The translations under genes and the position numbers were made by a program. Below are positions 1 through 40,388 of a stretch of 40,388 nt of DNA, piece after piece. Position 1 is the first letter of the stretch, and each line of letters begins with the position of its first letter. The notes under the pieces are model-generated. The model searched no databases, was not told where the DNA came from, and saw only the letters and a program-made list of their open reading frames with translations. Source of the DNA: Planctomycetota bacterium (GTDB taxonomy: Bacteria; Planctomycetota; UBA1135; UBA2386); assembly GCA_020425925.1 (NCBI GenBank), contig JAGQRB010000711.1, positions 1 to 40,388 of the forward strand, given 5' to 3'.

Positions 1-2
1 AG

Positions 3-893
3 AACCGCCGCCGGGACGACGAACGCGCGCTCGACCTCCGCGCGCGGGTCACGGTGTCGCCGCGTTTTGCAGGCGACATCGAACGGGTGGAGCCGTCGCT
101 CGCGCACCTGCTGACGAAGCTGCTGGTGGTGAGCGACAACGTCGCGTTCAACGACTGCCTCGAGATCGTCGGCATCGATGTCGCCAACCGTCGGATGTGG
201 CAGGCCGGGCTCGAGTCCGTCCGACTCTGGCATCGGCTGTCCGAGGCGCGCACGCTCGCGGAGAATCGCCAGACGCGCGCCGTCGCGCTGGCCGGCACGG
301 GTGGTCTCGAGCTCGTGCGGCCTGCACGCGATACCCCGATCGAGCTCGCGAACGATCTCTGGCACGACCTCGATTGCGGCAGCGCATGGTTGCGCGACGG
401 CGAGAAGGTCGACGGCCCGATGTCGTTCGCGCAGAAGAACGCGATCCTGCTGCGCGACCTCCAGGACCTGCTCGTCGAGGTCGTCCGACCCGAGATCGAC
501 ACCGGCAAGTTCGGGTTTCCGGAGCTGTCGATCGGGCAGCGCGCGTTCCTGGTCAGCCGCCTCGGCATGCTGCCTCGCGAATCGACCGATCCGGCCTTCG
601 ATGCCGAACGGCTGCCCGATCACTGGACCAAGTTCGTGCTGCGCGGCGTGCGGCGCGTGATCCCCGCGGATCGGCTGCGGATCTACGACAAGAGCGGCCG
701 CGCCTACGGCTTCTCGATCGAGAACGCCTTCGTCGAGGACACCGCTTCCGGACGGGGGTTCTTCCTCGCGATCGTGCTCTATACGAACTCGGACGGAGTG
801 CTCAACGACGATCGATACGGCTACGAGGAAGTCGCCGATCCGGTGCTCGACGCGATCGGCGAAGTAATTGCCCGGGCCGTGCTGCGGCCGTAG
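3..893 (+). CDS. Serine hydrolase of the class A beta-lactamase fold (5' truncated)
   Basis: The reading frame is open to the left edge of the window, so the start and the expected catalytic SxxK motif lie outside it; 296 residues are visible. The segment LLVVSDNVAFN carries an SDN triad in the context seen in class A beta-lactamases and related secreted serine hydrolases. Near the C-terminus, YDKSGRAYGF resembles the K-S/T-G strand that lines the active site. A GTG at base 54 could serve as an internal start but would leave the protein without its nucleophile, so I treat the gene as cut by the window. Whether the substrate is a beta-lactam, a peptide or an ester cannot be told from this fragment. 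The next gene follows after 34 bases on the same strand. Confidence 0.75.
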   Translation, partial: NRRRDDERALDLRARVTVSPRFAGDIERVEPSLAHLLTKLLVVSDNVAFNDCLEIVGIDVANRRMWQAGLESVRLWHRLSEARTLAENRQTRAVALAGTGGLELVRPARDTPIELANDLWHDLDCGSAWLRDGEKVDGPMSFAQKNAILLRDLQDLLVEVVRPEIDTGKFGFPELSIGQRAFLVSRLGMLPRESTDPAFDAERLPDHWTKFVLRGVRRVIPADRLRIYDKSGRAYGFSIENAFVEDTASGRGFFLAIVLYTNSDGVLNDDRYGYEEVADPVLDAIGEVIARAVLRP

Positions 894-912
894 TCCCGGC
901 GCGCCGCTGGGC

Positions 913-918
913 TAGACT
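913..918 (+). promoter_or_regulatory. Putative -10 box TAGACT, near-leaderless promoter
   Basis: TAGACT ends 9 bases before the ATG of the multihaem cytochrome gene. Initiation about 7 bases downstream would leave almost no 5' leader. No recognisable -35 box is seen 17 bases upstream. It belongs to the window-wide series of TANNNT boxes close to start codons. Confidence 0.4.
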
Positions 919-927
919 CCACGGCCC

Positions 928-2538
928 ATGACCGCCTCACGGGCCGCCTCGATCCTGTTCCTGAGCTCGATTGCGCTCTGCTCCTTCGTCGACCTCGGTG
1001 GTCGCCTCGGCAGCGGCGATCCGCACCGCGACGAGTTCTTCACGACGTCCGAGCGCTGCGCGGTGTGCCATACGACCGCGCCCGGCGCGACCGCGATGAC
1101 GTCGGCGACCGGTGACGACATCTCGCCGTACGGCCTCTGGCAGGGCACGATGATGGCGAATTCGTTCCGCGATCCCTACTTCCGCGCGCAGCTGCAGAAG
1201 GAGACCGCGGCCGCCGGCGAACAGGTGCAGGAACTCTGCCTGCGCTGCCACACCCCGATGGTGCACCACGAGGCGCGGCGCACCGGCGCGAAGCTGCCGC
1301 GGCTGGCCGACGTCGACGGTGACATCTTCGCGGACGACAGCGTGTCGTGCACCGTCTGCCACATGATCGACTCGGCCGGGCTCGGTGAACGCGAGACCTG
1401 GTCGGGCCGGCCGAACTTCACCGCCGAGCGCGTCATCTTCGGCCCGTTCGCGGATCCCGCGCCGCAGCCGATGCAGAACCTGGTGCGCTACACGCCGAAA
1501 CATGCCGAGCACATCCATCGATCGGCGCTGTGCGCGACCTGCCACACGCTGCACACCGAACACCACGGTACGCCGTTCCCGGAGCAGACGCCCTACCTCG
1601 AGTGGCGCAACAGCGTGTTCAACGACGAGAACGGCGCGACCGACGAGTCGCGCAGCTGCCAGCAGTGCCACATGACGGACCTCGGCGCGACGCGCATTGC
1701 TCGCAACCCGATGGGGCGCGACTTCAACATCCCGGTGCGCGCCGGTTACCGCGGCCACACGTTCGTCGGCGGCAACGCGTTCATGCTCGATATCCTCGCC
1801 GAGAACGCCGAGGAGCTCGACGTCGTCGCCGATCCCGAGCTGCTCGCCCGCACCGCGGCCGCGACGCGCAAGCAGCTCGCCGAGCGGACCGCGAAGCTGA
1901 CCATCTCCGAGGTCACGCGCGCGGACGGCGTCGCGAAGTTCTCGATCGCGGTCGAGAACCTCACGGGTCACAAGTTCCCGTCGGGCTACCCGGCGCGGCG
2001 CGCCTGGCTCTACGTCTACGTGTCCGCCGGCCGCAACATGATCTTCGAGAGCGGTGGGTTCGATGCCGAGACCGGCCGGCTCGTCGATGTCGTCGACGAG
2101 CTCAACATCCCGCACGTCCAGACCGTGCGCGCGCCCGAGGACGTCGTCGTCTACGAGATGGTCGCGACCGACCCGCACGGGGTGCCGACGACCTACCTGA
2201 CGAAGATGGTCGAGAAGCAGAAGGACAACCGGTTGCTGCCGCGCGGCTACGCGCTCGACGGCCCGCACACCGAGGACACTCACCCGGTCGGCACCGATGG
2301 CGATGCCGACTTCGCCGGCGGTGGCGACACGGTGCACTACGAGATCCCGGTGCCGGAGTCGACGCGCGGTCGCCTCCGGGTCGTGGCGCGGCTCTACTAC
2401 CAGCCCGTGCCGCCGGTGTGGGTCGATGCCTTGCGCAAGGTCGAGGCCGAGGAGGCCAAACGCTTCGTGCGCTACTACGACTCGGCCGATCGGACGCCGG
2501 CCGACGTGGCGCTCGCGATCAAGTTCGAGTCGCGCTGA
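928..2538 (+). CDS. Exported multihaem (five-haem) cytochrome c
   Basis: The 536-residue protein begins with a hydrophobic segment (about residues 5-22) that should direct export, then carries five CXXCH haem-binding motifs: CAVCH (44-48), CLRCH (104-108), CTVCH (141-145), CATCH (202-206) and CQQCH (244-248). The C-terminal half has no haem motif; it includes VENLTGHKFPSGYPARRAW, a stretch I associate with a conserved region of large uncharacterised multihaem cytochromes. The likely role is electron transfer in the periplasm, but no reductase, oxidase or cytochrome-maturation gene lies beside it, so the partner is unknown. The ATG at 928 is favoured because it gives the signal segment and follows a TAGACT box. 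The 3' end overlaps the convergent gene by 20 bases. Confidence 0.88.
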   Translation: MTASRAASILFLSSIALCSFVDLGGRLGSGDPHRDEFFTTSERCAVCHTTAPGATAMTSATGDDISPYGLWQGTMMANSFRDPYFRAQLQKETAAAGEQVQELCLRCHTPMVHHEARRTGAKLPRLADVDGDIFADDSVSCTVCHMIDSAGLGERETWSGRPNFTAERVIFGPFADPAPQPMQNLVRYTPKHAEHIHRSALCATCHTLHTEHHGTPFPEQTPYLEWRNSVFNDENGATDESRSCQQCHMTDLGATRIARNPMGRDFNIPVRAGYRGHTFVGGNAFMLDILAENAEELDVVADPELLARTAAATRKQLAERTAKLTISEVTRADGVAKFSIAVENLTGHKFPSGYPARRAWLYVYVSAGRNMIFESGGFDAETGRLVDVVDELNIPHVQTVRAPEDVVVYEMVATDPHGVPTTYLTKMVEKQKDNRLLPRGYALDGPHTEDTHPVGTDGDADFAGGGDTVHYEIPVPESTRGRLRVVARLYYQPVPPVWVDALRKVEAEEAKRFVRYYDSADRTPADVALAIKFESR

Positions 2539-2863
2539 CGTCGCCGACGGATTGCGGCGGCGGGGGTGGTGGTGCCGTCGCCGCAACCGTCGACGGGCGC
2601 GGCGCGCCGCGTTCCTCGAGAACTCGGATCCGGGCTTCGAGCCGCGCCACCAGCCGTTCGTCGGCGCGGGAGATCGCGGAGGAGAACAGCGCGGTCAACG
2701 CGCCCGAGACCAGCGTCGACGCGGCGATGAACAGCACGAACCCGACGACGTTGACGACGACGTTGTTGCTGATCATCCCGAACGAGTCCAGGCCGTCGAA
2801 TACGAGGAACGTGCCGAGGCCGGCGATGACGGCGGCGGCGAAGATCGAGACGAGTGTCTTCAT
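2519..2863 (-). CDS. Small membrane protein with two predicted helices
   Basis: This 114-residue protein has a hydrophobic N-terminal helix (about residues 3-20) and a second one (about 33-58), followed by a charged amphipathic stretch (RADERLVARLEARIRVLEER) that may form a short coiled coil. The tail is rich in proline, with a run of prolines near residue 100. I do not recognise a family. The gene is divergent from the DinB-like gene (51 bases between starts) and its 3' end overlaps the cytochrome gene. The consistent pattern of hydrophobic blocks and the charged helix argue that it is real rather than an antisense shadow, but the product can only be called hypothetical. Confidence 0.6.
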   Translation of the reverse strand: MKTLVSIFAAAVIAGLGTFLVFDGLDSFGMISNNVVVNVVGFVLFIAASTLVSGALTALFSSAISRADERLVARLEARIRVLEERGAPRPSTVAATAPPPPPPQSVGDVSATRT

Positions 2864-2914
2864 GGCGTCGGTTGGATCGAGCGGGGTGCGCTCGCATCAT
2901 GGCAGTATTTCCAC

Positions 2915-3430
2915 ATGCGACGACCAGAACCCGAAGAGTTTGCGCCCATGTTCCGGTCCTACGTCGACCTCGTGCCCGCGGGCGATGTCCTGGCGCGGCT
3001 GAGCGACCAGGGCGGCTCCGCCCGCGCGCTGTTCGGCGGTCTCGACGAGGCCCGCGGCAACCACGCGTACGCAGCGGGGAAGTGGACGGTCAAGCGCCTG
3101 CTGCAGCACCTGGCCGATGGCGAGCGGTTGTTCTGCTACCGCGCGATGTGCATCGCGCGTGGTGACGCCACCCCGCTGCCCGGCTTCGACGAAGACGTCT
3201 ATGCCCAGCACGACGGCACCGAGACGCGCGCACTCACCGACGTGCTCGACGACTTCCTCGCGGTCCGCGCCGCGACGTGCACGCTGTTCGCCGGCTTCGA
3301 TGCCGCTGCGTGGCAGCGGTGCGGCGTCGCGAACGACAGCCCGGTCAGCGTTCGGGCGATGCCGTGGATCATCGCGGGTCACGAGCTGCACCACCGGGTG
3401 GTGCTGCGCGAGCGCTACGGCGTCGGCTGA
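2915..3430 (+). CDS. DinB-like (DinB_2) putative metal-dependent protein
   Basis: The 171-residue length and the motif pattern fit the DinB/YfiT four-helix-bundle superfamily. KWTVKRLLQHLADGERLF provides the first metal-binding histidine (H65), and the C-terminal AGHELHHRVVLRERYG provides an H-x3-H pair (H156 and H160), completing the usual three-histidine metal site. Members include thiol-dependent transferases and many proteins of unknown function, so the reaction cannot be assigned. I chose the ATG at 2915 because it gives the family's usual length. The frame is open much further upstream but there it only runs antisense across the neighbouring gene. The gene is transcribed divergently from the small membrane protein and converges on the acyltransferase gene. 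Confidence 0.8.
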   Translation: MRRPEPEEFAPMFRSYVDLVPAGDVLARLSDQGGSARALFGGLDEARGNHAYAAGKWTVKRLLQHLADGERLFCYRAMCIARGDATPLPGFDEDVYAQHDGTETRALTDVLDDFLAVRAATCTLFAGFDAAAWQRCGVANDSPVSVRAMPWIIAGHELHHRVVLRERYGVG

Positions 3431-3495
3431 AATCCGCACCGTCGTGATGTCCGACGCGCTCGCGCTCGTCATCCACCTGTGAGGGCGCCGGGGGC

Positions 3496-4499
3496 TCAGT
3501 CGGTGACGACGAGCCCCGCGGCGAACAGCGCTTCCTTGTCGTGGACGCCGCGCCAGCCCTCGGCCACGACGCAGTGCCCGACCGGAGCGCGCAGTGACGA
3601 GCCCGGTCCCGCGCAGAGCAGCACGTCGGGCTGGAACTCGCGCATCGCGGTGCGCACCGCCGCGGTGAAATCGAACGTCTCGACGACCTGTTCGTGGGTC
3701 GTGTAGTGCAGCAGCTCGCGCGGATCGGTCGACCACGGCGAGTGCACCCGGCCGAAGCCGTCGATCAGGTGGCAGGACGGCATCGTCACCGGCAGCGCCG
3801 CGAGCTCCTCGGCGGCGGCGACGGAGGTCGGCTCGCACAGCGAGGTGTGGAACGGCCCGTGGCCGGCGAGCCGGAACGGGAACTCGCGCGCGCCGACGCT
3901 CCGCTTCGGCAGTTGCTCGAGCAGCGCCGCGATGGCGGCTTCGGTGCCGGCGAGCACGACGTGTCCGCCGAGCCGGATGCTGTAGTCGCAGGTGTGGTCA
4001 TCGCCGCGGTCGTCGATCTCGACCAGCAATCGCTGGATCTCGACCTGCTGGCCGAAGTCGGGTCGCCAGTCCTCGCCGACCGCGGTCGTCAGCACCTGCC
4101 CGCCCGGGATCGACTTCTGCAACCGCGCCATCGTCGCGACCAGCCGCCAGCCGTTGGCGGGATCGAGCGCGCCGCTCGCCGGCAACGCCGTGTACCAGCC
4201 GAGCGAGTTGCCGCAGACCGCAAGGATGTCGTAGCGCTCGCGCAGCTGCTCGACGTGCGCGAGCGTGCCGAAGTAGATCAGCTCGGCGGCGTTCTCGCCG
4301 TCGAGGTGCAGACCGGGTCGGAACTTCTCGGCAGCGTCGATCGCGCTCAGCGTCGGGCGCCCGGCGGCTTCGCGTGCGGCATCGGCCGCTGCCAGTGCAT
4401 CGGCAATCGGTCCGGCTCGCACCGTGCGCCCGACGAACCCGAGCTCCTCGCGGGTGTAGGACCCACGGCCGGGGCAGATCAGCACGGCGGTCGGGCGAC

Positions 4500-4503
<4 letters not shown>
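3496..4503 (-). CDS. FabD-like acyltransferase (ACP S-malonyltransferase family)
   Basis: The 335-residue protein has the acyltransferase fold signatures: a nucleophile elbow GNSLGW with Ser100 (the GHSxG position, with Asn in place of His), a conserved Arg near residue 127 in MARLQKSIPGG, and a histidine in GHGPFHTS (H219) placed like the catalytic His of FabD. FabD moves malonyl groups from CoA to acyl carrier protein. The altered elbow and unusual context make the acyl group uncertain. The ATG overlaps the stop of the upstream E1 fusion gene (ATGA at 4503-4500), so the two are probably translationally coupled and may act in one pathway, with the E1 making an acyl group that this enzyme transfers. 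That link is inference. No ACP or ketosynthase gene is nearby. Confidence 0.78.
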
Positions 4504-6785
<2,282 letters not shown>

Positions 6786-6796
6786 CGGGGCCGCGG

Positions 6797-6802
6797 ATCT
6801 TA
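6797..6802 (-). promoter_or_regulatory. Putative -10 box TAAGAT before the E1 fusion gene
   Basis: On the minus strand TAAGAT ends 11 bases before the ATG at 6785 and lies between the upstream stop codon and the E1 start. It could give the E1-acyltransferase pair its own very short-leader transcript. The spacing is longer than at the best examples in this window. Confidence 0.3.
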
Positions 6803-6810
6803 CGAACGGA

Positions 6811-8166
6811 TCAGCCGCGCGCCCGTACGGACTCGAGCTCCGCGACGAAACGCTCACGGTCGATCGCGGTCCAGCCGTTGGGCAACGCGGGCACGCTGGC
6901 CGCGATCTTCTCGAGCACCGCATGGATCCGGCGGCACGCTCCCACCGTCGCCCGCTCCCGCCACTTCTCGACCGCGTTGTCCGACTCGTCTGCCGCCGCT
7001 GGCAGCGACTCGACGAGGATCCCGATCACGCGCTGGCGCAGGCTCGCGGGGCCGCGTTCGGCGATCGCGCCGAGCGCATCGACCGACGCGCCGGTCAGAC
7101 CGTTGCGGAGGTCGGCCGCGCGTGCGACGGCCGCCAGCGGCGCGATGGCGCGTTCGTCGCCCGATGCGCCGAGGCAGCGTGCGACGTGGATGCGCAACAC
7201 GTTCGGGTTCCGGCTCGGCACCGCGTCGCCGGCGCCCTCGAAAAGACGCAGCAGCACCGGCGTGAGCCCCGGCGTAGAGGACGTCGCGAGCGCGGTCAGC
7301 ACGATGAAACGGAACGGGTCGCTGTCGACTTCGAGCAGCTTCTCGGCGTGCTCCGCCACGAACTCGGGCTCGTTCGCGGCGACGAGACGCAGCGCGCGCA
7401 GTCGGACGACGAGATGCTCGTCGCGGTCGATCAGGATCGCGCAGGTCCGATCGCGGTGCTTGCCGCTCCGATCGGCGGCGCCGTCGAGCAGACTCTCGAG
7501 CGCGAGTGCCCGCTGTCGGACCTCGGGGTCGACGAGCATCGCGGCGAGATCTGCCGGTGCGGTGCGCCATTCCCGGGCGAGCTCGCGCGCATGCAGCCAG
7601 ACGCCGGCTTCGTCGCGCGCCTCGGCGACGTCATCGACGATGCGGAGCGCCTCGTCGACCTCGCCCTCGCCGTGCAGCGCGATCGCGCGTTCGATGCGGT
7701 CGGCAGCCGCCCTCGCGGCCTTCACCGCGGGTACTGCGGCGCGCCAGCGGTCGAGGCCCCGCACGAAACCCGCGAGGTCGCGCGGCAGGTCGGCGAGCAC
7801 GCGATCGTCGCGCGGGTCGAACAGCACGCAGTGCGGCCACGAGGTGACCCCGAAGCGATCGTGCACCCGGGCGGCCTCGCGGTCGTTCGCGTCGTCCTTG
7901 AAGTTGCGCGTGACGAACAGCCACGTCACCTTGCCGTAGTGCGGCTTCAGATCGTCGTGGGACAGCACCTGCTGTTCCAGGGGGAGGCAGTGTGGTCAAT
8001 ACGTCTTCGTGAAGTAGACCATCACCGGCCGGCCCTGCAGCAGCGCGTCGCGGCACGCGGCCCGATAGGTCAGGAGCCACGGTGCGCCCGGGGGCGGTGT
8101 CTCGCCGCGCGGCGACGGGATCGCGGCGAGCGACAGGAGGAGCGTCATCCGGACGACGGTCGTCAT
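6811..8166 (-). CDS. Candidate selenoprotein: exported thioredoxin-fold UPHC protein with HEAT-like repeats
   Basis: Read from the ATG at 8166 through one in-frame TGA (7998-7996) the frame gives a 451-residue protein. Residues 1-16 form a short hydrophobic signal-like segment (MTLLLSLAAI). Residues about 28-130 form a thioredoxin-like domain: strand RPVMVYFTKTY, then TGA-P-H-C at 57-60, helix LPLEQQVLSHDDLK, strand VTWLFVT, and the cis-proline loop FGVTSWPHCVLFDP (P111). The TGA replaces the first cysteine of a CPHC motif, exactly where selenocysteine sits in known UxxC redox proteins. Residues about 150-440 are alpha-helical HEAT/armadillo-like repeats. A hairpin with a SECIS-like loop follows the TGA, and a TAGCAT box lies 6 bases before the ATG. 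If UGA were a true stop, only a 56-residue fragment and a domain lacking its first strand would remain. A nonsense mutation (TGC or TGT to TGA) remains possible. Selenocysteine genes are not in this window. Confidence 0.82.
7960..7978 (-). promoter_or_regulatory. SECIS-like hairpin downstream of the in-frame UGA
   Basis: The minus-strand RNA GGAACAGCAGGUGCUGUCC folds into GG/CC plus ACAGC/GCUGU with one bulged A and a four-base loop AGGU. It begins 18 bases after the UGA and the loop starts about 26 bases after it. Bacterial SECIS elements are short hairpins with a G-containing apical loop at about this distance, and the E. coli fdhF element also has a GGU loop and a bulged base. A competing pairing (CACUGC with GCAGGUG, one bulge) exists, so the fold needs checking. 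Confidence 0.65.
7996..7998 (-). other. In-frame TGA, proposed selenocysteine codon (Sec57)
   Basis: This is codon 57 counted from the ATG at 8166. The flanking residues are KTY before and PHCLPLE after, so the TGA takes the first position of a CxxC redox motif. The frame is open on both sides, for 56 codons upstream and 394 downstream. Confidence 0.75.
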
Positions 8167-8172
8167 GCGGGC

Positions 8173-8178
8173 ATGCTA
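8173..8178 (-). promoter_or_regulatory. Putative -10 box TAGCAT for the candidate selenoprotein gene
   Basis: TAGCAT lies on the minus strand 6 bases before the ATG at 8166, the same box and nearly the same distance as at the antiporter gene (31919-31924). It supports 8166 as the true start and so supports translation through the TGA. Confidence 0.45.
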
Positions 8179-8218
8179 CGTCCTTGTTGCGCGGGTGCAG
8201 AACCGGTCGACTGTCGCC

Positions 8219-9427
8219 GTGACCGACTTGTTGCGAGAGCTGCGCGGCTTCACCGAGTTCGGCGCGCCGACCGTGTGCGCCGAACTCGCGGTCGCGGACC
8301 GGCAGGTGCCCGTGCTCACGAACGAGTTCTGGACCTCGGCGCAGCGCGAAGGCCACAGCCTGCACGAGGTCAGCTATCGCGCGTGCTTCAAGCCGTCGCT
8401 GCCGGCGTTCTTCATCGCGCGGTTGTCGGCTCCGGGAGATCGCGTCTTCGACCCGTTCATGGGCCGCGGCACGACGCCGCTCGAGGCCGCGCTGCGAGGT
8501 CGCGTGCCGTGCGGCAACGACGTCAATCCGCTCTCGGCGATGCTGGTCCGCCCGCGGCTGTCGCCGCCCGGTCTCGGGGCGGTGAACGCGCGGCTCGACG
8601 AGCTCGATCTGACCTGGGCCGGACCGCTCGACGAGGAGCTGCTGGTGTTCTTCCACCCGGAGACCCTCGCGGCGATCGAGGCGCTGCGCGCCTACCTGCG
8701 CCGGCGTGACGAGGCCGGTGAACTCGACGGTGTCGACGACTGGCTGCGCATGGTGGCGATCAACCGATTGACGGGCCACTCGAGCGGCTTCTTCTCGGTC
8801 TACACACTGCCGCCCAACCAGGCCGTCTCGGTGGCTGCGCAGCGCAAGATCAACGCCAGGCGCGCGCAGGTCCCGCCGCCGCGCGACGTTCGGGCGATCC
8901 TGCGCAAGAAGTCGGCCGCGCTGCTCGCCGACGTCGCTCCGCTCTGGCGCAACGAGGCGGTGGCGATCGCGCGCGACGCCGTGCTGACGACCGGTCCGGC
9001 CGCGGCCGTGCCCGCGCTGGCCGACGCGAGCGTGCAGCTCGTCGTGACCTCGCCACCGTTCCTCGATGTCGTGCAGTACGCCAACGACAACTGGTTGCGC
9101 TGCTGGTTCGCGGGGATCGACCCCGCGTCCGTGCCGATCACCATGGCGCGCCGGATCGACGCCTGGCAGCAGGCGATGGCATCGGTGTTCGTCGAGCTGT
9201 TCCGGGTCGTGCGGCCGGGCGGATGGGTCGCCTTCGAGGTCGGCGAGGTCCGCCGCGGCAGCGTGCGCCTCGAGGAGGCCGTGATCCCGGCAGCGGCGGC
9301 CGCCGGCTTCGAAGCCGAGCTGGTCATGATCAACGCGCAGGAGTTCACCAAGACCGCGAATTGCTGGGGGATCGACAACAACCGCCGCGGCACGAACACG
9401 AATCGGATCGTACTGCTCCGGCGCTAG
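8219..9427 (+). CDS. DNA methyltransferase (N4-cytosine/N6-adenine type)
   Basis: The protein has an AdoMet-binding motif placed after the N-terminal quarter (FDPFMGRGTTPLEAAL) and the catalytic motif VTSPPFLDVVQYAND in the C-terminal half, the S/T-P-P-[FY] form usual in N4-cytosine methyltransferases of the beta class. WGIDNNRRGTNTNRIVLL ends the protein. No restriction endonuclease or specificity gene is adjacent, so it may be an orphan methylase or part of a chromosome-marking or defence function. From the GTG at 8219 it has 402 residues. An ATG at 8165 in the same frame would overlap the start codon of the divergent gene, so I prefer the shorter form, without a clear ribosome site to settle it. 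Confidence 0.85.
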   Translation: MTDLLRELRGFTEFGAPTVCAELAVADRQVPVLTNEFWTSAQREGHSLHEVSYRACFKPSLPAFFIARLSAPGDRVFDPFMGRGTTPLEAALRGRVPCGNDVNPLSAMLVRPRLSPPGLGAVNARLDELDLTWAGPLDEELLVFFHPETLAAIEALRAYLRRRDEAGELDGVDDWLRMVAINRLTGHSSGFFSVYTLPPNQAVSVAAQRKINARRAQVPPPRDVRAILRKKSAALLADVAPLWRNEAVAIARDAVLTTGPAAAVPALADASVQLVVTSPPFLDVVQYANDNWLRCWFAGIDPASVPITMARRIDAWQQAMASVFVELFRVVRPGGWVAFEVGEVRRGSVRLEEAVIPAAAAAGFEAELVMINAQEFTKTANCWGIDNNRRGTNTNRIVLLRR

Positions 9428-9441
9428 GAGGCGCCGCTCGG

Positions 9442-9447
9442 TAGAAT
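9442..9447 (+). promoter_or_regulatory. Putative -10 box TAGAAT, leaderless promoter
   Basis: TAGAAT ends 7 bases before the ATG at 9455, so a transcript starting at the usual distance would begin at or next to the start codon. No Shine-Dalgarno sequence fits between them and no clear -35 box is seen. This is the clearest example of the pattern in the window. Confidence 0.5.
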
Positions 9448-9454
9448 CCGCGCC

Positions 9455-10825
9455 ATGACCACTCGCCGGCTCGTACGGGGCTTGCCCCTCGTTCTCGCTT
9501 CCACCCTCTGTGCCCAGGGCGATTGGACGAACGCCATGCCGGGGACCAGCCCGTCCGCGCGCTCCTTCGCGCGGATGACGTTCGATCTCGGGCGCGGGGA
9601 GATCGTCATGTTCGGCGGCGGGACGCGCGTGCCTTCCGCGTACTTCAACGACACCTGGGTTTGGAGCGGTGGCAGCTGGTTGCAGCGCACCCCGACGACC
9701 TTGCCGCCGGCGCGCTACAACCAGGCGATCTGCTACGACATCGTGCTCGGCAAGGTGCTGATGTTCGGCGGGCTCGGCACCAGCGGCCCGTTCAACGAAA
9801 CCTGGGCGTGGGACGGCACCGACTGGTCGCAGCTGTTCCCGACCAACTCGCCGAGCCCTCGCCACGGCGTCGCGATGGCCTACGATCTCTGGCGCGCGCG
9901 CGCCGTGCTCTACGGCGGCACCGGCAACACCGGCAGCACCACCGAGACCTGGGAGTGGGACGGCACGAACTGGCTGCAACGCAGCCCGGCGACGCAGCCG
10001 CTCGGCCTCAGCTGGCACATGATGTCGTTCGACTTCAACCGCGGCGTCACCGTGATGTTCGGTGGCTACCTCAGCGGCGTCAGCAACGCCAGCAACGCGA
10101 CCTACGAGTGGGACGGCAATGACTGGACGCAGCGCACCACGGTGCACACACCGCCGGGCCGTTACTCGGCGTGTTTCGCCTACGACGAGGTGCAGCGCAT
10201 GCACGTGCTCTTCGGTGGCTGGGACACCGCGGTGCAGACCCGCCAGGACACCTGGGAGTACGACGGCACCGACTGGGCCCAGCGCACGCCGGCGAACTCG
10301 CCGAGCCCGCGTGCCTACTTCGGCAACGCGTTCGACCCCAGCAGCGGCGCCACCGTGATCTTCGCCGGCGAAGACACGATCTCGTCCAACAACGGCGAGA
10401 CCTGGCTCTACCGCAACCCGAACCCGGCGTCGTTCTCGTCCTACGGTGTCGGCTGCGGTGGCAGCGCCGGCAACCTGAGCCTCGCTTCGACCGGCGGCGC
10501 GCCGTGGATTGGCGATCCGGTATCGATCGAGCTCGGCAACCTGCCGAACGGCGCCGTGCCGTTCCTGTTGTTCGGCTTCCAGCGCGCGCAGATCAACCTC
10601 GGTCCGTTCGGCATCCCGGGCTGCACCCAGCTGTTGACCGCGGCGGGCAATATCCTGCTGGTCGCGAGCGGCGGCGTCGCGTCATGGAACCTGACGCTGC
10701 CGAACGACCCCTCGCTGGTCGGCGTGAAGTTCCAGCTGCAGGGCGCGGCGTTCCAGGCCGGTGGGGCCAACCCGTACGGCTTCGCGGCGAGCGCGGGCCT
10801 CGAGGCGATGATCGGCGTTCACTGA
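9455..10825 (+). CDS. Secreted kelch-like beta-propeller protein with conserved C-terminal domain
   Basis: A signal peptide (about residues 1-22, ending near LCAQ) precedes six repeats of about 50-60 residues. Each has a hydrophobic strand ending in FGG, YGG or FAG followed by a TWxWDGTxWxQR-type strand and a PxxR loop, the layout of kelch/galactose-oxidase blades. From about residue 330 a different domain begins (YGVGCGGSAGNLSL) and continues through GIPGCTQLL and LPNDPSLVGVKFQLQG. I associate this C-terminal module with many exported proteins of some Planctomycetota. Catalytic copper ligands of galactose oxidase are not evident, so a binding or structural role at the cell surface is more likely than an enzyme. 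Its stop overlaps the convergent ligase gene by 7 bases. Confidence 0.82.
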   Translation: MTTRRLVRGLPLVLASTLCAQGDWTNAMPGTSPSARSFARMTFDLGRGEIVMFGGGTRVPSAYFNDTWVWSGGSWLQRTPTTLPPARYNQAICYDIVLGKVLMFGGLGTSGPFNETWAWDGTDWSQLFPTNSPSPRHGVAMAYDLWRARAVLYGGTGNTGSTTETWEWDGTNWLQRSPATQPLGLSWHMMSFDFNRGVTVMFGGYLSGVSNASNATYEWDGNDWTQRTTVHTPPGRYSACFAYDEVQRMHVLFGGWDTAVQTRQDTWEYDGTDWAQRTPANSPSPRAYFGNAFDPSSGATVIFAGEDTISSNNGETWLYRNPNPASFSSYGVGCGGSAGNLSLASTGGAPWIGDPVSIELGNLPNGAVPFLLFGFQRAQINLGPFGIPGCTQLLTAAGNILLVASGGVASWNLTLPNDPSLVGVKFQLQGAAFQAGGANPYGFAASAGLEAMIGVH

Positions 10826-12315
10826 TCACGCGTCGGCTGGCGCAACGCGCCCTTCTGGATCTTGCCCGAGCCGGTGCGCGGCAGACGCTCGAGGAAGCGG
10901 ACCGCCTTCGGCGCCTTGTAGTGCGCGATGCGCTCGCGGCAGAACGCGATCAGCTCGGCCGCCGTCGCGGTCGCGTCCGGGCGCAACGCGACGGCCGCCG
11001 TGACGCGCTCGCCCCAGAGCTCGTCGGGGACGCCGAACACCGCGCACTCGAGCACGGCCGGATGGGCGTAGAGCACGTTCTCGACCTCGATCGAGTAGAC
11101 CAGCTCGCCGCCGGTCTTCACGACGTCCTTCTTGCGATCGACGATGTCGACGTAGCCGTAGGCATCGATCGTCGCGAGGTCGCCGGTGCAGAGGAACCCG
11201 TGCTCGTCGAATGCGGCCGCGGTCGCGGCCGGGTCCTGCCAGTAACCCGGTGTCACAGTGGCGCCGCGCACGCGGATCTCGCCGACCGCGACGCCGTCGG
11301 CTGCGATCGGCGCGCCGCGGTCGTCGGTGACCCGCAGCTCGACACCGCGGAACGGCCGCCCGGTCTTGCACTTCCAGTGCAGCTGCTCGGCGAGCGGCAG
11401 GGCACGGAGCTCCGGCAGCAGCAGGCTCAGCGTCAGGTACGGGCTGGTCTCGGTCATGCCGTAGGTCTGCACGTAGTCACAGCCGAACGTGGCCAGGATC
11501 CGGCGCACGACCTCGGGCGCGATCGGCGCGCCGCCGCTCAGCATGACCCGCAACGCGTAGTCGCGGGTCGCGGCGGACGGCTCGGCGACCATCAGATTGA
11601 GCATCGTCGGCACCAGGTTGGTGATCGTGATGCGCTCTGCGACCAGCAGGTCGAGCGCCGCTGCTGGCGCGAACTGCGGCAGGAACGAGTGCACGCCGGC
11701 GACCGCCGTGATCGCGAACGTCGCCCAGGCGTCGGCGAGATGGAACATCGGCGCGATGTGGGCCCAGCGGTCGGTGGCGGCGAGCCCGAGCTCCTCGATC
11801 GCCGCCAGTGCGTGGGTGCAGACGTTGCGATGGGTCAGCACGACGCCTTTCGGTCGCCCGGTCGTGCCGCTGGTGTAGTAGAGCTGCGCCGGCTGGTCGG
11901 CATCGGCGAGCTGCGGCGTGCCGCCCGTCGGCGTCGTCGCGAGGTCGACCGCGAGCACGCCGATACAGAGTTCGGCAGCGCCGTCTTGGTGCGCCGCGTC
12001 GCAGAGCAGCAGGGCCGCGCCGCTGTGGCTCAGGATCGTCCGCAGCTCGGCAGTTGCCAGACGGGTGTTGAGGCTGACCAGGATGGCACCCGCGGCTGCC
12101 GCCGCGAAGCACGCGAGGTAGTGCTCGACGCCGTTGTGCATCAGGCAGCCGACGCGGTCGCCGGCCATGACGCCGCGGGCGCGCAGCCGGGTCGCCAGGC
12201 CGAGGGCGAGGTCGCGCGCCGTCGCGTAGTCGATGCTGCGATCGCCGTGGCGCAGCGCGATCGCCGTCGGCGTGCGCTGCGCGGTCGCCGCGAGGAAGTC
12301 CCAGACGTTCACCAC
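10819..12315 (-). CDS. Acyl-CoA synthetase (AMP-forming), ANL superfamily
   Basis: The protein has the adenylate-forming enzyme signatures in order: P-loop-like YTSGTTGRPKGVVLTH, the A5-type motif YGMTET, the hinge-region TGDLATIDAYGYVDIVDRKKD, and the C-terminal lysine motif RTGSGKIQK. These enzymes activate carboxylic acids with ATP and join them to CoA. The lack of a carrier domain and the overall length (about 498 residues) fit a stand-alone medium- or long-chain fatty-acid or aryl-acid ligase; the substrate is not readable. The frame can begin at a TTG at 12348, but that would overlap the divergent truC start. The GTG at 12315 or 12312 gives an N-terminus (VVNVWDFLAATAQRTP) typical of the family, so I use 12315. 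The start remains uncertain. Confidence 0.87.
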   Translation of the reverse strand: MVNVWDFLAATAQRTPTAIALRHGDRSIDYATARDLALGLATRLRARGVMAGDRVGCLMHNGVEHYLACFAAAAAGAILVSLNTRLATAELRTILSHSGAALLLCDAAHQDGAAELCIGVLAVDLATTPTGGTPQLADADQPAQLYYTSGTTGRPKGVVLTHRNVCTHALAAIEELGLAATDRWAHIAPMFHLADAWATFAITAVAGVHSFLPQFAPAAALDLLVAERITITNLVPTMLNLMVAEPSAATRDYALRVMLSGGAPIAPEVVRRILATFGCDYVQTYGMTETSPYLTLSLLLPELRALPLAEQLHWKCKTGRPFRGVELRVTDDRGAPIAADGVAVGEIRVRGATVTPGYWQDPAATAAAFDEHGFLCTGDLATIDAYGYVDIVDRKKDVVKTGGELVYSIEVENVLYAHPAVLECAVFGVPDELWGERVTAAVALRPDATATAAELIAFCRERIAHYKAPKAVRFLERLPRTGSGKIQKGALRQPTRDQ

Positions 12316-12322
12316 GGTGTGG

Positions 12323-12328
12323 TAAAGA
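12323..12328 (+). promoter_or_regulatory. Weak putative -10 box TAAAGA before truC
   Basis: TAAAGA ends 7 bases before the ATG of truC, the same spacing as at better boxes in the window, but it lacks the final T of the -10 consensus. Confidence 0.22.
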
Positions 12329-12335
12329 GAACGGG

Positions 12336-13040
12336 ATGTCGTCGGCAAGTGCGCTCCCGGTCCTCCACCTCGACGACGACGTCGTCGCGGTCAGCAAGCC
12401 GGCCGGGCTGCTGGTGCACCGCGACGAGCACCATCCCGACGCGCCGGCGGCGCTGCAGACCGTGCGCGATCAGCTCGGTCGCAGGCTCTATCCGTTCCAC
12501 CGGCTCGACCGGCCGGCGTCCGGCATCCTGATGTTCGGCTTTTCTTCGGCAGCCGCCGCCGCGCTGCAGGCGGCGATGGGCTCGGAGCAGGCCGTCAAGG
12601 AGTACTTCGCGCTGATGCGCTGGCCCGGCAGCCACCGCGAGCTCGGCGACGCCTGGACCTGCGAGCAGACACTGCACACCGACGACGATCGGCCGCAAGC
12701 GGCGAAGACCGAGTTCGCGATGATCGAACGCTTCCGCGGCTCGGCGCTGGTGCGCTGCCGGATCTTCACCGGGCGCTACCACCAGATTCGCCGGCACGCC
12801 AACCATTGCGGCCGTCACATCCTCGGTGACACGACGCACGGCAAGGGTAGGATGAACCAGCTGTTCCGCGACAAGTACGGTCTGTCGCGGTTGTTCCTGC
12901 ATCTGCACCGGGTCGTCTTCCGCTGGCCGCCGGGCGGCGCGCCGCTGGAGATCGTCGATCCGATCCCCGCCGAGCTGAGCTCGGTCCTCGAGAGTCTGCG
13001 CCGCGAGCGCGTCACCGCGTGTCAGCCATCGCCTTCGTAA
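12336..13040 (+). CDS. truC: tRNA pseudouridine synthase, TruC-like (RluA family)
   Basis: The 234-residue protein has the RluA-family catalytic motif HRLDRPASGILMF, in which the aspartate attacks the uridine, preceded by KPAGLLVHRDE and followed by TGRYHQIRRHANH and GDTTHGKGRMNQLFR. The last motif is characteristic of TruC, which modifies U65 of tRNA in E. coli. There is no S4 domain at the N-terminus, also as in TruC. The next gene starts inside this one (22-base overlap), so truC heads an operon with two glycosyltransferase genes. That association is probably about expression rather than shared pathway. An RluA-type rRNA enzyme is the alternative. Confidence 0.88.
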   Translation: MSSASALPVLHLDDDVVAVSKPAGLLVHRDEHHPDAPAALQTVRDQLGRRLYPFHRLDRPASGILMFGFSSAAAAALQAAMGSEQAVKEYFALMRWPGSHRELGDAWTCEQTLHTDDDRPQAAKTEFAMIERFRGSALVRCRIFTGRYHQIRRHANHCGRHILGDTTHGKGRMNQLFRDKYGLSRLFLHLHRVVFRWPPGGAPLEIVDPIPAELSSVLESLRRERVTACQPSPS

Positions 13041-13804
13041 CCCTGGTCAACGACACCGAGCAGCTCGCCCGCTGTCAGGATTCGTTGCGGCCGCAGGTCG
13101 ACCCGTTTCCGGACTGGCTCGCCGTCGAGCCGAACCCGCGCGGCTGGAACGCCGCCGAGGGGCTCAACCACGGGATCGAGACTGTCGACGCCGAATGGGT
13201 CGTCTGCGTGCACCAGGACGTGCTCTTCCCCGCAGGCTTCTGGTCGCGCTTCACCGCGGCGCTCGCCGCGCTGCCGGCGGACGCGGCGCTCGCGGGCGTG
13301 GTCGGTTGCGAACGCCGCGGCTGGTATCGCGGCCACATCCAGGATCCCAACGGCCACTGTTTCTGGGGCCCGTTGCCGCGCGACGTGCTGACGCTCGACG
13401 AGGTCCTGATCGCGGTCCGCAAGTCGAGCGGGCTGCGCTTCGATCCCGAGGTCCCGGGGTTCCACTGCTACGGCTCGGACATCTGCCTGCAGGCCGAGCA
13501 GCGCGGGTTGCGCACGGTCGCGATCGACGCGCCGATCGTGCACCTCTCGACCGGCCGCGTCGACGAGCACTACGAACGGGCGTCGGCGTGGTTGCTCGCG
13601 AAGTGGGGGCCGCGCTTCGGTTGGGTGCTGCCGATGCCCGCGATGCTCGTGCGCGACGAGGAGCGGTCGTCGTGGCTGCGTCGGACGGCGGTGCGCTGGC
13701 GGCGTCGCCGCGACCGGCTCGCGCGCAACCGCAACGATTGCGGCCATTCCCCCTGCGGCGTAGCGTTGGCAGGGGGCCAGCGGTCGGTGTCGGCCGCCAC
13801 ATGA
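13019..13804 (+). CDS. Glycosyltransferase of the StrF / GT2-like type
   Basis: The 261-residue product opens with SAIAFVTLVNDTEQLARCQDSL, carries EGLNHGIETVDAEWVVCVHQDVLF (the HQD segment takes the place of the DxD metal-binding region of GT-A enzymes) and PGFHCYGSDICLQAEQ-like sequence typical of the StrF-like group. Its role is probably sugar transfer in polysaccharide or natural-product assembly; donor and acceptor are unknown. The GTG start at 13019 lies inside truC. The C-terminal 25 or so residues look unconserved and contain a strong inverted repeat, so the last part may be an extension. The stop overlaps the ATG of the next glycosyltransferase (ATGA). Confidence 0.78.
   Translation: MSAIAFVTLVNDTEQLARCQDSLRPQVDPFPDWLAVEPNPRGWNAAEGLNHGIETVDAEWVVCVHQDVLFPAGFWSRFTAALAALPADAALAGVVGCERRGWYRGHIQDPNGHCFWGPLPRDVLTLDEVLIAVRKSSGLRFDPEVPGFHCYGSDICLQAEQRGLRTVAIDAPIVHLSTGRVDEHYERASAWLLAKWGPRFGWVLPMPAMLVRDEERSSWLRRTAVRWRRRRDRLARNRNDCGHSPCGVALAGGQRSVSAAT
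13749..13776 (+). repeat. Inverted repeat CCCCCTGC / GCAGGGGG (8-bp stem, 12-base loop)
   Basis: The two arms (13749-13756 and 13769-13776) are perfectly complementary and GC-rich, so the RNA should form a stable hairpin. It lies in the last codons of the StrF-like gene, 24 bases before the start of the next gene, and could influence translation or transcript stability between them. No U-tract follows, so it is not a standard terminator. Confidence 0.5.
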
Positions 13805-15153
13805 TGCGGATTCTCGTCGTCGCCTACTACTTCCCGCCGCGCGGGGGGGCCGGGACGCAGCGCTTCGCGAAGTTCTGCAAGTACCTGCCCGAGTTCGGGA
13901 TCGAGCCGATCGTCCTGACCTCGGGCGGCGCTGACCGCTACGCGCCACACGACGATCCCAGCCTCGAGACCGCCGCCGGCACCCGCGTCGAACGTGTCGA
14001 GTCGCCGAAGCGCGGCAGCGCCTGGCGCCGGGTCCAACGTCTGCTGCGCTTGAGCATCGACGAGGACGAATGGGCCGACGTGGCGGCGGAGCGCGCCGCG
14101 GCGCTCGTGCGCGAGTGCTCGCCGTCCGCCGTCGTCACGACCGTTTCGCCGTTCGCGTGCTACCGCATCGGCATGCGTCTGCAGCGCGAGTTCGGTCTGC
14201 CGTGGCTGCTCGACATGCGGGATCCCTGGGCGCTGGACGGCTGGCGGCGTTACCGCAGCGTGCTGCATGCCGGCAACGACCTCCGGCACATGCGCACGGC
14301 GCTCGCGCGCGCCGACTGCGTGATCGCCAACGTGCCGCAGGCCAAAGAGGAGTTCATCCGTGCCGGTGCCGACGCGGGGCGCACGGTCGTGATCCCGAAC
14401 GGCTTCGACGAGCCCGACTTCGCGGGGCCGCGGCGGGCTGCTCCGAGCGCCGATCGCCTCGACCTGGTGCACATGGGCACGCTGCATTCACTCGACGTGG
14501 CGCCGGGCTTCACGGCCAACAGCGCACTGGTGCGTCGGCATCGCCAGATCGCGCCTCTCGGCCGCACGGGGCACTACCTGCTGCATGCCGCGCAGCTGCT
14601 GCGCGAGCGCGAGCCCGAGCTGTTCGCGCGGCTCGCGATCCACCTCTACGGTCAGGTCGACGACAGCCATCGCCGGCGGGTCCAAGAGCTCGGTCTGCAG
14701 GACTGCGTCATCCTGCACGGTTACGTCTCCCATGCCGAGACGATCGCGGCGCTGCGCGCGTGTGATGCGGTGTTCGTGCCGCTGCACGACGTTCCTGCCG
14801 GCGAGCGCGCGCTGGTGGTGCCGGGCAAGCTCTACGAGGCGCTCGCCAGCGAGCGCGTCGTGGTCGCGGCGCTGCCGGCGGGCGATGGTGCCGACCTGGT
14901 GCGGCTGGCGGATGCCGGGCCGGTGGTGAACCCGACCGACGCGGCGGCGCTCGCCGCGGCGCTCGGCGAGCTCGTTTCCGCCCACCGTCGCGGCGAGCCG
15001 CGGCGCGGTGCCCATTCCGAGCGCCTCGCGATGTTTACCCGGCGGCACCTGTCGGAGCTGCTGGCTCGCGCCATCGACGCGGCCGTGCGCCGCGACCCGC
15101 GGATCGATGTGGAGAGTCCGTGGGCGGCGCTGGCACGCCAGGAAAGCGCTTGA
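13801..15153 (+). CDS. Glycosyltransferase family 4-like protein
   Basis: The 450-residue protein begins RILVVAYYFPPRGGAGTQRF, the glycine-rich N-terminal motif of GT4 (GT-B fold) enzymes. The C-terminal Rossmann domain contains VIPNGFDEPDF, LVHMGTLHSLD and the nucleotide-sugar binding region VPGKLYEALASERVVVAALP, where glutamate contacts the donor in relatives. It probably transfers a sugar to a cell-surface polysaccharide or lipid carrier. The ATG at 13801 overlaps the stop of the preceding glycosyltransferase gene, and both follow truC, so the three are likely co-transcribed. A segment around residues 225-260 between the first and second C-terminal strands looks longer than usual. Confidence 0.87.
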   Translation: MMRILVVAYYFPPRGGAGTQRFAKFCKYLPEFGIEPIVLTSGGADRYAPHDDPSLETAAGTRVERVESPKRGSAWRRVQRLLRLSIDEDEWADVAAERAAALVRECSPSAVVTTVSPFACYRIGMRLQREFGLPWLLDMRDPWALDGWRRYRSVLHAGNDLRHMRTALARADCVIANVPQAKEEFIRAGADAGRTVVIPNGFDEPDFAGPRRAAPSADRLDLVHMGTLHSLDVAPGFTANSALVRRHRQIAPLGRTGHYLLHAAQLLREREPELFARLAIHLYGQVDDSHRRRVQELGLQDCVILHGYVSHAETIAALRACDAVFVPLHDVPAGERALVVPGKLYEALASERVVVAALPAGDGADLVRLADAGPVVNPTDAAALAAALGELVSAHRRGEPRRGAHSERLAMFTRRHLSELLARAIDAAVRRDPRIDVESPWAALARQESA

Positions 15154-15169
15154 CTGTCAAGGGAAAGCG
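15149..15169. promoter_or_regulatory. Palindrome CTTGACTGTCAAG flanked by GGAAAGCG direct repeats
   Basis: CTTGAC-T-GTCAAG (15149-15161) is a perfect 13-bp palindrome that spans the stop codon of the GT4 gene. GGAAAGCG occurs just before it (15141-15148) and again within its right flank (15162-15169), 21 bp apart, about two helical turns. This looks like a protein-binding site upstream of the glycosidase gene. TTGACT could also be a -35 box, but no good -10 follows. Confidence 0.35.
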
Positions 15170-15186
15170 ATCAAGATGCCGCCGTG

Positions 15187-15216
15187 AGTCCGGCCCAAAT
15201 ACGATGATACCGGACT
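15187..15216 (+). repeat. Inverted repeat AGTCCGG / CCGGACT in the intergenic region
   Basis: A 7-bp stem (15187-15193 with 15210-15216) encloses a 16-base A-rich loop in the 217-base gap before the glycosidase gene. Only TTT-GG follows, so it is a weak terminator candidate for the glycosyltransferase operon, or part of a leader structure. The rest of the gap (to 15370) shows no ORF with support and no riboswitch I recognise. Confidence 0.3.
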
Positions 15217-15370
15217 TTGGACCAAGGCAGCCATCGGCCGCAGGCATGACGTAAGTGGCGGTAGCATCTTCGACTACAGCGGCTGCGCCAAACCGGCAGC
15301 CTTTGCTCTCGGGCGAAACTATCCTCGCCGGCCCGACGAGCAGGCTCGTTCTCCGCCCTGGGAATCAGGA

Positions 15371-17500
15371 ATGAACCAGAAGAAAAAGATCGCCCTCGCC
15401 GGCGGAGGCTACTGCCTCTACGCCCCGCGCTTCCCGCGCTACTTCGAGGCTCCCGGCTTTGCGGACGAGGCCTGCATCGCGAACGCGATCGTGCCGTCGG
15501 TCTTCTTCCTGGCGTTCCTCGAGGGCACGACACCGCTGTCGTTGCGCTGCACCAAGGTCGACACCGAGAACGGCAAGGCCGTGCTGACCTACGAGGACGC
15601 CGGTGGCCTGAAGGTCGTCGAGCATCGCTTCGTCACCCAGGACGATCGCTTCGTCAGCGAGCTCGCGCTGCACAACACGTCGAAGGCCGAGCGCGAGATC
15701 ACGATCGTGCTCTGGACCACGACCGATCCCGAGGGCGAGCCCGTCTCGCTCGAGGGCGACAGCTTCCGCATCCGTCGCATGATCAAGACGACGGGAGCCG
15801 ATGTGCCCGCCGACATCCTCTACTCCAACCCCGGAACGAAGGGAGCGCGCTGCCTGCAGGGCTTCTTCTGCGAGGGTGGCAGCGACCGACCCGACTACGA
15901 GGAGACGCCGTGGTTCGAGCTGGCCGCGCTGCCGACGCCGCGCGCCAAGCGGCCGCTGGAGAAGCCGAGCCCGATCGTCGCCGGCTCGCGGGTCTACGCC
16001 GGCCTGTTCCGCACGCTCGGTCTCAAGGGCGGCGGCAAGGCCGAGCAGCGCTTCGAGGCCAACGTCACGTTCAAGGGCAAGAAGGTCAACTTCCGCGCCC
16101 GTCGCCCCGACGCCAAGGACGAGAACGGCTGGCAGGCGTTCTGGGACAAGGTGCCGAGGTTCTCGTGCGACGACAAGGCGATGGAGCGCGTCGTGCGCCA
16201 CCGCTTCGAGTTGCTCTACCTGCTGCGCCAGCCGCACGGCGCCGGCGCATTCGGCTCGCCCGCGGTCTGCGAGGGCAACGGCGACCTGCACCAGCCGACC
16301 TCGTTCAGCACGCCGGCGATCATCCGCGAGGCGCGCTGGCTGCAGGATCCGGCGCTCGCGCGCGGCTGCCTGAAGGTGTTCTTCGACAACCTGCTGCACA
16401 ACGGCCAGGTGCCCGGACGGGTGCACATGAGCGGTCTCGAGTCGGCCGACTTCTACCACGCCGACTGGGGAGGTGGCTTCGAGGCGCTCGACGCGATCCA
16501 CCCGGACAAGGCGACGAAGAAGGCCGTGCTCGTGCCGATGCAGCGCTACGTCAAGTGGCTCGCCAACAACCGCGACCCGGAAGGCAGCGGCCTCACGGAC
16601 ATCGTCAACCACTTCGAGGCCCGCCAGGAGTTCTCGCGTCGTTACGCGGTGATCGACCCCAAGGCCGATCGCGCGGTCGAGTTCGAGGAGCAGTTCCGCC
16701 TCAAGGGCATCGACGCCTCGGTGTTCCGCTATCGCCTCGTGAAGTGGCTGCACGCGGTCGCCGAGGAGATCCAGGAGAAGGCGATGGCGAATCGCTTCCT
16801 CGCCGAGGTCGAGGTCATCCTCGACACGATCCGTCGCAAGATGTGGGACGAGAAGGCGGGCCTGTTCATGGATCTCGATCCGAAGAGCCGGCGCAAGACG
16901 AACGTGCGCGCCGCGGTCGGCTTCTACCCGCTCGCCACCGACATCCCGAACGCCAAGCAGGTCGACAAGATGATCGACCTGCTCGGGAATCGGCAGGAGT
17001 TCTGGAGCAAGTACCCGGTCCCGAGCATCGCGGTCAGCGATTCGACGTTCGATCCTGCCGGGCGCTGGAAGGGCACGCGCAAGGACGCGCCTTGGAACGG
17101 TCGCACCTGGCCCGGCGTGAACTGCCACATCCTCGAGGGCCTGACCTACTGGGCCGAGCGCGGCAACAAGAAGGCCGGCCGCCTCGCGACCAAGCTGCTC
17201 GAGTCGACGATCAAGATGCTCAGCGGCGACCTCGAGGGCGATCAGACCCCCAACTCGCTCGAGCACTACAACCCGGAGACCGGGCTCGGCTCGCGCTATC
17301 GCGGTATCGACATGAGTCTCAACGCGTTCGTGCTCGACAACGTGTTCCGCGTCGCGTGCGGCTTCGCGATCCGCTTCGGCGAGGTGCAGGACGATCCGAT
17401 CGGTGACACGATCGACTTCCGACTGCAGGGCATGCCGCTCGGCAACAAGGTCTACGACGTCGAGCGCAAGGGCGGCAAGCTCAAGGTGTCGCAGCAGTAG
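15371..17500 (+). CDS. Clan GH-G-like glycoside hydrolase (GH63/mannosylglycerate-hydrolase type)
   Basis: The 709-residue protein has no signal peptide. An N-terminal beta-rich domain (about 1-240) precedes an alpha/alpha six-hairpin barrel. In the barrel, NGDLHQPTSFSTPAIIREA and WNGRTWPGVNCHILEGL (near residue 575) resemble conserved active-site stretches of GH63 and related trehalase-clan enzymes. SLEHYNPETGLGSRYRGIDMS near the C-terminus fits the same group. Substrates in this clan include mannosylglycerate, glucosylglycerate and alpha-glucans; which one applies here cannot be read off. The ATG at 15371 has a weak AGGA just upstream. The gene runs into the PLP enzyme gene with only 7 bases between, so they may share a transcript. 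Confidence 0.78.
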   Translation: MNQKKKIALAGGGYCLYAPRFPRYFEAPGFADEACIANAIVPSVFFLAFLEGTTPLSLRCTKVDTENGKAVLTYEDAGGLKVVEHRFVTQDDRFVSELALHNTSKAEREITIVLWTTTDPEGEPVSLEGDSFRIRRMIKTTGADVPADILYSNPGTKGARCLQGFFCEGGSDRPDYEETPWFELAALPTPRAKRPLEKPSPIVAGSRVYAGLFRTLGLKGGGKAEQRFEANVTFKGKKVNFRARRPDAKDENGWQAFWDKVPRFSCDDKAMERVVRHRFELLYLLRQPHGAGAFGSPAVCEGNGDLHQPTSFSTPAIIREARWLQDPALARGCLKVFFDNLLHNGQVPGRVHMSGLESADFYHADWGGGFEALDAIHPDKATKKAVLVPMQRYVKWLANNRDPEGSGLTDIVNHFEARQEFSRRYAVIDPKADRAVEFEEQFRLKGIDASVFRYRLVKWLHAVAEEIQEKAMANRFLAEVEVILDTIRRKMWDEKAGLFMDLDPKSRRKTNVRAAVGFYPLATDIPNAKQVDKMIDLLGNRQEFWSKYPVPSIAVSDSTFDPAGRWKGTRKDAPWNGRTWPGVNCHILEGLTYWAERGNKKAGRLATKLLESTIKMLSGDLEGDQTPNSLEHYNPETGLGSRYRGIDMSLNAFVLDNVFRVACGFAIRFGEVQDDPIGDTIDFRLQGMPLGNKVYDVERKGGKLKVSQQ

Positions 17501-17507
17501 CCGAGCC

Positions 17508-18440
17508 ATGGTCGAGCTCGCCGACGTGCGCGCCGCCGCGGAACGGATCCGCGGGCTCGTTCACCGCACTCCCGTCATGACGTCGGCGACCGTCGACGGC
17601 GATCTCGGTGCAAGCGTGTTCTTCAAGTGCGAGAACATGCAGAAGGTCGGCGCGTTCAAGGCGCGCGGAGCGTGCAACGCCGTGATGGCGCTCGACGAGG
17701 AGTCGGCGCGGCGCGGCGTGACGGCGCACAGCAGCGGCAACCACGCCGCCGCCCTGGCCTACGCGGCGGCGAGGCGCGGGATCCCCTGCGTGGTCGTGAT
17801 GCCCGACAGCGCGCCGCAGGTCAAGGTCGACGCGGTGCGAGGCTACGGCGCGGAGATCGTGTTCTGCCCGCAGGGCGAGCGCGAGGCTGCCTGTGAGCGC
17901 GTGCAGCGCGAGCGCGGAGCGGTGTTGATCCACCCGTTCGAGAACCCCTACGTGATCGCCGGTCAGGGCACGGCCGTGCTCGAGCTGCTGGACATCGTCG
18001 GCGATCTCGACGTCGTGCTGGTGCCGGTCGGTGGCGGCGGTCTCTGTGCCGGTACCGCCCTGACGGTCAAGGCACTGCGTCCCGCGACGCAGGTGATCGC
18101 GGCCGAGCCGGATGCGGTCGACGACGCCGCGCGCTCGATGGCCAGCGGTGAGCGCCAGCCGACGGTCGCGAATCCGCGCACGATCGCCGACGGGCTGATG
18201 ACCGGTCTCGGCGAGCCGAACTTCGCCATCATGCGCGATCACGACGTGCGCGTCGTCACCGTGAGCGAGGACGAGATCGTTGCCGCCGGCCGGTTCTTCC
18301 TCGAGCGCATGAAGATCGTCGTCGAGCCGAGCGCGGCAACGGTGCTCGCCGCGATGGGGCGGATCGCGCGCGAACTCTCCGGCCGCCGCGTCGGCGTGGT
18401 ACTCAGCGGCGGCAACACCGATTTCCGCTGGCTGGTCTGA
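17508..18440 (+). CDS. PLP-dependent threonine/serine ammonia-lyase or racemase
   Basis: The 310-residue protein matches fold-type II PLP enzymes. KCENMQKVGAFKARGACNAV supplies the Schiff-base lysine (K51), SSGNHAAALAYAA the substrate-binding loop and VPVGGGGLCAGTA the glycine loop that holds the cofactor phosphate. VVLSGGNTDF closes the protein. The lack of a C-terminal ACT regulatory domain and the length fit catabolic threonine dehydratase, serine racemase or threo-3-hydroxyaspartate ammonia-lyase; these cannot be separated by eye. The ATG at 17508 is 7 bases after the glycosidase stop, and the sequence from residue 4 (LADVRAAAERIRGLVHRTP) is the usual family N-terminus. Confidence 0.9.
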   Translation: MVELADVRAAAERIRGLVHRTPVMTSATVDGDLGASVFFKCENMQKVGAFKARGACNAVMALDEESARRGVTAHSSGNHAAALAYAAARRGIPCVVVMPDSAPQVKVDAVRGYGAEIVFCPQGEREAACERVQRERGAVLIHPFENPYVIAGQGTAVLELLDIVGDLDVVLVPVGGGGLCAGTALTVKALRPATQVIAAEPDAVDDAARSMASGERQPTVANPRTIADGLMTGLGEPNFAIMRDHDVRVVTVSEDEIVAAGRFFLERMKIVVEPSAATVLAAMGRIARELSGRRVGVVLSGGNTDFRWLV

Positions 18441-18449
18441 CAGCGCCGC

Positions 18450-18935
18450 TCACTCGGCGAGCGCGCGCAGGATATCGAACGTCGAGATGATGCCCTCGAG
18501 GCGGTCGTCCTTGACCACGAGCACGCGGTGGATCCCGGAGTCCACCATGCGGCGAGCGACCTCGCGCAGGTTGGCATCGGGCGCAACCGTCTCGGCGCCC
18601 GGTGTCATCACGTCACACGCGCACAGCGCCGAGCCCGCGGGTCTGCCGCCCTCGATCGCGATGTCGTTGCCGTCGTCGTCGACGCTGTCGAGCGGCATGA
18701 TGGTCTCGTCGTCGTGATCGGCGCGGCGTCGCACCAGGTCGCTGACCGACACCACTCCGACGACGCGGTCCTCGGCATCGAGTACGGGCACACCGCTCAC
18801 GCCGGCATCCGCGATCACGCGCTCGACCTCGTCGATGGTGTCGGCTTCGCGGACGCAGACGACCTCGCGCCGCATCACGTCGGCCGCACAGCGCCAACCG
18901 ATGTCGGACCGACGTGAATCGTCCTGGCTGTTCAT
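18450..18935 (-). CDS. Tandem CBS-domain protein
   Basis: The 161 residues hold two CBS domains. The first (about 17-72) includes ADVMRREVVCVREADTIDE and AGVSGVPVLDAEDRVVGVVS. The second (about 108-160) includes CDVMTPGAETVAPDANLRE and SGIHRVLVVKDDRLEGIIS. A paired CBS module binds adenosine nucleotides in many proteins and regulates a partner; here it stands alone. An acidic loop (DHDDETIMPLDSVDDDGND) separates the two. A good ribosome site (GAGGAG) lies about 6 bases before the ATG at 18935. It converges with the ammonia-lyase gene and is divergent from the universal stress protein, a pairing that suggests a shared stress or energy-sensing role. Confidence 0.88.
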   Translation of the reverse strand: MNSQDDSRRSDIGWRCAADVMRREVVCVREADTIDEVERVIADAGVSGVPVLDAEDRVVGVVSVSDLVRRRADHDDETIMPLDSVDDDGNDIAIEGGRPAGSALCACDVMTPGAETVAPDANLREVARRMVDSGIHRVLVVKDDRLEGIISTFDILRALAE

Positions 18936-19055
18936 CTTCGCTCCTCGGGTTTCGCCAGCGTCGTAACCTCGTGGCGCGGCGGCGTTTTTCGAACGAGCAC
19001 CGATTCCGCACTAGTGCGCATGGTGAACCTGCGCACCATGGCCCATCCTGTGCTC

Positions 19056-19493
19056 ATGGCCTCGATCCTGCTGACCACGGATCTGTCGGAAGAATCGCAG
19101 CGCGCGTTCGGCCCCGCGCGAGAACTCGCGACCCGGCTCGACGCGACGATCACGCTCGTCGCCGTGCTCGAGGATCTGCCGTTCGAACCTGCCGGCGGCG
19201 GCATGATCGCCGCCTACCCGGACCGCGAGCAGATCCGCAAGGACTGGATCGCCGAGGTCGACAAGCTCGCCGACAAGCTCGGTCGCGACGTCTGCACCCA
19301 GGCCGTCGTGATCGACGCCGTCGACGTGCCGAAGGCGATCGTCGATCGCGCCGCGGCCGACAAGGCGATCTACATCTGCATGGCGACGCACGGCCGCAGT
19401 GGCCTGCGCCGCCTGCTGCTCGGATCGGTTGCGGAGGTGGTGATCCGGCACTCGACGGTGCCGGTGATCGTCTACCCGCCGCCCGCGCACTGA
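19056..19493 (+). CDS. Universal stress protein (UspA family)
   Basis: From the ATG at 19056 the product has 145 residues, the usual length of a single-domain Usp. It begins with the first beta strand (SILLTTDLSEESQRAF), where the aspartate contacts ATP in relatives, and ends with HGRSGLRRLLLGSVAEVVIR, the G-2x-G-9x-G-S signature of ATP-binding members, followed by STVPVIVYP. Earlier in-frame starts (GTG 19014, ATG 19020, ATG 19038) would add 6-14 residues with no family counterpart. No ribosome site distinguishes them. The gene is divergent from the CBS protein gene. Confidence 0.87.
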   Translation: MASILLTTDLSEESQRAFGPARELATRLDATITLVAVLEDLPFEPAGGGMIAAYPDREQIRKDWIAEVDKLADKLGRDVCTQAVVIDAVDVPKAIVDRAAADKAIYICMATHGRSGLRRLLLGSVAEVVIRHSTVPVIVYPPPAH

Positions 19494-19508
19494 GGCGCGA
19501 GTTCGCCG

Positions 19509-20243
19509 TCAGGAGCGCTGGCCGAACCCCGGCGGCGGAGGTGGCGGCGGCGGCGTGGCGATCGTGCCCGGCGGCGGCAGGCCACGCCAGGCCTCGAAGC
19601 GGTGCACCATCGCGGCGGTCGCGACGACCGGCGCGATCAGGTTGAGCACCGGGATCGTCAGCAGGAACGCCGTGCCGACGCCGAGCAGCATCATCTCGCC
19701 GGTGTTCCTGGCACGGAGCTGGCGTGCCGCATCCGGAGACAGGCGGCGCAGTGCGACGAGGTCGAAGTACTCGCGGCCGATCAGGTAGCCGTTCGCGAGC
19801 AGGTAGCCGATCGGATAGGCGGGCGGGAACAACAGCAGCACGAGCAGCAGCACGTTCACCGCGATCACCACGCCGAGGAAGCGCAGCGTCGCGCCGAGGC
19901 CCTGCCAGAACGAGATCCCCGGCGCTTTCGCGAGGTGGGGATAGTGCTTCGCTTCGACCGCGCGTGCGATGTTCTCGAGGAACAGGCCGACGAACGCGAT
20001 CACGACCATCGGGAACAGGAACCAGGTCAGGATCAGCGTCGCGAGCACACCGAGCCAGGCGAGCAGTGTGTCGAGCGACTCGCTGCCGAACAGCGCGAGC
20101 GAGTGCAGCAACCAGCCGGCGCCGACCCAGGTGGCCGCGAAGCTGACGATGCCGAGCAGCACCGAGCCGCCAATGACTCGCAGGAACGGCGGATCCCCGA
20201 GCTGGCCGAAGGCCTTCGAGACGGCGTCGACGGTGCGGATCAT
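19509..20243 (-). CDS. EI24/CysZ-like integral membrane protein
   Basis: The 244-residue protein has four to six long hydrophobic segments and the sequence YPIGYLLANGYLIGREYFDLVALRR, which matches the hallmark region of EI24/CysZ-type proteins (a GREYF-like motif before a conserved basic stretch). CysZ imports sulfate in Proteobacteria; many other EI24-domain proteins have no known substrate. The C-terminus is a proline-rich tail (run of eight prolines). The ATG at 20243 overlaps the stop of the upstream winged-helix gene (ATGA at 20243-20240), so the two are likely translated together. Confidence 0.75.
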   Translation of the reverse strand: MIRTVDAVSKAFGQLGDPPFLRVIGGSVLLGIVSFAATWVGAGWLLHSLALFGSESLDTLLAWLGVLATLILTWFLFPMVVIAFVGLFLENIARAVEAKHYPHLAKAPGISFWQGLGATLRFLGVVIAVNVLLLVLLLFPPAYPIGYLLANGYLIGREYFDLVALRRLSPDAARQLRARNTGEMMLLGVGTAFLLTIPVLNLIAPVVATAAMVHRFEAWRGLPPPGTIATPPPPPPPPGFGQRS

Positions 20244-21487
20244 CGCGCGCCGAGCTCCCGCAGCAGGCCACATCGACGCGTCAGATCCGCTTCCGTGTCG
20301 ATCGAGAACGAGCGCGCGTGCCCGATCTCGTCGCGCAGGAACTCCGAGGTGCCCTGCGCCAGCGCGTCGATCTGCCGGCGCGCGGCCTTGCCGGGAGGAT
20401 CGAAGATGCCGGTGATCACGGCGCCCTCTTCGGGGTCGTAGTCCCAGAATCCGCAGATTCTCCCGTCGGCCAGGATCGTGCGCCAGCTGACGTGTTTGCT
20501 GTCGCCGAGCCGTGTCGTCGGTTTCTTGTCCTTCATGTTGCCCCAGACCGGAACCTGCAGGTCGTGCTTCGCCGGGTCGACCCAGTCGGCGACGCCGCCG
20601 GTGAGGTGGACGAGGTTGTCCTCGAACGGCAGCAGCGCGACGGTCGCGAGCGCCTGGTCGGTGCGGCGCAGCAGCTTGTCGAGCAGCGGCGAACAGAGCG
20701 CTTCGCCGGTGATGCCCTCGGCCGCGCCGCGCACACAATCGGCGTGTTGGAGTGCGGCGGTGGCGTCGCGCTTCGTGAGGCCCGACCAGGTGCAGAACGA
20801 AGCCAGGGTCGTGACGCCGGCGCGCGCGACGAACCCGGTCAGCAGTCGAGCGTGCAGCTCGACCGGATCCTCGGGCAGCTCGGCACCCGCGGTCGAAACG
20901 CGATCGGCGGCGCGCCACTCGTATTTCTCGTGGTCGAGGCGGCCGCCGACGGGCGTGCGCGCGATGCGCCCGGCGAACTCGAGTCGGCGGAGAGCCGGCG
21001 GCAGTGTCGAGCTGACGCCGACTCTCTTGCCGCGTTCGCCGAGGCCGCGCACCGCGTCGCCGAGGGTCCGCCGCAGGCCGTCGGTGGTGCGGGGGCCACC
21101 GGCCCGGAGCTCGGCAACGACGGCGTCGCCGACCTCGTCGAGCTCACCGGCTCGGATGCCGGCCCGTTCGGCGTCGCGCGCGTCGCGGGCCGCGCAGAGC
21201 CGCCCGGCGATCGCCAGCGCGAGCGGTGCCTCTGCGCGCGGTACCAGGTAGATGCAGCCGCGCGCCGCCGGCACGACGGCGAACTCACCCTCGGCGACGA
21301 GTGCTTCGAGGTCACCGCGCCGCAGCTTCGGCGCCCGCGCGCGCAGCCCGAGGTAGGCCTCGGCGCCGCCGATCGTTCGCTGCCAGCCGCTGCGTTCGGC
21401 CTGGGCGGTGAGCCGCGCGCCGCGCGGCGCCGGCAGGCCCTGCGCCAGGATGCGCGCGGCCCGCACCGCACGTGCGTCGAGCTGCAC
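20240..21487 (-). CDS. Winged-helix DNA-binding protein, AlkZ/YcaQ-like family
   Basis: The 415-residue protein resembles the HTH_42 (winged helix DNA-binding domain) family that includes the DNA glycosylases AlkZ and YcaQ. Recognisable segments are AYLGLRARAPKLRRGDLEALV near the N-terminus, RGCIYLVPRAEAPLAL, and VWGNMKDKKPTTRLGDSKHVSW and RICGFWDYDPEEG in the C-terminal beta-barrel part. Some family members unhook DNA crosslinks or remove alkylated bases, but I could not find the QxQ catalytic motif with confidence, so repair activity is inferred only. The gene starts 3 bases after the peptidase stop and overlaps the EI24 gene, forming a three-gene minus-strand operon. Confidence 0.7.
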   Translation of the reverse strand: MQLDARAVRAARILAQGLPAPRGARLTAQAERSGWQRTIGGAEAYLGLRARAPKLRRGDLEALVAEGEFAVVPAARGCIYLVPRAEAPLALAIAGRLCAARDARDAERAGIRAGELDEVGDAVVAELRAGGPRTTDGLRRTLGDAVRGLGERGKRVGVSSTLPPALRRLEFAGRIARTPVGGRLDHEKYEWRAADRVSTAGAELPEDPVELHARLLTGFVARAGVTTLASFCTWSGLTKRDATAALQHADCVRGAAEGITGEALCSPLLDKLLRRTDQALATVALLPFEDNLVHLTGGVADWVDPAKHDLQVPVWGNMKDKKPTTRLGDSKHVSWRTILADGRICGFWDYDPEEGAVITGIFDPPGKAARRQIDALAQGTSEFLRDEIGHARSFSIDTEADLTRRCGLLRELGAR

Positions 21488-21490
21488 GAC

Positions 21491-22903
21491 TCAGAGGCCG
21501 GCGCTGCCGACCAGCGCCTCGACCGCGAGTCGCTCCTTCGGAACCGCGGCGGTGAGCACCTCGGGACCGTTGTTGGTGCACAGCACGTCGTCCTCGATGC
21601 GCACGCCGCCGAAGCCGCGCAGCGAGTTCATCGTCAAGAACTGCTCGGCGCGCTTGAAGTCGACCTGGCCCTTGAACTGCTTCTTGAACTCGGCGTCGCG
21701 CAGGATCGCGGGCACGAAGTAGATCCCGGGCTCGATCGTGAAGCACATGCCGGGTTCGAGGTCGAGATCGAGCCGCAGATAGGCGGTGCCGAACTGCGTG
21801 CTGCGCTTCCGGCCGGGGCCGTAGGCGACGAGGTCACCGAACCCCTCCATGTCGTGCACGTCGAGGCCGATGAGGTGGCCGACGCCGTGCGGGAAGAACA
21901 GTGCGTGGGCACCGCTCTCGACGAGGTCGTCGGCGCTGCCCTTCAGCAGGCCGAGCTGCGCGAGGCCGTCGGCGATGACGCGGGACGACGCGAGGTGCAG
22001 GTCGCGGTAGCGCACGCCCGGCTTGACGGCCTCGATCGCGGTGATCTCCGCCGCCAGCACGATGTCGTAGATGTCGCGCGCCTCGGGCGAGAAGCGACCG
22101 CTGACCGGCCAGGTGCGCGTGACGTCGGCGCAGTAGCCGCTCGGCCGCTCGGCACCGGCGTCGAGCAGCACGAGATCCGTGTCGTGCAGCAGGTTGTGAT
22201 GCGCGGTGTTGTGCAGCACCTCGCCGCGCACCGACAGGATCGTGTTGTAGGCCGGCACGCAGCCGTGCCGCGCGAACGTGCCTTCGACGAGGCCGGCGAG
22301 CTCCTGCTCGTAGATCCCGGGGCGCGTGCGCGCCATCGCGACGGTGTGCGCTTCGCGGGTCACCGCCGCCGCCGTCCGCATCTCGGCGATCTCCTCGGGA
22401 TCGCGATGGCAGCGCAGGCCCGCGATCGCGCGCAGCACGTCGGGGTCGCCGACCTTCTTGGCCGTCGCGAAGTCGAGCCGCTCCTTGGTGATCGCCTTGA
22501 GCTCGGCGGTCGCGCGCGGGTCGGCGACGGCGACCCCGCGCACCTGGCGCTTGCCGGCCTTCTTGGCGACCAGCGCGGCGAGGTCGGCGCGCTTCTCGAC
22601 GGCGCTGACGCCGGTCGCCTTCTTGATCTCGGCGAAGCTCGGGACCGGGCCGTGCCAGAGCGCGTCCTCGGGCGTGCGCTCGTCGAGGAACAGCGTCACC
22701 GACTCGTCCTTCGGGTCGAACAGCGCGGCTGCGTTCGGCTCGGGGTTCGGGAAGAAGAACAGGAACGTGCTGTCGGCGCGGTAGGGGCACCAGTTCGCCG
22801 GGTAGTTCCGGGACATCCAACCGCCCGCCATCAGCAGGACGGGGGTGTCGATCGAGGCGAGGAACTGCTCGCGGCGGCGCTTGCAGTGCTGGGAGGTCGG
22901 CAT
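21491..22903 (-). CDS. Xaa-Pro aminopeptidase (M24B family)
   Basis: The 470-residue protein has the two-domain layout of aminopeptidase P/prolidase: an N-terminal creatinase-like domain (about 1-170, including YRADSTFLFFFPNPEPNA) and a pita-bread catalytic domain. All five metal ligands of the M24 family can be seen in order: D in LLDAGAE, D in ADVTRTWPVSG, H in FFPHGVGHLIGLDVHD, E in FTIEPGIY and E in GVRIEDDVL. It should remove N-terminal residues that precede proline, in the cytoplasm since no signal peptide is present. The ATG at 22903 gives the family N-terminus; the frame extends 33 codons further up without conserved content. Confidence 0.92.
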   Translation of the reverse strand: MPTSQHCKRRREQFLASIDTPVLLMAGGWMSRNYPANWCPYRADSTFLFFFPNPEPNAAALFDPKDESVTLFLDERTPEDALWHGPVPSFAEIKKATGVSAVEKRADLAALVAKKAGKRQVRGVAVADPRATAELKAITKERLDFATAKKVGDPDVLRAIAGLRCHRDPEEIAEMRTAAAVTREAHTVAMARTRPGIYEQELAGLVEGTFARHGCVPAYNTILSVRGEVLHNTAHHNLLHDTDLVLLDAGAERPSGYCADVTRTWPVSGRFSPEARDIYDIVLAAEITAIEAVKPGVRYRDLHLASSRVIADGLAQLGLLKGSADDLVESGAHALFFPHGVGHLIGLDVHDMEGFGDLVAYGPGRKRSTQFGTAYLRLDLDLEPGMCFTIEPGIYFVPAILRDAEFKKQFKGQVDFKRAEQFLTMNSLRGFGGVRIEDDVLCTNNGPEVLTAAVPKERLAVEALVGSAGL

Positions 22904-23068
22904 GGGCGGGTCCGGGGTCGTTTCCGGGTGAGACCCGGCAGTCTCGCATTTCGGTCGGCTGCTGCAAGTCAAAGGCGCGGTGCAAACTCGGGACGCCGCC
23001 AACCCGGGCCGGTCTCCCCGCCGGCACTACAGTCCCGCTTCCTGACCCCTATCGACCATCTCTCCCAA

Positions 23069-24064
23069 ATGCGAATCCAACACACCCTCGCTGCCGCCGG
23101 CCTGCTCTGCGCCGCGCTGTCGGCGCAGTACACCGCCCACCCGCTCGACAACCTCAACAGTGGCGTCAGCCAGAACATCCCGATCGCCGGCAACAGCGCG
23201 AGCTGGGACGAGGCCCGCAGCCAGTTCCTGTTCCGCGCCCAGTATCTGCCGCCGATCCCGGCGCTGCTGAACGGCATCGAGTGGGTTCCGAACACGAACG
23301 GCACCACGACCTACGAGCGGTTCGAGATCTGGGTCGACCACACCCAGAACTCGACGCTGTCGACCACGTTCGCCGCCAACCTGTCCGCGAACCCGACGCT
23401 GGTGTTCTCGGCGAGCCCGGGCTCGATCACCTGGACCGGCGCGCAGTGGACCCCGATCGTGTTCACGACGCCGTTCGTCTACGACGGCCAGAGCAACCTC
23501 GTCGTCGAGATCCGCAAGCAGATCAACCGGATCGTCAGCCCGCCGCCGAGCATCTCGCATCGCGTGCTGACCTACCCGCGGCGCAACGACCTCGGCCCGC
23601 CGATCTGGGCCTGGGGCGCGTACGGCAGCGGCGCGGTCGACGCGACGACGGCGCAGACGACCTACAACACCGAGCTGCTGACGCGCCTGGACTGGCTCGG
23701 CGCGGCGACGCTCAACGTCGACAGCACGCGCGACACGACCGGCAACTCGAACCGTTCGTACTTCCACATCGGCGCGACCGCGACGTTCACGACGCAGAGC
23801 GCCCCGAACGAGTTCTACGTCCAGGGCTACGATTTCGCGCTGCAGCCGGTGCCGCTGCCGATCCCGGGCTTCAGCGGCGGTCTGTGGCTGCTGAACCCGG
23901 TCGCGCTGGCGGGCTTCCTCGACGGCAGCGGTTTCGCTTCGCAGTCGGTCGCGCTGCCTAGCGACCCGGGGCTCATCGGCATCACGCTCTACGCCCAGAG
24001 CGTCATCCTCGGCACCACCCTGACGTTCTCGAACATCGTCGACGGACCGATCGCGGCGTACTGA
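23069..24064 (+). CDS. Secreted protein of unknown function with lineage-specific C-terminal domain
   Basis: The 331-residue product has a signal peptide ending near ALSAQ. The body is beta-rich with many T, S and N residues (e.g. WTPIVFTTPFVYDGQSNLVVEI), and the C-terminal 80 residues (LQPVPLPIPGFSGGLWL ... ALPSDPGLIGITLYAQSVI) have the same pattern as the C-terminus of the kelch-like protein at 9455: a short LP-N/S-DP-L-V/I-G strand followed by a Q-containing strand. I do not know a function; a surface or extracellular matrix role is plausible. The ATG at 23069 is the first with a signal peptide. The 165 bases before it separate it from the divergent peptidase gene; they contain TACAGT about 35 bases upstream as a possible -10 box. 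Confidence 0.75.
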   Translation: MRIQHTLAAAGLLCAALSAQYTAHPLDNLNSGVSQNIPIAGNSASWDEARSQFLFRAQYLPPIPALLNGIEWVPNTNGTTTYERFEIWVDHTQNSTLSTTFAANLSANPTLVFSASPGSITWTGAQWTPIVFTTPFVYDGQSNLVVEIRKQINRIVSPPPSISHRVLTYPRRNDLGPPIWAWGAYGSGAVDATTAQTTYNTELLTRLDWLGAATLNVDSTRDTTGNSNRSYFHIGATATFTTQSAPNEFYVQGYDFALQPVPLPIPGFSGGLWLLNPVALAGFLDGSGFASQSVALPSDPGLIGITLYAQSVILGTTLTFSNIVDGPIAAY

Positions 24065-24092
24065 CGCCCGCGACTGCGCGCCCGGGTCACCC

Positions 24093-24098
24093 TAAGAT
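24093..24098 (+). promoter_or_regulatory. Putative -10 box TAAGAT, leaderless promoter
   Basis: TAAGAT ends 6 bases before the ATG (24105) of the sulfatase gene, with no Shine-Dalgarno sequence between. A GTG at 24102 directly abuts the ATG. Confidence 0.42.
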
Positions 24099-24104
24099 CC
24101 GGTG

Positions 24105-25622
24105 ATGCGCCCGTTCACCGTGCTGCTCGCGCTGTGCGCCGCGTTCTCCGCCGGCGCGCAGCAGCCCAACATCGTGCTGGTCCTCGCCGACGACCTCGGC
24201 TACGGCGATGTCGGTTGCTACAACGAGGCGAGCCGCATCCCGACGCCGAACGTCGATCGGCTCGCGCGCGCGGGGCTGCGGTTCACCGACGCGCACAGCC
24301 CGGCGACCGTCTGCACGCCCACGCGCTACAGCATCCTGACCGGGCGCATGGCGTTCCGGCTCGACTACCGCGGCGTGTTCACCGGCGCGGGTGGGCCGTG
24401 CCTGATCGAAGACGGCCGGTTGACGCTGCCCGAGATGCTGCGACGCCAGGGCTACGCCACGGCGATGTTCGGCAAATGGCACGTCGGCCTGACGTTCTCC
24501 GATGCCGACGGCGCGCCGATCTGTGCCAACGGCCTCGAGGCCGTGCTGCGCATCGACTACTCGCGGCCGATCCCCGACAGCCCGATCCACCGCGGCTTCG
24601 ACCGCTTCTTCGGTACCGCCTGCTGTCCCGGCACCGACTGGCTCTATGCCTTCCTCGACGGCGATCGCGTGCCGGTGCCGCCGACCCGGCGCGTCGACAA
24701 GAGCGGCCTGCCGCACCACCCGTGGTCGTTCGACTGCCGGCCCGGCATGATCGCGCCCGACTTCGATCTCGAGGAGCTCGACATGGTGTTCCTCGCGCAC
24801 AGCCTGCAGTTCCTCGACGAGCATGCGAAGGAGCATCCGGAGCAGCCGTTCTTCCTGTTCCACTCGCTGCAGGCGGTGCATCTCCCGTCGTTCCCCGGCG
24901 CGGCGTTCCGCGGCAAGAGTGAAGCCGGGCCGCACGGTGACTTCCTGCTCGAGTTCGACCACGTCGTCGGCGCGCTGCTCGACAAGCTCGAACAGCTCGG
25001 TCTGGCCGACGACACGCTGGTGATCGTGACCAGCGACAACGGCCCGGAAGTCGAGACCGTGCTGGCGATGCGCGAGCAGTTCGAGCACGACGGCGCGCGG
25101 CCGTGGCGCGGCTTCAAGCGCGACGATTGGGAGGGTGGTCACCGCGTGCCGCTGCTCGCGCGCTGGCCCGGCACGATCGCCGCTGGCACCACGACCGACC
25201 AGACCGTCTGCCTGACCGATCTGATGGCGACCTGCGCCGCGATCGTCGGCGCCGAGTTGCCCGACGACGCCGCCGAGGACAGCTTCGATCTGCTGCCGGT
25301 GCTGCGCGGCGAGGCCGAGGCGCCGGTGCGCGAGTTCACGCTGCACCAGACCATGCGGCTCGCGCTCGCGATCCGCAGCGGGCGTTGGAAGTACCTCGAC
25401 CACCGCGGTTCGGGCGGCAACGACTACGAGCGCAACGCGCGGCTGCGGCCGCTGGCGTTGCCCGAACGGCTGCCCGACGCGCCGGGCCAGCTCTACGACC
25501 TCGAGCAGGATCCCGGCGAGACGACGAACGTGCGCGATCGCCATCCGGAGATCGCCGCTCGGCTCGCGGCCCGGCTGGCCGAGCTGAAGGCTGCCGGGCG
25601 CAGCGCGCCGCTCCGCCGGTGA
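24105..25622 (+). CDS. Exported sulfatase (arylsulfatase-like, formylglycine type)
   Basis: The 505-residue protein has a signal peptide (about 1-19) and the alkaline-phosphatase-fold sulfatase signatures: NIVLVLADDLGYGDVG with metal-binding aspartates (D29, D30), and VCTPTRYSILTGR, where Cys70 in C-T-P-T-R would be oxidised to formylglycine. FGKWHVG and VTSDNGPE supply further active-site residues. The C-terminal DLEQDPGETTNV segment is common in this family. It should cleave sulfate esters outside the cytoplasm, most likely from sulfated polysaccharides. A formylglycine-generating enzyme is needed but not seen here. It is close to the nine-repeat protein but 163 bases and two operator-like palindromes separate them. 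Confidence 0.92.
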   Translation: MRPFTVLLALCAAFSAGAQQPNIVLVLADDLGYGDVGCYNEASRIPTPNVDRLARAGLRFTDAHSPATVCTPTRYSILTGRMAFRLDYRGVFTGAGGPCLIEDGRLTLPEMLRRQGYATAMFGKWHVGLTFSDADGAPICANGLEAVLRIDYSRPIPDSPIHRGFDRFFGTACCPGTDWLYAFLDGDRVPVPPTRRVDKSGLPHHPWSFDCRPGMIAPDFDLEELDMVFLAHSLQFLDEHAKEHPEQPFFLFHSLQAVHLPSFPGAAFRGKSEAGPHGDFLLEFDHVVGALLDKLEQLGLADDTLVIVTSDNGPEVETVLAMREQFEHDGARPWRGFKRDDWEGGHRVPLLARWPGTIAAGTTTDQTVCLTDLMATCAAIVGAELPDDAAEDSFDLLPVLRGEAEAPVREFTLHQTMRLALAIRSGRWKYLDHRGSGGNDYERNARLRPLALPERLPDAPGQLYDLEQDPGETTNVRDRHPEIAARLAARLAELKAAGRSAPLRR

Positions 25623-25651
25623 GTCGTCGGGCAAGGCAGTTTTCCCGGCCC

Positions 25652-25677
25652 GGAAGTTCCCTGGGAGGGATTCTGAA
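25652..25677 (+). promoter_or_regulatory. Possible ECF-type promoter GGAAG-N15-TCTGA
   Basis: GGAAGTT (25652-25658) and TCTGAA (25672-25677) are arranged like the -35 and -10 boxes of sigma-E-type promoters. The right box touches the first operator-like palindrome. An ECF sigma gene exists at 38883-39443, but a link is speculative. Confidence 0.22.
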
Positions 25678-25712
25678 CTACCAGAGTAGTTGCGCCAACT
25701 ACCCCGGTAGTA
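25676..25712 (+). promoter_or_regulatory. Tandem operator-like palindromes ACTAC-N4-GTAGT
   Basis: Site 1 (25676-25691) is AACTAC-CAGA-GTAGTT and site 2 (25697-25712) is AACTAC-CCCG-GTAGTA. They share the half-site and the four-base spacer, and start 21 bp apart, which puts them on the same face of the helix. The staphylococcal mec/bla operators bound by MecI/BlaI have the same half-site and spacing as I remember them. The pair lies 74 bases before the start of the repeat protein, suggesting control by a dimeric repressor. Confidence 0.55.
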
Positions 25713-25785
25713 GGGCGCCGATCGACGACGTCGGATCGGCGACAATCCGCCACTCGAAGGGTGCCCGACGGCGCCGTTTGCCCCG

Positions 25786-28764
25786 ATGAATGCCAAGCTC
25801 CTCGTTGTCCTCCTCCTGATCGCCGGCCTCGCGACGGCCGGCTGGTTCGCCTGGGGCGCCGACGGCCCCGCCGCGCCCACGCCCGCTGCGGCCAACGACG
25901 GCGGAGGCGCCGAGTCGGTCACCGGCGACGCGGCGTCGGGGCAGGGCGGTCTCGCAGACACGGCGACGGCCGCCACCCTGGCGTCGACCGCCGAGCCCGG
26001 CGAACGCGTCGAGGCGGCGGGCGCCGACCCGGGTGCCACCGTGGACGGCAACGTGGCGATTCGCGGCCGCCTCGTCGGCGAGAACGACGAGCCGCTGGCT
26101 GCCGTCGAGCTCGCGATCTCCGAGTTCAAGAACCCGGATCGCGCCGAGTTCCTCGGCGGTCGCCGCGATGGTGCGGGTCGGACCGTGACGACCGACGGCG
26201 GCGGCCGTTTCCGCTTCGAGCTCGAGCGCGGCTACAGCGCGTCGCTCGAGCTGCCGAGCGCCGACCTGATCTTCGCCAAGCAGCCTGCGCCGGTGCACAG
26301 CCATCGGGGCAACCAGGATCTCGGTGATCTCGCCGTGCGTCGCAGCGCGACGGTCGGTGGCGTCGTGCGCGACGAGTTCGGCGCGCCGGTCGAAGGAGTC
26401 ACCGTCGCCGCGCACTTCGGCGTCGGAGGGGTCGTCGGTTTCGGCGGATCGTCGAGTGCACCGACCGGCAAGGACGGCGTCTTCCGGGTCGGCAAGCTGC
26501 GGCCCGGCGAGTGGACGCTGCGGACCGCGTCGCCCGGCCACCTGCCGACCACCGAAGGCATCACGGTCGCGGCGGGAGAGCGGCTCGAGGACGTGCAGCT
26601 CACCGTGCGCTCCGGCAGCGCGATCTCGGGCCAGGTCATCGACGATCTCGGCCGGCCGGTGCCGGACTTCAAGGTCGCGGCCAAGCGGATCGAGCGCAGC
26701 GGCGGCGTCGACGTCGAACGCTTCGCCGGCAGCGAGGCGGCGGTCACCGATGCGAGCGGCTTCTTCACGCTTGCGGGGCTGGCGGGCGAGACCGTCACGG
26801 TGCGCGCGTTCGGATCCGGCCACGGCTCGGCGCTCGCCGCCGACGTGCCGATCGGCACCGGAGATCTCGTCATGCGCGTCGACCGGCTGGCGACGATCGA
26901 GGGCGTGCTCAAAGGCGCGGACGGCGCGCCGCTCGAAGGCAGCCGCGTGCGCGCCGTAGCGGCCGCCGACGACTCGATGCTGCGGGCGCACGGTATCGAG
27001 GGTGTGCTGCAGGATCGCGCGCCGAGCGCGAAGACCGCGGCGGACGGTACCTTCCGGATCGAGGGTGTGCCGCCCGGGAAGATCGACCTCACGGCCGAAG
27101 GCGAGCAGCATCGGCCGGCGCGACAGGCGGGCCTGCAGGTCGCGCCGGCACAGCTCGTCAAGGGTGTGCAGCTGGTCGCGGAGCGCGGCGCGGTCGCCCG
27201 CGTCACCGTCGTCGATGCCGACGGCAACAAGGTGGCCGGCGCCAAGGTGCACGCCGAGCGGCCGTCTCCGCAGCACGGCGAGGCCGGCGGTGTGCAGGTG
27301 CGGGCCGAGCGCGTCGAGGACTTCGACGGCGCGGTGCGCGTGTTCGGCGACCGCAGCGAGCTCGCCGCCGGCGAGACCGACGAGAATGGCGTCGTCGTGC
27401 TCGCCGGTCTGCCGGCCGAATCGGTCGTCTTCTCGGCCGAGCATCGCGAGTTCGCGCCGGCGGGTTCGGTGACGCTGCCGCTGAGTCGCAATGCGCGCGT
27501 CGACGTCGACCTCGAGCTGCGCACGCCGGGCTACGCCGAACTGCACGTCCTGGACGCGAGCGGCGAACCGGATGCCGGCGCGAAGTGGGCCGTCCGCGGT
27601 CCGCTGCAGACGCCGGACGAGCACACGGAGAACGGCAAGACCGACGACGAAGGTCGCGCGGTGGTCGGGCCGCTCGCGGCCGGCAACTACGTCGCCGAGC
27701 TGCGGCGTGAGGCCGGTGCGCAGCGGATCGGCGACGCGATGTTCACGATCGACCAGGCCGACCCGTCGATCGCCGGCAGCGAGCAGCGCTTCCGGATCAC
27801 CGCGGGCAAGACCGAGACCGTCGAGCTGCGCCGCCCGCAGCTGACGCGGTTGTTCGGCACCGTGACCGGCGCCGACGGACCGATCGGCGCGGCGGTCGTC
27901 GAGATCGAGAAGGATGCACCGCCGCCGATGCCGGGTCGCCCGAGGATGGTGATGGGCGGTGCCACGCGCAGCGCGACCACCGCGTCGGACGGCACGTTCG
28001 AGATCGCCGACGTCGAGGCCGGCAACTACGTCGTGCGCTACGGGCGCCGTGGTCAGATCGTCAAGGCCGAGGTCCGGCTCGAGGTCGCGCCCGAGTTGCC
28101 CGAGCTGCAGCAGGACCTCGTGCTGCGGGCCGGCCGCGTCCGGGTACAGGCCTGGAGCGAGGCGGAGAATCGACCGATCGCGGGCGCGGAGGTCACGCTG
28201 TCGAAGGCCGGCAGGCAGGGGCCGGGCGGCGGCCGCGAGGTTCGGATGATGATGGTGACGATCTCGACGAGCGACGATCAGAGCAACGACAGCACGATGA
28301 TGACGATCGGCGCGCAGCGTGCGATCACCGATGCCGAAGGCTGGGCCGAGATCGAGGACGTGCCGGTCGGCGAGTACGACCTGCGCATCACCGACGACGC
28401 CCACGTGCCCGGCGAACACCCGGGCATCACGGTCAACGAGCTGCAGACCACCGAGGTCGACCGGGTCATGATGGGGCAGGCCGGGCGCATCCGTGGTCGG
28501 GTGCTCGGCGAGGACGGCAAACCCGTGCGCATGGCGATGGTGTCGCATCGTCCCGCCGACCGCGAGAACGACGCGCCGCCGACGCCCGCGATGGGCGGCA
28601 GCTTCACGATCGACTCGCTGCCGACCGGCCGCCATGTGCTGCGCGCACAGGCGCTGCAGATGGGGCCTGGTGGCGGCGGCCCGCAGGGTTTCGGCCCCGA
28701 GGTCGAGGTCGAGGTCAAGGCCGGCGAGACGGCGACGGTGGATCTCCGGCTGCCGCCGAAGTGA
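25786..28764 (+). CDS. Large exported or anchored protein of nine carboxypeptidase-regulatory-like repeats
   Basis: The 992-residue protein starts with a hydrophobic signal or anchor segment (LLVVLLLIAGLATAGWFAW), then a low-complexity Ala/Gly/Thr stretch (to about 85). After that, I count nine repeats of roughly 90-115 residues. Each opens with a V-x-G-x-V-x-D-x-x-G-x-P-V-x-G-A-x-V type motif, as in CarboxypepD_reg and CnaB-like beta-sandwiches, near residues 91, 190, 280, 371, 471, 584, 689, 785 and 901. Most contain a D-G-x-F-x-I/V strand pair (e.g. TAADGTFRIEGVPPGKIDL). No enzyme motif is seen, so a structural or adhesive role in the envelope is inferred. Its stop overlaps the convergent gene by 50 bases. 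Two operator-like palindromes lie upstream. Confidence 0.8.
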   Translation: MNAKLLVVLLLIAGLATAGWFAWGADGPAAPTPAAANDGGGAESVTGDAASGQGGLADTATAATLASTAEPGERVEAAGADPGATVDGNVAIRGRLVGENDEPLAAVELAISEFKNPDRAEFLGGRRDGAGRTVTTDGGGRFRFELERGYSASLELPSADLIFAKQPAPVHSHRGNQDLGDLAVRRSATVGGVVRDEFGAPVEGVTVAAHFGVGGVVGFGGSSSAPTGKDGVFRVGKLRPGEWTLRTASPGHLPTTEGITVAAGERLEDVQLTVRSGSAISGQVIDDLGRPVPDFKVAAKRIERSGGVDVERFAGSEAAVTDASGFFTLAGLAGETVTVRAFGSGHGSALAADVPIGTGDLVMRVDRLATIEGVLKGADGAPLEGSRVRAVAAADDSMLRAHGIEGVLQDRAPSAKTAADGTFRIEGVPPGKIDLTAEGEQHRPARQAGLQVAPAQLVKGVQLVAERGAVARVTVVDADGNKVAGAKVHAERPSPQHGEAGGVQVRAERVEDFDGAVRVFGDRSELAAGETDENGVVVLAGLPAESVVFSAEHREFAPAGSVTLPLSRNARVDVDLELRTPGYAELHVLDASGEPDAGAKWAVRGPLQTPDEHTENGKTDDEGRAVVGPLAAGNYVAELRREAGAQRIGDAMFTIDQADPSIAGSEQRFRITAGKTETVELRRPQLTRLFGTVTGADGPIGAAVVEIEKDAPPPMPGRPRMVMGGATRSATTASDGTFEIADVEAGNYVVRYGRRGQIVKAEVRLEVAPELPELQQDLVLRAGRVRVQAWSEAENRPIAGAEVTLSKAGRQGPGGGREVRMMMVTISTSDDQSNDSTMMTIGAQRAITDAEGWAEIEDVPVGEYDLRITDDAHVPGEHPGITVNELQTTEVDRVMMGQAGRIRGRVLGEDGKPVRMAMVSHRPADRENDAPPTPAMGGSFTIDSLPTGRHVLRAQALQMGPGGGGPQGFGPEVEVEVKAGETATVDLRLPPK

Positions 28765-30109
28765 GTCGAAACGGCGTCGCCTGCAGCGCCCGCGCGCGCG
28801 CTTCGTGCAGCGCCGCGCGGAACGCCTCGAGGTCGTCGGGATACCGTGTCCGCAATGCCGCGGCGTCGACACCACTGCAGACCGCTCGCAGCCACTGCAG
28901 CCGCGCCTCGACCTCGACGAGCACCGCGGCGCCGCTGTCGGCGCGACCGAGCCGGCCGGCGCTGTCGGCGGCGACCGCGAACGCGAACAGGCGCACCGGA
29001 TAGTCCTTCGGTCGGAACCAGCGTTCGTAGTGGCTCGCGAGCGTGCCGTTGCGCTGCTCGTCGAAGTTGCGCACGACGAGGTGGAGCTCGCAGACGTGCC
29101 GGGCGAGCATGCCGGCGCGGGCGTCGGCGAAGCCCGGCCAGCGCGCCAGCAGGCGTTCGACGTGTTCGACGCCGCGCGCTTCGTGACCGCGGTGGCTCGG
29201 CAGTTCGCGATCGGGCGACCATCCCTTGCCGAGATCGTGGGTCAGTACCGCGAGCAGCACCGCGAAGCGGTCGCGTTCGGGCAGCTCGCAGGTGTTCGCC
29301 GCCGCCCACTCGAGCGCGAGGATGAGGTGTAGCGCCTGCGAGACCTCCGGATGCCAGCGCTGTGGACCGGCGGCGCGGCCGTCGAACTGCCGCGCCAGCT
29401 CCGGCGAGAGCCCCTCGAGCATCGCCTCCTCGTGCAGCTCGAGCAGGCAACGCCCGGGCGAGCGGCAGCGCAGCAGGATCGCGCGCAGCTCGCCGGCGAC
29501 GGCCTCGGGCGGCAGCTGGGCCAGCAGGTCGTCGCGAACCTCGAGTCGACGGACGGCGCGATCGAGCTCGAAGTCGAGTTCGTGCGCCTTGCGGTAGTAG
29601 CGCAGCCAGCGGATCGGGTGTTCGCGGATGCGTTCTGCCGGGTCGCCGATCGCGACGACCCGGCGCCCCTGCCAGTCGCCGAGGCCGTCGTGCGGATCGT
29701 GCGCGATGCCGGTCGCGAGCTCGATCGCGATTCCGCCGATCGTCATGTCGCGCTCGGCGAGGTCTGCGGCGATCCGCGCCGCCAGCAGTTCACCGGTCGG
29801 GTTGCCGCGGAACGAGGTGATCTCGATGCGCTCGCCCGCGAGCGAGAGCGCCAGTGTGCCGCGCGCCACGTTGCCGGTGGTCGTCGGCAGCGACACGCCG
29901 TGCTGCTCGAGGAGCGCGCGCCCGCGTTCGGGATCGACGCCCCAGGCGAGATCGAGGTCGCCCGGTTCGGGGCCCGGGATCGCCGTGCGTTCGCAGCAGA
30001 TGCGCAGTGCGGCCGAGCCGACGATGCAGACGCCGAGTTCGGGCGCGAACAACCACGGCGCCTGCTGCTGCAGGAACGCGATCGGATCGGCGGCCGCCCG
30101 GCCGCTCAT
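28715..30109 (-). CDS. tRNA nucleotidyltransferase/poly(A) polymerase family protein with HD domain
   Basis: The 464 residues show a class II nucleotidyltransferase head: CIVGSAALRI as the G-S-type motif, EPGDLDLAWG with the metal-binding D51-x-D53, and AERDMTIGGIAIEL matching the RRDFTINA-like motif. RIREHPIRWLRYYRKAHEL matches the helical motif after it. A C-terminal HD domain follows with LTHDLGKGW near residue 290 and SHRGHEARGVEHVERLLARW. Multifunctional CCA-adding enzymes have this layout, though the VGGxVRD motif is degenerate here, so CCA addition is probable rather than certain. The ATG at 30109 overlaps the stop of the HEAT protein gene. The C-terminal coding end overlaps the repeat-protein gene by 50 bases. 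Confidence 0.8.
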   Translation of the reverse strand: MSGRAAADPIAFLQQQAPWLFAPELGVCIVGSAALRICCERTAIPGPEPGDLDLAWGVDPERGRALLEQHGVSLPTTTGNVARGTLALSLAGERIEITSFRGNPTGELLAARIAADLAERDMTIGGIAIELATGIAHDPHDGLGDWQGRRVVAIGDPAERIREHPIRWLRYYRKAHELDFELDRAVRRLEVRDDLLAQLPPEAVAGELRAILLRCRSPGRCLLELHEEAMLEGLSPELARQFDGRAAGPQRWHPEVSQALHLILALEWAAANTCELPERDRFAVLLAVLTHDLGKGWSPDRELPSHRGHEARGVEHVERLLARWPGFADARAGMLARHVCELHLVVRNFDEQRNGTLASHYERWFRPKDYPVRLFAFAVAADSAGRLGRADSGAAVLVEVEARLQWLRAVCSGVDAAALRTRYPDDLEAFRAALHEARARALQATPFRLTSAAAGDPPSPSRRP

Positions 30110-30894
30110 TCGAGCTTGTTCTTGTCGAGCCAGATCTTGGCCTCTTTGGCGCTGCTGAACCGCTGTCCGGTGATCGCGAACAACGCCTCCTTGACCTGCA
30201 GGCGCCAGCTGTTCCAGGACTTCCAGCGCGCCTCCCAGTACGCGGCCGGCGGGTTGTTCTGGCCGTGCACGTCGCTCGGGACCGGCTCGTCGATGTTGCG
30301 CAGCAGCACCGGGATCGCCTGCTTCTCCTTGTGTGCGATCACCAGCTCGAGGATCGCTTCCTGCAGCGGCACGCGCTCGATCGCATACTCGCTCTCGAAC
30401 AGCTCGCCGACGGTCTCCCAGTTCTTCGCGGTGTAACCGCACTTCGACAGCGACTTCACGAGGTCGGCCGCGACGTTCGGCTCGGCCTGGACGTCGCCGT
30501 CGTCGAGCAGGTTGACGATGGCGCGATTGCCCTCCTTCGCCGGCTGTCGACCGAGCAGCTCGGCGGCGCGCCGCCGGATCACGACCGACTTGTCGTTCGC
30601 GACGATGTCGGCCAGCGGTTTGACGAATGCCTTGTTGGCGGCGGTCGCGAGCTCGTCGAGCGCGAGGCTGCGGTCGCGCATCGAGCTCGTCTTGGCCTTG
30701 AAGACCTTGGTCAGCGTGCGGACGGCGTCCTTGGCGCGGCGATCGTCCCACTGCTCGACCGGCGGCGCGGCGGCGGGCTTCTCGGCCTCGGCTGCGGGCG
30801 GCTCGCCGGCAGGAGCGGGCGTCGGCTGCGGATCCTGGGCCAGCAGGAACGCGGCGAGCGCCGGAACGGCCAGAGGTCGAAGGGCTGCGAGCAT
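30106..30894 (-). CDS. Exported HEAT-repeat-like protein
   Basis: From the ATG at 30894 the product is 262 residues with a clean signal peptide (MLAALRPLAVPALAAFLLAQ), then a Pro/Ala/Glu-rich linker (to about 50) and paired helices of HEAT type, such as RSLALDELATAANKAFVKPL and RRRAAELLGRQPAKEGNRAI. The last third contains W-rich sequence (YWEARWKSWNSWRLQV) and ends in IWLDKNKLE. HEAT scaffolds mediate protein binding; no partner is evident. An ATG at 30909 is also in frame, but it lies inside the TATGAT box that I take to be the promoter, so 30894 is preferred. The stop overlaps the nucleotidyltransferase start (ATGA). Confidence 0.75.
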   Translation of the reverse strand: MLAALRPLAVPALAAFLLAQDPQPTPAPAGEPPAAEAEKPAAAPPVEQWDDRRAKDAVRTLTKVFKAKTSSMRDRSLALDELATAANKAFVKPLADIVANDKSVVIRRRAAELLGRQPAKEGNRAIVNLLDDGDVQAEPNVAADLVKSLSKCGYTAKNWETVGELFESEYAIERVPLQEAILELVIAHKEKQAIPVLLRNIDEPVPSDVHGQNNPPAAYWEARWKSWNSWRLQVKEALFAITGQRFSSAKEAKIWLDKNKLE

Positions 30895-30904
30895 GGTCCG
30901 GCCG

Positions 30905-30910
30905 ATCATA
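30905..30910 (-). promoter_or_regulatory. Putative -10 box TATGAT before the HEAT gene
   Basis: On the minus strand TATGAT ends 10 bases before the ATG at 30894. It is close to the -10 consensus TATAAT and overlaps the alternative ATG at 30909, which argues against that ATG as the start. Confidence 0.42.
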
Positions 30911-30933
30911 ACGGCAGGTTCGGCCCCGCTCGA

Positions 30934-31911
30934 TCAGGACGGTGGGGCGAGCAGGACTTCGCCGGTCAGGAACGCGACGTAGAGCAGCAGGAACAGCCAC
31001 CCGATCGCGCGCGGAATTCCCTTGGCAACGCGCAGCACGACGAGCAGCGCCACGGCCGACACCGCGGTCACGGTCATCGCGCGCCACTGCGCCGCGAGGT
31101 CGATCGGGAACGGCTGCAGCAGGCCGGCGATCCCGAGCACGGCGCCGACGTTGAAGATGTTGCTGCCGAGCACGTTGCCGATGCAGATCTCGGGCTGGCG
31201 GCGGAGCGCGGCGGCGACCGAGGTCGCGAGTTCGGGCAGGCTGGTGCCGACGGCGACGATCGTCAGCCCGATGAGCCCTTCCGGCATGCCGAGCCGGGCG
31301 GCGATGACGACCGCACCGCCGACGAGCCAGTCGGCGCCGTATTGCAGGCCGAAGAATCCGGCGAACACGAGCGCTAGGTGCAGCACCCAGCCGGCGGCCG
31401 ACGCGACCGGCTGCTGGGCATCGTCGATGCGTTCGGCACGCCGCTCGCGTCGCAGCAATTGCGCGCAGAACGTGACCAACATCGCCAGCATCACGCCGGC
31501 GATCACCGGTTCGATGCCGGTACCGAGCACGAACGGCACCGCGAGCAGCGCGGTCGCGATCAGCAGATAGATCAGCTCGAGCCAGCGCACCTCGAGACGG
31601 ATCGCGCAGATCGCGGCGGCGGCGCCGACGATCAGCAGCGTGTTCGCGGCGTTGCTGCCGAGCACGTTGCTCATCGCGATCTCGGGGCTGTGGTTGCGCG
31701 CCGCGGTCAGACTGACGAGCAGTTCGGGCAGCGAGGTGCCGATCGCGACCAAGGTCAGGCCGACCGCCATCCGGCTCATGCCGAGCACGAGCGCGATCCA
31801 GACCGCGCCGCGCACCAGCAGGTCGGCGCCGACGACGAGCGCCACGAGGCCGGCGGCGATGCCCCAGGCCGGGTAGTCGGCGACCCAGGTCGGTTCCTGC
31901 GCGGCGAGCAT
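30934..31911 (-). CDS. Calcium/sodium antiporter, CaCA superfamily (YrbG-like)
   Basis: The 325-residue membrane protein has the internal duplication of cation/Ca2+ exchangers. The alpha-1 repeat is AIGTSLPELLVSLTAARN with EIAMSNVLGSNAANTLLIVG, and the alpha-2 repeat is AVGTSLPELATSVAAALRR with EICIGNVLGSNIFNVGAVLG. The GTSLPE glutamates and GSN asparagines are the cation-binding residues in the family. About ten hydrophobic segments are visible. It should exchange Ca2+ for Na+ or H+ across the cytoplasmic membrane. A TAGCAT box lies 7 bases before the ATG at 31911, the same arrangement as at the candidate selenoprotein gene. The lipoprotein gene is divergent, 53 bases away. Confidence 0.93.
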   Translation of the reverse strand: MLAAQEPTWVADYPAWGIAAGLVALVVGADLLVRGAVWIALVLGMSRMAVGLTLVAIGTSLPELLVSLTAARNHSPEIAMSNVLGSNAANTLLIVGAAAAICAIRLEVRWLELIYLLIATALLAVPFVLGTGIEPVIAGVMLAMLVTFCAQLLRRERRAERIDDAQQPVASAAGWVLHLALVFAGFFGLQYGADWLVGGAVVIAARLGMPEGLIGLTIVAVGTSLPELATSVAAALRRQPEICIGNVLGSNIFNVGAVLGIAGLLQPFPIDLAAQWRAMTVTAVSAVALLVVLRVAKGIPRAIGWLFLLLYVAFLTGEVLLAPPS

Positions 31912-31918
31912 CCGCGGG

Positions 31919-31924
31919 ATGCTA
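31919..31924 (-). promoter_or_regulatory. Putative -10 box TAGCAT before the antiporter gene
   Basis: On the minus strand TAGCAT ends 7 bases before the ATG at 31911. It is the same hexamer, at almost the same distance, as at 8173-8178. Confidence 0.45.
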
Positions 31925-31964
31925 CGGCTTCAGTTCGCCGATGCCACCGGACGATCAGAGCCCC

Positions 31965-32693
31965 ATGAGGTGCTTCGCGCGGTTCGCTCTGGCGGCGTCA
32001 TTGCTGTCGCTCCCGGGGTGTCTCGAAATCGAGCAGACCGTGACACTGGCCGCCGACGGCAGCGGTCGGCTCGAGTTCGCGATGGCGATGCGCGAGGTCA
32101 CGATCGCCGAAGTGCGGCAGGCGGGTGCGGCCGCGCAGCTCGGCGGTGCCTTCGATCCGACCGCGGTCTTCGACAAGGAGAAGACCGAGCGCGAGCTCGT
32201 CGCCGCAGGTTTCGTTCCCGTCAGCCACGTCGCCGAGCAGAACGGCTCCCGCCGCAACGTGAAGCTCTGCGCGACGTTCGCCGATTTCGCGACTCTGCAG
32301 CGAAACCCCGTGAACGGCACGCAGGCCGAGTGGGAGCTCGCCAAGGGCCCGAAGGCCGGCACGGCGAAGCTGACGTTCTATCCGCAAGGTCGCGCTGCCT
32401 GGATCGCGGCGCGCGACAAGGCCGAACAGCTGCGCGACGAGGTCGATCCGATCGTCGCCGAGTTCTTCCGCAAGCGGCAGCAGCAGCTCGCCGGCCTCGA
32501 CCTCGCGCTCCGCATCGCGGTGCCGGGCGAGGTCTACATGTGGACCAAGAACATGTCGAAGACCGGCGAACGCGAGGTCACGGCGCACGTCCGGGCCGCG
32601 GACATCAGGACGCCGGAGGATCTCGTCCGGCGCCTGGCACCGCGTTTCGAGCTGATCTTCGACGCGCGCGGTCTCGATCTGGCACTCGAGTAG
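31965..32693 (+). CDS. Putative lipoprotein (LppM/DUF3153-like)
   Basis: From the ATG at 31965 the 242-residue product has a lipoprotein signal peptide with lipobox LPGC (Cys19). The mature start, CLEIEQTVTLAADGSGRLEF, resembles lipoproteins of the LppM/DUF3153 type, in which a C-x-x-x-x-x-x-x-x-x-x-D-G-S-G strand opens a beta-rich domain. There is a charged helix near the middle (AWIAARDKAEQLRDEVD). No catalytic motif is visible. The frame begins eight codons earlier (ATG 31941), but those residues would precede the signal peptide. It lies upstream of the VIT-VWA gene on the same strand, 155 bases away. Confidence 0.72.
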   Translation: MRCFARFALAASLLSLPGCLEIEQTVTLAADGSGRLEFAMAMREVTIAEVRQAGAAAQLGGAFDPTAVFDKEKTERELVAAGFVPVSHVAEQNGSRRNVKLCATFADFATLQRNPVNGTQAEWELAKGPKAGTAKLTFYPQGRAAWIAARDKAEQLRDEVDPIVAEFFRKRQQQLAGLDLALRIAVPGEVYMWTKNMSKTGEREVTAHVRAADIRTPEDLVRRLAPRFELIFDARGLDLALE

Positions 32694-32712
32694 GGCTCGG
32701 GTCGCGCTTGTC

Positions 32713-32728
32713 GTTTCGCCGGCGAAAC
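32713..32728. promoter_or_regulatory. Perfect 16-bp palindrome GTTTCGCCGGCGAAAC
   Basis: The palindrome lies in the 155-base gap between the lipoprotein stop and the VIT-VWA start, 120 bases before that start. It may be an operator, or the stem of a terminator without a U-tract; GCGAAAC recurs at 32748-32754. The rest of the gap shows no other clear element apart from the ribosome site AGAAAGG before 32849. Confidence 0.3.
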
Positions 32729-32848
32729 ACCGCCGACGGCGGCGACTGCGAAACGCCTGCTCCGGGAACCCGCGGCGCGACATCGCGTTGGGGAGCCGCC
32801 GCGGTACGTCGCGTGCATGGGCGCGAGATCCCGCAGAAAGGTGTCCCG

Positions 32849-35314
32849 ATGACCAGATTGCTCGCAGCGCTCGTTCTGTCCGTTCCACTCGCAGCCCCGG
32901 CGCTCGCCCAGGGCTTGCTGCTGCAACCACAGCCGCAGCCCGCCCCGGGCCAGCAGCAGCACATCGCGGCACCGCCGACCGTGGTGTCGGGCCCGCTGGT
33001 GCAGCTCCGCAAGACCGCGATCCGCGCCGAGATCGTCGACGGTGTCGCGACCACGACCGTCGAGCAGACCTTCTTCAACCGCGGCGGGCGCGACGCCGAG
33101 GGCACCTGGTTCCTGCCGCTGCCGCGCGGCGCGGTCGCCGACGGCTTCACGATGACCGTCGGTGGGGTCGAGCTCGCGGGCGAGGTGCTCGATGCCGGCC
33201 AGGCGCGCTCGGTCTACGAGACGATCGTGCGGCGGAAACGCGATCCGGGCCTGCTCGAGTACGCAGGTGACGGCATGCTGCGGGCGCGCATCTACCCGAT
33301 CCCGCCGCAGCAGGACGTCGTCGTGACGGTGCGATTGCGCCAGATCCTCGAGCCACTCGGCAACGTGTTCGAATGGCAATGGCCGCTGCGCTCGACCAAG
33401 TACGGCGACACCGACCAGGGCGCGCTCGCGATGGACGTCGTGATCCGCTCGCAGTCCCGCATCAGTACGGTCGTGACGCCGCACGGCGATGCCGACATCG
33501 CTCGCAAGGGCGATCGCGAGGCGCGCGTGACGTTCGAGGGCGGCTGCGCCGGTCTCGACGACCTGCGCGTGCTCTACGGCCTCAGCGAGCAGGAGTTCGG
33601 CCTGCACCTGCTGACCTGGCGACAGCTCGCGGACCCCGGCTACTTCACGATGCTGATCTCGCCGCCGCAGAAGGTCGCCGATGCGCCGCGTCGCTGTGTG
33701 CAGTTCGTGGTCGACACCTCGGGCTCGATGAAGGGTGACAAGATCGAGCAGGCCAAGGCCGCACTCGGCATGTTCCTGAAGAGCCTGCGGCCGCGCGATC
33801 TGTTCCAGGTGGTGACCTTCAGCTCGTCGGTGCAGCCGTTCTTCGACGGCCCGCGCCGGGCGACCGCCGAGAACGTCGACGCCGCGCTCGCGCGCGTCGG
33901 CCAGCTCGAGGCCAAGGGTGGTACCAACATCGCCGAGGCGCTGCGGGTGGCATTCGAGGTCGACACCCCGGCGCCTGACGACGGCGGTGACTGGCTCGGT
34001 CAGATCGTGTTCGTCACGGACGGACAGCCGACCGTCGGCATCACCCAGCCCGACCAGATCCTCGGTCTGAGCCGGAAGTCCGATCGCCAGGAGACGCGGC
34101 TGTTCGCGCTCGGTGTCGGCGACGAGATCGACGTGCGCCTGATCGACGATCTCGTCGAGCAGCACCGCGGCGCGCGCGACTTCGTGCGCAACAAGGAGAA
34201 GATCGAGCTCAAGGTCGACGCGCTCTGTCAGAAGATCTCGCAGCCGGCGCTGACCGACGTCGAGATCCGCTGCGACGGGCTCGACTCGTTCGACGTGCAC
34301 CCGGCGCGGACGCGCGACATGTTCTGCGGCGAGATGCTGCAGGTCGTCGGCCGCTACCGCGATCACGGCATGAAGACCGTGCGGGTGCGCGGCAAGCAGA
34401 ACGGCGTGCGCCGCGAGTTCGTGTTCGAGGTCGAGTTCCCGAAGCTCGCCGAGGAGCACACCTTCGTGCAGACGATCTGGGCGCGCGCGCACGTCGCCGC
34501 GCTGCTCGACGCGATCCGCAAGAACGGCGCGCGGCAGGAGCTCGTCGAGGAGGTGCGGCGGCTCGCGACGCGCTACGGCATCGTCACGCCCTACACGTCG
34601 CAGCTGATCGTCGAGGAGGGCATGCGGCTCGGCAACCAGCGGCTCGCCAGCACCCGTCGCGACGGCGGCATCGGCGGCGCGTTCCGCGGGCCCGGTGACG
34701 CGGTTCCGGTCGGTCGGACGGCGGGGGCGGGGATGGCGACCGGTGGCCCCTCGGGGCCGAGTGGACCGACGCCGTCGGGCCCGACGACGCCGGGGGCGTC
34801 AGGACCCTCGACGGCGGGGCCGACGACAGGTGGGCCGGGGGCCGGCGGCGGCCGCGGTGCGGTCGGTCTCGAACGACTCGGTCGGGCGCGCACCGGCAAG
34901 GCGGCCGTCGAGGAGAGCCTCGCGACCGGCTCGGACGACTTCTTCCTCGGCGCCGGCCGGAAGTCGGACATCACCGTTGCGACCCGCAACGAAGCCAAGA
35001 AGGACCAGCGCGAACGCGAGCTCGTGCGCCGTGCCGCCGGGCGCGTCTTCGTCGCGGTCGGCGACGACCTGGTCGAGCAGGGCCTGCCGCAGGACTGGGC
35101 CGACAAGGCGGTCGTGATCGAGGCGTTCTCGGACGACTACTTCGCGCTCGTGCGCAGCAACCCGAAGCTCGCCGAGGTGGTCGCGCTCGGGGACCGCGTC
35201 GTGTTCCGCGACGGCGAGCGCATCGTGCACGTCAAGCCGGCGGCGCCGAAGGCGGACGAGTCGAAGAGGATCGAGACCCCGAAGCCAGCGGTCAAGAAGA
35301 CCGTCGAGAAGTAG
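32849..35314 (+). CDS. Exported VIT- and VWA-domain protein
   Basis: The 821-residue protein has a signal peptide (about 1-20), a Gln/Pro-rich linker, a VIT domain (about 45-175, with TTTVEQTFFNRGGRDAEGTW and RDPGLLEYAGDGMLRARIYP) and a VWA domain (about 280-450). In the VWA domain VVDTSGSMKGDK is an intact MIDAS metal site and FVTDGQPTVG a later strand. The pairing is that of inter-alpha-trypsin-inhibitor heavy chains and bacterial relatives, and suggests metal-dependent protein binding outside the cell. A Gly/Pro/Ser/Thr-rich linker (about 630-670) separates a C-terminal region with FFLGAGRKSD. A ribosome site (AGAAAGG) precedes the ATG at 32849. The frame is open further upstream, but only as a shadow of the lipoprotein gene. 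Confidence 0.9.
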   Translation: MTRLLAALVLSVPLAAPALAQGLLLQPQPQPAPGQQQHIAAPPTVVSGPLVQLRKTAIRAEIVDGVATTTVEQTFFNRGGRDAEGTWFLPLPRGAVADGFTMTVGGVELAGEVLDAGQARSVYETIVRRKRDPGLLEYAGDGMLRARIYPIPPQQDVVVTVRLRQILEPLGNVFEWQWPLRSTKYGDTDQGALAMDVVIRSQSRISTVVTPHGDADIARKGDREARVTFEGGCAGLDDLRVLYGLSEQEFGLHLLTWRQLADPGYFTMLISPPQKVADAPRRCVQFVVDTSGSMKGDKIEQAKAALGMFLKSLRPRDLFQVVTFSSSVQPFFDGPRRATAENVDAALARVGQLEAKGGTNIAEALRVAFEVDTPAPDDGGDWLGQIVFVTDGQPTVGITQPDQILGLSRKSDRQETRLFALGVGDEIDVRLIDDLVEQHRGARDFVRNKEKIELKVDALCQKISQPALTDVEIRCDGLDSFDVHPARTRDMFCGEMLQVVGRYRDHGMKTVRVRGKQNGVRREFVFEVEFPKLAEEHTFVQTIWARAHVAALLDAIRKNGARQELVEEVRRLATRYGIVTPYTSQLIVEEGMRLGNQRLASTRRDGGIGGAFRGPGDAVPVGRTAGAGMATGGPSGPSGPTPSGPTTPGASGPSTAGPTTGGPGAGGGRGAVGLERLGRARTGKAAVEESLATGSDDFFLGAGRKSDITVATRNEAKKDQRERELVRRAAGRVFVAVGDDLVEQGLPQDWADKAVVIEAFSDDYFALVRSNPKLAEVVALGDRVVFRDGERIVHVKPAAPKADESKRIETPKPAVKKTVEK

Positions 35315-35335
35315 ACCCGGCGCGAGTCCGGGCAG

Positions 35336-35341
35336 TAGGTT
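35336..35341 (+). promoter_or_regulatory. Putative -10 box TAGGTT, leaderless promoter
   Basis: TAGGTT ends 6 bases before the ATG at 35348 in the 33-base gap after the VIT-VWA gene. It would give the small membrane protein its own leaderless transcript. Confidence 0.35.
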
Positions 35342-35347
35342 GCCGCC

Positions 35348-35695
35348 ATGGTGGCGCTCGCGCGCTGGTTGATGGCACTGTTCGGCGGCCTGCTGCTCGG
35401 CTGCGGCCTCACGCTGCACGGCCAGGTCGCGCTCGCGCGCTACGCCCGCGAGGAGGTCCAGAACACCTTCGTGCTCTGGCGCAAGATCGGCCAGGCGACC
35501 TTCTACTTCCAGGGCGGCGAGACGCGCATGGCGCTCGCGATGAACGAGATCCCGCCCGAAGCGCTGCGCGAGTCCGACCGCGTCGCCTGGGTGCTGCTGA
35601 TCCTCGGCGGTGTGATCGCGTTCTCGTCACCGCTGGTGCGCAGGTCGCAGGCCAACGCGAGGTCACCCAAACCGGCGGCGCGCGCGCGCAAGTGA
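35348..35695 (+). CDS. Small membrane protein, two predicted helices
   Basis: The 115-residue protein has an N-terminal hydrophobic helix (about 5-25, LARWLMALFGGLLLGCGLTL), a polar central part, and a second hydrophobic helix (about 79-96, VAWVLLILGGVIAFSSPLV), then a basic tail (RRSQANARSPKPAARARK) that should lie in the cytoplasm. I recognise no family. It sits between the VIT-VWA gene and the convergent HEAT-VWA gene (7 bases between stop codons), so it may belong to the same functional cluster. Confidence 0.6.
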   Translation: MVALARWLMALFGGLLLGCGLTLHGQVALARYAREEVQNTFVLWRKIGQATFYFQGGETRMALAMNEIPPEALRESDRVAWVLLILGGVIAFSSPLVRRSQANARSPKPAARARK

Positions 35696-35702
35696 CCGCC
35701 GG

Positions 35703-37604
35703 TCACAGGATGACGCACTTGCCGCCGTTCTCCTCGGCGAGCCGGCGCATCAACTCCTCGGGTTTGACCTCGCCCATCCACGGCATCCGCATGTTGCCGC
35801 GCTCTTCCGGCGGATCGTCCGAACTGATGAACACCGTGTTGATGCGCATCTTCGCGAAGCGGTTGGCCTCGCGCACGAGCCGCAGGATCTCGATCGGGTC
35901 GAGCACCTCGCCGACCGAGGGCGCGCCGTCGGACAGGATGAAGATCTCGTCGACGACCTTCTCGTAGCGTTCGGCGTAGGAGAGCGTCTCGACCTGCAGC
36001 GCGACCTCGAGCGCGCTCCAGAGGTTGGTGCCGCCGTCGGGCTCGAGCTTGGCGAGGTGCTTCTTGAACTTCTCGCGGTTCTTGTCGGTCGCGGGCACGA
36101 GCTTCTTGTTCCAGAGCTCGGCCTCGTCGTCGCCGTTGAACGTGATCAGGTTGAACGACGATGCCTCCGAGATCGAGTCCATCGCGGCCTCGAGTTCGCG
36201 GCGGGCGTAGTCCATGCGCGTGGCGGCGTCCTCACCCCGCTTCATGGCGAAGGTCATGCTGCGCGACAGGTCGAGGATGAACACGACGCGCGAACCCTCG
36301 ACCGGGATGCCGCAGAATCCGCTCGCGACCGTCGTCGCGGTGCCGCCGGTGCCGTGGCGCCGGCCGACGTCGATCTTGTCCTTCTCGCGATCCCAGAGCT
36401 CGCGCCACTGCGCCGGCTCGTTGGCCGGGAATACCGCGCCCGTCATGGTCACGAGCAGCTCGTGCGCCCGGTGCAGCACCAGCGTCGAGAGTTTGCCGGA
36501 TTGCACCGCCTCGGGCTCGTCCCGGAAGCGCTCGAGTACGCCGATGAGTGCCGGGATCGAGTCCTTCGCGCGCAGATCGTCTAGCAGCCGCAGCAGCGCC
36601 ATGTCGCCGCGCCAGGTCGTGCGGCCGATGGCGGCGAGGGCGGTCTCGACGGCCTGCCGGGTCCACGCCGGTGGCTTCGGGGGCGCGGCGACCGGCGCCG
36701 CGTCGTCGGCCTTGGGCGCGTCGCGCTCGGCGGCGCTGCCGGGGCTCTCGCTGTTGCCGGTCTTGCCCTTCGGCGTCTCGCCGTCCTGTCCGAGCTCGGG
36801 CAGGTAGCGCCCGTAGATCGCCCGCAGCGCCTCGACGATCGCCGGCAGCACCTCGTCGCTGGTCTCGGCCGCGAGCGCGGCGATCAACGCCGGCGCCGAA
36901 CCCTCGGCATGCAGCCGGGCGAGCGCTTCGGCGGCGTGGTAGCGCAGCAGCGGCTCGGGCCGCGCGAGCTGCTGCTCGATCGTGGCTCGGAAACGGTCCT
37001 CGCCGAAGGCGGCGAGTCCGCGCAGGGCCGCGCCCTGGCTCGCGACGGCCCGCTTCTTGTCGATCAACCCGCCGTCGGCGGCGATCGCCGCGACGCGCGC
37101 GCGGGCAGCTTCGGCGCGCAGCTTCCCGAGCCAGGCGTCACCGCGCGCGCGCACGATGTGCGGCGCCTGCACTCGGGTGTACTTCTCGCCGTCGAAACCG
37201 ATCGCCGCGAGCTCGACGAGCAGGTCGGCGGCGTCGGGAGAATCGTCCGCCACGACCTCCTTGCCGATCGCTTCGAGATCGCCGAGCCAGGTCGAGTCGG
37301 CGAGTCCGGACTTCGGCGCGAGGCCGAAACGGACCGCGAACGACTGCTTGGCGTCGATCTTCTGCGGATGCCAGTCGACCTGGGTCGGCGCGCGATGCAC
37401 CAGGTCGGTCGAGTAGATGTCGATCTTGCCGCTGCGGTAGTGCTTGAGCCACGCGGCGAGCGCCTTCAGGGCCTTGTCGCCGATGACCCGGCGCTCGGGG
37501 AGTGCCCGAGCCGTCGCTATCGGCAGCCCTGGCGGGACCGCCGGAGCGGCCGTAGCGGTGAATGCGACCGCGCTCGCGAGCGCGGCGAGGAACGTTACGG
37601 GCAT
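35703..37604 (-). CDS. Exported HEAT-like repeat protein with C-terminal VWA domain
   Basis: From the ATG at 37604 the 633-residue protein has a signal peptide (PVTFLAALASAVAFTATAAPA), then helical repeats over about 40-400 (e.g. LLRYHAAEALARLHAEGSAPALIAAL and SIPALIGVLERFRDEPEAV) with a low-complexity acidic/proline linker near 285-315. The VWA domain (about 430-620) contains RVVFILDLSRSMTF, an intact D-x-S-x-S MIDAS motif, LEPDGGTNLW for the second metal-binding loop, and FILSDGAPSVGEV. The protein probably binds ligands outside the cytoplasm in a metal-dependent way. The frame extends 14 codons further upstream, but those residues precede the signal peptide. It lies 143 bases after the anti-sigma gene on the same strand. 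Confidence 0.85.
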   Translation of the reverse strand: MPVTFLAALASAVAFTATAAPAVPPGLPIATARALPERRVIGDKALKALAAWLKHYRSGKIDIYSTDLVHRAPTQVDWHPQKIDAKQSFAVRFGLAPKSGLADSTWLGDLEAIGKEVVADDSPDAADLLVELAAIGFDGEKYTRVQAPHIVRARGDAWLGKLRAEAARARVAAIAADGGLIDKKRAVASQGAALRGLAAFGEDRFRATIEQQLARPEPLLRYHAAEALARLHAEGSAPALIAALAAETSDEVLPAIVEALRAIYGRYLPELGQDGETPKGKTGNSESPGSAAERDAPKADDAAPVAAPPKPPAWTRQAVETALAAIGRTTWRGDMALLRLLDDLRAKDSIPALIGVLERFRDEPEAVQSGKLSTLVLHRAHELLVTMTGAVFPANEPAQWRELWDREKDKIDVGRRHGTGGTATTVASGFCGIPVEGSRVVFILDLSRSMTFAMKRGEDAATRMDYARRELEAAMDSISEASSFNLITFNGDDEAELWNKKLVPATDKNREKFKKHLAKLEPDGGTNLWSALEVALQVETLSYAERYEKVVDEIFILSDGAPSVGEVLDPIEILRLVREANRFAKMRINTVFISSDDPPEERGNMRMPWMGEVKPEELMRRLAEENGGKCVIL

Positions 37605-37692
37605 TGGGAGGGGAGGGCAGGACCGAAGACAGACCGGACCTGACACTGTAGCGGGCGGGGTCCGCCGAGTTGCGCCCCCGGGCCCGGTTCCT

Positions 37693-37735
37693 GGCCGAAA
37701 GGCCGCCCGCGCGGCCCGATCGGGTGCGCCCGATC
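37693..37735 (-). terminator. Two adjacent hairpins after the anti-sigma gene (possible terminator)
   Basis: GATCGGG-TGCG-CCCGATC (37718-37735) is a 7-bp stem with a four-base loop. GGCC-GAAA-GGCC (37693-37704) is a stem closed on the plus strand by a GNRA-type loop; the minus-strand RNA would read GGCC-UUUC-GGCC. Both lie in the 143-base gap downstream of the anti-sigma stop. No U-tract follows, so a Rho-independent terminator is only possible. Confidence 0.3.
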
Positions 37736-37747
37736 AGCGGCGCCGAA

Positions 37748-38866
37748 TCAGCGGCGACCCGAGGTGACGACCCCGGTGCCGACGATGTCGACCCGGCTGC
37801 GCGGCGCCACGAAGTTGGCGCCGCAGGCGTTCTGGAACCAGAACACCTGGCCCTGGCGCGGCAGTCCGAACTCGGGGCTGGTCTCGTCGGTCAGGCCGAT
37901 CACGTAGAACAGCTTCGGGAAGATCTCGGGCCGCAGTCGGTTCAGCCGGGCCAGCGTCGCGACGTCCTCCTGCGGCGCGCGCGGCGAGACGTAGATGTGC
38001 TTCGAGATCGAACCGAGCCGCGGACTGCTCTCGACCGTCGGCTGGATGAAGTTCTGCACCGTGGCGAGGTCGATGCGCCGCAGGTTCACGTTGTTGAACG
38101 TGCGGGTGACGAGCCGCAGTTCGGCGCTGACCTCGGGATCGCTGAACGAGACGCGTTCCCAGTCGCGCATCTCGAGCAGCATCTCGGCGAACTCGCGCAG
38201 CTCGCGCGTGTCCGACTCGATCTGCTCGACGAGGACCTGGGTGTCCGGGCGGTGGAGATCGCGCAGCAGGCGCAGCCGCATGCCGACCGAGGTGTAGCGG
38301 TTCTCGAGCTGACGAGCGGTCTCGTCGGCGACCAGGTAGGCCGACAGCGGCTCGGCCGCGGCCAGCAGCCGCGGTTCGGAGCCGGAGAACATGTCGTTGT
38401 CGTCGACCGCGACGGCCTGCGCGCGTCGGACCGGCTGCGGCTCGTTCTGGGCGACGGCGCCGACCGGCAACTCGACGCGAGTCCGACTCGCTTCGTCGAC
38501 CGCGGCGCCGGGCGAGTGCGACTGGTCGTCGCCGAGCCAGAGCCCGACCAGCAGAATGCCTGCGGCGGCCGCTGCGCCCGTGAGCGCGTAACGCACCTTC
38601 GCGAGCATCGGAACGGGCTCGTGGAACACGGCGCTCGGCGTGCCCTCGCCGGCGCGGATGCGCTCCCAGAGGCCGTCGCGGAACGACGCGCCGACCTGTT
38701 CACGCGGCAGGGTCAGCGCCAGGCGCTGGGCGGCTTGCAGCTCTTCCCAGAACGCGCCGCACTCGACGCAGGCGGTCGCGTGTTGCATCACGACGGCGCG
38801 GCGGCCCGACGGCAGCCGGCCATCGAGGCATTGCGACAGTTCGTAGCGGCAGGTGTTGCAGTTCAT
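37748..38866 (-). CDS. Transmembrane anti-sigma factor with ZAS-type zinc finger
   Basis: The 372-residue protein begins with a cysteine-rich domain: C3, C6, C13, then H29-x3-C33-x2-C36 (HATACVEC), the hallmark of zinc-binding anti-sigma domains. A single membrane helix (about 91-111, YALTGAAAAAGILLVGLWLG) follows. Residues 112-372 form a large domain that should lie outside the cytoplasm, with a charged helical part (LLRDLHRPDTQVLVEQIESD) and an unfamiliar C-terminal region (FWFQNACGANFV). It should hold the ECF sigma factor encoded immediately upstream (16-base gap) until a signal is sensed. The long outer domain may be the sensor. The signal is unknown. Confidence 0.88.
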   Translation of the reverse strand: MNCNTCRYELSQCLDGRLPSGRRAVVMQHATACVECGAFWEELQAAQRLALTLPREQVGASFRDGLWERIRAGEGTPSAVFHEPVPMLAKVRYALTGAAAAAGILLVGLWLGDDQSHSPGAAVDEASRTRVELPVGAVAQNEPQPVRRAQAVAVDDNDMFSGSEPRLLAAAEPLSAYLVADETARQLENRYTSVGMRLRLLRDLHRPDTQVLVEQIESDTRELREFAEMLLEMRDWERVSFSDPEVSAELRLVTRTFNNVNLRRIDLATVQNFIQPTVESSPRLGSISKHIYVSPRAPQEDVATLARLNRLRPEIFPKLFYVIGLTDETSPEFGLPRQGQVFWFQNACGANFVAPRSRVDIVGTGVVTSGRR

Positions 38867-38882
38867 CGAATGCTGGATCGTC

Positions 38883-39443
38883 CTAGATCTTGATCAGTCG
38901 GCTCACGAGCGACTTGAAGCGCTGGCGCGCGCGGAACAGCCGGGTGGAGACCGTCTTCACCGGGCAGCCCATCACGGCCGCGGCGTCCTCGTAGCTGAGT
39001 CCTTCAACTTCGCAGAGCAGGAAGGCCTCCCGGAACTTGAGCGGAAGCTCCTCGATCGCCTTCTCGATCGCGGCGCTGGCCTCCTGCGACTCGACGACGG
39101 CGTCGGGTGTCAGGTTGTCGCCGTCGACCGGGGTGAACGGGTTGTCGTCGTCCTTCTGCAGGTCACGGAACAGGCTCAGCTTGAACTTGCGGCGACGCAG
39201 CTGGTCGAGACAGAGATTGCGCGCGACCCGGAAGAGCCACGGCCGGAAGGCGCTCGCCGGCACCTGGTTCAGGTGGCGGTAGAGCGCCAGGAAGGAATCC
39301 TGCGCGACGTCCTCGGCCGCGACCGGATCCCCGAGCAGGCGCGTCGCGTAGGTCTTGAGGCTGTCGCCGTGATCCGCCAGGGCGCGATGGAACGCGACCA
39401 TCGTCACCGGGTCGGGCTCTTGGGTCATCGCGTTGATCGCCAT
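38883..39443 (-). CDS. ECF-type sigma-70 factor
   Basis: The 186-residue protein has sigma region 2 (about 20-90; AEDVAQDSFLALYRHL for core binding and -10 recognition, FRPWLFRVARNLCLDQLRRRK) and region 4 (about 120-180; LPLKFREAFLLCEVEGLSYED and AAVMGCPVKTVSTRLFRARQ for the -35 helix-turn-helix). Regions 1.1 and 3 are absent, as in ECF sigma factors. The gene lies between the Cys-rich exported protein (27-base gap) and the anti-sigma gene (16-base gap), so all three probably form an operon under the factor's own control. A second in-frame ATG at 39428 is possible. Confidence 0.93.
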   Translation of the reverse strand: MAINAMTQEPDPVTMVAFHRALADHGDSLKTYATRLLGDPVAAEDVAQDSFLALYRHLNQVPASAFRPWLFRVARNLCLDQLRRRKFKLSLFRDLQKDDDNPFTPVDGDNLTPDAVVESQEASAAIEKAIEELPLKFREAFLLCEVEGLSYEDAAAVMGCPVKTVSTRLFRARQRFKSLVSRLIKI

Positions 39444-39470
39444 CGGTTTGCGGATGCTCGGGAGCAGACG

Positions 39471-40031
39471 TCAGCGGGGTGACTTCTCGACGATCGTCGC
39501 GGCGGCCTTCTCGGCCTTGCGGGTGACGACCATCTGCTTGGCACCGGACGGCGCCGGCTGGCAGCACGGCAGCGTGCAGGCCTCGCAGCAGGCGGTGTCG
39601 GAGGCGGCGGCCTTCGCAGTCGTCGTCGTGGCGGCCACCTTTGCGCCGGTCGGTTCGGACTGGCAGCAGTGCTCGCACACCTCGGAGCCGGCGACTTCGG
39701 CGGCGACAACCTCGACGGCGGCGGCATCGGCGCAGCACGCTCCGGCAGCGTCGACCTTCTTGGTCGTCGTCGTCACCGTGATCGCCGCCACCGGGGGCGC
39801 GGCCTCGACGGCCTTCGCGACCACGATGCGCGCGACCTCGCCGTCGACCGCGAGGTCCGCGGCGTCGGCGCGGGCGACCGGCTGGGCCGAACGCAGGTCC
39901 TGCAGCGCCGCGCGCACCTCCTCCCGGATCATCTGCCGCAGTTCGGAGCGCTGCGCCTCCGTGAACGTCGCGTTCTGGGCGGTCAGGGCGGCGGCGAGGA
40001 AGGGCACGGTGAGGAAGGTCACAAGTCGCAT
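39471..40031 (-). CDS. Exported cysteine-rich protein encoded upstream of the ECF sigma factor
   Basis: The 186-residue protein has a signal peptide (about 1-18), an amphipathic charged helix (EAQRSELRQMIREEVRAALQ, 25-44) and an Ala/Thr-rich region with ten cysteines in clusters: C99-C100, C119-x2-C122-C123 and C148-C149-x2-C152-x3-C156-C157. The Cys blocks are separated by Thr-rich repeats (TVTTTTKK, AATTTTAK), so the region looks like repeated metal- or redox-active modules. I know no family. A ribosome site (GGAG) sits about 8 bases before the ATG at 40031, and TCTATC further up may be part of the promoter. Its place at the head of the sigma/anti-sigma operon suggests a sensor or stress-response role, but this is inferred. 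Confidence 0.72.
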   Translation of the reverse strand: MRLVTFLTVPFLAAALTAQNATFTEAQRSELRQMIREEVRAALQDLRSAQPVARADAADLAVDGEVARIVVAKAVEAAPPVAAITVTTTTKKVDAAGACCADAAAVEVVAAEVAGSEVCEHCCQSEPTGAKVAATTTTAKAAASDTACCEACTLPCCQPAPSGAKQMVVTRKAEKAAATIVEKSPR

Positions 40032-40127
40032 AGGGATCTCCGGATAGAGTCGAGTTTGGACCGGCGTGGAACGACGCAGGACTGGCAAGGAAACTCCAGG
40101 CCGACGAAAAACGCCGTCGCGCCACGC

Positions 40128-40133
40128 TATTCG
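40128..40133 (+). promoter_or_regulatory. Weak putative -10 box TATTCG before the lipoprotein gene
   Basis: TATTCG ends 6 bases before the ATG at 40140. It shows the usual spacing but lacks the final T of the -10 consensus. Confidence 0.2.
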
Positions 40134-40139
40134 ATCGGC

Positions 40140-40388
40140 ATGAAACATACCTTCGATCTCATCGGCGCCGCGCTGGCCGCGATCCTGGCCGGCTGCAGCG
40201 GCGATCTGCCCTGCCGCTCGGTCGCCGAGTTCGAGGGCACCCTGGCGCTGCCGGACGGGATCCGGGCGGTCCGGATCGAGGTCGACAACGGCACCGTCGG
40301 ACTGCACATACACGACTCGCAGACCTTGGCTTACGGCGGCGGGGTCCGGCGGGCGGCGAACACCGACGAGGAGCTCGCGCAGATCGAG
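40140..40388 (+). CDS. Putative lipoprotein, 3' end outside the window
   Basis: An ATG at 40140 opens a frame that stays open to the window edge (83 codons). The first residues are MKHTFDLIGAALAAILAGCS, a signal peptide with a lipobox (LAGC, Cys19). The mature part begins SGDLPCRSVAEFEGTLAL and continues with VRIEVDNGTVGLHIHDSQ. This strand pattern (V-x-x-x-N-G-x-V-x-x) resembles the repeats of DUF4097-type adhesin-like proteins, but too little is visible for an assignment. The gene is divergent from the Cys-rich gene, with 108 bases between the starts. Confidence 0.6.
   Translation, partial: MKHTFDLIGAALAAILAGCSGDLPCRSVAEFEGTLALPDGIRAVRIEVDNGTVGLHIHDSQTLAYGGGVRRAANTDEELAQIE

Follow-up and report, generated by a model that had tools for sequence, protein, structure and literature searches.

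Thioredoxin-fold (Trx) selenoproteins with a UxxC active site, in which U is selenocysteine (Sec), are well known. The 2026 inventory of prokaryotic selenoproteins includes Trx7/PDZ proteins and thiol:disulfide interchange proteins of a PF13098 UxxC type, and its tabulated families include no HEAT architecture (PMC13188914). The Trx7/PDZ (seleno)proteins (NF041199) have a Thioredoxin_7 domain with an active-site Sec, are probably exported, and carry a C-terminal PDZ domain. The VPGUxxT selenoproteins (NF041382 and NF041383) are likewise thioredoxin-like with Sec in the active site. DsbH and the gamma domain of DsbD (2ju5, 2fwf) have the Trx fold with a CxxC motif.

We have analyzed a predicted selenoprotein encoded in a 40,388-nucleotide stretch of planctomycete DNA, termed here the window. 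Like NF041199 it has a Thioredoxin_7 domain, is probably exported and would carry Sec in its active site, but it lacks PDZ and has HEAT repeats instead. It scores 14.4 bits against the NF041199 model (cut-off 300), with only 43 residues aligned (30-72), which places it outside that family. It shares with the PF13098 UxxC entry a UxxC motif and a PF13098 match over the cut-off (31.4 bits, cut-off 27). A HEAT solenoid is not part of that entry as tabulated (PMC13188914), and it is by description only that the two are set apart; the Trx domain could be accommodated within this broad entry, while the fused architecture does not fit it. Scanning NCBIfam gave no match of the protein to NF041382 or NF041383, of which a relative occurs in the same genome. 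DsbH and DsbD gamma are among the solved structures nearest to the N-terminal domain, but they have Cys where the window protein has Sec, and no HEAT domain.

The features of the locus are as follows, with residues numbered from the ATG at 8166.

6811..8166 (-): predicted selenoprotein gene coding for 451 residues, the UGA counted as Sec; ATG at 8166, alternative ATG at 8148; stop codon TGA at 6813-6811; conserved on both sides of the UGA
8100..8166 (-): probable signal peptide with the hydrophobic segment MTLLLSLAAIP, read directly from the translation; clearer in homologues, for example MKRAILCALLLALASPAFAG
7813..8079 (-): Thioredoxin_7 domain, residues 30-118, with the cis-proline loop SWP(111); Pfam PF13899, 36.2 bits (cut-off 27), genome match 7813-8079, and structure model
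7996..7998 (-): in-frame UGA, predicted Sec57, position 1 of the U-P-H-C active site; homologue column TGA 28, TGC 1
7989-7987 (-): codon of the putative resolving Cys60
7962..7975 (-): predicted SECIS hairpin, core ACAGC-AGGU-GCUGU, located 25 nt downstream of the UGA; with the longer stem, 7979-7958, -9.4 kcal/mol
6814..7722 (-): entirely helical HEAT-like solenoid, beginning near residue 149, with the conserved motif SRNPNVLR (318-325); HEAT_2 in 24 of 25 homologues, structure model and Foldseek

The original prediction, made from the DNA letters, held that the frame running from 8166 to 6811 is broken only by a TGA at codon 57, that this TGA replaces the first Cys of a thioredoxin active-site loop, and that the cis-proline loop is intact. 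Translation bears this out. Apart from codon 57 (7998-7996) the frame is open as far as the true terminator, the second TGA. Codon 57 is flanked by VYFTKTY and PHCLPLE, the later loop reads GVTSWPHC, and the Thioredoxin_7 match agrees with the proposed fold. The start codon may be either of two in-frame ATGs, giving Sec57 or Sec51; the second was considered because a start at 8166 overlaps a divergent open reading frame (ORF) at 8165.

Homologues were sought in 34 genomes of the same family, 154 of the class and 392 across the phylum. Counting the window, the search gave 29 homologous loci, distributed over 11 families of the phylum. At the column of codon 57, 28 of these have TGA and one (L021, in genome G021) has TGC; among full homologues with the motif, no sense codon other than Cys is found at this position. 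It follows that the TGA does not stand at codon 57 by chance. The active-site motif, tabulated for 26 copies, is UPHC in 23, with single instances of UPAC, UPSC and CPHC. Invariant positions lie on both sides of the TGA: P25, W30, A37, A41, P47, Y51, T53 and K54 before it, and Cys60, Glu64, Pro111 and Asn320-Pro-Asn322 after it. In pairs of close homologues most changes fall at third codon positions, again on both sides, indicating that the two halves are translated in one frame. The stop codons of the homologues, TAG or TGA, lie at similar positions.

In the tree of these sequences the longer subfamily to which the window copy belongs (G000, the genome of the window, with G008, G254 and G485) is separated from the rest with 100/100 support. 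The sole Cys copy sits among Sec copies, which suggests a replacement of Sec by Cys on a tree whose drawn root is arbitrary. A search of the GTDB 220 collection with a CPHC pattern, which could catch the Cys form only, returned a single locus, apparently on the same contig as that of G021. For scanning genomes for the family we give the pattern ACNAARACNTAYTGACCNCAYTGY. The genome with the Cys form (L021, L115) has a SelB of 308 bits and lacks a strong tRNA-Sec, perhaps because the use of Sec is being lost or because the assembly is incomplete. A distant full-length relative (L121, G492:C29) has neither Sec nor Cys in its active-site loop and was excluded from the homologue counts. The subfamily of the window is also represented in a distant family (G254, f60), which suggests either transfer or an ancient duplication.

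The genome containing the window is a metagenome-assembled bin of 7.76 Mb in 987 contigs, 88% complete with 6.4% contamination. All four components of the Sec machinery are present above their cut-offs: tRNA-Sec (selC) at 76.6 bits (cut-off 47), SelA at 461 bits, SelB at 345 bits and SelD at 364 bits. This SelD (L016, G000:C40) is itself a predicted selenoprotein, with an in-frame TGA within GSGUAAK, at the customary Sec site of SelD. SelB or tRNA-Sec exceeds its cut-off in 25 of the 28 genomes bearing the TGA form. The remaining three are incomplete assemblies; two (G220 and G243) have neither component over its cut-off, and the third (G162) has just a partial SelB below it. Since tRNA-Sec scores at least 69 bits in 29 of the 34 genomes of the family of the window, the machinery is near-universal there, and its co-occurrence with the TGA form is a mark of consistency, not of discrimination.

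The signal for Sec incorporation would be a hairpin within the coding sequence. Rfam at its gathering thresholds and a tRNA scan gave no match in the window. RNAalifold applied to 25 TGA copies gave one hairpin, pairing columns 24-28 with 33-37 after the UGA. Pairing is possible in 92% of cells, compared with 81% in shuffled alignments and 44-78% when the structure is slid along the alignment; this last control is somewhat favourable to the hairpin, because that alignment is where the structure came from. Covariation scored 0.376 versus 0.180 ± 0.027, with 13 double-sided changes and one pair seen as GC, AU and CG. In four copies (L020, L022–L024) the hairpin is in a shifted register, with the loop GGUCU.

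The published model of the bacterial SECIS (bSECIS) has a loop of 3-9 nt with an early G and a stem of 4-16 bp, 16-37 nt downstream of the UGA, with a free energy of -7.5 kcal/mol or lower (PMC13188914). A hairpin of this geometry lies 24–25 nt after the UGA in all 25 TGA copies examined, and the same scan found no fitting hairpin in the Cys copy. Eighteen of the 25 are also within the energy limit of the model, and the minimal hairpins of the other seven are slightly weaker (-6.9 to -7.1 kcal/mol). The window copy agrees with the model throughout (25 nt spacing, loop AGGU, -9.4 kcal/mol). At other, random codons of the same genes the scan at 24–25 nt was passed by 10%, and by 2.7% when the loop had to begin with GU or GG, using an energy limit of -6.9 kcal/mol that was chosen after the data had been seen. 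Folded alone, the 61-nt stretch of the window favours another structure (z = -0.07). A synonymous-codon control gave p = 0.10 for the window copy and a mean z of -1.5 over 25 related copies, a result of moderate strength. Tests on the single sequence of the window are thus weak, and the case for the SECIS rests on the family.

The conclusion that emerges is that the reading of UGA codon 57 as Sec is strongly supported by comparative sequence evidence. The original prediction had proposed this reading, and had looked to homologues for Cys or TGA at the same column and to the genome for selA, selB, selC and selD; the column with its 28 TGA and one TGC, the complete machinery and the hairpin all speak for it. 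Other explanations of the TGA fare poorly. It differs by one base from TGC and TGT, and the window comes from an assembled bin of many contigs, so that a nonsense mutation in a Cys gene, or a miscalled base there, could be imagined. Yet 28 genomes, each assembled separately, share this TGA, which makes a sequencing error very unlikely, and the third-position bias on both sides of it, the hairpin that is conserved with TGA only and the presence of the machinery leave an error or a pseudogene hardly credible. A standard gene caller reports an ORF of 385 residues from GTG 7968, in which case the upstream piece would be noise or a separate short ORF. Against this start, conservation within the family is among its highest at residues 25-60, and the GTG overlaps the loop of the hairpin. 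As originally argued, a protein beginning there would be left without its first strand and redox site, in agreement with the modelled Trx fold, and we regard such a start as very improbable.

Recodings of UGA other than to Sec exist in bacteria, and the codon might in principle be read as Trp or Gly, or be subject to general read-through. TGA is otherwise an ordinary stop here, terminating 22 of the 28 ORFs of the window that were checked. The homologues stop with TAG or TGA at a common place, the only sense alternative at the column is Cys, and the Sec machinery is complete. A non-Sec reading of codon 57 thus seems scarcely tenable.

We consider it very probable that UGA codon 57 is decoded as Sec in an exported Trx–HEAT protein with a Sec57–Cys60 redox pair. 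The protein is likely to be exported, judging from N-termini that by eye are clearly signal-peptide-like in homologues. PF13899 is matched in all 25 homologues. The HEAT matches that follow this domain in the window protein are weak; PF13646 (HEAT_2) matches 24 of 25 homologues, the window copy falling under the curated cut-off. In a confident AlphaFold2 model (pLDDT 90.7, pTM 0.87) the Trx fold extends to about residue 140; helices then link it to a helical solenoid that runs up to the C-terminus. Foldseek matches, with modest E-values, were to DsbH and DsbD-gamma for the N-terminal part and to alphaRep/HEAT proteins for the C-terminal part. The fold, the UxxC motif and the cis-proline are those of a Trx-fold oxidoreductase, and both Cys60 and Pro111 are invariant.

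In the mechanism that we propose, the organism's own SelA, SelB, SelC and SelD would decode codon 57 as Sec, directed by the hairpin 25 nt downstream. The Thioredoxin_7/DsbD-gamma-like domain would then have Sec57 and Cys60 as its UxxC redox pair. From the fold and motif we infer a periplasmic thiol–disulfide oxidoreductase, presumably cycling between the selenolate/thiol and selenenylsulfide states. A role as reductase or isomerase appears more likely than another oxidoreductase role, because a selenolate favours attack on disulfides. In the model the solenoid with its conserved NPN motif is likely to be the partner-binding part; it would probably dock a partner protein or substrate, making the protein a partner-specific thiol-disulfide oxidoreductase. 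The neighbourhood search turned up no enzymatic partner or conserved operon, and this would suit a different kind of selenoprotein, peroxidase-like or metal-binding, with the solenoid as its main functional part. The UxxC motif with its invariant Cys and cis-Pro, and a Trx fold nearest to DsbH and DsbD-gamma, argue against such a role, which we think unlikely.

A fused 2-oxoacid dehydrogenase E1-like gene starts near 6788, about 22 bp downstream of the selenoprotein gene, which also adjoins the divergent DNA-methyltransferase-like ORF 8165–9427; both neighbours are named from their translations. In another genome of the same family (G025), a member of the other selenoprotein subfamily stands beside an orthologue of the methyltransferase (71% identity) in a shared neighbourhood, which argues that the contig of the window belongs to the lineage despite the contamination of the bin. 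The two subfamilies thus adjoin the same methyltransferase-like gene on opposite sides in two genomes of one family (6811-8166 with 8165-9427 in the window; L094, 7422-9880). A search for conserved neighbours found no operon partner conserved across the selenoprotein family, the neighbourhood of the window being common to G025 only.

Three further Trx7-type genes with in-frame TGA codons occur in the genome of the window. L085 (G000:C472, 96-1166 (-)) is a second Trx7-type candidate selenoprotein, YFTRTYAYUGPC, with TGA at the first Cys; its relatives across the family have TGA or in some cases Cys, and no NCBIfam model reaches its cut-off. L086 (G000:C788, 1324-1857 (-); VPGUSTC) resembles VPGUxxT type 2, with 226 bits against NF041383, below the cut-off, and is possibly truncated. 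L089 (G000:C840, 559-1830 (-); ERUVDC) is a true Trx7/PDZ member (NF041199, 369 bits, cut-off 300). Its motif is UxxC; the review's entry for Trx7/PDZ gives CxxU (PMC13188914).

As far as checked, the Trx–HEAT protein represents a new family within the Trx-fold UxxC selenoproteins, and not a new kind of biology. It had been put forward as undescribed, and this holds for NCBIfam of June 2026, where no model comes near its cut-off, for the table of the 2026 review, and for a literature search combining HEAT repeat with selenoprotein, which gave no match; an earlier unnamed prediction is possible in supplements, preprints or a 2026 groundwater MAG survey, which lay outside its scope. More tentatively, and with the balance against it, the protein could belong to an unrecognised Sec-dependent exported redox system of the phylum, with 28 Sec forms to one Cys, in which the solenoid would target selenenylsulfide chemistry to one specific partner, in genomes that have several Trx7-type selenoproteins in parallel.

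Ordinary gene callers would shorten the members of this well-supported selenoprotein family, as the mechanical ORF list of the window did. Searches that rely on Cys/Sec pairs would be prone to overlook the family, because nearly all of its members have Sec and hardly any have Cys. The lineage seems to invest in a number of Sec-based thioredoxin-like proteins in parallel, so that the part played by selenium supply in its envelope redox biology could be tested.
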